Shown here: positions 1 through 64,000 of the stretch, in pieces
Position numbering within the stretch: position 1 is the first letter of the stretch
Layout: each line of letters begins with the position of its first letter
Source of the DNA: Parvibaculum indicum
Lineage (GTDB): Bacteria > Pseudomonadota > Alphaproteobacteria > Parvibaculales > Parvibaculaceae
Assembly: GCF_011762095.1 (NCBI RefSeq)
Contig: NZ_JAASQO010000010.1
Span: 17,501 to 81,500 of the forward strand
DNA: 64,000 bases
Direction of reading: 5' to 3'
Made by a program: the position numbers and the translations under genes
The notes under the pieces: generated by a model
Database searches by the model: none
What the model saw: only the letters and a program-made list of their open reading frames with translations
What the model was told of the DNA's origin: nothing

Positions 1-482
1 TTTTGAGCTTGACTCTTCGGGGCTCTTTCGCCTGTGCGAAATATAGGGTTTGCCGGCCGATTCCCCAAGAGGAAGCGGGCCTTTTTCCGTCCATATATGG
101 GGGTATCGCCCATATCGGGCCGCTAATACTGCCCGAACCGGGCCCGGCGTGGCGGCGGAAGCGCCCGCATGGGCATGAAAAGGCGGTTCCCGGGGGCGCG
201 CCGGCCCGCTTTCTGCACCCTGCTCCCCGCGTTTCGAAAAGACCGCCCTATAAGGGGCCCGGACGGCCCGTTATGGAACACGCTTCGCAAAGCTGAAAGA
301 TTGTTCCGTTAAAAGGGGGCTCAATTCGGAGTTATGGAGCCGGAACCCGTCGGGCGCGTTGACATCTGCCAGGCTGGGAGGCATCGTAAATTCACGGCGC
401 ATTACAGTGTGTTACGGCTACTTTCTCCAACGGTATGGAAACCGTCCGGAAGAAGTCCCTGAAACCATGATCGTGCGCAATA
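1..482. other. Left-edge region with no supported gene
   Basis: No open frame here has plausible codon use or a recognisable product. A short frame at the far left lacks a ribosome site and shows no protein-like composition. The stretch holds an imperfect inverted repeat at 95-115 (ATATGGG and CCCATAT arms, seven-base spacer) and a possible promoter near 359-387. It probably holds the upstream control region of the M23 peptidase gene. Confidence 0.5.
359..387 (+). promoter_or_regulatory. Possible sigma-70-like promoter for the M23 peptidase gene
   Basis: An exact TTGACA at 359-364 is followed after 17 bases by CATCGT, which matches the -10 consensus only weakly. It lies about 95 bases before the first possible start of the M23 gene. 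The -35 is convincing and the -10 is not. Confidence 0.3.
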
Positions 483-2246
483 TTGCCGGGGGGCAACGCT
501 TTGTTCGACTCATCGTTCGACACGGGGACCCAGTTGAAAACCGACGACCACGCATCTGGCGACAACGACGCCGCCAGCGCCACCGATGGCACTGTTTCGG
601 ACAGGCAGCCGCAGACCGCAGCGGCAAAATGGGAAGCCTTCCGCGAAACCGCCCAACGCAAAATCAAACTCTATATGTCCGCGAGCCGCCTGACCCTTGG
701 ACAGGGACGCTGGGTGGCCGCCGCATCGCTCATGGGCGCCCTGTCGCTCGGCCTGCTCACCGCGGGCATCGTCGCGGCGACGGGCTCATATAGCGTCGAG
801 ACCGCGTCGCTGACCGCGGAGAAGGCGCCGCAGGTCGTCGCCTCCACCGGCACGGAGACGCTCGATCCGATCGCGGACATCGCCGCAACGGATATGACGG
901 ACACGGACGATCGCGGAGAGCTTGCCGCGAACGACGACGGGGCGGAAACGACGAATGCCTCGCTCATGCCGGCAAGAGATGCCGACGAGACGGGCACTCC
1001 TGCCATTTCCGCCGACAACGAAACGACCATCGCGGAACTGCAGCCCGCCGCGCCGCAGAAGATCGAAACCACCGTCGCGCTGAAAAGCGGCGAGACGCTG
1101 ATGGAACTTCTGATGAATGAAGGCGCCGGCCGCGTGGACGCCTATCATGCCGTCGCCGCGCTTCGCAGCTATTACAATCCGCGCAAGCTGCGCGCCGGCC
1201 AGGAGATAAAGCTGGCCTTCCTCGACGGCATCGAAACCGCCGACGATGCGACCGAGAACGATGCGGAGGAAACCGCGTCGAGCCGTCTGCTGACCGCCAT
1301 CTCGCTCGATCCCGACATCGAGCGCACCGTCAGGGTGATGCGCGACGGCGACGGCAGCTATACCGGCAACGAGATCAAGAAGACCTTCACCGAAAGCTAT
1401 GTGCGCGCCAAGGGCACGATCAGCTCGAGCCTCTTCCTCGACGCGGACCGCGCAGGCGTCCCGCCCCGGATCATCGTCGAGATGATCCGCATGTTCTCCT
1501 ATTCGGTGGACTTCCAGCGCGAAATCCGCGTCGGCGACAAGTTCGACGTCTATTTCGACCGCAAGTTCGACGAGAACGGCGTGCCCGTGATGGAAGGCAA
1601 TATCGCCTATGCCTCGCTCACGGTCGGCGGCAAGGAGCACCAGCTCTGGCGCTTCAAGACCAAGGACGGCGTCTGGGACTATTTCGACGGCAAGGGCCGC
1701 AGCATGAAGAAGTTCCTGATGCGCACGCCCATCGACGGCGCCCGGATCAGCTCCGGCTTCGGCCTGCGCCGGCATCCCGTGCTCGGCTATTCCAAGATGC
1801 ATAAGGGCACGGACTTCGCCGCCCCTCGCGGCACGCCGATCTATGCCGCCGGTAACGGCGTCATCGAGATTGCGGGCTGGGTGCGCGGCTTCGGCAAATA
1901 TGTCCGCATCAAGCACGCCAATTCCTACCAGACGGCCTATGCGCATATGAACGGCTTCGCCAAGGGCATCAAGCGCGGCGTCCGCGTCCATCAGGGCCAG
2001 GTGATCGGCTATGTGGGCACGACGGGTCGCTCCACCGGCCCGCATCTGCACTATGAAGTCCATATCCGCGGCAAGGCGGTGAACCCGCTGGGCCTGAAGC
2101 TGCCCACCGGCACGCAGCTTGCCGGCGCGGAACTGAAACGCTACCAGGCCAAGCGCAGCCAGGTCGTGACGCAGATGGCCGCCGCGCCGGTACTGACCAC
2201 CGTCGCCCAGGCCTCCTCCGCGAGCGACGACACCAAGGCGAACTGA
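483..2246 (+). CDS. Membrane-anchored M23 (LytM-type) metallopeptidase
   Basis: Probable peptidoglycan endopeptidase or divisome-associated hydrolase. The 587 residues run: a polar cytoplasmic N-terminus, one membrane segment around residues 78-100, an acidic Thr/Asp-rich linker, a LysM/OapA-like segment near 200-250, and a C-terminal M23 domain. The zinc and catalytic motifs are intact: HxxxD at His440/Asp444 (in HKGTD) and HLH at 521-523, so it should be active, unlike degenerate NlpD-type activators. The frame opens with TTG at 483 and no clear ribosome site; the first ATG is at 675 (Met65), still ahead of the membrane segment, so the start is uncertain. It converges on clpB with a shared terminator between them. 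Confidence 0.88.
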   Translation: MPGGNALFDSSFDTGTQLKTDDHASGDNDAASATDGTVSDRQPQTAAAKWEAFRETAQRKIKLYMSASRLTLGQGRWVAAASLMGALSLGLLTAGIVAATGSYSVETASLTAEKAPQVVASTGTETLDPIADIAATDMTDTDDRGELAANDDGAETTNASLMPARDADETGTPAISADNETTIAELQPAAPQKIETTVALKSGETLMELLMNEGAGRVDAYHAVAALRSYYNPRKLRAGQEIKLAFLDGIETADDATENDAEETASSRLLTAISLDPDIERTVRVMRDGDGSYTGNEIKKTFTESYVRAKGTISSSLFLDADRAGVPPRIIVEMIRMFSYSVDFQREIRVGDKFDVYFDRKFDENGVPVMEGNIAYASLTVGGKEHQLWRFKTKDGVWDYFDGKGRSMKKFLMRTPIDGARISSGFGLRRHPVLGYSKMHKGTDFAAPRGTPIYAAGNGVIEIAGWVRGFGKYVRIKHANSYQTAYAHMNGFAKGIKRGVRVHQGQVIGYVGTTGRSTGPHLHYEVHIRGKAVNPLGLKLPTGTQLAGAELKRYQAKRSQVVTQMAAAPVLTTVAQASSASDDTKAN

Positions 2247-2265
2247 TCCCCCAACAGGGACGTAT

Positions 2266-2303
2266 GAAAAAAGGGCCGGTCCATTCATTGGACCGGCCCT
2301 TTC
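2266..2303. terminator. Bidirectional rho-independent terminator between the M23 gene and clpB
   Basis: A perfect 12-bp stem (2271-2282 with 2290-2301) has a seven-base loop. Six A residues precede it, giving a U-run for clpB transcripts on the minus strand; the plus-strand side has only a short T tract. Its place between two converging stop codons supports the call. Confidence 0.88.
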
Positions 2304-2328
2304 TCGTTGTCGCATCGGCAAGCGCCCG

Positions 2329-4932
2329 TCAGGCGGCCTCGTTTGCCGAGGTTTCGTGGCCATTGATGATGATGCCGTCCACGCCGGCCGACACCGTCAC
2401 CTCCTCGCCGTCGCCGATCTTGCCTTCCAGCAGCAGCTCCGCCAGCGGGTCCTGCACATTGCGCTGGATGACGCGCTTCAGCGGACGGGCGCCATAGACC
2501 GGATCGTAGCCCGCATCGGCAAGCCAGCTCCGCGCCGCCTCGTCGAGCCGGACCGCGATCTGGCGGTCCTTCAGAAGCGCCTGCAACCGCTCCATCTGGA
2601 TGTCGACGATACCGTCCATCTGCTCGCGGGTGAGCCTGTGGAAGAGCAGGATCTCGTCCAGCCGGTTCAGGAATTCCGGACGGAAGCGCGAGCGCACTAC
2701 ATCCATCACCTGATCGCGGACCGCTTCGACCTCCTCGCCTTCCTTCTGTTCGGCAAGGAACTCCGCGCCGAGATTGGAAGTCATGACGATGAGCACGTTG
2801 CGGAAATCGACCGTGCGGCCCTGGCCGTCCGTCAGGCGGCCGTCGTCCAGCACCTGCAACAGCACGTTGAAGACATCCGGATGCGCCTTTTCGATCTCGT
2901 CGAAAAGCACGACCTGATAGGGCCTGCGGCGAACGGCTTCGGTAAGCGCACCGCCTTCCTCATAACCGACATAGCCGGGCGGCGCACCGATGAGCCGCGC
3001 GACGGAGTGCTTCTCCATATATTCCGACATGTCGAGACGGCAGATCGCCTGATCGTCGTCGAACAGGAAATCGGCCAGCGCCTTGGTGAGCTCCGTCTTG
3101 CCGACGCCGGTGGGACCGAGGAAGAGGAACGAACCGATGGGCCGGTTCGGGTCCTGAAGCCCGGCGCGCGCACGGCGGACCGCCCGCGACACGGCGGACA
3201 CCGCCTCGCCCTGCCCGATCACCCGGGCGCCCAGCTCCTTTTCCATGCCGAGGAGCTTTTCGCGTTCGCCTTCCAGCATCTTGTCCACTGGAATGCCGGT
3301 CCAGCGCGAGACGACCTGCGCCACATGCGCCTCCGTCACCGCCTCTTCCAGCATGGCGTCCTTGCCTTCGGCCTCTTCGGTTTCCGCCAGGCGTTTTTCC
3401 AGGTCCGGAATGATGCCATAGGCAAGCTCCGACGCCTTTTCCAGCTCGCCCGCGCGCTGCGCCTGCACGAGTTCGTTGCGCTTGGCGTCGAGCTCTTCCT
3501 TCAGCTTCTGCGCGCTTTTCAGCTTGCTCTTCTCGGCCTGCCAGGAGGAGGAAAGATCGGCCGACGTCTTTTCGAGTTCGGCAAGCTCCTCTTCCGTCCT
3601 GGCCAGACGTTCCTGCGAGGCGGAATCGGTTTCCTTCTTCAGCGCCTCGCGCTCGATCTTGAGCTGAATGATTCGCCGGTCGATCTCGTCGAGTTCCTCC
3701 GGCTTGGAATCGACCTGCATCCGCAGGCGGCTCGCCGCCTCGTCGACGAGGTCGATCGCCTTGTCCGGCAGGAAACGGTCGGAAATATAGCGATCCGACA
3801 GCGTGGCCGCCGCGACCAGCGACGAATCGGAAATGCGCACCCCGTGATGGAGTTCGTATTTCTCCTTCAGGCCGCGCAGAATCGAAATCGAATCCTCCAC
3901 CGTCGGCTCATTGACGAAGATCGGCTGGAAACGCCGCGCCAGCGCCGCGTCCTTTTCGACATGCTTGCGATATTCGTCGAGCGTCGTCGCGCCCACGCAG
4001 TGGAGATCGCCGCGCGCCAGCGCCGGTTTCAGCAGGTTGGAGGCGTCCATCGCGCCATCCGTCTTGCCCGCGCCGACAAGCTGGTGCATCTCGTCGATGA
4101 AGAGGATGATCTCCCCTTCCGCCGCATCGATCTCCTGCAGGATCGCCTTCAGACGCTCCTCGAACTCGCCGCGATATTTCGCGCCCGCGATGAGCGCGCC
4201 GAGATCGAGCGCCATCAGCTTCTTGTTCTTGAGGCTTTCGGGCACATCGCCATTGACGATTCGCAAGGCAAGACCTTCCGCGATGGCCGTCTTGCCGACA
4301 CCCGGTTCGCCGATCAGCACCGGATTGTTCTTGGTCCGCCGCGACAGCACCTGAATGGTGCGGCGAATTTCCTCGTCGCGCCCGATCACAGGGTCGAGCT
4401 TGCCCTCGCGCGCATCCTCGGTGAGGTCGCGGGCATATTTCTTCAGCGCGTCATAGCCTTCCTCCGCGGAGGCGGTATCCGCGGTGCGGCCCTTGCGCAC
4501 ATTGTTGATGGCCTCGTTGAGCGACTGGGCGGTGACGCCCGCCGTCTTCAGAATCTTTTCCGATTCCGTGTTCGGCTGCATCAGCAGCGCCAGCAAAAGC
4601 CGCTCGGCGGTCACATAGCTGTCGCCCGCCTTCTTGGCGAGCGTCTCGGCCTGTTCGAACACACGGGCCGTCTCGGGCGCGAGATAAAGCTGCCCCGCGC
4701 CGGTGCCTTCCACCTTGGGCATTTTGTCGAGAACGGTTTCGACGCCGGTCAGCGCCTGGTCGGGCCGGCCGCCCGCCGCGCGGATAAGACCGGCCGCCAG
4801 CCCTTCCTCATCGTCCAGAAGCACTTTCAGCAGATGTTCCGGCGTAAATCTCTGATGGCCGGAGCGCACGGCAAGCCCCTGCGCCGACTGAATGAAGCCC
4901 CGGCTCCTGTCGGTATATTTCTCTAGATCCAT
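2329..4932 (-). CDS. clpB: ATP-dependent disaggregase ClpB
   Basis: Hexameric AAA+ chaperone that works with DnaK to resolubilise aggregated proteins. At 867 residues it has the normal ClpB length and order: a Clp N-terminal repeat domain (about 1-150), NBD1 with Walker A GEPGVGKT and the [11 protein letters not shown] Walker B region, the long charged coiled-coil middle domain (about 400-520) that separates ClpB from ClpA, and NBD2 with Walker A GPTGVGKT and FDEIEKAH. The ATG at 4932 follows an AGAGGA ribosome site. A long open frame lies antisense to it and is a composition artefact. The upstream gap holds a palindrome at 5019-5037. Confidence 0.98.
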
Positions 4933-5018
4933 CTTTTCCTCTCAAGCACGCTGTCCGACAGCCCGATTTGGCGTCCAAACGCCCGGCACCGTCATTGCGC
5001 CTTCGCAAATCCTGCGAT

Positions 5019-5037
5019 TTTGTGCGACCCGCACAAA
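5019..5037. promoter_or_regulatory. Perfect palindrome between clpB and the MOSC gene
   Basis: TTTGTGCGACCCGCACAAA has 8-bp arms around ACC. It lies about 87 bases upstream of clpB and 118 bases upstream of the divergent MOSC gene, a normal place for an operator. The binding protein is unknown. Confidence 0.4.
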
Positions 5038-5154
5038 CCCGCCGCCGGCCCGAATGGCACCGGCTTTTAATTCATATTGGCGTTGCACCCGTGCCACACA
5101 AGGGGCAATCTGCCGCGGAAAGCCGGGCTTTTTCGGGAAAGATGGAGGCGTTTC

Positions 5155-5919
5155 ATGAGCGACAAGGGCAGGATTTCGGCACTCTACCGCTATCCGGTAA
5201 AGGGCCTCTCGCCGGAAAGGCTGGAACGCGCCGCGCTCGAACCCGGCGGCACCATGCCCTGGGACCGGGCCTTTGCGATCGAGAACGGCAGCGCCGATTT
5301 CGACCCGGCCAACCCGCAGCATTTCCCCAAGATCAAATTCCTGATGCTGATGCGCCATGAAAGGCTGGCCGCGCTCAAGACCCGCTTCGAGGATGACGGG
5401 GCGATCCTTCATATCGAGCGGGACGGCGGGGAAGTCCTGCGGGCGCCCCTTCTCACCGAGGAAGGCCGGGCCGAGGCCGAACGCTTTTTCGCCGGTTACA
5501 TGCAGGATGAATTGAGAGGCGCGCCGCGCATCGTCCATGCGCCGGGCTTCACCCATTCCGACGCGCCCGCGCCCCTTATTTCCATCATCAATCTGGCAAG
5601 CGTGCGCGCGCTGGAAGAAGAGATCGGCCGTCCGGTCGATCCCTTGCGCTTTCGCGGCAATGTCTATCTGGAAGGGCTGGAGCCCTGGGAAGACCATGAC
5701 TGGGTGGAGCGCGACATCACGCTGGGCGGCGTGGGCCTCACGGTCGTCGCCCGAACGGAGCGATGCGCGGCCACCAATGTCGATCCGCGCACGGCCGCGC
5801 GGGACATGCAGATCCCGGCAACGCTGCTGCGCCGCTATGGCCATAGCGATCTGGGGATCTATGCCCATGTGAAAACGCCCGGCGCGCTGGCACCGGGCGA
5901 TTCCGTCGTTCTGACCTAG
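5155..5919 (+). CDS. MOSC domain protein (YcbX-like)
   Basis: A 254-residue protein with an N-terminal beta-barrel segment (opening ISALYRYPVKGLSPE, typical of MOSC_N) followed by a MOSC domain. MOSC proteins handle molybdenum-cofactor sulphur or the reduction of N-hydroxylated compounds. The C-terminal half carries the conserved FRGNVYLEG block and a cysteine in TERCAATNVDP, the usual MOSC sulphur-carrying position. The start is the ATG at 5155, preceded by GGAGG; an upstream in-frame start at 5077 has no ribosome site and adds an arginine-rich stretch absent from the family. It is divergent from clpB and ends 12 bases from the converging DUF4167 gene. Confidence 0.88.
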   Translation: MSDKGRISALYRYPVKGLSPERLERAALEPGGTMPWDRAFAIENGSADFDPANPQHFPKIKFLMLMRHERLAALKTRFEDDGAILHIERDGGEVLRAPLLTEEGRAEAERFFAGYMQDELRGAPRIVHAPGFTHSDAPAPLISIINLASVRALEEEIGRPVDPLRFRGNVYLEGLEPWEDHDWVERDITLGGVGLTVVARTERCAATNVDPRTAARDMQIPATLLRRYGHSDLGIYAHVKTPGALAPGDSVVLT

Positions 5920-5931
5920 GCCGGGCGCAGC

Positions 5932-6573
5932 TTACGCGGCGGCGCCATCCGCGCCGACGCCGGCATCGGAGCCTGAATCGCCATCGGATTTGCTCTCGGA
6001 GGACTTGCTTCGGGATTTCCCCGAGGCGCCATCCGCGCGGCTTTCGCCGCCGGATTTCTCCGCCCCCTCGCCTGCGCCATCGCGGGCTTCGGTGCGGGGA
6101 CGGCGGCGGCGGTTCTGACGCCGGCGCGGCTGGGACTCATCGTCGCTGCCGGAAGCAGCGGATTTCTTGTCCCGTCCCGCATCCTCGTCCTGGCCGTCGC
6201 CCTTGGCGGCCGACGCATCGCCGGAGCCGCCATTCGACTCGGCGCTTTCATTGGAGGATTCGAATTCCTCCTCTTCCTCGTCGTTCGGACGGTAGCCGAG
6301 ATTGGCCGTGGTCTGGCGATTGCCTTCCTGACCTGTCTGGGCGGCCATCAGCAGCCTGTAATAATGCTCGGCATGCTGAAAATAGTTTTCGGCGGTCACC
6401 CGGTCTCCGGCCGAAATCGCATCGCGGGCAAGCTGCTGATATTTCTCGCAGACATGCGCGGCGGTGCCGCGGATCTTCACATCCGGCCCGTTGCTCTCGT
6501 AAGACCGGTTGGCCGAGTTTTGGGGTTTGCGTCCACGACCGCGGGAACGCTTCGAGTTCTGACCCTGCCTCAT
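5932..6573 (-). CDS. DUF4167 domain protein
   Basis: A 213-residue protein with the alphaproteobacterial DUF4167 signature near its N-terminus: a basic opening (RQGQNSKRSRGRGRK), then VKIRGTAAHVCEKYQQLARDA and an aromatic ENYFQHAEHYYRL block. The rest is low-complexity and charged: an acidic Ser/Glu/Asp region, then arginine-rich and Ser/Gly/Asp-rich tails. This composition suggests RNA or ribosome contact, but no function is established. The ATG at 6573 fits the family; an in-frame extension upstream has no support. It lies downstream of prmC on the same strand across an unusually long gap. Confidence 0.88.
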   Translation of the reverse strand: MRQGQNSKRSRGRGRKPQNSANRSYESNGPDVKIRGTAAHVCEKYQQLARDAISAGDRVTAENYFQHAEHYYRLLMAAQTGQEGNRQTTANLGYRPNDEEEEEFESSNESAESNGGSGDASAAKGDGQDEDAGRDKKSAASGSDDESQPRRRQNRRRRPRTEARDGAGEGAEKSGGESRADGASGKSRSKSSESKSDGDSGSDAGVGADGAAA

Positions 6574-7200
6574 ATGACTTGATTTCTCACTTTTTTCGAC
6601 ACCGGAGAGTTTGTGTGGCCGCCCGGTTACCGGGTCGGTCCGCGGGGCGGACATGCCGCCGCCGCATCGTTTTCAAAATAGGTCCGCCTGTCCGTTCCTT
6701 TTGCGAAGACGGGTGATTCTCGCCCGAGCAGACGGGCGTTTCAGCGGTTCCCGGCTGTCGCAGACGCCGACGCCTGCGAATAGGTCCGAAACCGGAAAGT
6801 TTGGCTGCCTGCCTAGCCGAAGCCCGTTATCGCTCTGCCCGTGCCGCGGCGCGTTCGTCACGCGCCATCGCTATCCTGCGGCACAGCATCACCCACTCAA
6901 CGTCATTCGGCGGTTAGCGCCCCAAAAGCCCATATCCCCGACCGGTAAGACCCATTGCCAAAATTGCCAAACCGGCCCGCTTCTCCGCTCCTGCGCAAAA
7001 CCCGGATCGGAACCGGTTCGCGCCCAGGCGCTTCATCTTCGCGTCCACCGACAATTCTGTCTTCGCTAGCCGTTAACGGTACATTGCCGGGAGAGGAGGC
7101 GGCGAAAGACCAAACGGTCTTTCAAGCTCTGTTTCCTGACTACAAACTAGCCTCTATAGCCGCAGATTCCAAACGATTTTTATGTGTCGGTCCCCGAAGC
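6574..7200. other. 627-base gap between prmC and the DUF4167 gene
   Basis: This is the longest non-coding stretch in the window. Open frames here on the plus strand are rich in Arg, Pro and Ser and have no ribosome sites, so I reject them. It contains a palindrome CCGTTAACGG at 7070-7079 and a perfect 8-bp hairpin at 7104-7123. I see no tRNA, SRP RNA, RNase P or tmRNA signature. It may hold a long 5' leader or a small RNA for the DUF4167 gene. Confidence 0.5.
7104..7123. other. Perfect hairpin downstream of prmC
   Basis: GAAAGACC and GGTCTTTC arms of 8 bp enclose a four-base AAAC loop. No T-run follows on either strand, so it is not a standard rho-independent terminator. It lies about 80 bases past the prmC stop and could protect an mRNA end or belong to a leader RNA. 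Confidence 0.45.
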
Positions 7201-8048
7201 TCAACCGCCGGGCATCCGGGCCGAAAGGGCGCGCTCCACGCCGGAAAGGTCCTTTTTCGTGGCAACGGACGCAAAACCGGCGCGCTCGAAAAGCGCGGCG
7301 ACGGATGCCGCCTGCCCGATCCCCAGTTCCAGCACAACCGCGCCGCCGGGAACCAGCACGGAGGGCAATTCCTCCGCCAGCGCACGATAGGCGTCGAGCC
7401 CGTCCGGGCCGCCATCCAGCGCCATCGCCGGATCGTGCAGTCTCACTTCCGGATCGAGCGTTTCGATCACATCCCGCTCGATATAGGGCGGGTTCGAGAT
7501 CGCGAGATCGAACCGCTCCCGCAAGCCGGCGGTCCATGCGCCTTCCACGAAACGCGCGCGCGAGGCGACGCCGAGCTGCGCCGCATTGCGCCCGGCCACT
7601 TTCAGCGCGTCCGCCGACAGATCGACGCCCACGCCTTGCGCGTCTTCGCGCTCATGCAACAGCGCGATGAGCAGGCACCCCGTGCCCGTACCGATATCGA
7701 GAAGGCGCGGCGTCTCGACATCGCGCAGGAGGTCGAGCGCCGCCTCGATCAGCGTTTCGCTGTCGGGACGCGGGTCGAGCGTCGCCGCCGTCACCTCGAA
7801 ATCGAGACCCCAGAATTCGCGCCGTCCCAGAATGCGCGACACCGGCTCATGCGCGAGCCGCCGCGCTTCATAATCCGCGAGACGCTTTTCCTCGTCCGCC
7901 GTCAGCATCACGCCCGGCTCGCGGATCATCTCGATGTCGCTCGCCTTGCACGCCGCCTGCACCAATACGCGCGCATCGAGCGCCGCGCCCTCGATGCCGG
8001 CCTCTTTCAGCCGCCAGGCCAGCATCCGATAGGCATGATCGCGATTGA

Positions 8049-8052
<4 letters not shown>
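7201..8052 (-). CDS. prmC: Release factor glutamine N5-methyltransferase PrmC
   Basis: Methylates the glutamine of the GGQ motif in release factors RF1 and RF2. The 283 residues carry an N-terminal helical substrate-binding domain (about 1-90), the SAM motif [11 protein letters not shown], and the diagnostic NPPY catalytic motif in [12 protein letters not shown]. The start is GTG at 8052, overlapping the prfA stop in a GTGA junction, so the two are translationally coupled: the enzyme is made together with its substrate. No better in-frame ATG exists near the N-terminus. Confidence 0.96.
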
Positions 8053-9116
<1,064 letters not shown>

Positions 9117-9198
9117 TGCAGTCTTCCGGCCAGTCGCGGCCGCTCATTCGTCAGGAAAACCGGGCATACCCGGCACGGAGCCTTTTCGAATGAGGTCG

Positions 9199-10344
9199 CT
9201 AATCGCCGGCAAGCGCGCGGGGCGTGGCGTCGGCATTGTCCGCCGCCCGCGCGTCCTCGATCTCACGCGCCTTCTGCTCCACCAGCTCGACCAGATGGTC
9301 GACCATCTCGTCATTGCCGATCTTGTGGTCGGTGATGCCCGCGATATAGACCATGCCCGCCCCGGCCCCGCCGCCGGTAAACCCGATATCGGTCTGCATC
9401 GCCTCGCCCGGTCCGTTCACCACGCAGCCGATGATGGAAAGCGACATGGGCGTGGAGATATGCGCGAGGCGCTCCTCAAGGATTTGCACCGTGCCGATGA
9501 CATCGAAGCCCTGCCGCGCACAGGACGGGCAGGAGATGATGTTGACGCCGCGATGGCGAAGCCCGAGCGACTTCAGGATGTCGAAGCCGACCTTGATCTC
9601 CTCCACCGGGTCGGCGGAGAGCGAAACGCGGATCGTGTCGCCGATCCCGGCCCAGAGAAGCGAGCCGAGCCCGATCGAGGATTTGATCGTGCCCGAGCGA
9701 AGACCACCCGCCTCGGTAATGCCCAGATGCAGCGGACAGTCGATGGCCTCGGCAAGCTGCTGATAGGCCGCGACCGAGAGGAAGACGTCGGACGCCTTCA
9801 CGCTGATCTTGAATTCGTGGAAATCGTGATCCTGCAGGATGCGCGCATGATCGAGCGCGCTTTCCACCATCGCTTCCGGGCAGGGCTCGCCGTATTTTTC
9901 GAGAAGGTCCTTTTCCAGCGATCCGGCATTGACGCCGATGCGGATGGCGCAGCCATGATCCTTGGCCGCCTTGATGACGTCCTTCACCCGCGCTTCCGAG
10001 CCGATATTGCCGGGATTGATGCGCAGGCAGGCCGCGCCCGCTTCCGCCGCCTCGATGGCGCGCTTGTGATGGAAATGGATGTCGGCCACCACCGGAACGC
10101 TCACCGCGCGCACGATCTCCCTCAGCGCAGCGGTCGACGCCTCGTCGGGGCAGGACACGCGGACGAGATCGGCGCCCGCTTCCTCGATACGCCGGATCTG
10201 CTCGATCGTCCCGGCGGCGTCGGCGGTCGACGTATTCGTCATGGATTGCACGGAAATCGGCGCATCCCCGCCAATCGCGACATTCCCGACATGAATCTGG
10301 CGGCTCGGCCTGCGGATGATGTCGCGCCAGGGTCGAATACTCAT
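9199..10344 (-). CDS. ispG: 4-hydroxy-3-methylbut-2-enyl diphosphate synthase IspG (GcpE)
   Basis: An iron-sulphur enzyme of the MEP isoprenoid pathway that converts MEcPP to HMBPP. The 381 residues include the N-terminal TIM-barrel block [13 protein letters not shown] and the C-terminal [4Fe-4S] ligands: CPSC in [11 protein letters not shown], plus a third Cys and the ligand Glu in [11 protein letters not shown] chose the ATG at 10344 (start MSIRPWRD), which matches the family; an in-frame TTG at 10398 would add 18 residues without support. It lies in the same direction as the RodZ-like gene upstream and prfA downstream. Confidence 0.97.
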
Positions 10345-10497
10345 AGCGGTTCCAAACTCTCGCTGGAAAAGGGCCGGGGCCGTGTGAGACAAATTCAAGC
10401 CGTCTCATCCACCGCCCGTTCGCTTCACATATAATGCGTCGACCGCCGCCGCGCCATCCGGGGCATGGTTCCAGGCCGCCATCGCAGCCCCGCCGCC

Positions 10498-11652
10498 CTA
10501 TTGAACGGGCGCGGCCCGGTCATCCGCCGCGACGGCCTCGACCTCGGCCTGAGGCGCGGCTGCCAGAAGCGTATCGGCGGCAAGCGGCTTGCCCGTCAGC
10601 ACCAGTGTGGGCGGGCCGGCAAGACCCAGCGAACGGCCATCCGCCACGATTTCGATGGCGCTGGCATCCCGCGCGACCAGCACGGCCCCCCGGTCGGCGG
10701 GCACGCGATAGAGATCGCCGCGCTTGAAGGTCTGTTCGATCAGCACCCGGCCATTGGCGTCTTCCACCCGGATCCAGGTGTCGTCCTTGCGCGCCCTGAG
10801 CGAGACGCGGCTGCCGGCATTCTCCACGCCATAGACGGCGCCTTCCGGAATGGCGGGAAGCGGTTCGACCGCGGGACGGGCCGCGATCGCACCGTCGGCG
10901 GTCTCAGCCGCGTCGAGCATGGCCGCGTCGCTGCCCGGCACAAGCTGCGAGCCGTGCATGCCCACACCGAGCCGCATGGGCGAAATGGCTCCCTCGCGCG
11001 GCGTCGCCGCAGAGGCCGTATCGCCGCGCGGCATGCTCTCCAGCGGGTGATGCGCGGCGGCGGAATTATTGGCTTCGGCGGCCTGGATGGAGGGATCGGC
11101 TTCTTCGGCGGCGGGCTCGCCCTGCCGCTCGGCCACCATCTGATCGGCCGATTTGCCCATCAGCCATACGCCGTAAAGCCCGGCGGCGACGATGAGCACC
11201 ACGACAAGCCCCATGCCGCGCGGCATGCGACGCTCGCCGGCGGCGGCGGGCATGAACCTGGAGGAGGTTTCCGTCTCCTCTTCCAGCGTGTCGCCATCGA
11301 GTTCGCTCTTGTAGCGCTCCACGACATGCTGGCTGTCGAGCCCCAGATATTCGGCATAGGAGCGCACGAACCCCAGCGCATAGGCGCGGCCGGGCAGGCC
11401 CTCATAGCGGCTTTCTTCCAGCGCTTCGAGATAATCCCGGCGAATATGAAGAATATGAGCGATGCTTCGGATCTCTTCGCCCCGGCGAAGCCGGACGGCT
11501 CTCAGCTCGGCGCCGACCGAATGCGCCTCGAGCGGCTCTTCATGCGTGATGTCACGCAAATGCAGCCTGCGGCGTCCCCCCTCGGATCGTCCCTCGGCCG
11601 GAAGCATCGTAACTTTGGTCATACGTTTCGGCTCTTCATCGAAATGAGCCAT
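10498..11652 (-). CDS. RodZ-like helix-turn-helix membrane protein with DUF4115 tail
   Basis: 384 residues: a Cro/XRE-type helix-turn-helix near 45-110 (GAELRAVRLRRGEEIRSIA, then the RodZ-like block RRDYLEALEESRYEGLPG and GFVRSYAEYLGLD), a basic stretch, one membrane segment (GLVVVLIVAAGLYGVWLMG), an Ala-rich linker, and a C-terminal beta domain with DTWIRVEDANGRVL and LVLTGKP motifs of DUF4115. RodZ links MreB to the membrane and supports rod shape. The direct upstream position to ispG is common in the class. ATG at 11652; an ATG ten codons on is an alternative. Confidence 0.88.
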   Translation of the reverse strand: MAHFDEEPKRMTKVTMLPAEGRSEGGRRRLHLRDITHEEPLEAHSVGAELRAVRLRRGEEIRSIAHILHIRRDYLEALEESRYEGLPGRAYALGFVRSYAEYLGLDSQHVVERYKSELDGDTLEEETETSSRFMPAAAGERRMPRGMGLVVVLIVAAGLYGVWLMGKSADQMVAERQGEPAAEEADPSIQAAEANNSAAAHHPLESMPRGDTASAATPREGAISPMRLGVGMHGSQLVPGSDAAMLDAAETADGAIAARPAVEPLPAIPEGAVYGVENAGSRVSLRARKDDTWIRVEDANGRVLIEQTFKRGDLYRVPADRGAVLVARDASAIEIVADGRSLGLAGPPTLVLTGKPLAADTLLAAAPQAEVEAVAADDRAAPVQ

Positions 11653-11905
11653 CCGAAATGCTCGACTCTGATCAACCAGGCGCGCTTCGCGCGACCGTCA
11701 TTCCGGATGTCATGCATGTGCCCGAACGACTGCCCCTGCCGCCCGATACAACTTGCCCCCAACTGCATCTGAGTATCGAGAATAAATCAAAACTATTGAT
11801 ATTTCGCAACACTCGAAACGAAAAATCGTCCCCAACTTGGGTAATTTGACTGAGAAAAGCCTACGCTTTCTTAACAAAATCCCGGAAGAGACAAAAACTC
11901 CGCAC
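11653..11905. promoter_or_regulatory. AT-rich gap between ptsP and the RodZ-like gene
   Basis: About 250 bases, with a clearly AT-rich core at 11775-11890 that stands out from the surrounding GC-rich DNA. On the minus strand it would carry the promoter of the rodZ-ispG-prfA-prmC series. I see no confident -35/-10 pair: a TTGCGA followed 17 bases on by TTTATT is the best candidate. No terminator with a U-run follows ptsP. Confidence 0.35.
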
Positions 11906-14170
11906 TCAGACGGATATGCCCTCGGCCTCGGCATAGGCCTTGAGCTGCGGCCGGACCGATCCGTCGGGCAGCTTCATCAGTCCTTCCATGAAGCGTTCCA
12001 GCTTGCCCACATCGAGCGAGCGCACCATCAGCTTGACCGGGCCGATGGCGGCCGGGGACATGGAAATCCGCCTGAAGCCCAGCCCGACCAGCGCCATCGC
12101 CTCCAGCGGACGGCCCGACATCTCGCCGCAAAGCGTCACGGGCGTGCCGTGTTCGGCGCATTTGTCGATGACATGCCTGAAGAAGCTCAGCACCGCCGGG
12201 CTCAGCAGGTCGTAGCGGGTCGCGACGCGCGGATTGCCCCGGTCGCTCGCAAACAGGAACTGCAGGAGATCGTTGGAGCCGATCGAAACGAAATCGACCA
12301 GCGGCAGCAGCGCGTCGAGCTGCCAGATCAGCGCCGGGACCTCCAGCATGGTGCCGACCTCGATCTTCGAGGGCCGCTCCTTGCCGAACTTGTCGAGACG
12401 GGCCAGTTCCTTGTCCACCAGCGCGCGCGCCCGCTGATATTCCGCGACCTCGGCCACCATGGGGAACATGAGCCGGAGCTCGCGCCCCGCCGCCGCCGTG
12501 AGGAGCGCACGAAGCTGATGGCGCAGCAGCGCCGGACGGTCGAGGCTGATCCGGATCGCCCGCCAGCCCAGCGCCGGGTTTTCTTCCTTGAGCTGGGCGA
12601 GGTTCATATAGGGCAGCATCTTGTCGCCGCCGATATCGAGCGTGCGGAACACCACCGGCATGTCGCCCACATGATCCAGCACCGCGCTGTAGAGCTCGAC
12701 CTGATCGCCGAGACTGGGCAGCGCCGCCGCGATCATGAACTGCAATTCGGTCCGGAAGAGGCCGATCCCCTCCGCGCCCGACTCCGCCACATGCGGCAGG
12801 TCCACCTGCAGCCCGGCATTCACGAACAGGGAGATGTGCTGCTCGTCCAGCGAAATGGCCGGCTCGTGCCGGATCGCCTGATACTGCTCCTGCTTCTTGG
12901 CGCGGAAACGCGCCTTCTCGGAATAGGAAGAAATGACTTCCTGCGTCGGCCGGATATAGATTTCGCCGGTATCGCCGTCGACGATGATAGCCTCGCCGGA
13001 TTCCACATGATCCAGCGCGTCGTCGGCCCGCCCCACCGTGGGAATGCCCAGCGCGCGCGCCACGATGGAGACATGCGCATTGGGCGCGCCCTCTTCGAGC
13101 ACCAGGCCGCGCAGCCGGTCCTTGTCGTAATCGAGCAGCTCGGCGGGGCCCATATTGCGCGCGATCACGATGGCGTCGACCGGCAGATCCTCCGACACCG
13201 AAGACAGGGTGACGCCGGTCAGCTGGCGCAGCAGCCGGTTTGCCAGATCGTCGAAATCGTGCAGCCGGTCGCGCAAATAGGGGTCGGCGGCCCGCTGGAG
13301 GCGCGCGCGCGTATCGTTCTGCACTCGCTCGACCGCGGCTTCCGCGGTGAGGCCGGTATTCACCGCCTCCGACATGCGCTGCAGCCATCCGCGGTCGTTC
13401 GCGAACATGCGGTAGGTCTGCAGCACCTCGCGATGCTCGCCCGCATGGCTGAGGTCTTCGGTCTGCAGCATGTCGTCGATGGAGCCGCGCAGGGCATAGA
13501 CGGCCTGTTCGAGCCGTTCGCGCTCCGCATCCGTATCCTCGGCGATGAGCTTCGTCACGCGCACGCGCGGCTCATGCAGTACCGCGTGACCGAGCGCGAT
13601 GCCTTCGGCAAAGGAGGAGCCCTGAAGGTAATAGGGCTTGGCCTCTTCTTCTTCCAGTTCGCTCGGCGCGTCCAGAAGGCCCGCCGCGGCCACGACCTCG
13701 GCGAGCACCATGGCCACCGTCTGCAGCGCCTCGACCTCTTCTTCGGTGTAATGGCGCTTGGTGCGGTTCTGCACCACCAGAACGCCCATCACCCGGCCCG
13801 CGCGCAGGATCGGCACGCCCATCAGCGATTTGTATATTTCTTCGCCGGTTTCCGGCCGGTAGGCAAAGGCCGGATGCGACTGGGCGTCGGCAAGATTGAG
13901 CGGCCTTGCATGCGCGGCGATATCGCCCACCAGGCCTTCGCCCACGCGCAGCCTGGTATGGTGCACGGCGGTCGGCTTCAGACCTTCGGTGGCAAAAAGT
14001 TCCAGATCGGTTGCGCTGCGCTTGAGATAGACCGAGCACACCTCCGCCACCATGTTGGAGGCGATCAGCACCACGATCTCGTCCAGGCGCTTCTGGGCGG
14101 TCTCCGGTTTCGCCATAACCTCGCGCAGACGGCGCAAGAGTACGCGCGGCCCGCCCACCGTGGCCGGCAT
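11906..14170 (-). CDS. ptsP: PEP-protein phosphotransferase PtsP (nitrogen PTS enzyme I)
   Basis: Takes phosphate from PEP to the nitrogen-branch carrier NPr, a regulatory phosphorelay. The 754 residues start with a GAF domain (about 25-165), then PEP-utiliser N-domain, the swivelling phosphohistidine domain with the active His in GAPNAHVSIVARALGIPT, and a PEP-binding TIM barrel with the cysteine in LCGEMSGRP. The GAF domain separates it from sugar-PTS enzyme I. It lies 65 bases downstream of lysC on the same strand, a neighbourhood familiar from Hyphomicrobiales. ATG at 14170; Met19 is an alternative. Confidence 0.96.
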   Translation of the reverse strand: MPATVGGPRVLLRRLREVMAKPETAQKRLDEIVVLIASNMVAEVCSVYLKRSATDLELFATEGLKPTAVHHTRLRVGEGLVGDIAAHARPLNLADAQSHPAFAYRPETGEEIYKSLMGVPILRAGRVMGVLVVQNRTKRHYTEEEVEALQTVAMVLAEVVAAAGLLDAPSELEEEEAKPYYLQGSSFAEGIALGHAVLHEPRVRVTKLIAEDTDAERERLEQAVYALRGSIDDMLQTEDLSHAGEHREVLQTYRMFANDRGWLQRMSEAVNTGLTAEAAVERVQNDTRARLQRAADPYLRDRLHDFDDLANRLLRQLTGVTLSSVSEDLPVDAIVIARNMGPAELLDYDKDRLRGLVLEEGAPNAHVSIVARALGIPTVGRADDALDHVESGEAIIVDGDTGEIYIRPTQEVISSYSEKARFRAKKQEQYQAIRHEPAISLDEQHISLFVNAGLQVDLPHVAESGAEGIGLFRTELQFMIAAALPSLGDQVELYSAVLDHVGDMPVVFRTLDIGGDKMLPYMNLAQLKEENPALGWRAIRISLDRPALLRHQLRALLTAAAGRELRLMFPMVAEVAEYQRARALVDKELARLDKFGKERPSKIEVGTMLEVPALIWQLDALLPLVDFVSIGSNDLLQFLFASDRGNPRVATRYDLLSPAVLSFFRHVIDKCAEHGTPVTLCGEMSGRPLEAMALVGLGFRRISMSPAAIGPVKLMVRSLDVGKLERFMEGLMKLPDGSVRPQLKAYAEAEGISV

Positions 14171-14235
14171 CAGCTCAGGCCTCCCGGCCGGCTGGGGCTC
14201 CTGCTATGGCGGAACGTGGTCAAGGGCGCGCCCCC

Positions 14236-15489
14236 TTACTCGGAATCCAGCCCGTAGGCGGAGTGAAGGGCCCGTACCGCAAGCTCGGTATATTCGGCAT
14301 CGATCAAGACGCTGATCTTGATCTCGGAGGTCGTGATCGCCTGAATGTTGATCCCCTTTTCCGAAAGCGTGCGGAACATGGCCTGGGCGACGCCGGCATG
14401 GCTTCGCATGCCGATACCGATGACAGACACTTTCACGACGCCGGGATCGGTCCGCACCTGTTCGCAGCGGATACCGGAAATCACTTTATTGATGACCTCT
14501 TCCGCGCGCGGCAGTTCCGCCTGCGGCACGGTAAAGGTCATGTCGGTGCTGCGACCGTCGTCCGACACGTTCTGGATGATCATGTCGACATTGATCGAGG
14601 CATCGGCCAGCGGCCCGAAAATGCTCGCGGCAATCCCGGGCTTGTCCTCGACCTTGACGAGAGTGATCTTGGCTTCGTCCTTGGAATAGGCGATGCCGCT
14701 GACGACCTGCTGCTCCACGATTTCTTCCTCGTCGCAAACTAGAGTGCCGGGAACGAAGTCTTCCCTCGCGAATTGCGGCGCATCGGGCGCATCGAAGCTC
14801 GAACGCACCTGCAATCGCACCCGGTGAACCATGGCGAGCTCGACGGAACGTGTCTGTAGAACCTTGGCGCCCAAGGATGCCATTTCGAGCATCTCTTCGT
14901 AGCTGATTCTATCAAGCTTCCGTGCCTTCGCAACGATCCGCGGGTCGGTGGTATAGACACCGTCCACATCCGTATAAATGTCGCAGCGATCCGCCTTGAT
15001 CGCCGCCGCGATGGCGACCGCGCTCGTATCCGAGCCGCCGCGCCCCAGCGTCGTGATCCGGTTGTCGGGCCCGAGCCCCTGGAACCCGGCGATCACCGCC
15101 ACCTGACCCTGCCCCAGCCGCTCCATGAGCTGCGTGCCGTCGATATCCGCGATGCGGGCGGCGCCATGCGCCCCGTCGGTGCGGATCGGGATCTGCCAAC
15201 CGAGCCAGGAGCGCGCATGAACGCCCATCTTCTGCAGCGTGATCGACAACAGGCCGACCGTCACCTGTTCGCCGGTGGCCACCACCGTGTCGTATTCGCG
15301 CGCATCGTGCAGCCGGTCGGCCTCGCGCGTCCACTCGACGAGCTGGTTCGTCGTGCCCGCCATCGCCGATACGACCACGGCCACCTCATGGCCATGCTCG
15401 ACCTCGCGCTTCACATGCGCGGCGACATTGGCAATCCGCTCCAGGTCGGCAACCGAGGTGCCGCCGAATTTCATGACCAGCCGGGCCAT
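14236..15489 (-). CDS. lysC: Aspartate kinase
   Basis: First enzyme of the lysine/threonine/methionine branch: phosphorylates aspartate. The 417 residues open with the kinase motif VMKFGGTSVAD, carry the GRGGSDTSAVAIA aspartate-binding block, and end with two ACT domains (ITLVKVEDKPGIAASIFGPLA and VSVIGIGMRSHAGVAQAMF) that bind lysine or threonine for feedback control. Length fits a monofunctional homo-oligomeric enzyme without a fused homoserine dehydrogenase. It is divergent from ubiG across 329 bases and followed by ptsP. ATG at 15489. Confidence 0.97.
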   Translation of the reverse strand: MARLVMKFGGTSVADLERIANVAAHVKREVEHGHEVAVVVSAMAGTTNQLVEWTREADRLHDAREYDTVVATGEQVTVGLLSITLQKMGVHARSWLGWQIPIRTDGAHGAARIADIDGTQLMERLGQGQVAVIAGFQGLGPDNRITTLGRGGSDTSAVAIAAAIKADRCDIYTDVDGVYTTDPRIVAKARKLDRISYEEMLEMASLGAKVLQTRSVELAMVHRVRLQVRSSFDAPDAPQFAREDFVPGTLVCDEEEIVEQQVVSGIAYSKDEAKITLVKVEDKPGIAASIFGPLADASINVDMIIQNVSDDGRSTDMTFTVPQAELPRAEEVINKVISGIRCEQVRTDPGVVKVSVIGIGMRSHAGVAQAMFRTLSEKGINIQAITTSEIKISVLIDAEYTELAVRALHSAYGLDSE

Positions 15490-15818
15490 TCGCTCACCGA
15501 ATTGCGGCCGACCCCCGGCCCGCCGCCCTGTTTGAAACTTGTCCTCATGCGTCCGCCGGGTCCGGTCCCGTCTTCACTGGACCCCGCCGCCCGGAACGCC
15601 CTATATCAGTCGCTTGTGGGTGGACCTCCGGCGAGACTGGCGTGACCGGCCTCCTCAGGTTTCCGGACGACAGCTCTCGACCCGCTGAACGCGGCACATA
15701 CATACTCGCATGGGCAATAGCCCGCAACCGGCGCAAAATGAAGGCCATACATAAGTTTCAGGCCGGCCCGACGCGACGGCGGACGCAGGGGCAGACACCA
15801 GGCTGAAGGCGGATCGAC
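15490..15818. other. Divergent gap between lysC and ubiG
   Basis: 329 bases without a supported gene. Both promoters (lysC on minus, ubiG on plus) should lie here, but I see no strong -35/-10 pair. A GAAGG ribosome site ends a few bases before the ubiG ATG. I see no riboswitch-like or leader-peptide signature for lysC. Confidence 0.5.
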
Positions 15819-16589
15819 ATGACAGGAACGAACAAGGCAGGCATGGCGGCTTCGGACGCCTATACCAGTATCGACGAGGGGGAAATCGCCCGCTTTTCCG
15901 CCATCGCCGCCGAATGGTGGGCGCCGGAAGGCAAGTTCAAGCCGCTCCACAAGTTCAATCCGGTGCGGCTCTCCTTCATCCGCGAGCGCGTCATCGCCCA
16001 TTTCGGGCTCAATGCCAAAAGCCCCAAGCCCTTCAAGGGACTGCGTTTTCTGGACATCGGCTGCGGCGGCGGCCTGCTGTCGGAACCCATGGCCCGGCTC
16101 GGCGCGACGGTCACGGGGGCCGACGCGGCGGAAAAGAACATCAAGACTGCCTCGGTCCACGCCATGGAGCAGGATCTCGCCATCGATTATCGCTGCACCA
16201 CGGCGGAAGAGCTGGCGGCGGCGGGCGAGCGCTTCGACGTCATCCTCAATATGGAAGTGATCGAGCATGTCGCCGACCGCGACCGATTCCTCGTCCATTG
16301 CGCGGAAATGCTGAAGCCCGGCGGGTTGATGTTCGTCGCCACACTCAACCGCACGTTGAAAGCCCACGCCCTGGCCATTATCGGCGCCGAATATGTGCTG
16401 GGCTGGCTGCCGCGCGGCACGCATGACTGGCAGAAATTCATCACCCCCGCGGAGATGGAGCAGGGCCTCGCCGGGGCCGGGCTCGACATCCTCGAATGGC
16501 AGGGCGTCAGCTACAACCCGCTGCTCGACCGCTGGTCGCTTTCCGGCGATACGGACGTCAATTATATGGCGCTCGCCACAAAAAAATAG
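15819..16589 (+). CDS. ubiG: Ubiquinone biosynthesis O-methyltransferase UbiG
   Basis: SAM-dependent methyltransferase that performs both O-methylations in ubiquinone synthesis. The 256 residues carry the UbiG block [23 protein letters not shown], the SAM motif [20 protein letters not shown], and the typical C-terminal [20 protein letters not shown] and GTHDWQKFI segments. The ATG at 15819 follows GAAGG. It is divergent from lysC. The stop codon lies inside an AT-rich palindrome (16583-16602) that belongs to the control region of the next gene. Confidence 0.97.
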
Positions 16590-16602
16590 TTTTCACTATT
16601 TT
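16583..16602. promoter_or_regulatory. AT-rich palindrome at the ubiG stop, next to a promoter
   Basis: AAAATAGTTTTCACTATTTT has perfect 8-bp arms around TTTC. It covers the ubiG stop codon and ends one base before the -35 of the next promoter. That position suits a repressor operator, or a weak terminator hairpin for ubiG. Confidence 0.5.
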
Positions 16603-16603
16603 C

Positions 16604-16631
16604 TTGACGCATCTTTTCGTCTCGGCATGAT
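16604..16631 (+). promoter_or_regulatory. Probable promoter of the cytochrome/lactone oxidase operon
   Basis: TTGACG (16604-16609) and CATGAT (16626-16631) are separated by 16 bases, about 30 bases before the cytochrome ATG. The palindrome at 16583-16602 abuts the -35. Confidence 0.5.
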
Positions 16632-16660
16632 CCCCTCACGGCTTTTGAGGGGACATCTCG

Positions 16661-17044
16661 ATGAAAATCAGTGCGCAGGCAACACTCCTGCTGGGCGCTT
16701 TCCTGCTTCTGGCAGGCTGCGGCGAGGACAAGACGCCCGAGCCGGTGAACCTCACCGCGCGGCAGGCCTCTCTCTATCAGGCGTCCTGCCACACCTGTCA
16801 CACCGTGCCGGAAACGGGCGCCCCGCAAACGCATGACCTCGCCGCCTGGAAACCGCGCATGGCGCAGGGCGAAGACACGCTGCTCGACCACATTCTGAAC
16901 GGCTTTAACGGCATGCCGCCGCTCGGCCAGTGCATCGAATGCTCGCGCGAGGATTTCATCGCGCTGACGCGCTTCATGGCCGCGCCCGCCCCAACCGGGA
17001 AAAAGGCCGGAAAAGAGGCAGGGAAAGAGGAGACGAACCAATGA
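16661..17044 (+). CDS. Small c-type cytochrome lipoprotein (cytochrome c5-like)
   Basis: A 127-residue exported protein. It has a short signal peptide ending in a lipobox (LLAGC), so it is probably anchored by a lipid after Cys19. The mature part has one haem site CHTCH, a candidate axial Met in GMPPLG, and a second CxxC (CIEC) just after it, the pattern of cytochrome c5. The tail is Lys/Glu-rich. Its stop overlaps the start of the lactone oxidase gene (ATGA), so the two are coupled and this cytochrome is the likely electron acceptor of that enzyme. Confidence 0.85.
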   Translation: MKISAQATLLLGAFLLLAGCGEDKTPEPVNLTARQASLYQASCHTCHTVPETGAPQTHDLAAWKPRMAQGEDTLLDHILNGFNGMPPLGQCIECSREDFIALTRFMAAPAPTGKKAGKEAGKEETNQ

Positions 17045-18423
17045 AATTCTCGCGCCGCCATTTCATGCTTCAGGCCGCGGGGATTTCCGCGCTGGCCGCG
17101 ACGGGCACGATCCCGGGCACCGTCACCCGCGCTTTTGCCGAGGCGAAACAGGAAGCGCTTCCCTGGCACAACTGGTCGGGCGGACAAAGCTGCACGCCCG
17201 AGCGACGCGCCGCGCCCGCCAACAAGGAAGACCTGGCCGAATTGCTGAAGACCGGCCCCGCCCCCTTGCGGGCCGTGGGCGCCGGACACTCCTTCTCGCC
17301 CATCGTGCCCACGCAGGGGACGATCTTCTCGCTCGACCGGATGAGCGGCGTCATCGGCAGCGATCCGGCCACCGGCGAAGCCGCCGTCATGGGCGGTACG
17401 CGCCTCGGCGCGCTGGGGGCCGGGCTTGCCGAACGCGGCCTCGCCCTCGACAACATGCCCGACATCAACAAGCAGACCATCGCCGGCGCGATTTCCACCG
17501 CGACGCATGGGTCCGGCGCCGGGATCGGCTCGCTCTCGACCTTCGTGTCGGGCCTGCGCCTGATGACGACCGAGGGCGAGACCATCGACTGCGACGCCGA
17601 CAACAATGCCGATCTCTTTCAGGCTGCGCGCGTTTCCATCGGCGCGCTCGGCGTCATCACCCAGGTGAAGCTGAAGGCCCGTCCGCTCTACAAGCTCAAG
17701 CGCCGCACCTGGGTCATGCCCATCAACGACATGCTGGAGGAAGCGCCGAAGTTCTGGCGCGAGAACCACATCTTCGAGTTCTACTACATCCCCTTCTCCG
17801 GCATGGCGCTCGGCATCTCCAACAACATCACCGACGATCCGGAAACGCCGGTCCCGCCGCAAACCGACGACGACTCGCTTGAAGAGTTGAAGATGCTGGA
17901 AGAATGGCTGGGCTGGGCGCCCTCGGCCCGGCGCTGGATCCTGCAGAAGATCATGGGCGACATCGAGCCCGAAGAGCGCGTGGACTATTCCCACAAGACG
18001 CTCTCCACCGAGCGCGGCGTGCGCTTCAACGAGATGGAATATCACCTGCCCCGCGAAAAGGGGCCGGAGACGCTGCGCAAGATCATCCGCGAAATCGAGA
18101 ACAACAATCTGGAAGTCTTCTTCCCGATCGAGTTCCGCACCGTCGCCGCGGACGACATATGGCTTTCGCCCTTCCACCAGCGCGAAAGCGCCTCCATCGC
18201 GGTGCATCGCTACTACAAGGAAGACTACAAACCCTATTTCGCGGCGATCGAGCCCATCCACCGCGCCGCCGGCGGACGCCCGCACTGGGGCAAGCTCAGC
18301 ACACTGACGGGCGCGGATTTCGCAAGGCTCTATCCCCGCTGGGAAGACTTCAAGCGCATCCGCAACGAACTCGACCCGAAGGGCCGCCTGCTGAACGATT
18401 ATCTGAGGGGGCTTTTCGCCTAG
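17041..18423 (+). CDS. FAD-dependent aldonolactone oxidase/dehydrogenase (D-arabinono-1,4-lactone oxidase family), Tat-exported
   Basis: Probably oxidises a sugar-acid lactone, donating electrons to the preceding cytochrome. The 460 residues start with a Tat signal (SRRHFM, then a hydrophobic AAGISALAATGTI stretch). The FAD-binding PCMH domain has RAVGAGHSFSP, whose His is the covalent FAD site in related enzymes, and ISTATHGSG. The C-terminus has the family HWGK motif and ends in DPKGRLLNDYLRGLF. I take the ATG at 17041, which overlaps the cytochrome stop; longer in-frame starts run into the cytochrome gene and spoil the signal peptide. The exact substrate is unknown. Confidence 0.85.
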   Translation: MKFSRRHFMLQAAGISALAATGTIPGTVTRAFAEAKQEALPWHNWSGGQSCTPERRAAPANKEDLAELLKTGPAPLRAVGAGHSFSPIVPTQGTIFSLDRMSGVIGSDPATGEAAVMGGTRLGALGAGLAERGLALDNMPDINKQTIAGAISTATHGSGAGIGSLSTFVSGLRLMTTEGETIDCDADNNADLFQAARVSIGALGVITQVKLKARPLYKLKRRTWVMPINDMLEEAPKFWRENHIFEFYYIPFSGMALGISNNITDDPETPVPPQTDDDSLEELKMLEEWLGWAPSARRWILQKIMGDIEPEERVDYSHKTLSTERGVRFNEMEYHLPREKGPETLRKIIREIENNNLEVFFPIEFRTVAADDIWLSPFHQRESASIAVHRYYKEDYKPYFAAIEPIHRAAGGRPHWGKLSTLTGADFARLYPRWEDFKRIRNELDPKGRLLNDYLRGLFA

Positions 18424-18445
18424 ACCGTTTCAGGTCCGGCCGCTC

Positions 18446-18527
18446 CGTCATTGCGAGCAAAGCGAAGCAATCCAGAGCCGCGCACTCAGAGCTGGATTGC
18501 TTCGTCGCTCTGCTCCTCGCAATGACG
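18446..18527. repeat. Dispersed palindromic repeat element (about 82 bp)
   Basis: A left arm (18446-18475), beginning CGTCATTGCGAGCAAAGCG, and a right arm (18492-18527), ending CTCCTCGCAATGACG, form a long imperfect inverted repeat around a short centre. The right arm has a six-base insertion. I recognise this CGTCATTGCGAG...GCAATCCA core as a repeat dispersed between genes in many bacterial genomes. It lies between two converging genes, its usual setting. Confidence 0.75.
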
Positions 18528-18554
18528 ACGCAAATTCAATCCGGCAGTAAATGC

Positions 18555-18983
18555 CTAATTGGCCTTGTCGCGCGGCAGGGTCGGCAGGGGCGCCAGTTCG
18601 ACGCCCTCCTCGATCAACTCTTCGGCCTCTTCGAGCGTCGTCTCGCCGTAAATGTCGCGATGCCCGGTTTCGCCGTAATGGATGCGGCGGGCTTCCTCGG
18701 CGAACTCATCGCCGACATAATCGAAATTCTGTTCCACATGGCGGCGCAGCGCCGTCATCAATTGCGAGACGCGCTCGACCGCTTCCGCCTGCGCATCGCT
18801 TGTTACCTTCGGTGTGCCGCCTTTTGCGATGGCAGGCGCCATCAGCGCGCGGCGAACTTTCCGGCTGTCGCAGACCGGACAGCGCACATCGCCTGCGGCC
18901 GCCTGTTCCTCGAACCCGGCGGACGACGAGAACCAGCCATCGAATTCATGGCCCTTCGCGCAAACCAGTGCGTAGTGGATCAT
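18555..18983 (-). CDS. DUF1178 family zinc-ribbon-like protein
   Basis: A 142-residue protein opening MIHYALVCAKGHEFDGWF, with two cysteine sites (VCAKGHEF and CPVCDSRKV) that probably form a metal-binding ribbon, and an acidic C-terminal helix region (YVGDEFAEEARRIHYGE). The family is common in alpha- and betaproteobacteria; its role is unknown. The start is the ATG at 18983, coupled to the CN hydrolase stop by an ATGA overlap; an in-frame extension of eight residues upstream is unlikely. Confidence 0.9.
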   Translation of the reverse strand: MIHYALVCAKGHEFDGWFSSSAGFEEQAAAGDVRCPVCDSRKVRRALMAPAIAKGGTPKVTSDAQAEAVERVSQLMTALRRHVEQNFDYVGDEFAEEARRIHYGETGHRDIYGETTLEEAEELIEEGVELAPLPTLPRDKAN

Positions 18984-19822
18984 GCGCCCGGCTCCGCCAG
19001 ATGCCATTCGCGGTCATGCTTCAGGCTCGGAACGGCGCGGCGGGCATCTTCGACGGATTTGAGGTCGATCCCGAATGTCGTCACGCCCGGTTCCTCGCCG
19101 TCGATCTCGGCGACGATTTCGCCCCAGGGCGACACCGCCAGGCTGTGGCCATAGGTTTCGCGTCCGCATTCATGCACGCCCCCTTGCGCGGGCGCGAGCA
19201 CATAGCAGCCCGTCTCGATGGCGCGGGCGCGCAACAGCACATGCCAGTGCGCCGCGCCGGTCTTGCGGGTGAACGCGGAAGGAACCGTCAGAATATCCGC
19301 ACCCGCCCCGGCCAGCGCGCGATAGAGATGCGGGAAACGCAGATCGTAGCAGACGCTGAGACCGATCCGCCCCAATGGCGTGTCCGCGCAGACGGCCCGC
19401 TTGCCCGGTTCGTAATTCCGGCTCTCGCGATAGCTTTCGCCGCCCGCCAGATCGACATCGAACATATGGATCTTGTCGTAATGCGCCGCGACCTCGCCGT
19501 CCGGTCCGATGAGATAGGAACGGTTGGCGATCTTGTCGTCGCTCACCTTGATCGGCAGCGACCCGATGACAAGCCAGAGCCCCCGCCGGGCCGCCAGCGA
19601 GCGGAACATCGGCAAGGCCTCGCTATCGACTTCGTCTTTCACCTTCGCAAAGAGATCCTGCGACTTGGTTTCGAGCAGCGAGGTCATTTCGGGCGTTGCG
19701 ATGAGCGTAGCGCCGGCATCCGCCGCCTCTTCGATGAGGCGGCAAGCATCGCTCAGATTGGCTTCCGGGTCGCGCCCGCTGCGCATCTGCACCAGGCCCG
19801 CGGTGAAACTTGTCTCGGCCAT
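18980..19822 (-). CDS. Carbon-nitrogen hydrolase (Nit2/omega-amidase or deaminated-glutathione amidase type)
   Basis: A nitrilase-superfamily amidase of 280 residues. The catalytic triad is present: Glu in ATPEMTS, Lys in YDKIHMFDVD, and Cys in SVCYDLRFP. The DKIHMFDVDLAGGESYRES and RARAIETGCYVLAPAQ segments are typical of the Nit1/Nit2 branch, which acts on deaminated glutathione or alpha-ketoglutaramate-like amides. It lies 20 bases after grxC and overlaps DUF1178, so grxC, this gene and DUF1178 probably share one transcript. ATG at 19822. Confidence 0.92.
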   Translation of the reverse strand: MAETSFTAGLVQMRSGRDPEANLSDACRLIEEAADAGATLIATPEMTSLLETKSQDLFAKVKDEVDSEALPMFRSLAARRGLWLVIGSLPIKVSDDKIANRSYLIGPDGEVAAHYDKIHMFDVDLAGGESYRESRNYEPGKRAVCADTPLGRIGLSVCYDLRFPHLYRALAGAGADILTVPSAFTRKTGAAHWHVLLRARAIETGCYVLAPAQGGVHECGRETYGHSLAVSPWGEIVAEIDGEEPGVTTFGIDLKSVEDARRAVPSLKHDREWHLAEPGA

Positions 19823-19842
19823 TGCGTTTCGCCCTGTTCGGA

Positions 19843-20100
19843 TCAGGCCGACAGCAGCGGATCGAGCTTGCCTGCCTGCTCAAGCGCATAAAGCTCGTCG
19901 CAGCCGCCCACATGCCGCTCATCGATGAAAATCTGGGGAACCGTATGGCGGCCATGCGCGCGCTGCATCATTTCCCGGCGCTTGTCGGAATCCATGCCGA
20001 CATCGATCTCGGTGAAGGAAATGCCCTTTTTGCCGAGCAGCGCCTTCGCCCGATGGCAATAGGGGCAGAGCATGGTCGTGTAGATCGTCACATCCGCCAT
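19843..20100 (-). CDS. grxC: Glutaredoxin 3
   Basis: An 85-residue dithiol glutaredoxin that reduces disulphides with glutathione. The CPYC active site is near residue 12 (YTTMLCPYCHRAKALL), and the glutathione-binding TVPQIFIDERHVGGCDEL block carries the conserved cis-proline. The ATG at 20100 follows a strong AAGGAG ribosome site eight bases upstream. It lies 30 bases downstream of comF on the same strand. Confidence 0.97.
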   Translation of the reverse strand: MADVTIYTTMLCPYCHRAKALLGKKGISFTEIDVGMDSDKRREMMQRAHGRHTVPQIFIDERHVGGCDELYALEQAGKLDPLLSA

Positions 20101-20130
20101 CTGCGGAACTCCTTAAAAACAAACTCTTAT

Positions 20131-20904
20131 TCATATAATCGCGCCCTCGCCCGTCACAACCCGCGCCAGTGCGAGCACGCGCACCTCGGCCGCGCCGGCA
20201 CCGACAAGCGCCCTGGCGCAGGCCTCGACCGTCGATCCCGAGGTAATCACATCGTCTACAACTACCACACAGCGCCCCTGAAGGCCCGCGCGCCGCGCCT
20301 CGGCGATTTTGAAGGCCCCTCTGAGGTTGCGCCGCCGCGCCGCGCCGGAAAGGCCGACCTGCGGTCTGGTGGCGCGCACACGCAGCAGCGTCCGCCCGTC
20401 GAAAGGCACGCCGGACAGCCGGCCGATCCATCGGGCCAGCTCCGCCGACTGGTTGAACCGGCGTGAAAAGAGCCGGGCCCTGTGAAGCGGCACGGGCACG
20501 ATGAGATCGGCGCCTTCCACCAGATCGGCGCCTGCCCGCATCATCCATTTGGCAAAGGCGGGGGCCCCTTCCAGGCGGTCGCCATATTTGAAACGGGAAA
20601 TCAGCAGCCGACTCAGATCGTTATATTGCATCGCCGCCCGCGCCGCGCAGTAAGCCGGCGGATGCGCCAGCGCCACCGCGCTCACCATTTCCTCTTCCGG
20701 CGGCTGCGCCCCGCCGGGCCGATAGGCGAAGGGAAGACCGGTGACCCGGCAGCGCGGCTCCTCGATAAATGCCGCCTCGCTCCAGCATGCGCCGCACAAT
20801 GTGCCGTGCTCGGCCACGCCCTGCCCGCAGGCCAGGCAGACCGGCGGCAGCAGAAAATCGGCAAGACGCGAGAGCCCCGTCGCGGTCGGGGTGGCGATCG
20901 GCAT
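20131..20904 (-). CDS. comF: ComF family phosphoribosyltransferase-like protein
   Basis: 257 residues with an N-terminal zinc-finger-like segment (CLACGQGV and CGACW), a middle block LISRFKYGDRLEGAPAFAKWM, and the PRPP-binding loop VVVVDDVITSGSTVEACARAL. ComF proteins are tied to DNA uptake in naturally competent bacteria, but are also common where competence is unknown. It opens the grxC-CN hydrolase-DUF1178 series and is divergent from the methyltransferase gene. ATG at 20904. Confidence 0.92.
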   Translation of the reverse strand: MPIATPTATGLSRLADFLLPPVCLACGQGVAEHGTLCGACWSEAAFIEEPRCRVTGLPFAYRPGGAQPPEEEMVSAVALAHPPAYCAARAAMQYNDLSRLLISRFKYGDRLEGAPAFAKWMMRAGADLVEGADLIVPVPLHRARLFSRRFNQSAELARWIGRLSGVPFDGRTLLRVRATRPQVGLSGAARRRNLRGAFKIAEARRAGLQGRCVVVVDDVITSGSTVEACARALVGAGAAEVRVLALARVVTGEGAII

Positions 20905-20988
20905 GGGGCAAGACTAGCCGAGGCCCGGGACCCTGCGAAGCGCGAACATGCCTTGCGGCGGCGCCCGGCCCGACACAATATGCCGCCC

Positions 20989-21924
20989 ATGACGAACGCC
21001 CCCTCCGAGCACCTCATCTTCGACCGCGCCGCCCTGAGGCGCCACCGCGAGCGCGCCGCCGCGAATTTCGGCGATTACGACTTTCTCCTCACCCGGACGA
21101 TGGAAGAGGTGACCGAACGCCTCCTCCACACCAACCGGACCTTTCCGCTGGCACTCGATCTCGGCAGCCATGACGGCACGCTGGGAAAGGCGGCTCTGCC
21201 GCCGGAAAAGATCGGTCGCATCGTCTCCGCCGACCTGTCTCTTGCCATGGTGAAGGGCGCACCGGGCCCGCGCCTCGTGGCCGATGAGGAGTTTCTGCCC
21301 TTTGCGGGTGAAACCTTCGATCTGGCCGCCAGCATTCTCTCGCTGCACTGGGTGAACGACCTGCCCGGCGCGCTCATCCAGCTTCGCCGTGCGCTGAAGC
21401 CCGACGGATTGTTCATCGGCGCCTTTTTCGGGGGCGAGACGCTGACCGAACTGCGCCAGTCGCTTGCCGAAGCCGAAATCGAAACCGAGGGCGGCCTGTC
21501 GCCGCGCGTCTCGCCTTTCGCCGATTTGCGCGATGTGGGCGGCCTGCTTCAGCGGGCGGGCTTCGCCCTGCCGGTCGTCGATTCCGACCGCGTCACCGTG
21601 CGCTACGACAATGCGCTGAAGCTGATGGCGGATCTGCGCGGCATGGGCGAAACCAACGCGCTGGCGGAACGGCGCCGACAGCCGATGAAACGGCGCACAC
21701 TTTTTCGCGCCGTCGAAATCTATGCGGAGAAATTCGGCCTTCCCGACGGGCGCATCCCTGCCACCTTCGAAATCGTGATGGCGACGGGCTGGGCGCCGCA
21801 TGAAAGCCAGCAGCAGCCGCTGCGACCCGGCAGCGCCGCGCATAGCCTGGCCGACGCCCTGGGAAGCGAAGAGCAGACGGCGGGCGAGAAGGCCCCGCTC
21901 GGTAAGCCTTACGGAAAGAAGTGA
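20989..21924 (+). CDS. SAM-dependent methyltransferase (BioC/NDUFAF5-like)
   Basis: A class I methyltransferase of 311 residues. It has ALDLGSHDGTL as SAM motif I, the SILSLHWVNDLPGALIQLRRALKPDGLFIGAFFGGETLTELR block typical of the NDUFAF5/BioC-like group, and the ending FEIVMATGWAPHESQQQPLRPGSA. NDUFAF5 relatives act in respiratory complex I assembly; BioC acts in biotin synthesis. No biotin gene is near, so I lean to the first. An ATG at 20980 in the same frame would add three residues; neither start has a good ribosome site. Confidence 0.85.
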   Translation: MTNAPSEHLIFDRAALRRHRERAAANFGDYDFLLTRTMEEVTERLLHTNRTFPLALDLGSHDGTLGKAALPPEKIGRIVSADLSLAMVKGAPGPRLVADEEFLPFAGETFDLAASILSLHWVNDLPGALIQLRRALKPDGLFIGAFFGGETLTELRQSLAEAEIETEGGLSPRVSPFADLRDVGGLLQRAGFALPVVDSDRVTVRYDNALKLMADLRGMGETNALAERRRQPMKRRTLFRAVEIYAEKFGLPDGRIPATFEIVMATGWAPHESQQQPLRPGSAAHSLADALGSEEQTAGEKAPLGKPYGKK

Positions 21925-21928
21925 ACCG

Positions 21929-22108
21929 TCAGCCGGTCATGGCGTCGGCGACGCGCTGGAACAGATGCGTCAGCGCCGTATTGCCGAGCGACCAGACCGT
22001 CGCCGAAATCGCCACCGCGATCAGGCTGGCGATCAGCGCATATTCGATCGCCGTCGCCCCGTTGTCGTCGCACCCGAAACGCCCCAGAAATTCCGTCAGC
22101 CTGCCCAT
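21929..22108 (-). CDS. Orphan Flp/Fap-type pilin
   Basis: A 59-residue type IVb prepilin. A short basic leader ends in Gly17, followed by ATAIEYALIASLIAVAIS: the Glu-Tyr pair sits at +5/+6 after the expected prepilin cleavage site and runs into the hydrophobic stem. The ATG at 22108 follows GAGGTGGGG; an in-frame TTG at 22138 lacks support. No tad/cpa assembly genes lie in the window, so it must depend on a remote system or be unused. Confidence 0.85.
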   Translation of the reverse strand: MGRLTEFLGRFGCDDNGATAIEYALIASLIAVAISATVWSLGNTALTHLFQRVADAMTG

Positions 22109-22141
22109 CGCGCACCCCACCTCTTCAATGCGCGACAAGGC

Positions 22142-22567
22142 TCACATGAGCAGGTCGCGCAGCGCCGCCACCAGCGGTTCGTCCGCCGGCGGCATTGGAT
22201 AATCCCGCATCCGGTTCGGCCTCACCCAGCTGAGCTCCTGCCCCTCGAGCGGCCGAACCTTGCCCTCCCAGCGCCGGCATACGTAAAGCGGCATCAGAAG
22301 GTGAAACGTCTCATAGGCATGGCTCGCAAAGGAAAGCGGTGCGAGACAGGCCGCCGTCACGTCGATGCCCAGCTCCTCCTGCAATTCCCGGATGAGCGAG
22401 GCTTCGGGCGTCTCGCCCGTCTCCACCTTGCCGCCCGGGAACTCCCAGAGGCCTGCCATGGGCTTGCCTTCCGGCCGTTTGGCCATCAGCACGCGCCCAT
22501 CCGCATCGACCAGCGCGCAAGCCGACACGAGTACAATCTTCGGGGCAGCCCCCTCGGCACCGCTCAT
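22142..22567 (-). CDS. mutT: NUDIX hydrolase MutT (8-oxo-dGTP diphosphatase)
   Basis: Removes oxidised nucleotides from the pool. The 141 residues hold a complete Nudix box in GGKVETGETPEASLIRELQEELGI (GX5EX7REUXEEXGU pattern), preceded by the MutT-type WEFPGGK. It ends with a short stretch typical of the MutT branch. It lies downstream of argJ on the same strand, separated by a gap with an 18-bp palindrome. ATG at 22567. Confidence 0.93.
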   Translation of the reverse strand: MSGAEGAAPKIVLVSACALVDADGRVLMAKRPEGKPMAGLWEFPGGKVETGETPEASLIRELQEELGIDVTAACLAPLSFASHAYETFHLLMPLYVCRRWEGKVRPLEGQELSWVRPNRMRDYPMPPADEPLVAALRDLLM

Positions 22568-22658
22568 GCGTTCACGCGCTCCTCATATCATCGGGAAACG
22601 GGGTTAATTTCAGACACACGGGCCGCCCGACGCCCGGCAAAACCGGTATCAGGGTGAA

Positions 22659-22676
22659 TGCGGGGTTAACCCCGCA
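22659..22676. promoter_or_regulatory. Perfect 18-bp palindrome between argJ and mutT
   Basis: TGCGGGGTTAACCCCGCA is fully self-complementary and lies 20 bases after the argJ stop. As RNA it would form a 7-bp stem with a UUAA loop; no U-run follows, so it is either a weak transcription brake or a protein site. Confidence 0.45.
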
Positions 22677-22695
22677 CCGTCCCGTCGCCGGGGCC

Positions 22696-24180
22696 CTAGC
22701 TGCGATAATCCGCATTGATGCTGATATATTGATGCGTCAGATCGCAGGTCCACACCGTGGCCGAGGCCTTGCCGACGCCGACATCGACGGCAATATCGAT
22801 CTCCTGCCCCTTCATGTGCCGGGCAACGGGCGCCTCGTCGAAATCGGGCACGGCCTGACCGTTCTTGGCCACGTCGATGCCGCCGATCCGGATCACGAGC
22901 CTGTCCCGGTCGGCCGCCTCGCCCGATTTGCCGACCGCCATCACGATGCGGCCCCAATTGGCGTCCTCGCCCGCCACCGCCGTTTTCACCAGCGGCGAAT
23001 TGGCGATCGCCATGGCAATGCGCCGCGCCGCCTGATGGCTCTCCGCGCCGCCCACCGTTACCTGAACGAATTTCGTGGCGCCCTCGCCGTCCCGCACCAC
23101 CTGATGCGCGAGATCCAGCATCAGCTCGTCCAGCGCCCGGCGGAATTCCCTCAATTTGGGATCGCCCGCCCGGCGGACCGGCGTGGCATCCTTCATCGCG
23201 GCGCCGGTGGCAAACAGCATCACGCTGTCGCTGGTCGAGGTGTCGCTGTCCACCGTAATGGCGTTGAAACTGTCGCGCGTGCCGAGCATCAGCAGCGTCT
23301 GCGCCGTCTCGCGGGTCAGCGCCGCGTCGGTAAAGATGAAGACGAGCATGGTCGCCAGATCCGGCGCGATCATGCCCGAGCCCTTGGCAATGCCGTTGAT
23401 CGTCACCTCCGCATCGCCCACCTTGCAGCGCCGCGTGGCAAGTTTGGGATAGGTGTCGGTGGTCATGATCGCCTGCGCGGCGGCATCCCAATTGTCGGGA
23501 CGCGCATCCTTGAGCGCCATCTCGATCCCCGCGACCACGGGCGCGGGGTCCATCGGCACGCCGATAACGCCGGTGGAAGCGATGAAGACATCCTTCTGGC
23601 GGCAATTGCCCGCATTGGCGGCGGCCGCCGCCGTGGCCTTCACCGTCTGGACGCCGGCCCGGCCGGTAAAGGCGTTGGAATTGCCCGAATTGACGACAAG
23701 CATCCGCCCGAGGCCGCCATCTTCCAGATTGCCCCGGCACCAGTCCACCGGCGCGGAGGCCGTCTTGGAGGTCGTGAAGACGCCCGCGGCCTGCGTGGTA
23801 TCCGCCATGCGCACGACCAGAAGGTCGGTCCGGTTCCTGTATTTGATGCCCGCCGCCGCTGTCCCCAGCTCCACGCCCTCGATCGGCGGAAGCGCCGGAT
23901 AGCTTTTGGGCGCAAGCGGGGAAACGGCAGGCGCCGCTTTCTTCTTCGCGGCGCCGGTCTTGCTCCCCGTCTTGGGCGCGGGCTTTTTCTTGACGGGTTT
24001 CTTCTTCGCCGCCGGCGCGGTCGCGCTCGCCTTGACGGTTTTGCGCGTCGCCCGCGTCTGCTTGGCCCGGCTATGAGGTTTCGCTTTCACGCGCGGCTTG
24101 GCCTTTGCCTTGCCGCTCACCTTCTTGCGGGGTTTGACAGAAGTTTTCGTGCCGCTTCGGCTGCTCGTCTTCACCGTCAT
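22696..24180 (-). CDS. argJ: Bifunctional glutamate N-acetyltransferase/amino-acid acetyltransferase ArgJ with basic N-terminal extension
   Basis: Recycles the acetyl group between ornithine and glutamate in arginine synthesis, and can acetylate glutamate with acetyl-CoA. The catalytic body starts near residue 87 (SPLAPKSYPALPPIEGVELG); the self-cleavage site lies in FIASTGVIGVPMD, with Thr as the new nucleophile. Unusually, the first 85 residues are almost all Lys, Ala, Arg, Pro, Thr and Ser, with KKKPVKKKPAPK-like runs resembling a histone H1 tail. No in-frame start lies beyond about residue 31, so most of the extension must be translated. The 494 residues exceed the usual length (about 400-415) accordingly. 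Downstream of the parvulin gene, same strand. Confidence 0.95.
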   Translation of the reverse strand: MTVKTSSRSGTKTSVKPRKKVSGKAKAKPRVKAKPHSRAKQTRATRKTVKASATAPAAKKKPVKKKPAPKTGSKTGAAKKKAAPAVSPLAPKSYPALPPIEGVELGTAAAGIKYRNRTDLLVVRMADTTQAAGVFTTSKTASAPVDWCRGNLEDGGLGRMLVVNSGNSNAFTGRAGVQTVKATAAAAANAGNCRQKDVFIASTGVIGVPMDPAPVVAGIEMALKDARPDNWDAAAQAIMTTDTYPKLATRRCKVGDAEVTINGIAKGSGMIAPDLATMLVFIFTDAALTRETAQTLLMLGTRDSFNAITVDSDTSTSDSVMLFATGAAMKDATPVRRAGDPKLREFRRALDELMLDLAHQVVRDGEGATKFVQVTVGGAESHQAARRIAMAIANSPLVKTAVAGEDANWGRIVMAVGKSGEAADRDRLVIRIGGIDVAKNGQAVPDFDEAPVARHMKGQEIDIAVDVGVGKASATVWTCDLTHQYISINADYRS

Positions 24181-24287
24181 GTGCCGTCTGCCCTCGTCGC
24201 GCCGCTTTCCGTGCCGGGCCGCCGCTGCCGCGCGCCCCGTTCCCGGGCGCGCTTCGATTCAAAGCCCGATGTCTCTATCTACAGCAA

Positions 24288-25190
24288 TCAGGGCGCATCC
24301 GGAACAATCCGGGGCCTGTCGGGATTGGCCGAGGCCTCGCCGCCATCCGCGCCGACGATTTCGATATCGGCTTCGGCCCGCATCTCCTTCATGAGCTTCT
24401 GCCCTTCTTCCTGCGCCAGGCCGCGAATGACGTCCTGCCGGGCTTCTTCGAGCGTGGGCTTCTTCACGTCGCGCATCTCCAGCAGCTTGATCACATGCCA
24501 GCCGAACTGGGTCTGAACCGGGTCGGAGACCTCGCCGGGCTTCATCGCGAAGACCGCATCGCCAAAGGCCGGTACGACATCGCCCTTCTTGAACCAGCCG
24601 AGATCGCCGCCGTTTTCCGCGCTGGGGCCGGTGGAAAATTCCTTGGCGACGTCGTTGAAGCTCTTGCCGCCCTTCAACTCGGCTTCCGCCTTCTGCGCAT
24701 CCTCCTTGCTGGACACCAGAATATGCTCGGCATGCGCCTCCTTCTTCGCGGGGGCTTCGGCGATATTCTTCCGGTAATAGGCCTCGATCGCCTTGTCGTT
24801 GATCCGGCTCTGCATGAGCTGCAGCCAGTAGAAATCGCGCAGCGCCTTTTCCTGCGCATAGGCAATCCGCCGCTTGGCGCCCGGATCGTCGTCCACATGC
24901 TTCTCGCGGGCCGTCTCGGCGACGACCTTGCGGTCGATCAGCGCGCTGAGCAGATACTGAAAACGCATCTGTTCCGAAACGCCCTGCAGCGAGCCCCCCA
25001 TATTCTCGTCGGCCAGCGCCACATCCGCATAGGTGATCGGGCTGCCGTTCACCTTTGCAATGACGTCATTGGGTTCGGGTGCCGGACCGGCGGCGGACTC
25101 GGCCGCCATGGCATGGCCCCCCGACAGGAGGAGCGACGCACTCAGCACGGAAGCGGCGAGAGCAAGGGGAACGGTGCGGAAGGCAAACAT
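24288..25190 (-). CDS. Periplasmic parvulin-type peptidyl-prolyl isomerase
   Basis: A 300-residue folding helper. A signal peptide (LALAASVLSASLLLSGGHAMAA) is followed by an N-terminal SurA/PrsA-like helical part (VNGSPITYADVALADENMG) and a rotamase domain at about 150-245, with the AEHILVSSKEDA and GGDLGWFKKGDVVPAFGDAVF motifs and FGWHVIKLLEMR. It probably acts on exported proteins. It is divergent from secA and upstream of argJ with a 107-base gap. ATG at 25190. Confidence 0.92.
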   Translation of the reverse strand: MFAFRTVPLALAASVLSASLLLSGGHAMAAESAAGPAPEPNDVIAKVNGSPITYADVALADENMGGSLQGVSEQMRFQYLLSALIDRKVVAETAREKHVDDDPGAKRRIAYAQEKALRDFYWLQLMQSRINDKAIEAYYRKNIAEAPAKKEAHAEHILVSSKEDAQKAEAELKGGKSFNDVAKEFSTGPSAENGGDLGWFKKGDVVPAFGDAVFAMKPGEVSDPVQTQFGWHVIKLLEMRDVKKPTLEEARQDVIRGLAQEEGQKLMKEMRAEADIEIVGADGGEASANPDRPRIVPDAP

Positions 25191-25287
25191 GACAGGACTT
25201 TCATATTTCGGGATGTGCGGCGCGGGCCCCGCGCCCGGATGGCGGCCACCCCGCGCAAAAACGGGAATCTGCGGCCGAAAAGGGCCT

Positions 25288-25302
25288 GAATTGTGACAAT
25301 TC
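25288..25302. promoter_or_regulatory. 15-bp palindrome upstream of the parvulin gene and secA
   Basis: GAATTGTGACAATTC consists of 7-bp arms around one G. It lies 98 bases upstream of the parvulin gene and about 100 bases upstream of the secA promoter. Its form resembles a dimeric regulator site; the regulator is unknown. Confidence 0.45.
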
Positions 25303-25402
25303 GCCCGCCTGCCGGGCGTGGGGCGCGATCATGGACCGGGGCCCATGCGCACACAAGGCGCTTTGTGGGACGGATGCCCCTTGCCGGGCCGCCGCCGTTA
25401 CA

Positions 25403-25431
25403 TTGACAAGAAATTGAGGCCCCCTTACATC
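25403..25431 (+). promoter_or_regulatory. Sigma-70-like promoter of secA
   Basis: An exact TTGACA (25403-25408) is followed after 17 bases by TACATC (25426-25431). Transcription from here would give a leader of about 130 bases. Confidence 0.55.
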
Positions 25432-25473
25432 TCCCTTGGCTTTCTGCCTTGGAAGGGGATCTGGGCTCCGGGG

Positions 25474-25490
25474 CAAGGTTAAGGACCTTG
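25474..25490 (+). other. Small hairpin in the secA leader
   Basis: CAAGGT and ACCTTG pair over a five-base loop (TAAGG), about 75 bases ahead of the secA start codon. It is short and could be incidental. Confidence 0.3.
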
Positions 25491-25565
25491 AGGGCCCGGC
25501 CGCCGGAAAGCCTATCCCGCATGCCCGGCCGCAATCGATGGCACAGCGCAAGAGGATTTGACCTG

Positions 25566-28295
<2,730 letters not shown>

Positions 28296-28321
28296 CGGAG
28301 CCGAGGCCGCCAACGAACAAA

Positions 28322-28353
28322 AAAAACCCGCCTTCGCAAGAAGGCGGGTTTTT
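28322..28353. terminator. Bidirectional terminator between secA and the MFS gene
   Basis: A 9-bp GC stem (CCCGCCTTC with GAAGGCGGG) closes on a GCAA tetraloop, with A5 before and T5 after, so it works for secA on plus and the MFS gene on minus. Confidence 0.93.
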
Positions 28354-28372
28354 CATGTCGTCCGCAGTTCGG

Positions 28373-29704
28373 TCAGCTCGTCTCCGCCGCGATGGCCGCG
28401 TCCATATCCTCTTTCAGCACCTTGCCCGCATGGAAATAATGGAATGCGGCGAGGATGTTGATGAGCGAGGTGAACAGAAGCGCGTAGCGCAGGCTGTCCG
28501 ACCCGAAGGGACCTGTCAGCGCATCGCTCAAAAGCCCCACGAGCTGCGGACCGAAACCAAGCCCGATAATGTTGAGCACGAAGAGCATGATGGCCGCCGC
28601 CAGCGCCCGCATGTGAAGCGGCGCCAGCCCCTGGATCATGGAAAAGCTCGGGCCGAGATAGAAGGCGCCCAGCGCAAGCCCCGGCAGATAGAGCAGGATC
28701 GCCGTCGTCGTATCGTCGACGAGATAGAAGCCAATGATGAAGGGGATCGCGAGAATCTTGGCAATCGTCAGGATCCACGCATTCCAGCGTATATCCTTCC
28801 GTGCCAGCCGGTCGGCGAGATAGCCGCCCGACAGCGCCCCTATGCCGCCGACGACGCCGGATGCCGGACCGAGGAAAAGACCGACCTGCTCCGGCGTCAT
28901 GCCGTGACTGCGAATGAGAAAGGCCGCGCCCCAGACAAGCCCGCCATATCCGACGAAGGAGGTCAGCGTCACGCCCAGGATCACATGCCGCGCGGCGCGC
29001 GTTTTCCACAGATAGGCGGCCGCCCTTTTGAACTGCCCCTTCTCCTGAATTTCCATCGCCACGCCGTCGGCATGACCGCGCGGAGGCTCCTTCATGGTGA
29101 AACGCACCAGGAGCGCGATGATCACGCCGGGCAGCCCGACCACGAAAAACGCTTCGCGCCAGCCCCAGTGCTGCGCGACCCAGCCCCCGACCACGAAGCC
29201 GATCATCGTGCCCAGATATACGCCGAGCGAATAGATCGCCATGGCGCCGGACCGCTTGTCGCGCGGATAAAGGTCCGCGATCATGGAATGCGACGGCGGG
29301 CTCGACCCCGCCTCGCCGATGCCAACGCCGACGCGCGCCGCGGCCAGTTGCCAGAAGTTCTGCGCCAGCCCGCAAAGCGCGGTCATGATGCTCCAGACGA
29401 ACACCGCAATGGAGATGATGTTCCGCCGGTTCGCCCTGTCGGCCAGCATCGCGATCGGCATGCCGAGCGTGGCATAGAAGATCGCGAAGGCGATGCCCGA
29501 CATGAAGCCGAGCTGCGTGTCGCTGAGATGCAGGTCGTTCTTGATCGGCTCGATGAGAATGCCGACGATGCTGCGGTCGACGAAACTCGATGTATAGGCC
29601 AGAAGCAGGATCGCCAGCGCATAGCGGCGATAGGCTGGCGTGATGACGATAGCCGGCTGTGCTGCCGTGGCAGCGCCCCCCGCCGTGCTTGGCTCAACGG
29701 CCAT
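28373..29704 (-). CDS. MFS transporter (spinster-like)
   Basis: A 443-residue carrier with twelve predicted membrane segments. The family motifs are present: FVDRSIVGILIEPIKNDLHLSDTQLGFMSG near the first loop, ADRANRRNIISIAVFVWS, and GVGIGEAGSSPPSHSMIADLYPRDKRSGAMAIYSLG, a block seen in spinster-like MFS proteins of organisms that degrade lipids, steroids and xenobiotics. Substrate unknown. It is divergent from the epoxide hydrolase pair across 164 bases, which suggests uptake or export of a related compound. ATG at 29704. Confidence 0.85.
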   Translation of the reverse strand: MAVEPSTAGGAATAAQPAIVITPAYRRYALAILLLAYTSSFVDRSIVGILIEPIKNDLHLSDTQLGFMSGIAFAIFYATLGMPIAMLADRANRRNIISIAVFVWSIMTALCGLAQNFWQLAAARVGVGIGEAGSSPPSHSMIADLYPRDKRSGAMAIYSLGVYLGTMIGFVVGGWVAQHWGWREAFFVVGLPGVIIALLVRFTMKEPPRGHADGVAMEIQEKGQFKRAAAYLWKTRAARHVILGVTLTSFVGYGGLVWGAAFLIRSHGMTPEQVGLFLGPASGVVGGIGALSGGYLADRLARKDIRWNAWILTIAKILAIPFIIGFYLVDDTTTAILLYLPGLALGAFYLGPSFSMIQGLAPLHMRALAAAIMLFVLNIIGLGFGPQLVGLLSDALTGPFGSDSLRYALLFTSLINILAAFHYFHAGKVLKEDMDAAIAAETS

Positions 29705-29789
29705 TCGGTATCCTCCCCGGTGTTATTTGTTGCGCACAGGTTACTTGCGCTGCGTCAAGGCCGCAATCGCGATGCGTGTCCTTCCTCGC

Positions 29790-29817
29790 TTGCGGCATCG
29801 GACAGCGCTGCCATAAT
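29790..29817 (+). promoter_or_regulatory. Probable promoter of the epoxide hydrolase pair
   Basis: TTGCGG (29790-29795) and CATAAT (29812-29817) lie 16 bases apart, about 50 bases upstream of the first epoxide hydrolase start. Confidence 0.5.
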
Positions 29818-29868
29818 CGGCGCGCCGAAAGAAGCACAAGCAAACGACAAAGCCATAAGGGAGACACC

Positions 29869-31059
29869 ATGGGCGCGCCGCAACCCTTCGCCATCGACAT
29901 TCCGCAAGCCGGAATAGACGCCATCATGGATCGCGTTCGCGCCTATGAGTGGCACGAAATGCCGGCCATCGACGAAGGCGGCGACCGTTGGGCCTATGGC
30001 ACCGACATGGCCTATATGCGTGAACTATGCACCTATTGGCTGAACGACTATGACTGGCGCGCAGCGGAAAAGCGTCTCAACGCCTTTCCCCAGTTCATCG
30101 CCGATGTCGACGGCCTCGATGTCCACTTCATCCATGTGAAAGGATCCGGCAGCTCGCCGGAAACGCTTCTTCTCACCCATGGCTGGCCCGGCTCCGTCCT
30201 CGAATTCTACGAGGTGATCGAACCGCTCGCCCATCCGGAAAAATTCGGCGGCAATGCGGAAGACGGCGTGAATCTCGTGATCCCGTCGCTGCCCGGCTAT
30301 GCCTTTTCCGGCAAGCCCGCAAAGCCCATGGGCCCGCGCGCCACGGCGGCGCTGTGGGACAAGCTCATGCGCGAGGTGCTGGGCTACGAGACCTATATCG
30401 CGCAAGGCGGCGACTGGGGCTCGATCGTCACCGGCTGGCTCGGCTATGAGCACGGCGTCGACAAAAAGGGCGGCTGCAAGGCCATTCATGTGAACATGAA
30501 CGGGCTGCGCCCCACCGTGCTTCCCGAAACGGATGAAGAAAACGCCTGGGCGGCAGCCGCCGGCGCGGCCTTCGGCATGGACGGCGCCTATATGCAGATC
30601 CAGATGACGAAGCCGCTGACGCTTTCCTACGCCATGATGGACAGCCCCGTCGGCGCCGCCGCCTGGATCGTCGAAAAATTCCATTCCTGGTCGGACCGCC
30701 GGAACGGCGACGTGCCGGGCCATCTGGAGAACGCCTTCTCCAGGGACGCGATGCTGACCGACATCATGCTCTATCTCGTGACCCGCAGCTTCGGTTCGGC
30801 CATCTGGTTCTATCGCGGCATGATGGAAGAAGGCGGCGTCAACATGGACCCCGGCACGAAGGTGGAAATCCCCACCGGCATGGCGAAGTTCCCGCAGGAA
30901 GCGACCGCCTATTGCATCGGCCCGCGCAGCTATATGGAAAAGGGCTTCAACATCGTGCACTGGTCGGAGCCGGAACGCGGCGGACACTTCGCCGCCTGGG
31001 AAACCGGCCGCCTTTTCGCCGATGAAGTGATGAGCTTCGTGAAGAAGATCAAAGGCTGA
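29869..31059 (+). CDS. Epoxide hydrolase, copy 1 (EHN-domain alpha/beta hydrolase)
   Basis: Opens epoxides to diols through a covalent ester. The 396 residues begin with the epoxide-hydrolase N-terminal lid domain (about 1-100, with WLNDYDWRAAEKRLNAFPQF), then an alpha/beta hydrolase core with the oxyanion motif HGWPGS at 104-109, the nucleophile Asp182 in GGDWGS, and a C-terminal His in GGHFAAWE. This is the microsomal-type branch (PF06441). The ATG at 29869 follows AGGGAG seven bases upstream; longer in-frame starts cross the promoter. Seven bases separate its stop from the second copy. Confidence 0.9.
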   Translation: MGAPQPFAIDIPQAGIDAIMDRVRAYEWHEMPAIDEGGDRWAYGTDMAYMRELCTYWLNDYDWRAAEKRLNAFPQFIADVDGLDVHFIHVKGSGSSPETLLLTHGWPGSVLEFYEVIEPLAHPEKFGGNAEDGVNLVIPSLPGYAFSGKPAKPMGPRATAALWDKLMREVLGYETYIAQGGDWGSIVTGWLGYEHGVDKKGGCKAIHVNMNGLRPTVLPETDEENAWAAAAGAAFGMDGAYMQIQMTKPLTLSYAMMDSPVGAAAWIVEKFHSWSDRRNGDVPGHLENAFSRDAMLTDIMLYLVTRSFGSAIWFYRGMMEEGGVNMDPGTKVEIPTGMAKFPQEATAYCIGPRSYMEKGFNIVHWSEPERGGHFAAWETGRLFADEVMSFVKKIKG

Positions 31060-31066
31060 GGTGTCC

Positions 31067-32281
31067 ATGACCCATCGCATCGTTCCCGCCGACCCGTTCA
31101 CCGTTCACATCTCCGAAGAGGAGGTCGAGGATCTGCGCCGCCGCCTTCAGCGCACGCGCTTTCCGAACGAACCGGTGGGCAACCGTCACTGGGAATACGG
31201 CACCAGCCTTCCCTATATGGAAAAGCTGGTGTCTTACTGGCGCGACGATTTCGACTGGCGGGCAGCCGAAGAAAAGCTCAACCGCTTCCCCCAGTTCCGC
31301 GCGACCTTCACCGACGATGACGGCGAAGATCACACCATCCACTTCATCTATGAGCGCGGCACGAAGACGGATGGCAACCCCGACCCGATCCCGCTCGTCA
31401 TGACACATGGCTGGCCGTCCACCTTTCGCGAGTTTCTCGACGTGGTGGAGCCGCTCGCCCATCCCGAACGCTTCGGGCGGGAAGACCCGGCCTTCGACGT
31501 GATCGTGCCTTCGCTTGTCGGTTACGGCTTTTCATCGCTGCCGCGAAAGCCCATCGGCCCCGCCGCCATCGCTGATCTCTGGCATCGGCTGATGACGGAA
31601 TGCCTGGGCTATGACAGCTATGCGGCACAGGCCGGCGACTGGGGCAGCTTCGTGACGTCGCGCCTCGCGCTCCAGCACCCGGAAGCGGTGCGCGCCATCC
31701 ACCTCACCATGCTGCCGCTGCGCCCCGCCCTCAAGGACGAGAGCCAAGAGCCGGTCAACGACGAAGAATCGAAATGGATCCGGGAGATGCAGGCCTGGTG
31801 GCGTCAGGAGGAAGGCTATCGCTCCATCCAGTCCACCAAGCCCATGGCGCTCGCCTTCGGCCTGACGGACAGCCCGGCCGGCCTCGCCGGCTGGCTCGCC
31901 GACAAATATTACCGCCTCGGCGATACCGACAAGACCGACACCATAGACGGCATGGAGCGGCGCTTCCCCTATGACGACATCCTGACCCAGTTCTCGATCT
32001 ACTGGTTCACCGGCACGATCAACAGCGCCAACACGCTCTACAAGGCCGGTCCCGCCGAGGGCTCGCACCAGTTGAAACCGGGCGAGCGCGTTACCGTGCC
32101 CGTGGCCTATTCGGAATATCCGATCGATACGCTGCCGGACACGCCGCGCTCATGGGCGGAACGAAGCTACAATATCGTCCGCTGGCGGATCATGGAGAAA
32201 GGCGGCCATTTCGCCGCCATGGAAGAGCCGGACTATTTCGCCGACGATGTGCGCGATGCGTTTGCGGAGATGCTGGGGTAA
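31067..32281 (+). CDS. Epoxide hydrolase, copy 2 (EHN-domain alpha/beta hydrolase)
   Basis: A paralogue of the preceding gene, 404 residues. It has the same lid segment (YWRDDFDWRAAEEKLNRFPQF), oxyanion HGWP, nucleophile Asp in AGDWGS, and C-terminal GGHFAAMEEPDYFADD. The two differ throughout the core, so the duplication is old or the copies arrived together already different. The ATG at 31067 is preceded by GAGGTG; an in-frame GTG at 31061 is possible. The pair probably handles different or successive epoxides. A repeat-like palindrome follows the stop. Confidence 0.9.
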   Translation: MTHRIVPADPFTVHISEEEVEDLRRRLQRTRFPNEPVGNRHWEYGTSLPYMEKLVSYWRDDFDWRAAEEKLNRFPQFRATFTDDDGEDHTIHFIYERGTKTDGNPDPIPLVMTHGWPSTFREFLDVVEPLAHPERFGREDPAFDVIVPSLVGYGFSSLPRKPIGPAAIADLWHRLMTECLGYDSYAAQAGDWGSFVTSRLALQHPEAVRAIHLTMLPLRPALKDESQEPVNDEESKWIREMQAWWRQEEGYRSIQSTKPMALAFGLTDSPAGLAGWLADKYYRLGDTDKTDTIDGMERRFPYDDILTQFSIYWFTGTINSANTLYKAGPAEGSHQLKPGERVTVPVAYSEYPIDTLPDTPRSWAERSYNIVRWRIMEKGGHFAAMEEPDYFADDVRDAFAEMLG

Positions 32282-32350
32282 GACCCGGACAAATCGCCAC
32301 CCCGATCTCGATCCGGGGTCCGTTCACGCTCTCATCGGACCGGAAACCGG

Positions 32351-32380
32351 TGTGGGTTCCGGGTCGGGCCCGGAATGACG
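32351..32380. repeat. Short dispersed-type palindromic repeat after the epoxide hydrolases
   Basis: TTCCGGG and CCCGGAA arms surround a TCGGG centre, followed by ATGACG. The pattern resembles the widespread GGGTC..GCCCGG..ATGACG intergenic repeats of alphaproteobacteria. The flanking 32300-32320 stretch contains a related imperfect palindrome. Confidence 0.45.
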
Positions 32381-32396
32381 CCATCGCCTCCTCGCG

Positions 32397-33356
32397 TCAG
32401 GCGATCCCCTGACGGCCCATGGCGAGGAACTTCTCGCGGCGCAGGCGGCGCAGCGTGTCGGCATCGAGTTTTTCGAGCCCTGCCAGCTCTTCCTCGATGG
32501 CGTCGCCCGTATCGCGGATCATCTGCGCGCGCTCGCGATGCGCCCCGCCGACGGGTTCTTCCAGCACGCGATCCACGACACCGAGTTTGTGCAGATCCTG
32601 CGCGGTGATCTTCATCGCGGTCGCCGCGTCTTTCGCCTTGTCGGAACTGCGCCAGAGGATCGACGAGGCGCCTTCCGGCGAGATCACGGCATAGACGGCG
32701 TGTTCGAGCATCAGCACGCGATTGCCGCAGGCGATACCGATGGCACCGCCCGACATGCCTTCGCCGATCACAACGGAGATAAGCGGCGTCCCGAGCGACA
32801 GGCAGCGATCCGTCGACCGCGCAATGGCTTCCGCGACGCTGCGCTCTTCGCTTTCCATGCCGGGATAGGCGCCCGACGTATCGGCCATGGTGATGACCGG
32901 AATATCGAAACGCTCGGCAAGCGACATCAGCCGGATCACCTTGCGGTAGCCCTCGGGCCGCGCCATGCCGAAATTGTGCTTGATGCGGCTCTGCGTGTCG
33001 GAGCCTTTTTCATGACCGATGATCATGACGGAACGGCCGCAGAACCGGCCGAGGCCGCCCATGATGGCCGAGTCCTCGCCATAGACGCGGTCGCCGCCCA
33101 TCGGCGTGAAGTCCTCGACCAGCCGTTCCACATAATCCTTGAAATGCGGACGGGCCGGATGGCGTGCCACCTGCACCTTCTGCCAGGGATTGAGCGAGGC
33201 ATAGGTCTCGGTCAGCAGGTTCGCCGCTTTCTGCTCAAGCTTGGAAACCTCGTCGCCGATGCTCATGGACGGGTCGTCCTGTGCAAGACGTTTCAGCTCC
33301 TGCACCTTGCCTTCGAGTTCGGCAATCGGCTTCTCGAAATCGAGATAAGTATGCAT
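32397..33356 (-). CDS. accA: Acetyl-CoA carboxylase carboxyltransferase subunit alpha
   Basis: Half of the carboxyltransferase that makes malonyl-CoA for fatty acids. The 319-residue protein opens MHTYLDFEKPIAELEGKVQELK, as the family does, and carries GDRVYGEDSAIMGGLG, IIGHEKGSDTQSRIKHNFGMARPEGYRK, DTSGAYPGMESEERSVAEAIA and GEGMSGGAIGI. The start is the ATG at 33356; an in-frame start eight codons upstream lacks support. accD is not in the window, as is usual in this class. Confidence 0.97.
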   Translation of the reverse strand: MHTYLDFEKPIAELEGKVQELKRLAQDDPSMSIGDEVSKLEQKAANLLTETYASLNPWQKVQVARHPARPHFKDYVERLVEDFTPMGGDRVYGEDSAIMGGLGRFCGRSVMIIGHEKGSDTQSRIKHNFGMARPEGYRKVIRLMSLAERFDIPVITMADTSGAYPGMESEERSVAEAIARSTDRCLSLGTPLISVVIGEGMSGGAIGIACGNRVLMLEHAVYAVISPEGASSILWRSSDKAKDAATAMKITAQDLHKLGVVDRVLEEPVGGAHRERAQMIRDTGDAIEEELAGLEKLDADTLRRLRREKFLAMGRQGIA

Positions 33357-33535
33357 TGCGCTCCGGGAACTCCCGTCCATTCACCCGCTTGAACCGCATT
33401 CCCGCCAGCCCGTCGGCCCCTTGGCGGGAGATTGCGCCGGGACACTGGCCCGCCCCCGTCGCCTTGTCAACTGCAACTCGCTGCAAGGGAAACATCGTGC
33501 CGATTCAGGGACTTAAAAGGGTTAAGACCATGCCC

Positions 33536-33562
33536 TGTCACAAACCGGCCCGCCCGTCCGTC
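33536..33562 (+). promoter_or_regulatory. Match to the ECF41 promoter consensus upstream of the sigma factor gene
   Basis: TGTCACA (33536-33542) and CGTC (33559-33562) are 16 bases apart, about 80 bases before the sigma factor start. As I recall, this matches the promoter reported for ECF41 sigma factors, so the gene is probably self-activating. Confidence 0.6.
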
Positions 33563-33643
33563 TTCCCGATATATGCATCGACGCAACGGCCCGGCAGCCC
33601 GGCCCGTCATGGGCTATGCTGCCACCGTCCGAGGACCACACGA

Positions 33644-34585
33644 ATGCCCCATGTCCCCACTCGCCCATCTTCCCGCATGAACGCCTCCGACGCGGAAGAC
33701 GTCTTTCTGTCCCATCGCGCACGCGCTTTCGCGGTGGCCTACCGCATGCTGGGCAGTATCGCGGAGGCGGAAGACGTCGTGCAGGAGGCCTGGCTGCGCT
33801 GGCAGGGCGCGGACCGCTCGCATATCGCTTCGCCCGAAGCCTTCATCGTCACCACCGCGTCACGGCTTGCCATCGACCATCTGCGCAAGGCGAGTACGCG
33901 ACGCGAAACCTATGTCGGCCCCTGGCTGCCCGAGCCGATGGTCACCGACGACGCCCCGGCACCCGCCACGCCGGAAGAACGCCTGGAACTCGCCGACGAC
34001 ATCTCCATCGCGCTGCTGCATTTGCTGGAAAGGCTCGCGCCGGAAGAGCGCGCCGTGTTCCTGCTTCACGAGGCCTTCGATTACAGCCATTCGGAAATCG
34101 CGGGGCTGATCGGAAAGTCGGAAGCCGCCTGCCGCCAGATGCTGTCGCGTGCGCGCAAGCGCGTGAAGGCCGAGCATCCCCGTTTCAACACCGAGGCGCG
34201 CGAACATGCCCGCCTGGCGGAGCTTTTCCGGCAGGCACTTGCAAAAGGCGATCCGGAAAAAATCCTCGCCTGCATGAAGGACGACGCGATCTTCTACAGC
34301 GATGGCGGCGGCAAGGTGCTGGCCGCGCTGAACCCGCTCTTCGGCGCCGACAAGATCATGCGGTTCTGGCTGGGCATCATGCGAAAGGCGGAAGAGCCCA
34401 TTGTTTTCCGCCCGGTCGCACTGAACGGCCTGCCCGGCTACCTCCTCACCGAAGGCGACACGCTTCACTCGACCGTCAGCCTGCGCATCGAGGACGGCCG
34501 CATTGCCGCCATCTATGTGCAGCGCAATCCCGACAAGCTCGCCGGCATCATGCGCCGGATGGGGCTCAGACCGCCGCCGGTCTGA
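33644..34585 (+). CDS. ECF41-type RNA polymerase sigma factor with SnoaL-like C-terminal extension
   Basis: 313 residues. Sigma region 2 (RAFAVAYRMLGSIAEAEDVVQEAWLRW) and region 4 (LAPEERAVFLLHEAFDYSHSEIAGLIGKSEAACRQMLSRAR) are joined by the linker motif WLPEP. A C-terminal SnoaL-like domain of about 110 residues carries SDGGGKV and NPDKL. These three motifs mark ECF41, whose extension works as a built-in anti-sigma device in place of a separate protein. The ATG at 33644 has a GAGGA ribosome site; Met12 (33677) has none. ECF41 genes usually lie beside a target such as an oxidoreductase or carboxymuconolactone decarboxylase; none is here. Confidence 0.92.
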   Translation: MPHVPTRPSSRMNASDAEDVFLSHRARAFAVAYRMLGSIAEAEDVVQEAWLRWQGADRSHIASPEAFIVTTASRLAIDHLRKASTRRETYVGPWLPEPMVTDDAPAPATPEERLELADDISIALLHLLERLAPEERAVFLLHEAFDYSHSEIAGLIGKSEAACRQMLSRARKRVKAEHPRFNTEAREHARLAELFRQALAKGDPEKILACMKDDAIFYSDGGGKVLAALNPLFGADKIMRFWLGIMRKAEEPIVFRPVALNGLPGYLLTEGDTLHSTVSLRIEDGRIAAIYVQRNPDKLAGIMRRMGLRPPPV

Positions 34586-34592
34586 GCCTCTC

Positions 34593-35594
34593 TCAGGCGC
34601 TATCCTTCTTGGCAAGCGGGTGCTTGGTTTCCACAAGTTCCTTCAACCGCTCGTCCAGCACATGCGTATAGATCTGCGTGGTCGAAATATCCGCATGGCC
34701 CAGCATCTGCTGTACCGCGCGCAGATCCGCCCCGTTGGCCAGAAGGTGGCTCGCAAAGGCGTGGCGCAGCGTATGCGGCGACACGCGCTTGGGATCGATC
34801 CCGGCGGAAACGGCGAGATCTTTCAGAAGCTGCGCAAAGCGATGCCGCGTGAGATGGCCCTGCCGCCCGCGCGACGGGAAGAGCCAGGGCGACACCCTGT
34901 CGCCCAGACGGCGCGCCCGGAGCGGCACATAGTCGTTGATCGCCGCCCGCGCCGTATCGGACAGCGGCACCAGCCGTTCCCGGCCGCCCTTGCCCGTCAC
35001 GGTGAGGAACCGCTGATCGCCCCGAACCGCCGAAAGCGGCAGGCCGACAAGCTCCGACACGCGAAGCCCCGTGGCGTAAAGCACCTCCATCAGGCACACC
35101 AGCCGCGCCCGCTTGTAGGCGAGTACTTCTTCCTCATGGCTGCGCCCGTCCACGGTCTGCCGCGCGGCGGCAAGCAGGCCGTCGACTTCCGCGACAGCCA
35201 GCGTCTTCGGCAGGGGCCTCGCCCGCCTCGGACCCTCGACCGTGCTGCACGGATCGTCCGTCCGCACGCTGTCCGCATACAGAAAACTGTGGAACTGCCG
35301 CACGGCCGACAGGCGCCGCGCCGCTGTCGCGGCGGAAAGCCCCTGATTGTTCAGCGCTTCCAGATAGGCACGAATGTCTTCCGTGGCAGCTTCATGCACA
35401 CCGCGACGTCGCCCCGCCAGAAAACCGGCGAAGTCCTTCAGATCGCGATGATAGGCCTCGAGTGTGTTGCGCGCGGCACCCCGTTCCGCACTCAGCATTT
35501 CGAGAAAGGCCTCGATGTAACTCTGACCTTCGATCGTCCCCCCAACGGCCTCCCCGGTTTTCGTTACCTTGGTCACCGATGGTTGATTAGACAT
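34593..35594 (-). CDS. xerD: Tyrosine recombinase XerD
   Basis: Resolves chromosome dimers at dif with XerC. The 333 residues contain an N-terminal SAM-like core-binding domain (about 24-112) and a catalytic domain with Arg178 (ATGLRVSEL), His274 and Arg277 (HTLRHAFASHLL), His300 (LGHADISTTQIYTHV) and the nucleophile Tyr309. Its place after accA and before aroK is the usual one, so it is a housekeeping recombinase and not the integrase of an element. The ATG at 35594 lies eight bases past the stop of the secreted-protein gene. Confidence 0.95.
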   Translation of the reverse strand: MSNQPSVTKVTKTGEAVGGTIEGQSYIEAFLEMLSAERGAARNTLEAYHRDLKDFAGFLAGRRRGVHEAATEDIRAYLEALNNQGLSAATAARRLSAVRQFHSFLYADSVRTDDPCSTVEGPRRARPLPKTLAVAEVDGLLAAARQTVDGRSHEEEVLAYKRARLVCLMEVLYATGLRVSELVGLPLSAVRGDQRFLTVTGKGGRERLVPLSDTARAAINDYVPLRARRLGDRVSPWLFPSRGRQGHLTRHRFAQLLKDLAVSAGIDPKRVSPHTLRHAFASHLLANGADLRAVQQMLGHADISTTQIYTHVLDERLKELVETKHPLAKKDSA

Positions 35595-35602
35595 ATTTTT
35601 AC

Positions 35603-37588
35603 TTACCCACGTCCTATGCTACTCCGCGCTAACAGCGCCTCTATGGCAAGGCGCCGCGCCTCACCTTCAAGCTTGATATTTCCAAGACTCTTCACCGCTT
35701 CCGCCACTGCGTTCGCATGCGTGCCGGAGGGCCCGTGTTCGGCCAGCGCGGTCAGCGCCAGCAAAACGGTTTCGCCGCGCGCCCCGCGTGTGCTCGCCGC
35801 CTGCATCCGGCTGAACAGCGCTTCGCGCGGCGCGGCGCCGGTGAACAAATCCCGGCGATCCAGAATCGTATCCCAGACTTCCTTCGGCAGATCGGCGCCC
35901 AGCGCGTCGAGCATCACCGCCTCGGCGGCGGCAAAACGCTGCGTGGAGGTGACGCCGGAGCGCAGATCGCCCAGCAGCGTCGCGCCGATATCGTCCGGCA
36001 GGTCGATCCTGTCGCCCTTCATCAGGCGCAGCATGGCGTCGAGTTCGCGCGTTCCGCGGCCGAACCCGCCTCCCGCGGAGGCCATCGCCTCGCGCCAGGC
36101 GCTCGCGCGCGCGGCATCGCCGAGAACGATATAGGCGCGCACCGCGATGGGCGCAACGCCGGCCAGTTCGGCCCCGGTCCGGATCCGGTCCAGCAACGGC
36201 TTCAGGGCCTCGGCCGTCGGATAGGCAAGTCCGGCTGGTTCCGCCGTCGAAAGCGCCAGCGCGATCATCTGCAACTGTTTGCGCGGCATGACCTCGCGGG
36301 CAATGGCCTGGTAGAGGAGCGCGCGCCGCATGGCCGAACTGTCCGGATAGGTGCCCGATTTCAGCCCGTCGAAATCTTTCTGCGTGAAAGTCGCCGCCTT
36401 GTAGGCCGTCCCCAGCACATCGCCGCCCGCAAGACCGAGCCTCGCCGCGCGCTCGGCCGCCTCGATCCGTATCTCCGGTGCCGCCTCGGCGTTCTGCGCC
36501 AGCGCGGGCAGCACCGAAGGCACGGCAATCGCCGCGGCATTGGACGGAAAATCCCTCTTCGCGAGGCCGTAAAAGGCGAAATCGATTTCGCTCAGCCTGT
36601 CCGGGGCCGGTGCCTTCAGCCTGATCCCGTCGGCGGCCGCGCCCTGAAGCGAATAGAAGAGCGGGTCGTCCAGCCCTTCTTCCCGCGCAAGATCCGCCGT
36701 GATGCCGGACAGCTCCGGATTACCGCCGAGAATCTGACAATAAGCCGATAGTTTCAGCGCAAAGGCGGCCTGCGGCTCCGTCCTGAGATCGCCGCTGGCC
36801 GGCAGCGCGGAAAGCGCATCGCAGGCTTCCTTGCCCTTGCCCAACGCCAGCGCAGCCCGCGCCTGCAGCATGGCGATCGAGGCCGGACGGTCTTTCGGGG
36901 CCGCGGCGGCAAGCTCCAGCGCGTCGCTCGCCCGCCCGGCGGCCAAAAGCGCATCGAGCCTCAGTGCCAGAAAATCGCGGCCGCCGCCGCTGCCCGCGCT
37001 CAAACTCGCCGTCATGCCCGGAGGCGGCGTCGCGCCCGTCAGCAAAAGCCGCTGCCTGAGATTGATCAGCACGGGCGAGCCCTGCGCGGGCGGCAGATCG
37101 GCCAGCAATTGTTCGATGTCGCCCCGGCGGGAATTCTCCCACATATCGCTGCCGAGATTGCCGCTGTCGGGCCCGATGAGCGAGGCGGTGGAAGCATCCA
37201 CGCGCGACAGGCGCCCGACCTGGATACTCGTCCCCGATGCGCCGGGTGTGGAGCGGATCACCCGCACGGCGGGCTCATCCGGCGCGGCGCTGCCGGAGGG
37301 GAATAGCTGCGCAGGGGCCGACCGGGCCGCGCCGCGATCGGCGCCGCCACCGGCATTTCCGCCGTCCCCGAGCCCCGTCCTGCCCGCATCGGTGGGCGCC
37401 GCCGTCCCGCCGGACGCACCGAAGCCGGGCGGCACGATGCTGCGCGGCCCCGAATAGGCGTCGGCCGCGGCCAGAGCCTGCGACGTCCCGAAAACGGCCA
37501 GGCACACGAAAGCCCCTCCCAGCGCGGTGCTGCGGCGGGTCTTCGATCGGCGTGACGCCTCCGTCGGGTTATCGCGGCATGCTGTCAT
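35603..37588 (-). CDS. Secreted helical-repeat-like protein of unknown function
   Basis: I do not recognise a family. The 661 residues have a signal peptide (h-region ALGGAFVCLAVFGTSQALA, cleavage after ALA) and a Pro/Gly/Ala-rich segment (about 45-105). A long, mainly helical part follows, full of Ala-Leu-Asp patterns such as LLADLPPAQGSPVLINLRQRLLL and DALLAAGRASDALELAAAAP, which looks like an alpha-solenoid or TPR-like fold. The ATG at 37588 lies inside a 47-residue membrane ORF and overlaps it by 20 bases, so translation is probably coupled. An in-frame start at 37678 is unlikely. xerD follows eight bases after the stop. Confidence 0.7.
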   Translation of the reverse strand: MTACRDNPTEASRRSKTRRSTALGGAFVCLAVFGTSQALAAADAYSGPRSIVPPGFGASGGTAAPTDAGRTGLGDGGNAGGGADRGAARSAPAQLFPSGSAAPDEPAVRVIRSTPGASGTSIQVGRLSRVDASTASLIGPDSGNLGSDMWENSRRGDIEQLLADLPPAQGSPVLINLRQRLLLTGATPPPGMTASLSAGSGGGRDFLALRLDALLAAGRASDALELAAAAPKDRPASIAMLQARAALALGKGKEACDALSALPASGDLRTEPQAAFALKLSAYCQILGGNPELSGITADLAREEGLDDPLFYSLQGAAADGIRLKAPAPDRLSEIDFAFYGLAKRDFPSNAAAIAVPSVLPALAQNAEAAPEIRIEAAERAARLGLAGGDVLGTAYKAATFTQKDFDGLKSGTYPDSSAMRRALLYQAIAREVMPRKQLQMIALALSTAEPAGLAYPTAEALKPLLDRIRTGAELAGVAPIAVRAYIVLGDAARASAWREAMASAGGGFGRGTRELDAMLRLMKGDRIDLPDDIGATLLGDLRSGVTSTQRFAAAEAVMLDALGADLPKEVWDTILDRRDLFTGAAPREALFSRMQAASTRGARGETVLLALTALAEHGPSGTHANAVAEAVKSLGNIKLEGEARRLAIEALLARSSIGRG

Positions 37589-37712
37589 CGGGGATGACCT
37601 TTTCCACGGTCTGGGCCTGCGGATGGACTGCCTGTCCGAGATATACGATCCCGGCGCCGAGCGCCGCGACCACGACAATGATTCCGATCAGCGGAAAGGC
37701 GCTGCGACCCAT
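37569..37712 (-). CDS. 47-residue single-pass membrane protein
   Basis: An ATG at 37712 opens 47 codons ending in TAA. The product starts MGRSAFPLIGIIVVVAALG, runs through one hydrophobic segment (about 6-26) and ends in a polar tail with QTVEKVIPDDSMPR. A basic N-terminus and membrane span suggest an inner-membrane anchor with the tail outside. Its end overlaps the start of the secreted protein gene by 20 bases, typical of a coupled small gene. The family is unknown to me; the coding look and placement are the evidence. Confidence 0.65.
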   Translation of the reverse strand: MGRSAFPLIGIIVVVAALGAGIVYLGQAVHPQAQTVEKVIPDDSMPR

Positions 37713-37920
37713 TGTGACTAACCTCGTCTAATACGACCGGCCCCGCCTGCCTCATGCCTTTAACATCAGCAACCCGGCTTTTGGCTTGTTTCTTTTTGAC
37801 CGGTCTCTCCAGAATACGTGCCTAGACGTCCCTTGCGGCGAAATTTAGGCGTGACGCGTGACCCTTGAATGCCTATCTACCCGTTGGCGGGCCTGCATCC
37901 ATGCTATCAATCGGCTAATA

Positions 37921-37963
37921 TCGGATCGTTAAGGCCCGATCCGGCATTTTAGGAGCCGGATCG
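37921..37963 (+). promoter_or_regulatory. Three-part alternative hairpin in the aroK leader
   Basis: Segment A (CGGATCG, 37922-37928) can pair with B (CGATCCG, 37937-37943), while B extended (CGATCCGGC, 37937-37945) pairs perfectly with C (GCCGGATCG, 37955-37963). The A-B and B-C hairpins exclude each other. No U-run follows C, so a standard attenuator is not shown. Confidence 0.45.
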
Positions 37964-38002
37964 GCAGCGCCGCTAAAGCAATTCAGGGTTAATGGCAGGG
38001 AA

Positions 38003-38599
38003 ATGGCCGAGAGCGACAGTCAGGTAAGATCACGCGACGGGGCCGCCGAAAACGGCGACGCCCCGCTGCCGCTTGACCGCCGCGCCATCGTCCTTGTGGG
38101 CCTCATGGGCGCGGGCAAGACCACGGTGGGCCGGCGCCTGGCGCATCGCCTCGGCCTGGATTTCGTGGACGCCGACGCCGAAATCGAGAAGGCCGCGGGC
38201 GAATCCATTCCCGAAATCTTCAAACTCCGGGGCGAAAAGGTCTTCCGCGAGGGCGAAAGGCGGGTCATTTCGCGCCTGCTGGACGACGGCCCCCAGGTTC
38301 TGGCCACCGGCGGCGGGGCCTTTATGGACCCCGAAACCCGGGCCGAAATCACGAACAAGGGCGTTTCGGTCTGGCTCAAGGCCGATATCGACGTGCTGAT
38401 GAAGCGGGTCTCCAAACGGGGCAACCGCCCCCTGCTCAAGACGGCGGACCCGCGCGCCACCATGGAAAAACTGATGGGCGAGCGTTACCCCGTCTATGCG
38501 GGCGCGGACATCACGGTGGAAAGCCGCGAGGGCCCGCATGAGGCTGTCGTCGATGCCATCGTCGCGGCGCTCGACGAGTATCGCGAGGCGAAGGCATGA
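38003..38599 (+). CDS. aroK: Shikimate kinase
   Basis: Phosphorylates shikimate in the aromatic amino acid pathway. The 198 residues carry the P-loop GLMGAGKTTVG after a polar leader of about 30 residues, the shikimate-binding FVDADAEIEKAAGESIPEIF, and the RxxY-like lid region with RGNRPLL. The ATG at 38003 is the likely start; the acidic leader resembles that of other alphaproteobacterial AroK proteins. It overlaps aroB by four bases (ATGA). Confidence 0.96.
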   Translation: MAESDSQVRSRDGAAENGDAPLPLDRRAIVLVGLMGAGKTTVGRRLAHRLGLDFVDADAEIEKAAGESIPEIFKLRGEKVFREGERRVISRLLDDGPQVLATGGGAFMDPETRAEITNKGVSVWLKADIDVLMKRVSKRGNRPLLKTADPRATMEKLMGERYPVYAGADITVESREGPHEAVVDAIVAALDEYREAKA

Positions 38600-39723
38600 C
38601 CGGCGAAGCAAGAGACGTGAGAACGGTAAGGGTCGAGCTCGGCGAGCGCGGCTATGACATCCATGTCGGGCCGGGGCTGATCGCGCAGGCGGGCAAATAT
38701 CTCGAACCGCTGCTGCGCCGCGCGCGCGTCGCCATCGTCACCGACGAAACCGTGGCAAAACACCATCTGCCCGCCCTCGCCGCCTCGCTGGACGAACACG
38801 GCATCGCGCATGACGAAATCGTGCTGCCCGCGGGCGAAAGCACCAAATCCTTCGCCCAGCTCGAAAAGCTGACCGAATGGCTGCTCGAAACGGGCGTCGA
38901 GCGCGGCGATCTGGTGGTCGCGCTGGGCGGCGGCGTGATCGGCGACCTCACGGGCTTCGCCGCCTCCATCGTGCGGCGCGGCGTCGATTTCGCCCAGATC
39001 CCGACCACGCTCCTCTCGCAGGTGGACAGTTCCGTCGGCGGCAAGACGGGCATCAACACGAAACAGGGCAAGAACCTCGCCGGCGCTTTCCATCAGCCGC
39101 GCCTCGTTCTCGCCGATACCGACGCGCTGAAGACGCTGCCCATGCGCGACTTCCTCGCCGGCTACGCGGAAGTGCTGAAATACGGCCTCATCAGCGACCG
39201 CGACTTCTTCGACTGGCTGGAAGCCAATCTCGACGCGATCAAGGCGGGCGACGATGCCGCGCGCAGCTATGCCATCGTCAAGAGCTGCGAGGCCAAGGCC
39301 GCCATCGTCGCGGCGGACGAACGCGAGAGCAATGTCCGCGCCCTGCTCAATCTCGGCCATACATTCGGCCATGCGCTGGAAGCGGCGACCGGGTTCTCCA
39401 GCAAGCTCGTCCATGGCGAAGGCGTGGCCGTCGGCATGGCGCTCGCTTTCGACTATTCGACGCGGCTGGGTCTCTGCCCGTCGCAGGACGCCGTGCGGGT
39501 TCACCGTCATCTGGAGCGCGCGGGCCTGCCCTGTTCGCTCGCCGACATACCAGGCCCGCTCCCCGATGCCGACGGCCTCATCGCGCTGATGGGACAGGAC
39601 AAGAAAGTCGTGGACGGCAAGCTGACTTTCATTCTTGTGCGCGGCATCGGCGAAGCCTTCATCACGCGCGACGCAGATCGGGGCACCCTGAAAGCGTTGC
39701 TGGGAGAGCGAGAGGCCGCCTGA
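38596..39723 (+). CDS. aroB: 3-dehydroquinate synthase
   Basis: Second enzyme of the shikimate pathway, NAD-dependent. The 375 residues hold ALGGGVIGDLTGFAAS, the PTTLLSQVDSSVGGKTGIN block, the metal-binding GYAEVLKYGL, NLGHTFGHALEAATGF and HGEGVAVGMALA. It is coupled to aroK by overlap, and its stop overlaps the next gene by one base (TGATG). aroK-aroB is a conserved operon in this class. Confidence 0.98.
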   Translation: MTGEARDVRTVRVELGERGYDIHVGPGLIAQAGKYLEPLLRRARVAIVTDETVAKHHLPALAASLDEHGIAHDEIVLPAGESTKSFAQLEKLTEWLLETGVERGDLVVALGGGVIGDLTGFAASIVRRGVDFAQIPTTLLSQVDSSVGGKTGINTKQGKNLAGAFHQPRLVLADTDALKTLPMRDFLAGYAEVLKYGLISDRDFFDWLEANLDAIKAGDDAARSYAIVKSCEAKAAIVAADERESNVRALLNLGHTFGHALEAATGFSSKLVHGEGVAVGMALAFDYSTRLGLCPSQDAVRVHRHLERAGLPCSLADIPGPLPDADGLIALMGQDKKVVDGKLTFILVRGIGEAFITRDADRGTLKALLGEREAA

Positions 39724-40997
39724 TGATCTTGTCTTTCGGGCTGGGGATGATGGTTTTCGCCATCTTCGTGCTGATCGTCTTCTCCGCCTTCTTTTCCGGG
39801 TCCGAAACCGCGCTGACCGCCGCCTCGCGCGCGCGCATGCACCATCTCGACGAGGAGAAGGTCAAACGCGCCAAGATCGTGCTGTCGCTGACGGAAGACC
39901 GCGAGCGCCTGCTGGGCGCGCTGCTGCTCGGCAACAATCTGGTGAACATCCTCGCCTCCGCGCTGGCGACGAGCGTCTTCCTCGCGCTGTTCGGCGATGC
40001 GGGCGTCGTCTACGCGACGCTGGTCATGACGGCGATCGTGCTGATCTTCGCCGAAGTGCTGCCCAAGACCTACGCCATCACCAACACCGACCGGTTCGCG
40101 CTGGCGGTGGCGCCTGTCGTGCGGGTCGTAACCGCGCTCTTTGCGCCGGTGACGGGCGCGGTACAGTTCATCGTGCGCCAGACGCTGCGCATCATGGGCG
40201 TCGATGTCAGCGGCACCGACCATGTGCTCTCGCCGCATGAGGAAATCCGCGGCGCCATCAACCTGCACCACCGGGAAGGCGGCGTGGTAAAGGGCGATCG
40301 CGACATGCTGGGCGGCATTCTGGATCTGCGCGATCTGGAAGTGAGCGACATCATGGTTCACCGCAAGAACATGACCATGATCGACGCATCGACCCCCAAC
40401 ACCGAAATCATCTCCCATGTGCTGGCAAGCCCGCATACGCGCATCCCGCTATGGCGCGACGAACCGGAAAACATCGTCGGCGTGCTGCACGCCAAAGACC
40501 TGTTGCGCGCGCTGGCAGGGGCCGGCTGGGATCCGGAAGCGGTGCAGATTCTCGACATTGCCGCCGAACCATGGTTCGTGCCCGACAGCACCGCGCTTCA
40601 GGACCAGCTCAACGCCTTCCTGCGCCGAAAGGCCCATTTCGCCCTTGTCGTCGACGAATACGGCGCGCTGATGGGCCTCATCACACTGGAAGACATTCTG
40701 GAGGAAATCGTCGGCGAGATTTCCGACGAACACGATATCGAGGTAACGGGCCTGCGCATTCAGGCCGACGGCTCCATCCTCGCCTCCGGCAGCGTCCCCA
40801 TCCGCGATATCAACCGCGCGCTGGACTGGCACCTGCCCGACGAGGAAGCCACCACGATAGCGGGCCTGGTCATCCACGAAGCGCAAACCATTCCCGAGGT
40901 CGGCCAGGCCTTCACCTTTTACGGCTTCCGCTTCGAAGTCCTGCGGCGTCAGCGCAACCAGATTACGCAGCTGCGCGTCACGCCCGTTACGGTCTAG
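39723..40997 (+). CDS. CNNM/CorC-type membrane protein with CBS domains (HlyC/CorC family)
   Basis: A 424-residue protein. The N-terminal DUF21 part has about four membrane segments (IFVLIVFSAFFSGSETALTAASRARMHHL and the FAEVLPKTYAI motif), followed by two CBS domains (SDIMVHRKNMTMID and the second with ALVVDEYGALMGLITLEDILEEIVGEI) and a CorC_HlyC ending. Relatives move magnesium or cobalt, or regulate such transport. It starts at the aroB stop by a one-base overlap and probably shares its transcript. Confidence 0.93.
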   Translation: MILSFGLGMMVFAIFVLIVFSAFFSGSETALTAASRARMHHLDEEKVKRAKIVLSLTEDRERLLGALLLGNNLVNILASALATSVFLALFGDAGVVYATLVMTAIVLIFAEVLPKTYAITNTDRFALAVAPVVRVVTALFAPVTGAVQFIVRQTLRIMGVDVSGTDHVLSPHEEIRGAINLHHREGGVVKGDRDMLGGILDLRDLEVSDIMVHRKNMTMIDASTPNTEIISHVLASPHTRIPLWRDEPENIVGVLHAKDLLRALAGAGWDPEAVQILDIAAEPWFVPDSTALQDQLNAFLRRKAHFALVVDEYGALMGLITLEDILEEIVGEISDEHDIEVTGLRIQADGSILASGSVPIRDINRALDWHLPDEEATTIAGLVIHEAQTIPEVGQAFTFYGFRFEVLRRQRNQITQLRVTPVTV

Positions 40998-41005
40998 GCC
41001 GCGTC

Positions 41006-41293
41006 CTAGCGCGCATCGTCCCTTTCGGCTTCCGCAGGCGTCAGCGTCTTCAACGCAAGCGCATGGATGGGATGTCCCATGTCGTCGGCCAGAAGCGACG
41101 TCACCATGCGATGCCGCTTTACGCGCGGAACGTCGTTGAACGCCTCGGAGACGATAGTCACATGAAAATGGCTTTCTCCGCCGGGCCGGTGCCCGGCATG
41201 CCCCTCATGCAGATGCGACTGGTCCTCGATCACGAGGGTCGAGGGGCTCAACCCCTCTTCGAGCTTACGACGAATGGTTTCGGCAACCGACAT
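41006..41293 (-). CDS. BolA family protein
   Basis: 95 residues of the BolA fold, which pairs with monothiol glutaredoxins in iron-sulphur trafficking. It opens MSVAETIRRKLEEGLSPSTLVIEDQSHLHEGHAG and carries SHFHVTIVSEAFNDVPRVKRHRMVTSLLAD and HALALKTLTPAE, all typical. The start is the ATG at 41293; a long upstream in-frame extension lies antisense to the J-domain gene and is not real. It converges with the CNNM gene across eight bases and is divergent from the J-domain gene. Confidence 0.93.
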   Translation of the reverse strand: MSVAETIRRKLEEGLSPSTLVIEDQSHLHEGHAGHRPGGESHFHVTIVSEAFNDVPRVKRHRMVTSLLADDMGHPIHALALKTLTPAEAERDDAR

Positions 41294-41455
41294 ATCCGGA
41301 CCTCTTGAAATCTTCGCTCCTCCAACATGGCCGACGATCCCGGGCATTTGGCAATGATGAGAGGACATTGCGCGCGATCCTTCCTTGTTTAGGCGGGATC
41401 GCCAACCCATAATTCCCTTAAGGGACAAACCCGGATTCCCCAAGACGGATACAAC

Positions 41456-42145
41456 GTGAAGCTGAGTTCGAAATATTTCGATTCCATTCGTATCGCACCG
41501 CGCAAGCAGAGAGGCATGGAACAGCCGGCCTCGAAACTGCGCGCCGCGCGCCAGCAGCAGCAGCGCCGCCGGTGCGAATGGGCCGGATGCCAGCGGCCGG
41601 GCACGCACAGGGCCCCCCGGGTGACGGCGCGCGACCAGAAACCGGGCGAGGAAACCGCGGCTAACGAACAATATGCCTGGTTCTGCGAGGATCACATCCG
41701 CGAGTTCAACGCCTCCTACGACTATTTCAAGGGCATGAACGACGCTGAAATCGCCCGTTTCCAGCGCGATGCGGCAACCGGCCACCGGCCGACCTGGGGC
41801 CTGGGCGTCAACGCCGCGGCCACGGGCTTCGGCACCCGCGTCAATCCCCGCTACTACAAGGCCGAGACCTATACCGATCCGCACGAGCTTTTCGCCTGGG
41901 AAAAGATCCGGCAGGCCTCGCAGGAGGACAGCCGTCCCCGACGTAAACCGCGCACGCTGGAGCGCAAGGCGCTGGACACGCTGGGGCTGGACGAGACCGC
42001 GTCCTTGAACGACATCAAGTCAAGGTATAAGGAACTGGTGAAAAGGCATCACCCGGACGCGAATGGTGGCGACCGGTCGGCCGAAGAGCGTTTGCGAAGC
42101 GTGATTCAGGCCTACGACTATCTCCGAAAGAGCGGTTTCTGCTAG
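41456..42145 (+). CDS. J-domain protein with putative zinc site
   Basis: 229 residues with the J domain at the C-terminus (about 165-227), including the key tripeptide in VKRHHPDANGG, while the N-terminal half carries CEWAGC and later FCEDHIREFN, cysteine and histidine pairs that could bind zinc. Such C-terminal J-domain proteins lie just before cobS in many alphaproteobacteria. It probably recruits DnaK for some client. The start is GTG at 41456 with no strong ribosome site; Met21 (41516) is an alternative. Confidence 0.88.
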   Translation: MKLSSKYFDSIRIAPRKQRGMEQPASKLRAARQQQQRRRCEWAGCQRPGTHRAPRVTARDQKPGEETAANEQYAWFCEDHIREFNASYDYFKGMNDAEIARFQRDAATGHRPTWGLGVNAAATGFGTRVNPRYYKAETYTDPHELFAWEKIRQASQEDSRPRRKPRTLERKALDTLGLDETASLNDIKSRYKELVKRHHPDANGGDRSAEERLRSVIQAYDYLRKSGFC

Positions 42146-42317
42146 TCTGCGGCAGATAATGAGCGGCGGAGGCTGGTCGAAAGCCGGCGCCGGCGCATTT
42201 GTGCGGCCTTGCGCGAGCGAGGGATCGTTTCGCGACGAGGCCGGAACCGGATCGATTGGATCATAGACGGCGAAAAAGCCGCGGATTGAGAAATTTGAGG
42301 CAGGGAAGCAGGTTAGT

Positions 42318-43313
42318 ATGAGCGTCGAACAGGAAAATGGCATCACTGAAATGCTGCCGGACAAGAAAGCCGATGTCCGTGAAGTCTTCAAAATCGATGT
42401 CGACATGCAGGTCCCGGCTTTTTCCGAGCCGAACGAATATGTGCCGGATTTCGACCCGGACTATCTGTTCGACCACGACACCACGCTGGCGATCCTTGCA
42501 GGCTTTGCCTTCAACCGCCGCGTGATCGTTCAGGGCTATCACGGCACCGGCAAGTCCACCCATATCGAACAGGTGGCCGCCCGCCTCAACTGGCCCTGCG
42601 TCCGCATCAATCTGGACAGCCATATCAGCCGTATCGACCTTGTCGGCAAGGACGCCATCGTCCTGAAGGAAGGCAAGCAGATCACCGAATTCCGCGAAGG
42701 CATCCTGCCCTGGGCCTGCCAGCATCCCGTGGCGCTCGTCTTCGACGAATACGATGCGGGCCGCCCCGACGTGATGTTCGTGATCCAGCGTGTGCTGGAA
42801 GCCTCGGGCAAGCTGACGCTGCTCGACCAGAACCGCGTCATCCGCCAGCATCCGGCCTTCCGGCTCTTCGCGACGGCGAATACCGTCGGCCTCGGCGACA
42901 CCTCGGGCCTCTATCACGGCACACAGCAGATCAACCAGGCCCAGATGGACCGCTGGAACATCGTCACCACGCTCAACTATCTGGAGCACGATGCCGAAAC
43001 CGATATCGTGCTGGCCAAGGTGAAGAGCTACAACACCGAAGAAGGCCGCAAGACGGTCTCCGCCATGGTGCGCGTGGCCGATCTTACCCGCTCCGCCTTC
43101 ATCAATGGCGACATCTCCACCGTGATGAGCCCGCGCACCGTCCTCACCTGGGCGGAAAACGCGGAAATCTTCGGCGGCGATGTGGGCTTTGCTTTCCGCG
43201 TCACCTTCCTCAACAAGTGCGACGAGCTGGAACGCGCCACGGTGGCCGAGTTCTACCAGCGCTGCTTCGGCGAGGATCTGCCGGAGTCGGCGGCCAATGT
43301 GAAGGTCGCCTGA
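42318..43313 (+). CDS. cobS: Cobaltochelatase subunit CobS
   Basis: AAA+ ATPase half of the CobST chaperone that powers cobalt insertion into hydrogenobyrinate a,c-diamide by CobN in the aerobic B12 route. The 331 residues hold Walker [10 protein letters not shown], Walker [12 protein letters not shown] and the sensor region [26 protein letters not shown]. The ATG at 42318 begins MSVEQENG. cobT follows 43 bases later. CobN is not in the window. I saw no cobalamin riboswitch in front. Confidence 0.97.
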
Positions 43314-43356
43314 GCTTCCACTCACTGACACTGCGTCGTTAGGCATCGCACGAGCC

Positions 43357-45276
43357 ATGGCCAAGGAAGGACCGACAGAACCGTTCAAGCGCGCGCTCAC
43401 CACCGCCATGAAAACCATGTCGGAAGAGCCCGAGCTGAACGTGACCTATGGCACGGAGGCCCCAGGTCTTCGGGGTCTGCGCGCGCGCCTGCCCATGCCG
43501 AGCCGTCATCTTCCGCCCGAAGAAGTGGCCCGCGTGCGCGGCGTGTCGGACTCCTATGCGCTGCGCCTCGCCCATCACGACGACAAGACGTCCATCAAGC
43601 TGCAGCCCAAGGGCGGCGAGGCGTTGCAGATCTTCGACGCGCTCGAACAGGCCCGCTGCGAAGCCATCGGCGCCACGCAGATGGAAGGCACGGCGCATAA
43701 CCTCGCCGCCGCGCTTCAGCAGAAGTTCCACGAGCGCGGCTACGAAAAGATCACCTCGCGCGACGAGGCGCCGCTTTCCGAAGCGCTGGCCATGATCGTG
43801 CGCGAAAAGCTGACCGGCGAGGCCCCGCCGCCCGCCGCCGAAAAGCTGGTGGCGCAATGGCGCCAGCTCGTCGAGGACAAGGCCGGCGGCTCGCTCGACA
43901 ACCTGCACGACCTGCTGGACGATCAGACCGGCTTTGCGCGCGCGACGCGCGACCTCCTGCGCGATCTCGATATGGGCGAGGAACTCGGCGAAGACAGCGG
44001 CGAGGATTCCGGCGACAACGACGATCAGGAAGGCCAGAGCGAGGAAACCTCCGACGACAGCCAGTCCGGCGAAGCCGAGCAGCCCGAGGGCGCCTCCGCC
44101 GATCAGGTCGAATATTCCGAAGGCGAAGGCGAAGAAGGCGACGAGCAGACCGTCGAAGTCGACGCCGACGACATGCCGATGGAAGGCGAGGCGGAAGACG
44201 ACGAGAGCGAGGGACAACAGCCCTGGCGCCCGAACAATTTCGGCGAGGACAAGAACCAGGCCGCCTACAAGATCTTCACCCAGGCCTATGACGAAACGAT
44301 CGAGGCCGAGGAACTCTGCGACATCGAAGAACTGACGCGGCTTCGCCAGTATCTCGACCAGCAATTGCAGCAGATGCAGGGCGTCGTCTCGCGCCTGGCC
44401 AACAAGCTGCAGCGCCGTCTTCAGGCACAGCAGAACCGTTCATGGGAGTTCGATCTAGAGGAAGGCATGCTGGACACGGCCCGCCTTACCCGCGTCGTCA
44501 CCGACCCCATGCAGCCGCTCTCCTTCAAGACCGAACGCGATACCGATTTCCGCGACACGGTGGTGACGCTGCTGCTGGACAATTCTGGCTCCATGCGCGG
44601 CCGCCCCATCACGGTCGCCGCCATGTGCGCCGACATTCTCGCCCGCACGCTGGAACGCTGCGGCGTGAAGGTGGAAATCCTGGGCTTCACGACCCGCGCC
44701 TGGAAGGGCGGCCAGTCGCGCGAGCGCTGGCTTGCGGAAGGCAAGCCCGCCCAGCCCGGCCGCCTCAACGATATCCGCCACATCGTCTACAAATCCGCCG
44801 ACAGCCCGTGGCGCCGCGCGCGCCGCAATCTCGGCCTGATGATGCGCGAAGGCCTGCTGAAGGAAAACATCGACGGCGAAGCGCTGATCTGGGCGCATAA
44901 CCGCCTGCTCGGCCGTCCCGAGCAGCGCCGTATCCTGATGGTGATTTCCGACGGTGCGCCGGTCGACGACAGCACGCTGTCGGTGAATGCGGGCAATTAT
45001 CTGGAAAAGCATCTGCGCAGCGTGATCGAACAGATCGAAACGCTGTCCCCGGTGGAACTCATCGCCATCGGCATCGGCCATGACGTGACGCGCTACTATC
45101 GCCGCGCGGTCACCATCGTGGATGCCGAGCAGCTTGGCGGCGCGCTCACCGAAAAGCTCGCCGAACTCTTCGAGGATGAAAGCCAGATGCGCGCCGGTCA
45201 GTTGAAGGCGCGCGGCCAGTCGCCGAAAAAGGCCAAGGGGCGCGCAAGCGCCAAGGCGCTCAAGGCTTTTCGCTGA
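43357..45276 (+). CDS. cobT: Cobaltochelatase subunit CobT
   Basis: Partner of CobS. The 639 residues start with the CobT N-domain ([30 protein letters not shown]), continue with a very acidic Glu/Asp/Ser-rich middle (about 205-290), and end with a von Willebrand A domain bearing the MIDAS DNSGS motif and [15 protein letters not shown]. This order is that of the Mg-chelatase D-like subunit. The gene overlaps the converging regulator gene by 17 bases. Confidence 0.97.
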
Positions 45277-45889
45277 TCCGGTAGGCGCACCGCCTGCCGC
45301 CCTCGAACAGATATTCCATCCGCTCGATCTCCGCCGAGGGACCCAGCACCGCGCGGAAGATATCGAATTCCGACCGGCAGAAGTTCTGGCAGCTACGCGC
45401 CGCCGCGCAGATCGGGCAGTGATCCTCGATCAGCAGATACTCGCCGGGCTCATCGAGCGCCTTCACCCGGGCCATATATCCCTCGCGCGTTCTGAGATCG
45501 GCCAGCACCTCCAGCTTGTCGCAAAGCGAGGCGGCGTCCTTCGTCGCATCGCCGTAACTCTTCCGCATCTGCACTTCGCGTTCGGCGATAAGCCTCTCCA
45601 GTCCCGCTTCGCCGAAGACCCGGCGCACATCGCCGATCATCTGCGCCACGAGTTCGTCATGCGTATCGGGGAAGCGGTCATGCCCCTTCTGCGTCAGCAA
45701 CCAGAACTTCTTCGGCCGCCCGACACCTTCAACCCGGTCGAAGGTTTCGACCAGCTCCTCCGCGGCGAGATTGTCCAGATGGCGGCGGGCGCCCATGCCC
45801 GTCATGCCGAGTTCCTCCCCCAACATGTCCGCGGTGAGCGGCCCGTCGCGCTTGAGCAGGTTAAGAATACGGTCGGCTGAAGGACTCAT
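45260..45889 (-). CDS. Winged-helix regulator with C-terminal cysteine cluster (SufR/DeoR-like)
   Basis: 209 residues: a winged helix-turn-helix (about 5-68, with [24 protein letters not shown] and [14 protein letters not shown]), a helical middle, and a C-terminal cluster [14 protein letters not shown] (Cys158, 161, 167, 171) plus Cys201 in RRCAYRI. This cysteine set resembles iron-sulphur-sensing SufR-like repressors, but the exact spacing was not compared. It faces an MFS gene across an AT-rich palindrome and probably controls it. No suf genes are near. ATG at 45889. Confidence 0.82.
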
Positions 45890-45938
45890 GGTTCGGCAAG
45901 GCTCCCTTACGCGGCATCTCGGAAACGCGCTTTATTTT

Positions 45939-45956
45939 ATAAACTATTTAGTTTAT
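45939..45956. promoter_or_regulatory. Palindromic operator between the regulator and MFS genes
   Basis: ATAAACTATTTAGTTTAT has perfect 8-bp arms around TT and lies in a short AT-rich patch between the divergent genes, 31 bases from the MFS start. A TATAAA-like -10 overlaps it. The adjacent regulator probably binds here. Confidence 0.6.
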
Positions 45957-45987
45957 TTATCAATTCCCATTTCGCGAGTATCCCCCG

Positions 45988-47184
45988 ATGACAGCCACAC
46001 CCCTGCACCCGCCCTCCTCCATGCCTCCCGCCCACCGGCGGAGCCTCGTGGCCGCCATTGCCTCCATGGGCTTCGTCAACCTCACCATGGGGATCACCTT
46101 TCCGCTCACCGCCATCATCCTCGCCCGGCAAGGCGTCTCGCCGGCCATGATCGGCCTCAATACCGCCGCCCAGGCGCTGCCGGTCTTCTTCGTCACCCCG
46201 CTCGTGCCCCGGGCCATCGCCCGGCTCGGCCCGGCGAACCTCATGATCGTCGCCATTCTGACGGCCGCTCTCGCCCTGCTGCTGATGGCGCTCTATCCCA
46301 ACCTCCACGCCTGGTTTCCCCTGCGCTTCCTGCTGGGCGTGGGCGGCACGATCCTCTGGGGCTCGAGCGAGGCCTGGATCAACGCACTCGCCCCCGACGA
46401 GAGGCGCGGACGAATCGTGGGCATCTATGGCGCCGCCGCCGCGACCGGCTTCGCATTGGGGCCGGCAACGCTCGCCGTGATGGGAACCGACGTAACGCCG
46501 CTTTTCTTCGCCAGCGCCATGCTGGTGCTGGCGGCTTTCCTGACTGCGACCGCCGACCGCAAGACCAATCTTTTCGCAGGCGAGGCGACGGGCAGCGCCA
46601 TGTGGCGCCTCCTCCTCATCGCGCCCGCCGCGCTCCTCGTGAACTTCTTCTTCGCCGCCTCCGAAGAAGCGCTCGTCACCTTCTTCCCGCTCTATTCGAT
46701 GAAACTGGGCATGGGCGAGGATGCGGCCGTCTCGCTCCTCACCATCTCGGCCATCGGCGCCATCTTCGTGCAGCCGCTGGTCGGCATGATCGCAGACAAG
46801 GTGAACGCCTATGCCTTCATGACGCTTCTCGTCATTCTCTCCATCGCCGGCTACGCGGCGTTACCCTTCTTCCTGCCGGGTTTCATCGCCACCGCCATCG
46901 CCGTCTTCGTGGTGGTCGGCTTTGCCAACGGCCTTTTCACCCTCGGCATGGTGGTGGTGGGACAGACTTTCTCCGGCCGGGAGCTGGCCGGCGCTTCGGC
47001 CTTCACCACTGCCATGTGGGGCACGGGCGCTCTCTGCGGCGCCCCCTTTTCCGGCTGGCTGATGCAGCTCTGGGATCCGCACGGGCTGGTGCTGGCCGTA
47101 TGCCTTATCTATCTGATCTACCTGCCCTTCCCGCTCGTCGCATGGCTGAGGGGGTCAGCGCGAAGACCGCTCAAAAAAACGTGA
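45988..47184 (+). CDS. MFS transporter (YcaD-like)
   Basis: A 398-residue carrier with about twelve membrane segments, including MGFVNLTMGITFPLTAIILARQGVSPAMIGL, the motif-A-like APDERRGRIVGIYGAAAATGFALGPA, and the later IADKVNAYAFMTLLVILS. The branch is YcaD-like, with unknown substrates. It is divergent from the cysteine-cluster regulator, whose operator-like palindrome lies just upstream. The MATE gene follows after 76 bases on the same strand. ATG at 45988, without a clear ribosome site. Confidence 0.85.
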   Translation: MTATPLHPPSSMPPAHRRSLVAAIASMGFVNLTMGITFPLTAIILARQGVSPAMIGLNTAAQALPVFFVTPLVPRAIARLGPANLMIVAILTAALALLLMALYPNLHAWFPLRFLLGVGGTILWGSSEAWINALAPDERRGRIVGIYGAAAATGFALGPATLAVMGTDVTPLFFASAMLVLAAFLTATADRKTNLFAGEATGSAMWRLLLIAPAALLVNFFFAASEEALVTFFPLYSMKLGMGEDAAVSLLTISAIGAIFVQPLVGMIADKVNAYAFMTLLVILSIAGYAALPFFLPGFIATAIAVFVVVGFANGLFTLGMVVVGQTFSGRELAGASAFTTAMWGTGALCGAPFSGWLMQLWDPHGLVLAVCLIYLIYLPFPLVAWLRGSARRPLKKT

Positions 47185-47260
47185 CCCGTCCGATTGCGCC
47201 TTGCCAGCGGCTTTCAACCGAGTAATCTGCCCGGCTTTTTTCCGCGCAACGGACGGGTCC

Positions 47261-48676
47261 ATGTCTTTCGCTTCTGCCATATCGAATCCGGCACTTCGTC
47301 CCTGGCGGGTCGAGGCGAAGGCGACGATCGTCCTGGCCTGGCCGCTGATCCTCACCAATCTTGCCCAGATTCTCGTCAACTCGACGGATGTGCTGATGAT
47401 GGGATGGCTGGGACCGGAGGAGCTGGCCGCCGGTGCGCTGGCCTTCAACGTCTATTTCGCCTTCCTCATGTTCGGCATCGGCCTCGTCAATGCGAGCGCG
47501 CCGCTGATGGCTTCCGAACTCGGCAGACGCAATCACGCGGTCCGCGAAGTCCGCCGGACGGTGCGCCAGACCTTGTGGACCTGCATCGCCATAACGCTGC
47601 CGGTCTGGGTCGCGCTCTGGAACACGGAAGCGATCCTGCTCGCCCTGGGTCAAAACCCGAAGGTCGCCGCCCAGGCGACCGCCTATATGCACGCGCTGCA
47701 ATGGGCCTATCTGCCCTCGCTGGCCTATCTGACGCTGCGCTCCTTCCTGTCCGTGCTGCAGCGGCCGCGCTGGGCGCTCGCAGTCGGCACGAGCGCCATT
47801 GCGGTCAACGCCTTTGCCAACTGGTGCCTGATGTTCGGCAATTTCGGGGCGCCAGCTCTCGGCCTTGTCGGCGCGGGCATCGCCAGCTTCATCACCTCGC
47901 TCTTCACCCTCGGCGCGCTGACGCTCGTGGTGCTGAGCGACCGGCAGTTCCGCCGCTACCACCTGTTCGGACGGTTCTGGCGCGCCGACTGGGTACGCTT
48001 TCGCGCGATCTGGACGGTCGGCCTGCCGATCGCTCTCACCGTGACGTTCGAGGTGACCGTATTCAGCGCCGCCGCGTTCCTGATGGGGTTGATAGACACC
48101 GTGTCGCTGGCCGCCCATACCATCGCCCTGCAACTCTGCGCGGTGAGCTTCATGGTGCCGCTCGGCTTTGCCCAGGCCGCGACCGTGCGCGTGGGGCGGG
48201 CCTATGGCGCGAACGACGAGGCCGCCATGTCGCGCGCGGGCTGGACCCCCTTCATCATGGGCATTGCCTTTATGGGCGTGACGGCGGTCTTCATGATTTC
48301 GGCGCCGCACCTGCTGATCGGCGCCTTTCTGGATTTTGCCGATCCCGCAAACGCGCGCGTGATCCCTCTCGCCGTCAGCTTCCTCTTCATCGCCGCGCTC
48401 TTTCAGGTCTTCGACGGAGCGCAGGTCATCGGCGCCGGCATGCTGCGCGGCCTTCAGGATACGCGCGTCCCGATGATCTATGCCGCGCTCGGCTACTGGA
48501 TCGGCGGCCTCGGCGTGGGCGCGCTCCTCGCCTTTCCCCTCGGCATGGCCGGTCTCGGTGTCTGGATCGGTCTGGCCAGCGGACTGGCCATCGTGTCGGC
48601 CCTGCTGATCGCGCGCTGGATAAGACGCGACCGCCTGCGCCTCACCTTGCCGCCCTGGGCACGAAATCCGGCGTGA
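47261..48676 (+). CDS. MATE family multidrug/toxin exporter
   Basis: A 471-residue exporter with twelve membrane segments in two related halves. Typical MATE blocks: LAWPLILTNLAQILVNSTDVLMMGWLGPEELAAGAL, then SAPLMASELGRRNHAVREVRRTVRQ, and in the second half PLGFAQAATVRVGRAYGANDEA with GALLAFPLGMAGLGVWIGLASGL. It may export drugs or small metabolites by sodium or proton exchange. The ATG at 47261 begins MSFASAISNPALRPW; an in-frame start 20 codons upstream lacks a ribosome site. Confidence 0.9.
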   Translation: MSFASAISNPALRPWRVEAKATIVLAWPLILTNLAQILVNSTDVLMMGWLGPEELAAGALAFNVYFAFLMFGIGLVNASAPLMASELGRRNHAVREVRRTVRQTLWTCIAITLPVWVALWNTEAILLALGQNPKVAAQATAYMHALQWAYLPSLAYLTLRSFLSVLQRPRWALAVGTSAIAVNAFANWCLMFGNFGAPALGLVGAGIASFITSLFTLGALTLVVLSDRQFRRYHLFGRFWRADWVRFRAIWTVGLPIALTVTFEVTVFSAAAFLMGLIDTVSLAAHTIALQLCAVSFMVPLGFAQAATVRVGRAYGANDEAAMSRAGWTPFIMGIAFMGVTAVFMISAPHLLIGAFLDFADPANARVIPLAVSFLFIAALFQVFDGAQVIGAGMLRGLQDTRVPMIYAALGYWIGGLGVGALLAFPLGMAGLGVWIGLASGLAIVSALLIARWIRRDRLRLTLPPWARNPA

Positions 48677-48772
48677 CGGACATTGCAGCATACGCGCTCG
48701 CCGATATGATGACCGACACAGTCCAATCGTCCGCGCGCAAAGCGGACAGCCTCAACATGATGGTGAGAAAAA

Positions 48773-49927
48773 TTGCGTGAACTCTGCTGGAGGGTCACTC
48801 GCTGCGTCGCGATTGTCCTTTGCATGGCAAGCGGCGTCAGCGGCTCCGCATTTGCGGATGGTGAAATCGATGTGGAAGCCCATCCCCTCGCCTGGAACCC
48901 GGACAACCGACAGGAGACCAGAACCGGCGACCTCGAATGGGCCGGCGGCGTGGAGCTGACCTCGTCCGACGGGGATTTCGGCGGATGGTCGGGGCTCTCG
49001 GTCAGCGCGGACGGAAGCCGCCTTCTCGCCATTTCCGACACGGGCCGCTGGCTGAGCGGCCGGATTCTTTATGACGAAAGAGGCCGGATCTACGGCATCG
49101 CCGATGCGCGTCTGGCGCCCATGCTGGGCCTCGACGGCAAGCCTGTTTCCGACATAAAGCAGCTCGGCGACGCGGAAGGCCTCACCGTGGATGGCGACGA
49201 CCCGCTCGCCTCGCAGGCCTATGTGAGCTTCGAGCGCGCCCACCGCATCTGGAAATACGACATTGCCAATCACGCGCTGGCGGCAAAACCCCTGCAGCTC
49301 CTTACCCAGCGCCGTCTCGGCCGCCTCTCCTTCAATGGCGGCATCGAGGCGCTCGCCTGGCATCCGGCGCGGCCGGGAAAGGACGATGCCGGTCTCGTCG
49401 CCATCACCGAGGACACGCTGGACCCGCGCGGCAATATCCGCGCCTTTCTGGCCGAGGGCCGCGATTTCCAGCGTTTCGAGGTGAAACCGCGCGCACCCTA
49501 CAAGCCCACGGACCTCACCCGGTTGCCCAATGGCGACTACCTGTTGCTGGAGCGGCGCTTCTCCATCATCGGCGGCGTCGGCATGGAGATACGCTATCTG
49601 AAGAACGACCGTCTCACGCCGGGCGCTCTCGTCGACGGCCCGGTCCTCATCGATGTCGGCCAGAGCTATTCCATCGACAATATGGAAGGCATTTCCGCGC
49701 GCGGCGACGGCAAGGGCGGCGCCTGGATCTATCTGATCTCGGACGACAATTTCAATCCGATCCAGCGCACCCTGCTGCTCATGTTCCACCTGCCGGCGGA
49801 CAGGATGAACCGGCTCAGTGGCGCTCCGCAATCGGGAGAGGCCGCGGAGCCGCCCCTCAGAGGGGCTCAATCGGCCGACACGCCCGCGCCGACACCGGAC
49901 GCACAGGCGCAGCCCGTTCCGGACTGA
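48773..49927 (+). CDS. Exported esterase-like phytase-family protein
   Basis: 384 residues with a signal peptide (CVAIVLCMASGVSGSAFA). The mature protein is a beta-propeller-like 'esterase-like activity of phytase' domain: GGWSGLSVSADGSRLLAISDTGRWLSG, FERAHRIWKYDI, FNGGIEALAWHP, DNMEGISARGDGKGGAWIYLISDDNFNPIQRTLLLMF. The activity is not proven for the family. The start is TTG at 48773; the first ATG (Met18) would truncate the signal peptide. It is convergent with rpmB and shares its terminator. The C-terminus is Pro/Ala-rich. Confidence 0.82.
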   Translation: MRELCWRVTRCVAIVLCMASGVSGSAFADGEIDVEAHPLAWNPDNRQETRTGDLEWAGGVELTSSDGDFGGWSGLSVSADGSRLLAISDTGRWLSGRILYDERGRIYGIADARLAPMLGLDGKPVSDIKQLGDAEGLTVDGDDPLASQAYVSFERAHRIWKYDIANHALAAKPLQLLTQRRLGRLSFNGGIEALAWHPARPGKDDAGLVAITEDTLDPRGNIRAFLAEGRDFQRFEVKPRAPYKPTDLTRLPNGDYLLLERRFSIIGGVGMEIRYLKNDRLTPGALVDGPVLIDVGQSYSIDNMEGISARGDGKGGAWIYLISDDNFNPIQRTLLLMFHLPADRMNRLSGAPQSGEAAEPPLRGAQSADTPAPTPDAQAQPVPD

Positions 49928-49938
49928 CCGCCCGAACG

Positions 49939-49969
49939 AAAAAGGCCGCCCCGAAAGGGCGGCCTTTTT
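49939..49969. terminator. Bidirectional terminator between the phytase-like gene and rpmB
   Basis: An 8-bp GC stem (GGCCGCCC with GGGCGGCC) with a five-base loop is flanked by A5 and T5, so it ends both converging genes. Confidence 0.93.
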
Positions 49970-49993
49970 ACCGAATGTCGTTTCGGCGGCCCG

Positions 49994-50287
49994 TCAGGCG
50001 GCGGCGGTCGCCTGCTTCTTGGCGATGGCACGCTTCAGCTTCAGCGCACGCTGCGAAAGCTGGTCGTCCGAGGCGTTGAGCAGGAACAGGTCCAGACCGC
50101 CCTTATGCTCCACCGAGCGCAGCGCATGCGCGGAGACGCGCAGGGACACCTGCTGGCCCAGCGCATCGCTCAACAACGACACCTGACACAGATTCGGCAG
50201 AAAGCGACGACGCGTCCGGTTGTTCGCGTGGCTCACATTGTTGCCGGACATCACACCTTTGCCGGTCAGTTCGCAGCGGCGGGACAT
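49994..50287 (-). CDS. rpmB: 50S ribosomal protein L28
   Basis: 97 residues of bL28: opens [33 protein letters not shown], and the C-terminus has [20 protein letters not shown]. It is normal in length for the class. rpmG is not adjacent. A good promoter lies about 135 bases upstream at 50422-50450. Confidence 0.97.
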
Positions 50288-50390
50288 AGGGTTATTCCTC
50301 GAACATCGGGACGGCGATCACCTTTGAAACCGGCGACCTGCTTTAACGCCCCTGGTTGATACTGGGTTTCGGTCAAATATGTCGGGGCGC

Positions 50391-50404
50391 CGCGGATATC
50401 CGCG
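50391..50404. other. 14-bp palindrome at the 5' end of the rpmB transcript
   Basis: CGCGGATATCCGCG lies just after the expected rpmB transcription start. As RNA it can fold into a 5-bp stem with an AUAU loop; as DNA it could be a protein site. Confidence 0.35.
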
Positions 50405-50421
50405 CGCCACCTGAGCGGGGA

Positions 50422-50450
50422 CGTATAAAAGGCGCTTCAGGCCCCGTCAA
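50422..50450 (-). promoter_or_regulatory. Promoter of rpmB
   Basis: On the minus strand, TTGACG is followed by 17 bases and TATACG. The spacing and both boxes are good; the leader would be about 130 bases. Confidence 0.65.
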
Positions 50451-50495
50451 GGCCGGAGAACGCCGAAAACCGGCCAATCCCCGGAATCCGCGTCA

Positions 50496-51545
50496 TCAAT
50501 CCGCCAACGGCACCTCAACGCCCAGGACAATGGACAAAAGCCGCCGCGCGGCGGCGGTCGGGGTCTCCCGGCCCTCCGAAACGGCCGCTTCCAGCTCCGG
50601 CACCAGCCGGGAGGCTTCCGGATGGGCTTTCAGCGCCGAGAACAGGCCTTCCCGGACCTCCGTCCACATCCAGGCCCTCGCCTGGGCGGCCCGCAGCGCA
50701 TCGAGCTCGCCTTCCGCCTGAAGCGCCTCCCGGTGGCGCTTGATCGCGTCCCAGACGCCTTCCAGCCCCTCATTCCTGAGGGCGGAGCAAAGCTGCACCT
50801 CGGGCGTCCAGGCAGCGTATTTGGGCCGCATCAGGTGAAGCGCGGTCTTGTATTCCATGCTGGCACGCTTGGCGGCGGGCAGCATGTCGCCGTCGGCCTT
50901 GTTGACCACGATAAGATCGGCAAGCTCCATGATGCCGCGCTTAATGCCCTGAAGCTCGTCCCCGCCGCCCGGCGACAAGAGCAGCAGGAACATGTCCACC
51001 ATGTCGGAAACCGCCGTCTCCGACTGCCCCACGCCCACCGTCTCGATCAGGATGACGTCGAAGCCCGCTGCTTCCGCCAGCAGCATGGCCTCTCGCGTCC
51101 GCCGCGCCACGCCGCCCAGCGTACCGCCCGAAGGCGAGGGCCGGATAAAGGCATTAGGATCGCGCGCCAGAAGCTCCATCCGCGTCTTGTCGCCCAAGAT
51201 GGACCCGCCTGTGCGCGACGAGGACGGATCGATGGCAAGCACCGCCACGCGATGCCCCTTGGCCGTCAGCATGGTCCCGAAGGCTTCGGTGAAGGTGGAT
51301 TTGCCGACGCCCGGCGCGCCTGAAAGCCCCATGCGTATGGCTTTGCCCGTATCCGGCAAAAGCAGGGCCAGAAGCGCCTGCGCCTTTTCCTGATGATCGG
51401 CCCTTGCCGATTCCACCAGCGTGATGCCGCGCGCCAGCGCGGAGCGGCTGCCCGCCCTGATCGCCTCGGCGATCTCGCCCGGATCGGTGCTGCGTCGGTC
51501 GAAAGGCTGCGTGTCGGCCTTCATGGCGCCGGAATCTCTCGTCAT
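50496..51545 (-). CDS. meaB: Methylmalonyl-CoA mutase-associated GTPase MeaB (ArgK family)
   Basis: A G3E P-loop GTPase that loads and protects B12 on methylmalonyl-CoA mutase. The 349 residues contain Walker [13 protein letters not shown], the switch-region [29 protein letters not shown], and NKADGD for guanine specificity. The mutase gene itself lies 2.2 kb away on the same strand, beyond one opposite-strand gene. ATG at 51545; Met8 is an equal alternative. Confidence 0.95.
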
Positions 51546-51714
51546 CCTCGTTGCATAACCGTGCCCCGCGCCGCCGTCCAGTCCCCGGAAGCGGCCGGAA
51601 ACGGGGAAATCGCGCCGTTCAGCGGCGGTTCAGCTTCATTTCGCCATTCTTGAAAGCTGAAATAGGATGATTGCCGGACCTTCGGGCCGGAAAATACGAA
51701 AGGGCCGCAACGTC

Positions 51715-52656
51715 ATGTGGCGAGTTTTGACCGGAAACAGCGTATCGGCGCTGGCACTCACGGGGCTCCTTCTGGGAAGCGCCGGGCTTGCCCATGCCGA
51801 GCCGAATACGGCCGAAACGAAAATGGCCTCGGTGGACATGACGGCCACCCCTCTTTCGCGTCCGCAAACCCAACCGGATCGAAAGAGCGGTCGTTCGCTC
51901 CGGGCCGGATATACGGTCTATGTCGGCGGCTTCCTCGTCGCCAGGGGCACGCTCGACACCTGGATCGGCGGCGACAACTACAAGATGCGCGCGCAGCTTG
52001 GCGCGGCGGGGCTGCCCGCCGCCTTCTGGGACGGGCATTGGGACATCGGTGCGGAAGGCGCGGTCGACGGCTTGCAGGTCAAGCCGCAGCGCTATGTCTT
52101 CGTCTCCCGCGAAAACGACAAGACCAAGACCCGCCTCATGTCGTGGGACGCATCCGGCATGCCGGAAACCCGCAACGATCCCCCCGAGGGCAAGATCTCC
52201 GTCCTGCCGGGCGAACGGCGCAATACCCGCGATCCGGTGAGCGCGCTTCTCGTACCCGTCGCCGGAACCCGGAACCCCTGCGACCGCACGATCCGGATTT
52301 TCGACGGCAAGCGGCGCTACGACATCAAGCTGAGCAAGGACCGCGAAACCGAGATCACGACCCGCGACCGCGGCTATTCGGGGCATGCCATCGTCTGCAA
52401 GGCCGCCTTCACGCCCAAGACGGGGACGGAGCGAAAGAAGTTCACCCAGATGCTCCGCCGCGACCGGGCGACGGAAGTCTGGCTCGCCCCGCTCGAGAAG
52501 GGCCGCCTCTACCTGCCGATCAAGCTGAAGATGCGCACGCCCATCGGCGGTGCGGTATTGGAGCTGGTAAGCCTTGAGCCCCATGGCTGGGATCGCCTGC
52601 CGCCCGTACCGAAGAAGTTCAGCCAGGCGGACAAGGCAACAGACGGCGCCGAATAA
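51715..52656 (+). CDS. DUF3108 exported protein
   Basis: 313 residues with a signal peptide (SALALTGLLLGSAGLAHAEP). The mature part has the DUF3108 opening GYTVYVGGFLVARGTLDTWIGGDNYKM, then YVFVSRENDKTKTRLMSWDASG and VSALLVPVAGTRNPCDRTIRIFDGKRRYDIKL, a beta-rich fold. The function is unknown, but it often lies near rpmB in this class. The start is the ATG at 51715; an in-frame start at 51667 would put a basic stretch ahead of the signal peptide. A shared terminator separates it from the mutase gene. Confidence 0.88.
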   Translation: MWRVLTGNSVSALALTGLLLGSAGLAHAEPNTAETKMASVDMTATPLSRPQTQPDRKSGRSLRAGYTVYVGGFLVARGTLDTWIGGDNYKMRAQLGAAGLPAAFWDGHWDIGAEGAVDGLQVKPQRYVFVSRENDKTKTRLMSWDASGMPETRNDPPEGKISVLPGERRNTRDPVSALLVPVAGTRNPCDRTIRIFDGKRRYDIKLSKDRETEITTRDRGYSGHAIVCKAAFTPKTGTERKKFTQMLRRDRATEVWLAPLEKGRLYLPIKLKMRTPIGGAVLELVSLEPHGWDRLPPVPKKFSQADKATDGAE

Positions 52657-52664
52657 TCCTCAAC

Positions 52665-52695
52665 AAAAAAGCCGGGGTGTGTTCCCCGGCTTTTC
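52665..52695. terminator. Bidirectional terminator between the DUF3108 gene and the mutase gene
   Basis: A 7-bp stem (GCCGGGG with CCCCGGC) is extended by A/T pairs and flanked by A6 and T4. The U-run is stronger on the minus strand, for the mutase transcript. Confidence 0.9.
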
Positions 52696-52729
52696 ACATT
52701 TCACAGTCTCCCGGATGAAATCCGGATAC

Positions 52730-54886
<2,157 letters not shown>

Positions 54887-55140
54887 GGTTACTGTCCCGT
54901 GCGAACGCCGCTGCGGCCGGTGGAGCCACAGGTATCATCCTGAAATTTGGCGCGGAGTATCGACAATCGGGCCCAGCCGGTCAAACCGCCGCCTTACCCC
55001 GCCCTCAAAAGCAACGCGCCGCAGCGTCAGCGCATCGCAGCCTGAGGATATTCCTGAAAATATCGTCACCATATCACCCTTCGAAAACCGCCCCACAGCC
55101 TGTATGGTCTCGCTCGAATTGAAAGGTGGGAGAAATCGGA

Positions 55141-55830
55141 ATGCTTAATAAGGGCAATCGGCTGGCCTTGACCCTGATCGTGCTTGTGGCCGCGTCGCTG
55201 GGCGTGACCGCCTGCAGCGACTCTCCCGGCTCCATGCGCCGGACCAAGGACGGCAAACTCGTCCCCACGCTCGCCGGCCAGGACCCGTTGGGCACGCTCT
55301 ATGCCAGCTCGGTCCAGAAAGCCGAAAGAGGCGATTGCAACCAGGAAACCATGGATGTGCTGACCTGCTTCGCCTATCGCGGCCATGGCTATGAAGGCGC
55401 CCAGACCGCGCTCGGCCAGTGCCTGATCCGCAAGGGCGACGAGGCCTCCGGCATCCAGTGGATCCAACGCGCCGCCAATGCCGGCTGGGCGGACGCGCAA
55501 AAGACCCTTGCCCTGCACTACGCAAGCGACGGCGCCGACGCCCCGTCCGCCATGGTAAAAGGCGCGTTCTGGGCACGCCTGTACAGCCGCAACGCATCCC
55601 TTCTTTCCCTCGGCGTCACGCCGGACCCCGATGTCACGGACAAATATCGGGGAAAACTGACCACCGCCCAGGCCACCACCGTTCTGGACCGCCTTAACGC
55701 CTGGTATCCGGAGTACTGGACGGCCACCAGCCTGCCGGATCAAAGGGTCCGCGCATCCTGTCAGGTCGAAAGCCGGCCCCGGGCGCGCCCGGATCTGGAC
55801 GAGCTCAGAACCGTCCCCAATCCGTATTAA
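55141..55830 (+). CDS. Sel1-repeat-like lipoprotein
   Basis: 229 residues. The signal peptide ends in VTAC, a fair lipobox, so the protein is likely a lipoprotein. The mature chain has Sel1-like units, including IQWIQRAANAGWADAQKTLALHYASDGADAPSAMVKGAFWARLYSR and CFAYRGHGYEGAQTALGQCLI. Sel1 proteins mediate protein contacts. The ATG at 55141 follows GGGAG. Upstream is the start of the mutase gene (divergent). No partner is evident; the histidine kinase follows 96 bases later on the same strand. Confidence 0.82.
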   Translation: MLNKGNRLALTLIVLVAASLGVTACSDSPGSMRRTKDGKLVPTLAGQDPLGTLYASSVQKAERGDCNQETMDVLTCFAYRGHGYEGAQTALGQCLIRKGDEASGIQWIQRAANAGWADAQKTLALHYASDGADAPSAMVKGAFWARLYSRNASLLSLGVTPDPDVTDKYRGKLTTAQATTVLDRLNAWYPEYWTATSLPDQRVRASCQVESRPRARPDLDELRTVPNPY

Positions 55831-55926
55831 GGCAAGACCACACGGGCGGGCCCCGTTCAGGGAAACTTTACGTCTTGTAATTACCACTTGAGGGCTGGGC
55901 AATCTGGATCGGAAGGGCCCGTCCCG

Positions 55927-58329
55927 ATGGAGGAAAAGGCGCGAAAAAGGCAGAAGGAAAACGCATTGCCGCGTTTCCCTGTCATGCTGCCCGGCGCCAG
56001 GGCGGAAAATGCCGATATCGGCGACGGAGAAAGAAATGCAATCCGGCGAGAGCAGATTGCATCGATGATCCGTGCCTATCGGCACTTTCCCTTCCTGTTT
56101 CCCACGGTCAGCGCAGGGTTCATTCTCGCGCTGGAAAGCCGTTTCAGCTTCGGCACCCTCATGATCTGGTGGCTGGGCATTGCCGCGGCGTCGCTCGCCT
56201 ATGCGCTGCTGACGGACCGCATGTTCAGGCAGGGACTTTATTCCCGCGACTGGTCCACCCCCATGCTGCTCTGCCTGATGGCCACGGACGTCACCTGGCT
56301 TCCCGGCATATATCTCTTCTGGGTTCCCGAAGCGCCGCTTCAGTGCATCACGCTGATCGTCGCCCTGCTGATCGTGGTGATCCTGTCCGTCTTTACCGGC
56401 AACGCCACACGCAAGACGCTGTTCGGCGCATCCGCGCCCGCCATGATGGCAGCTCTCATCGCCGGCGCCGCATCGGAAGAGCCGGTCTTCATGATGATGT
56501 CTTTCGGTTTTCTGCCCGCCTATGGCTTCCTGCTTCACATTGCGGACAACACCCGGCGCGCCGATTTCGAAACGCTGTCGCTGCGCATCAGCAATGCAAA
56601 GCTGATCAAGGACCTTGCCGCCGCCCGCGACCGGTCGGAAGCCGCGCGGCGGAACGCCGAAACAGCCTATCAACGCAGCCATCGCGACGAAGCGCAGTTC
56701 AGGTCGCTGGTCGAGAAGGGCTTCGACGCGCTCGTCATCACCGACCGGAACGGTATCGTCAAATTCGCCTCGCAGGGCATCAGAGAACTTGGATATATCC
56801 CGGAAGACATGCGCGGAAAGTATCTGAGGGACCAGATGCCGGAGGAGCAGAAGGTGCCGATAGACGAGGCGCTGCGTTCCGCCATTTCCGCGGAAGCGCC
56901 CGCCGAACTCGTCGAACTGCTCCTGCGCGATCCGACCACCGGAAAATTTCGCTGGATCGAAGCCTCCGCCATCAATCTGCTCGACGACCCGGCGGTGAAC
57001 GGCATCCTTATCAATGTCCGCGACATCTCCCACCGAAAGCGCACGGAGAACGAACTACGTCACCAGTTCAACGTGTTGCAGAAACTCGCGACCGGCGCCT
57101 CGCTGACCGAGATCATGGTCCAGCTGGCGCAGGGCGCGGAAGAAACCACGCCCGACAGCCGGGCCGTCGTCTTCCTCGTGAACGGTCAGGGGAACCTGAC
57201 CACATGCGCCGCGCCCAGCATGCCGGAGGATTTCGCAGATTCCATTACGAGTATCTGGCCGCATCTGAGGAACGGGAGTTTCGGCGCCGCGACCATGCGA
57301 GGCGAACCGATCGTGGAAACGGATCTTCGCTCGCGTGAGAAGCACGGGAAAACGATTGCCGATTTCAGCGCCGGCGCGGACGTTCAGACGATCTGGTTTC
57401 AGCCCATCCTCATTGGGAAGGGAAATGTCGCGGGCGCCTTTGCGCTCTATTTCCGCGACAATCGCTGGCCTTCCGACGCGGACAATCATTTTCTCCAGGG
57501 CGCGGCCAATATCGCCGGCATCACCATCGAGCGTCGCCGCGCCGAGCAGAACCTGCGGCGCGCCACCGAAGCCGCCGAGCTGGCCAACCGTGCGAAAACG
57601 AAGTTCCTCGCCAATATGAGTCATGAACTGCGGACGCCGCTCAACGCAATCATCGGCTTTTCCGAAATCATGCGCGAAGAGATGTTCGGCCCCGTCGGCA
57701 CCGAGGTCTACAAGAACTACGCCGCCGATATCCATGACAGCGGACGCCATCTCCTGAGCGTCATCGACGACATTCTCGATATCTCGAAAATCGAGGCCGG
57801 GCGCTACACGCTGGAAGAGAGCGAACTCGACCTGAGCGAGGTCATCGCCTGGTCCATCGAACTGACGCGCCCGAAAGCGCAGGAAAAGCGGCTGACGATC
57901 CGTCGCGAAGTGCCGCCGCAGACGCCGCATTTCCTGGGCGACCAGAGAGCCTTGCGCCAGATCCTGCTGAACCTCCTCTCCAATGCGATCAAGTTCACGC
58001 CCGAGGACGGCGCCGTCCATGTGGGGCTGGAAGAAGCTCCCGAAGGCGGCCTCACCCTCTATGTCCGCGACAACGGCGCCGGCATACCGTCCGAAAAGCT
58101 GAAGGAAGTCATGGAGCCTTTCGCTCAGGTGGGCGACACCACGTCGCGCGAGCATGGCGGCACGGGGCTGGGGCTTTCCATCACCCGTTCCCTGGCGGAG
58201 ATGCATGGCGGATCGCTGACGCTGGAAAGCGAACTGGGCCGCGGCACGAGAGTGGCCGTCAACCTTCCCGCCTCCCGTCTGATCCCGCCGTCCCAAACCC
58301 CGAAAATAGGAACGGCCGCAATCGGCTGA
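55927..58329 (+). CDS. Membrane PAS-GAF histidine kinase
   Basis: 800 residues in order: a polar N-terminus, a hydrophobic part with about six membrane segments (residues about 35-190), a coiled-coil, a PAS domain (FRSLVEKGFDALVITDRNGIVKFASQGIRELGY, ending ISHRKRTENEL), a GAF-like domain (about 375-530), HisKA with the phosphorylated His in NMSHELRTPLNAIIGFSEIM, and an HATPase with NLLSNAIKF, DNGAGIPSEKL and GGTGLGLSI. No receiver domain or response regulator gene adjoins it. The ATG at 55927 is preferred to the in-frame TTG at 55888. Confidence 0.92.
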   Translation: MEEKARKRQKENALPRFPVMLPGARAENADIGDGERNAIRREQIASMIRAYRHFPFLFPTVSAGFILALESRFSFGTLMIWWLGIAAASLAYALLTDRMFRQGLYSRDWSTPMLLCLMATDVTWLPGIYLFWVPEAPLQCITLIVALLIVVILSVFTGNATRKTLFGASAPAMMAALIAGAASEEPVFMMMSFGFLPAYGFLLHIADNTRRADFETLSLRISNAKLIKDLAAARDRSEAARRNAETAYQRSHRDEAQFRSLVEKGFDALVITDRNGIVKFASQGIRELGYIPEDMRGKYLRDQMPEEQKVPIDEALRSAISAEAPAELVELLLRDPTTGKFRWIEASAINLLDDPAVNGILINVRDISHRKRTENELRHQFNVLQKLATGASLTEIMVQLAQGAEETTPDSRAVVFLVNGQGNLTTCAAPSMPEDFADSITSIWPHLRNGSFGAATMRGEPIVETDLRSREKHGKTIADFSAGADVQTIWFQPILIGKGNVAGAFALYFRDNRWPSDADNHFLQGAANIAGITIERRRAEQNLRRATEAAELANRAKTKFLANMSHELRTPLNAIIGFSEIMREEMFGPVGTEVYKNYAADIHDSGRHLLSVIDDILDISKIEAGRYTLEESELDLSEVIAWSIELTRPKAQEKRLTIRREVPPQTPHFLGDQRALRQILLNLLSNAIKFTPEDGAVHVGLEEAPEGGLTLYVRDNGAGIPSEKLKEVMEPFAQVGDTTSREHGGTGLGLSITRSLAEMHGGSLTLESELGRGTRVAVNLPASRLIPPSQTPKIGTAAIG

Positions 58330-58366
58330 CGCCGAATGCGACCGCTGCCCGCCCTGAAAGGCGAGC

Positions 58367-59662
58367 CTATTCCGCGGCTTTCTTCTGCTTCTGGCTGGCC
58401 CCGATAAAGCCGAACAGGTGACCGCCCACCTTGCGGATCTGAATCTCCTCCGCGCCTTCCGTGATGCGATAGCGCCGGTGATGCCGGTAGATATGCTCGA
58501 AAGGCTTGTGGCGCGAATAGCCGATGCCGCCATGCACCTGCATCGCCAGATCGGCCGCCTGACAGACCAGACGGTTCGCCCGGTAGTTGCACATGGACAC
58601 CTTGTCCGACAGGTGCCGCGCCACGTCCTTCTTGGACATCTGGTCCATCTGCCAGGCCGTCTTGTAGATGAGGGTGCGGATCATCTCCGCTTCCGTATAC
58701 GTCTCGACGAGCGGGAACTGGATCGCCTGGTTCGTCCCCAGCGGCTTGCCGAAGGGCGCGCGCTGCTTGGCGTATTTCACGCTTTCATTGATGCAGAACT
58801 GAGCCGCGCCGACGCCGGAAGCCGCCTGACGGATGCGATTTTCATGCACGAAATGCTGCGCGAGTTCCAGCCCGCGATCCGGATCGCCGAGAATCTCCGT
58901 CGCCGGCACCCACACATTGGTGAAGGAGACGCGCGGATGGTCCGTCGGCATGTTGAGGGTCCAGTAATACTCCTCGACTTTCACACCGGGCGCATCGCAG
59001 GGCACGATAAAGCACGCAATGCCGAGCGGGTCGCCGTCCTTGCCGCCGATGCGTGCGAACACGAAGTCATGCGTCGCGACATGCATGCCCGTATTCCACA
59101 TCTTCTCGCCATTGATGAGCCAGCCGTCGACGCCGTCGCGCTTTTCAGGCTTCGCATGCGTGTCCATCCAGGTCGCATCCGAGCCGTGCTCAGGTTCCGT
59201 CAGGCCGAAAGCCACACGGATAGACCCGTCGAGCGAGCCGGGGATAAAGGTCTTCTTCTGCTCCTCGGTCCCGAAATCCCTGAACATCAGCACGGTGGGG
59301 AAATTGCCCACGATCGAGTTTTCGTTCTGAAGATCGTTGTGGAGCCCAAGCCCCTTGGCGGCCAGATGCTCGCGAATGACGGCCATGCCGAGATTGGTGC
59401 CGTCCTTCCCGCCATATTCGCCGGGCAGCGCATAGCGCAGATGGCCCGCCTTGTCGGCCCGCTTGCGCATCTCGCCCAGCAGCTCTTCCCACTCATGGCG
59501 GGGAAGACCCTGATTGTCCCAGTCGGTCCGCGCATGTTCGCGGCGATGGTCGAAGAAGCGGTTGTTATCGTCCTGCTCCTGAAGCGGCTTGATCTCTTTT
59601 TCGATGAAGGCGTCGAGCTCGTCCAGATAGTCGGTCAGCTCTTTCGGCAAGGTGAAGTCCAT
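58367..59662 (-). CDS. Acyl-CoA dehydrogenase
   Basis: A flavin dehydrogenase of 431 residues that introduces the double bond of an acyl-CoA. The family order is clear: an N-terminal helical domain, the FAD-binding FGLTEPEHGSDATWMDTHA and NGEKMWNTGMHVATHDFVFA blocks, and the C-terminal helical domain with MQVHGGIGYSRHKPFEHIYRHHRRYRITEGAEEIQ; the Glu before Gly in ITEGAEEIQ is the expected base position. Substrate chain is unknown; relatives with this DNQGLPRHEWEELL opening often act on long or branched acyl groups. ATG at 59662. Confidence 0.93.
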   Translation of the reverse strand: MDFTLPKELTDYLDELDAFIEKEIKPLQEQDDNNRFFDHRREHARTDWDNQGLPRHEWEELLGEMRKRADKAGHLRYALPGEYGGKDGTNLGMAVIREHLAAKGLGLHNDLQNENSIVGNFPTVLMFRDFGTEEQKKTFIPGSLDGSIRVAFGLTEPEHGSDATWMDTHAKPEKRDGVDGWLINGEKMWNTGMHVATHDFVFARIGGKDGDPLGIACFIVPCDAPGVKVEEYYWTLNMPTDHPRVSFTNVWVPATEILGDPDRGLELAQHFVHENRIRQAASGVGAAQFCINESVKYAKQRAPFGKPLGTNQAIQFPLVETYTEAEMIRTLIYKTAWQMDQMSKKDVARHLSDKVSMCNYRANRLVCQAADLAMQVHGGIGYSRHKPFEHIYRHHRRYRITEGAEEIQIRKVGGHLFGFIGASQKQKKAAE

Positions 59663-60017
59663 TGCAATCCTCCCATGGATTTCGGACGCATTCCGGCCCG
59701 TTTTTCAATTGCGAATGGGATCACTATAGACGTCAAAATAGCCCGCGAAAGAGCAGTGAAACCTGCCCCAGCGTCCCCCTGCGTTAACCTGTTGTCCGCC
59801 TAACTTGTTGTGGATACACAAGATTTAGCGGTGAACGAAAACGGAAGATGGAACGGTCATCGATTCGGACATGATTCGTTCGCGCAATATTCCGAAAGTT
59901 AACGGCGCGGTCCTTAACGTGACATTCCGTCACGCTCGCCGCGCCCGGCATTGCGGGAGCGGCGGGATCGAAGAGACTTGCACACACCCCGTTTTATGAG
60001 ATGGTGCCGACAGCATC
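59663..60017. other. Divergent gap between the acyl-CoA dehydrogenase gene and the helicase gene
   Basis: 355 bases without a supported gene. It holds one near-match to a DnaA box (TGTGGATAC near 59807) and two TTAA motifs (59899 and 59914) 11 bases apart. Neither pattern is complete. The promoters of both genes should be here, but I see no confident pair of boxes. Confidence 0.45.
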
Positions 60018-63000
60018 ATGAGTAGCGCGTCCATCTCCACCGCTGACCAAACCGAACGGGCCGCCATCGCGGCGCGTCGGTCCGTCACGGCGGTTCTCGG
60101 CCCCACCAATACCGGCAAGACCCATCTCGCGATCGAACGCATGCTCGGGCATCAATCGGGCATGATCGGCCTGCCGCTCCGCCTGCTCGCGCGCGAAGTC
60201 TATGACAGGGTCGTGAAAGCCAAGGGCGCCCGCGAGGTCGCCCTTATCACCGGCGAGGAAAAGATCGCGCCCTCCACGGCGCGCTATTTCATCTGCACGG
60301 TCGAAGCGATGCCGCAGGACCGGGAGGTCGATTTCGTCGCCATCGACGAAATCCAGCTCGCCGCCGACCGCGAACGCGGCCACACCTTCACCGACCGGCT
60401 GTTGCGTAGCCGGGGCCGCCACGAAACCATGCTGATGGGCTCGGATACGGCGCGGCACCTGATCGGCCGGCTCCTGCCGCGCACCCGCTTCGTCAACAGG
60501 CCCCGCTTTTCCGAACTGGCCTGGACCGGCTCGAAGAAACTGACGCGCCTGCCGCGACGCAGCGCCATCGTCGCCTTTTCCGCCGATCAGGTTTACGCCA
60601 TTGCCGAACTCATCCGCCGCCAACGCGGCGGCGCGGCGGTGGTGATGGGGGCCCTGAGCCCGCGCACCCGCAACGCCCAGGTAGCGCTCTACCAGTCCGG
60701 CGACGTGGATTTCCTCGTCGCCACGGACGCCATCGGCATGGGCCTCAACATGGATGTCGACCATGTGGCCTTCGCCTCTACCGCGAAATTCGACGGGCGA
60801 CAGCACCGCCCGCTCAGAGTGGCGGAACTCGCCCAGATCGCGGGCCGCGCCGGGCGCTACATGAATGACGGCACTTTCGGGGTCACGGCGGATGCCTCCC
60901 CCCTGCCCGACGACACGATCGAGCGGATCGAGAACCACCAGTTCGACGCCGATCAGGTCTTCCAGTGGCGCAATCCCGATCTCGATTTCGCCTCCATGGA
61001 AGCGCTGATCCGCAGCCTCGAAGTCCCGCCTCGCCAGCACGGCCTGACGCGCGCGCCGGTGGCCGACGACCTCGAGGCGCTCACGCGCATGAGCCGCGAC
61101 CACGAGGTGCGCAACGCAGCGTCCAGCCCGCAGGCCATCCGGAAGCTCTGGGACGTGGCGCAACTTCCCGATTTCCGCAAGACGATGGCCAGCGAGCACG
61201 CGACCCTTCTGTCCAGGATCTATCTGTACCTGATGAACGCGGACGGACGGATCCCGGACGACTGGTTTTCCACCCAGCTGAGCCGGCTGGACCGCACCGA
61301 TGGCGACATAGACACGCTGGCCGCAAGGCTGGCTCATATGCGCACATGGAGCTATGTATCCAACCGCTCGGGCTGGTTGCATGATCCTGTGCATTGGCAG
61401 GAGCGCGCGCGTACGATAGAGGATAAGCTTTCGGATGCGTTGCATGAGCGGCTGACGCAGCGGTTCATCGATCGTCGCACCAGCGTGTTGATGAAGCGGC
61501 TTCGCCAGAAAGAGGATTTAATGGCGGCGGTTAACAGTGACGGTGAGGTCCTGGTCGAGGGCGAATTTGTGGGTCGCCTTCAGGGGTTCGTTTTCGTACC
61601 CGACCCGAGGGCGGAGGGAGTTCACGGCAAGGCGCTGCGCGCCGCCTCCGATGCTGCGCTGGCACTGGAGATCAATGCCCGCGCGGCGCGCCTCACGGCG
61701 GCGCCCGATGCCGATATCCATCTCTCAGAACACGGAAGGATCATCTGGGAGGGCCAGCCGGTCGCCAGCCTTCACGCCGCCGACGATCCGCTCCTGCCCC
61801 GCGTGGAGTTGATCGCAGGCGACGAACTGACCGGACCGCCCCGGGAAAACCTGCAAACCCGGCTTCAGGCCTGGACGCGCATGCATATCAACCAGACCCT
61901 TGCGCCGCTCACGGGCATGCGGGATGCCGAAGACGTCGAAGGACTTGCCCGCGGGGTCGCCTACAGGCTGGTCGAGAATTTCGGATCGCTGCGCCGCGAG
62001 GCCGTGTCGGAAGATATCCGCGCCCTCGATCAGACCGCGCGCGGACAATTGCGCAAGCATGGCGTGCGTTTCGGCGCCTATACGATTTTCATGCCCGCCT
62101 TGCTGAAACCGGCGCCCGCCCGGCTGTTGCTTACGCTTTGGGCGCTGGCCCGCAAGGAGGTCGAGGATCCCTTCGCCGACCTGCCCGCCCCGCCTACGCC
62201 CGGGCTCACCTCCGTCCCGGCGGACAAGACGGCGCCAGACGGCTTTTACGATGTGCTGGGCTTCCGCGTCTGCGGCGAACGGGCGGTGCGCGTCGACATG
62301 CTGGAGCGCCTGGCGGACCTCATCCGGCCGGTGATTGCCGAACGCCGCTACAATGGCGGCTTCGTGGTCAATCCCGACATGATGTCGCTGGTCGGCTGCT
62401 CGGGTGAGGAATTCGCCAGCCTGCTGCGCGGTCTGGGCTATCGATCGCAAATGGAAAAGGTGAAGCTGCCGAAAGAAGAAGCCGCGCCGGCTCAACCGGC
62501 AACCGGCGAGCAAACGGAGACCACATCCGACGCGGCACCGGCGGCACCTTCCCCGATAACCCCGACCGCCGAAACAAGCGAGACCGCCGCAAGCCCGGCC
62601 CCCGCCGCAGAGACCCTGCCGGAGACGCAAGAAGCGCCAGCGGAAACGCCGGAGGCGCCCGCGGAAACCCCCGAAGCGCCCACGGAAGCAGCCGAAACAC
62701 CCGCGCCGGACGCACCGGCCGACGCCGCGCCGTCCGGCGACGCTATTCCTGCCGAAACCCCATCCGCCGAAACGCCGGAGGCTACACCCGAGGCACAGGC
62801 GGCGGAGACGGCATCCGGAGAGACCGAAACGGCCGAACTCGAAATCTGGCGCCCCCAAAGGCGGCATCAGGGCGGCAAACCGCAGCGCCGCCGCGACGAC
62901 GACCAGCAGCCTCGCCGCCGTCGCGCCAAAGGAGCCGACAAGAACGCGAACGCGGAAAACCGTTCGGGCAAGCCGCCCCGCAAGGATGGCGGCCCCAAAA

Positions 63001-63110
63001 AGCCGCGCAACAATCGCAGCCATGGAAAGCCGGAACGGGAAAAAGCACCCGATCCCGACAGCCCCTTCGCGGCGCTTGCCGTTCTGAAGGACCGCCAGAA
63101 GCAGAACTGA
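60018..63110 (+). CDS. SUV3-like superfamily 2 RNA helicase with low-complexity tail
   Basis: A 1030-residue helicase. Motif I is GPTNTGKTHLAIERML, motif II is AIDEIQLAAD (DEIQ, as in SUV3), and motif VI is AQIAGRAGRY; the C-terminal body matches mitochondrial SUV3-like helicases of alphaproteobacteria, which unwind RNA for degradation. From about residue 825 the protein is Ala/Glu/Thr/Pro-rich with near-perfect repeats of an ETPEAPA unit, and ends in an arginine-rich basic block (WRPQRRHQGGKPQRRRDDDQQ), likely to bind RNA or a partner. Codon use shifts locally at about 61380-61560. The S4 gene follows after ten bases. ATG at 60018. Confidence 0.93.
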   Translation: MSSASISTADQTERAAIAARRSVTAVLGPTNTGKTHLAIERMLGHQSGMIGLPLRLLAREVYDRVVKAKGAREVALITGEEKIAPSTARYFICTVEAMPQDREVDFVAIDEIQLAADRERGHTFTDRLLRSRGRHETMLMGSDTARHLIGRLLPRTRFVNRPRFSELAWTGSKKLTRLPRRSAIVAFSADQVYAIAELIRRQRGGAAVVMGALSPRTRNAQVALYQSGDVDFLVATDAIGMGLNMDVDHVAFASTAKFDGRQHRPLRVAELAQIAGRAGRYMNDGTFGVTADASPLPDDTIERIENHQFDADQVFQWRNPDLDFASMEALIRSLEVPPRQHGLTRAPVADDLEALTRMSRDHEVRNAASSPQAIRKLWDVAQLPDFRKTMASEHATLLSRIYLYLMNADGRIPDDWFSTQLSRLDRTDGDIDTLAARLAHMRTWSYVSNRSGWLHDPVHWQERARTIEDKLSDALHERLTQRFIDRRTSVLMKRLRQKEDLMAAVNSDGEVLVEGEFVGRLQGFVFVPDPRAEGVHGKALRAASDAALALEINARAARLTAAPDADIHLSEHGRIIWEGQPVASLHAADDPLLPRVELIAGDELTGPPRENLQTRLQAWTRMHINQTLAPLTGMRDAEDVEGLARGVAYRLVENFGSLRREAVSEDIRALDQTARGQLRKHGVRFGAYTIFMPALLKPAPARLLLTLWALARKEVEDPFADLPAPPTPGLTSVPADKTAPDGFYDVLGFRVCGERAVRVDMLERLADLIRPVIAERRYNGGFVVNPDMMSLVGCSGEEFASLLRGLGYRSQMEKVKLPKEEAAPAQPATGEQTETTSDAAPAAPSPITPTAETSETAASPAPAAETLPETQEAPAETPEAPAETPEAPTEAAETPAPDAPADAAPSGDAIPAETPSAETPEATPEAQAAETASGETETAELEIWRPQRRHQGGKPQRRRDDDQQPRRRRAKGADKNANAENRSGKPPRKDGGPKKPRNNRSHGKPEREKAPDPDSPFAALAVLKDRQKQN
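62626..62830 (+). repeat. Coding tandem repeat in the helicase tail
   Basis: Units related to GAAACGCCGGAGGCGCCCGC repeat imperfectly here and encode ETPEAPA-type steps. They form part of a disordered Ala/Glu/Pro linker. Confidence 0.65.
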
Positions 63111-63120
63111 CACCCGGCAG

Positions 63121-63606
63121 ATGTCCTCATCGCGCGACAAGGACGGCCCATCTTCGCAAGACGGATCCCGGGAAGCCGGGCTCCACGACGCAGGGCAGAG
63201 GGTCGATCGATGGCTGTGGTACGCGCGCTTTGCCAAAACCCGTAATATTGCCGCGACGCAGGTCCGAAGCGGCAGGATGCGCGTCAATGGCGAGCGCATA
63301 TCGCGGCCGAGCCGGCTTGTAAGACCGGGCGATGTGCTTACTTTCCCCTTGGGAGCGCATATCCGTGTCATACGGATAAGGGGGCTTGGAACGCGGCGCG
63401 GCCCCGCGCCCGAAGCAAGAGAACTCTATGACGACCTCGACCCGCCGCCCGAACGCCGCGCCGCGCCCGAATCCGGCGAAACCGCCGCCCGGCCAACTTC
63501 CCCTTCGCAGACAGCGCCCCGGGCACCCGGCGCCGGACGCCCGACCAAAAAGGAACGCCGGGCAACCGACCGGCTGAAACCGGGCGGCTCGGAGACGGAG
63601 AAATAA
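63121..63606 (+). CDS. S4-domain RNA-binding protein (Hsp15-like)
   Basis: 161 residues. The S4 fold is at about 25-85 (GQRVDRWLWYARFAKTRNIAATQVRSGRMRVNGERISRPSRLVRPGDVLTFPLG), matching Hsp15-type proteins that bind stalled 50S subunits carrying peptidyl-tRNA. The tail is disordered, with Pro, Arg and Glu, ending in KKERRATDRLKPGGSETEK. It follows the helicase gene by ten bases and probably shares its transcript. ATG at 63121. Confidence 0.9.
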   Translation: MSSSRDKDGPSSQDGSREAGLHDAGQRVDRWLWYARFAKTRNIAATQVRSGRMRVNGERISRPSRLVRPGDVLTFPLGAHIRVIRIRGLGTRRGPAPEARELYDDLDPPPERRAAPESGETAARPTSPSQTAPRAPGAGRPTKKERRATDRLKPGGSETEK

Positions 63607-63664
63607 TTCTCCATTTTTTATCCGTGGTTGAAGAGGTCTCACCACTCGTGTATGGACAAAACGA

Positions 63665-64000
63665 ATGATCGACAAACTCAAATCCTTCCTCCAGGGCGCG
63701 CCGGACGAGACCGACGACAGGCCGGACGATTTGCAGATTGCCGTCGTCGCCCTGCTGATCCGGGCGGCGACGACGGACGCGGAGTTCGGCGAGGAGGAGC
63801 GTGCGGCCATTCGCCGGATTGCGCTCCAGTCCTTTTCGCTGGAGGAAGATGAGCTTGATCAGCTGATCGGCGAGGCGGAAAACGCTGAAACCGAGACCAT
63901 GGATCTCCACCGCTGGGTGCAGACCATCAAGCGGGCCTATGACGAGGAAGAACGCATAGGCCTGATCGAAAAAATGTGGGAAGTGGTGTATGCCGACGGC
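63665..64000 (+). CDS. TerB-family protein, partial at the window edge
   Basis: 112 codons before the window ends, with no stop. The start MIDKLKSFLQG leads into IAVVALLIRAATTDAEFGEEERAAIRRIAL and RAYDEEERIGLIEKMWEVVYADG, the acidic helical pattern of TerB-like proteins, which may bind metal at a membrane complex; their role is uncertain. The real protein is probably about 145-160 residues. It is in the same direction as the S4 gene, 58 bases on. Confidence 0.85.
   Translation, partial: MIDKLKSFLQGAPDETDDRPDDLQIAVVALLIRAATTDAEFGEEERAAIRRIALQSFSLEEDELDQLIGEAENAETETMDLHRWVQTIKRAYDEEERIGLIEKMWEVVYADG

Follow-up and report, generated by a model that had tools for sequence, protein, structure and literature searches.

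The stretch of DNA analysed here, referred to as the window, covers 64 kb (C10:17501-81500) of the 4.02-Mb genome of Parvibaculum indicum (37 contigs) and carries a gene for an ECF41 sigma factor (33644-34585, plus strand), preceded by a Shine-Dalgarno-like GAGGA (33631-33635, plus strand). The encoded protein of 313 amino acids is composed of sigma2, a WLPEP linker, sigma4 and a SnoaL-like C-terminal domain. The three sequence marks on which the initial annotation had based its assignment to ECF41 were all located: WLPEP in the sigma2-sigma4 linker (33923-33937), and SDGGGKV (34298-34318) and NPDKL (34526-34540), both in the C-terminal extension. WLPEP is confirmed by Wecke 2012 (PMC3426412, cited throughout for the sections covered), where NPDKL has no occurrence in the covered text; it recurs in the ECF41 relatives compared here. 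The protein matches two NCBIfam models near full length and above their curated cut-offs, SigJ (344 bits vs 271) and SigX4 (339.7 vs 323.25), and exceeds the Pfam cut-offs for sigma region 2 (PF04542) and region 4_2 (PF08281), while SnoaL_2 falls slightly below its threshold (24.9 vs 27, E 3e-5). The extension has the length of about 100 amino acids, the SnoaL-like character and the conserved motifs that define the family. It is the only full-length ECF41 protein in the genome; the other two matches are 26–29% identical and confined to the sigma domains, so a second paralogue was rejected.

On either side lie accA (32397-33380) and a xerD-type tyrosine recombinase gene (34593-35594), both on the minus strand, as initially annotated. 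Consistent with ECF41 membership, no anti-sigma gene adjoins. The family's usual COE neighbour (a CMD, that is, carboxymuconolactone decarboxylase, an oxidoreductase or an epimerase) is missing from the sigma locus; such a neighbour is not needed for membership, because 126 published ECF41 genes (34%), 38 of them with their own promoter, are orphans without an adjacent COE gene (Wecke 2012, Table 4, PMC3426412). Most Parvibaculum genomes keep the partners adjacent, but a sigma gene standing without them is nothing unusual in the family. Taken together, these sequence features indicate that the window protein is an ordinary, intact ECF41 family member. Elsewhere in the window, two adjacent same-strand frames resemble epoxide hydrolases (29659-32281), the second of which (31061-32281) matches EHN and an alpha/beta hydrolase domain in a domain search of that frame alone.

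Upstream of the sigma gene and on its strand is a perfect TGTCACA-N16-CGTC (33536-33562), with the -35 element at 33536-33542 and, after a spacer of 16, the -10 element at 33559-33562, in agreement with the published consensus and spacing (PMC3426412); its identification as the family promoter is thereby borne out. Transcription would be expected to start some 7–10 nt past CGTC, and 81 nt (33563-33643, plus strand) separate the promoter from the start codon. A consensus scan near the sigma gene found no sigma-70-like promoter or terminator. The motif is the sole perfect site in the 64-kb window, where three sites with at most one mismatch occur and 0.65 would be expected (of 100 shuffles, 5 reach three), and it is present, again perfect, at the equivalent position in G015, the nearest relative, whose sigma protein is 86% identical. 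Both accA and xerD were rejected as targets, since neither is on the strand that the promoter serves and both stay beside the sigma gene throughout the genus. Perfect N16 sites number three in the whole genome, compared with none for the reversed control. The genome-wide scan that had been suggested as a check, run here with spacers of 15 to 17, yields six exact sites, one of them ahead of a remote CMD gene. Four others were read with 1.5-kb flanks. Three were rejected as target promoters: C2:82475 (spacer 16), where the same strand offers no plausible gene, C3:10544 (spacer 15), inside a frame and antisense to an SDR-like frame, and C8:125671 (spacer 17), inside a frame. The fourth, C7:226729 (spacer 17), extends into the beginning of a TetR-type frame and may be a target promoter.

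History of the locus within Parvibaculum

The same locus was compared in 27 Parvibaculum genomes, P. indicum included. In 20 of them the ECF41 gene comes third in a row, after one for a small membrane protein and one for a CMD-like protein with a CxxC, and a perfect motif lies 1.06–1.17 kb upstream of the ECF41 match in 18 of these intact operons, the remaining two showing one mismatch. The 81-nt gap of P. indicum therefore corresponds in most relatives to about 1 kb carrying two genes. The membrane protein has no family match in Pfam or NCBIfam; its partner reaches 21.9 bits against a Pfam cut-off of 23, with no NCBIfam match, and the label CMD-like therefore rests on this sub-threshold score and a CGPC motif. 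The accA and xerD flanks are found at all 23 loci tested (L007 and L010-L031, with P. indicum, G015 and G025 among them), although in some, for example L031, an additional frame separates ECF41 from xerD.

Neither partner gene has a match in the P. indicum genome or in G015, and other members of the genus display the locus in partial states. In G025 (L124, C8:190300-192300) the membrane protein gene is gone and the promoter runs straight into what is left of the CMD-like gene, its last third, devoid of the CxxC; an intact ECF41 gene follows. In G006 (L123, C9:39000-41500) the promoter and most of the membrane protein gene remain, and ECF41 is reduced to its C-terminal part, with the sigma domains lost. 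No ECF41 match was found in G005, G020 and G022, whose assemblies are 57–84% complete. On the ECF41 tree, from which G006 was left out, P. indicum and G015 pair with a support of 100/100, separate from G025, and the local targets were therefore probably lost at least twice in Parvibaculum.

These comparisons indicate that the gap beside the P. indicum sigma gene is a deletion, a lineage-specific loss of two genes, as a result of which the promoter now abuts the sigma gene. The 12-mer ATGGGCTATGCT (33609-33620, plus strand), which G015 shares, may be a remnant of the lost gene's 3' end. Of the 20 intact relatives, 4 have it exactly and another 6 match it at 11 of 12 letters, in the same codons of the CMD-like gene and 77–110 nt upstream of the ECF41 match. 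When the 81-nt leader was aligned locally with one relative at a time, most scores were no better than those of shuffles. Only this 12-mer stands out, and its reading as a remnant is suggestive only.

A carboxymuconolactone decarboxylase gene on another contig

The initial annotation held that the sigma factor lacks the usual kind of target, a view that no longer stands. At C7:121348-121803 the genome encodes an AhpD-like CMD of 152 amino acids, recognized from Pfam, NCBIfam and its sequence (PF02627, 81.5 bits vs a cut-off of 23; AhpD core domain TIGR00778, 64.8 vs 27.8), in which the CxxC reads CAYC. Ahead of it is a perfect TGTCACA-N16-CGTC (C7:121281-121307), identical in elements and spacing to the promoter of the sigma gene, that begins 67 nt and ends 40 bp upstream of the ATG (121348). 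The leader would be about 33 nt long by our estimate; Table 5 of Wecke 2012 lists two CMD genes, with leaders of 31–32 nt (PMC3426412). Among the eight PF02627 matches in the genome this is the only one preceded by the motif; the other seven reach at best 7–8 of its 11 letters.

To follow the motif across relatives, 61 genomes (60 relatives and P. indicum) were searched for this CMD at E up to 1e-20, which gave 25 loci, and the motif was scored over 11 letters within 150 nt of the projected gene start. It is found at 10 letters or better, with a spacer of 16, upstream of 24 of the 25, being perfect in 13; the exception is in G060. None of 124,348 control positions in the flanks of the CMD loci attains this level. 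All 14 Parvibaculum genomes with a CMD match have it at 10 or 11 letters and a spacer of 16, seven in perfect form, and in this genus the CMD gene is located either on a different contig from the sigma gene or at least 0.69 Mb away. In five of the nine other close Parvibaculum copies the motif begins with GGTCACA or AGTCACA instead of TGTCACA, and in two of these genomes, G011 and G014, GGTCACA precedes the local operon as well. Outside Parvibaculum the CMD adjoins an ECF41 gene in G030, G036, G037 and G049, which is the textbook layout, and at two Brevundimonas loci a CMD of the same type (64–65% identical), with a perfect motif in front, lies directly upstream of ECF41. Two further genomes, G033 and G029, have the order accA, membrane protein, ECF41, xerD with no CMD-like gene (L032, L033), and both possess a remote CMD with a perfect motif.

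The genomic setting of the P. indicum copy differs from that of the nine other Parvibaculum copies. Those nine have the same downstream flank, which includes a tsaE-like gene, and at that site P. indicum and G015 have no CMD; the copy described here sits between UbiD-like and YceI-like genes (all three labels were assigned by eye). G006 has the UbiD-like gene with no CMD beside it, and G015 has no UbiD match. On the CMD tree the P. indicum copy falls outside the nine-copy clade, a placement that is not firm; this and the unshared site count somewhat against the CMD gene as an established target. The gene was either moved or separately acquired, and either way a perfect ECF41 motif was kept or brought along.

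Proposed circuit and alternative explanations

In the explanation that we favour, the ECF41 sigma factor would be held in check by its own fused SnoaL-like domain, a type of control by the C-terminal extension that is treated for ECF41 in two reviews (PMC8999054, PMC8103513, for the parts covered). Once active, it would drive its own gene from 33536-33562 and, from C7:121281-121307, the AhpD-like CxxC CMD gene, whose product presumably has a redox role. The local target operon for the membrane protein and the CMD-like CxxC protein, which most Parvibaculum genomes retain between accA and xerD, was lost in this lineage, and the promoter came to lie next to the sigma gene. The initial annotation had left the choice between the sigma gene itself and a remote gene as the target, and the evidence points to both. 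We regard it as probable that the sigma factor is autoregulated and activates itself and the remote CMD gene, the local operon having been lost.

There may be more targets than these two, as some one-mismatch sites precede real-looking genes. A wider regulon, with more than two promoters and including sites off the consensus, is an alternative to which we assign a limited but appreciable probability. Sites with at most one mismatch number 34 in the genome against 14 in the control; a survey covered 30 of the 34 loci, and 29 further sites were read. Some lie before Pfam-matched frames, a methyltransferase (L236) and DUF3419 (L241), or before an OprF-like barrel slightly below cut-off (L246), and two sites coincide in part with the beginning of a TetR-type frame (L245; L004, spacer 17). 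In other genera of the family a perfect site precedes a pyridine nucleotide-disulphide oxidoreductase gene (L119, L120; G029, G033), and in two genomes of another genus a perfect TGTCACA-N16-CGTC precedes a Cu/Zn superoxide dismutase gene (L126, L127; G028, G035). The oxidoreductase motif of L119 and L120 sits about 2 kb from a CMD that bears its own motif. Going by the title of a paper, an Azospirillum ECF41 factor reportedly controls motility, and larger ECF41 regulons may thus already be in print. Against such an extension, the L228 site lies inside a DUF3422 gene and is coding, the one-mismatch site at window 16796-16822 falls in a CxxCH-type haem motif and is coding too, and no activation was seen at the three near-consensus sites assayed by Wecke 2012 (PMC3426412). 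In the haem motif TGTCAC encodes Cys-His, and a D-arabinono-1,4-lactone oxidase-type FAD protein is encoded downstream.

It is improbable, in our judgment, that the sigma factor is instead a relic on its way out, activating only itself, with the promoter of the remote CMD gene a leftover devoid of a role. The locus is indeed eroding in the genus, as is attested by the truncated ECF41 of G006 and by the G025 locus, which is without the membrane protein gene and retains little of the CMD-like one. G015 is the result least comfortable for a reading with two targets: no remote CMD of this type was found in its assembly (91% complete, 180 contigs), its four PF02627 matches are all devoid of the motif, and the sigma gene may consequently persist there with no visible target. 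Moreover, the dN/dS of the sigma gene between P. indicum and G015 is 0.19, about twice the 0.06–0.10 of five other pairs, a rough comparison as the pairs differ in divergence, and this may mean relaxed constraint. A ratio of 0.19 in an intact reading frame nevertheless indicates a gene under constraint, if perhaps less than elsewhere, and the motif is perfect both at the sigma gene and at the CMD gene, at the latter despite its new genomic site. An accidental origin of the motif before the remote CMD gene is extremely improbable, and conservation speaks strongly against it. Accidental perfect sites do exist, as C2:82475-82501 with no plausible gene on its strand illustrates, but at a density of 34 sites per roughly 8 million positions about 0.02 matches would be expected before 25 genes (150 nt each), and 24 were found.

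The consequences for biology are modest. Orphans that carry a promoter of their own have already been published; what would be new, itself a modest point, is that the targets of one ECF41 factor are distributed over unlinked places in the genome. Among the literature matches listed, taken by their titles and abstract openings, none describes a split ECF41 target set in Parvibaculum. With the balance tilting somewhat in favour, we suggest that an ECF41 factor can run a small redox regulon over unlinked sites, that a CMD gene keeps its promoter when relocated, that many of the published orphans may have a remote CMD, and that the Parvibaculum set comprises two CMD-type targets, one local and one remote, so that the sigma factor stays in service after the local loss. 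The missing partner of an orphan was located here through promoter conservation, in a genus that presents intact operons, partial deletions and a full deletion of the same locus, and this leads to a testable rule: where an ECF41 gene stands alone, the family promoter should be sought before a remote CMD gene.

Comparison with known ECF41 systems

The arrangement of sigma2, WLPEP, sigma4 and C-terminal extension is shared with the pairs Ecf41Rsp/RSP_0606 of Rhodobacter sphaeroides and Ecf41Bli/ydfG of Bacillus licheniformis (PMC3426412), as are the -35 element TGTCACA, accompanied by CGTC or TGTT, and a CxxC CMD as target. Those two sigma genes adjoin their CMD, which is the sole target found, and a single target per ECF41 factor is what Wecke 2012 concludes (PMC3426412); in P. 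indicum, by contrast, the CMD gene lies on another contig and the sigma gene has its own promoter. RpoE9 of Sinorhizobium meliloti, with SMb20029, is likewise an alphaproteobacterial ECF41 factor with a CxxC CMD, its single target, although the two genes are adjacent, probably forming one operon, and not split as they are here (PMC6180224, for the part covered). The nearest solved structure by sequence is that of M. tuberculosis SigJ (5xe7, E 1.1e-53), which has the same architecture; SigJ is, however, distant in sequence. The orphans of Table 4 in Wecke 2012 also lack an adjacent COE gene, and the sections covered give no remote target for them (PMC3426412), whereas for the P. indicum sigma factor a candidate remote target, the CxxC CMD gene at C7:121348-121803, can now be named.
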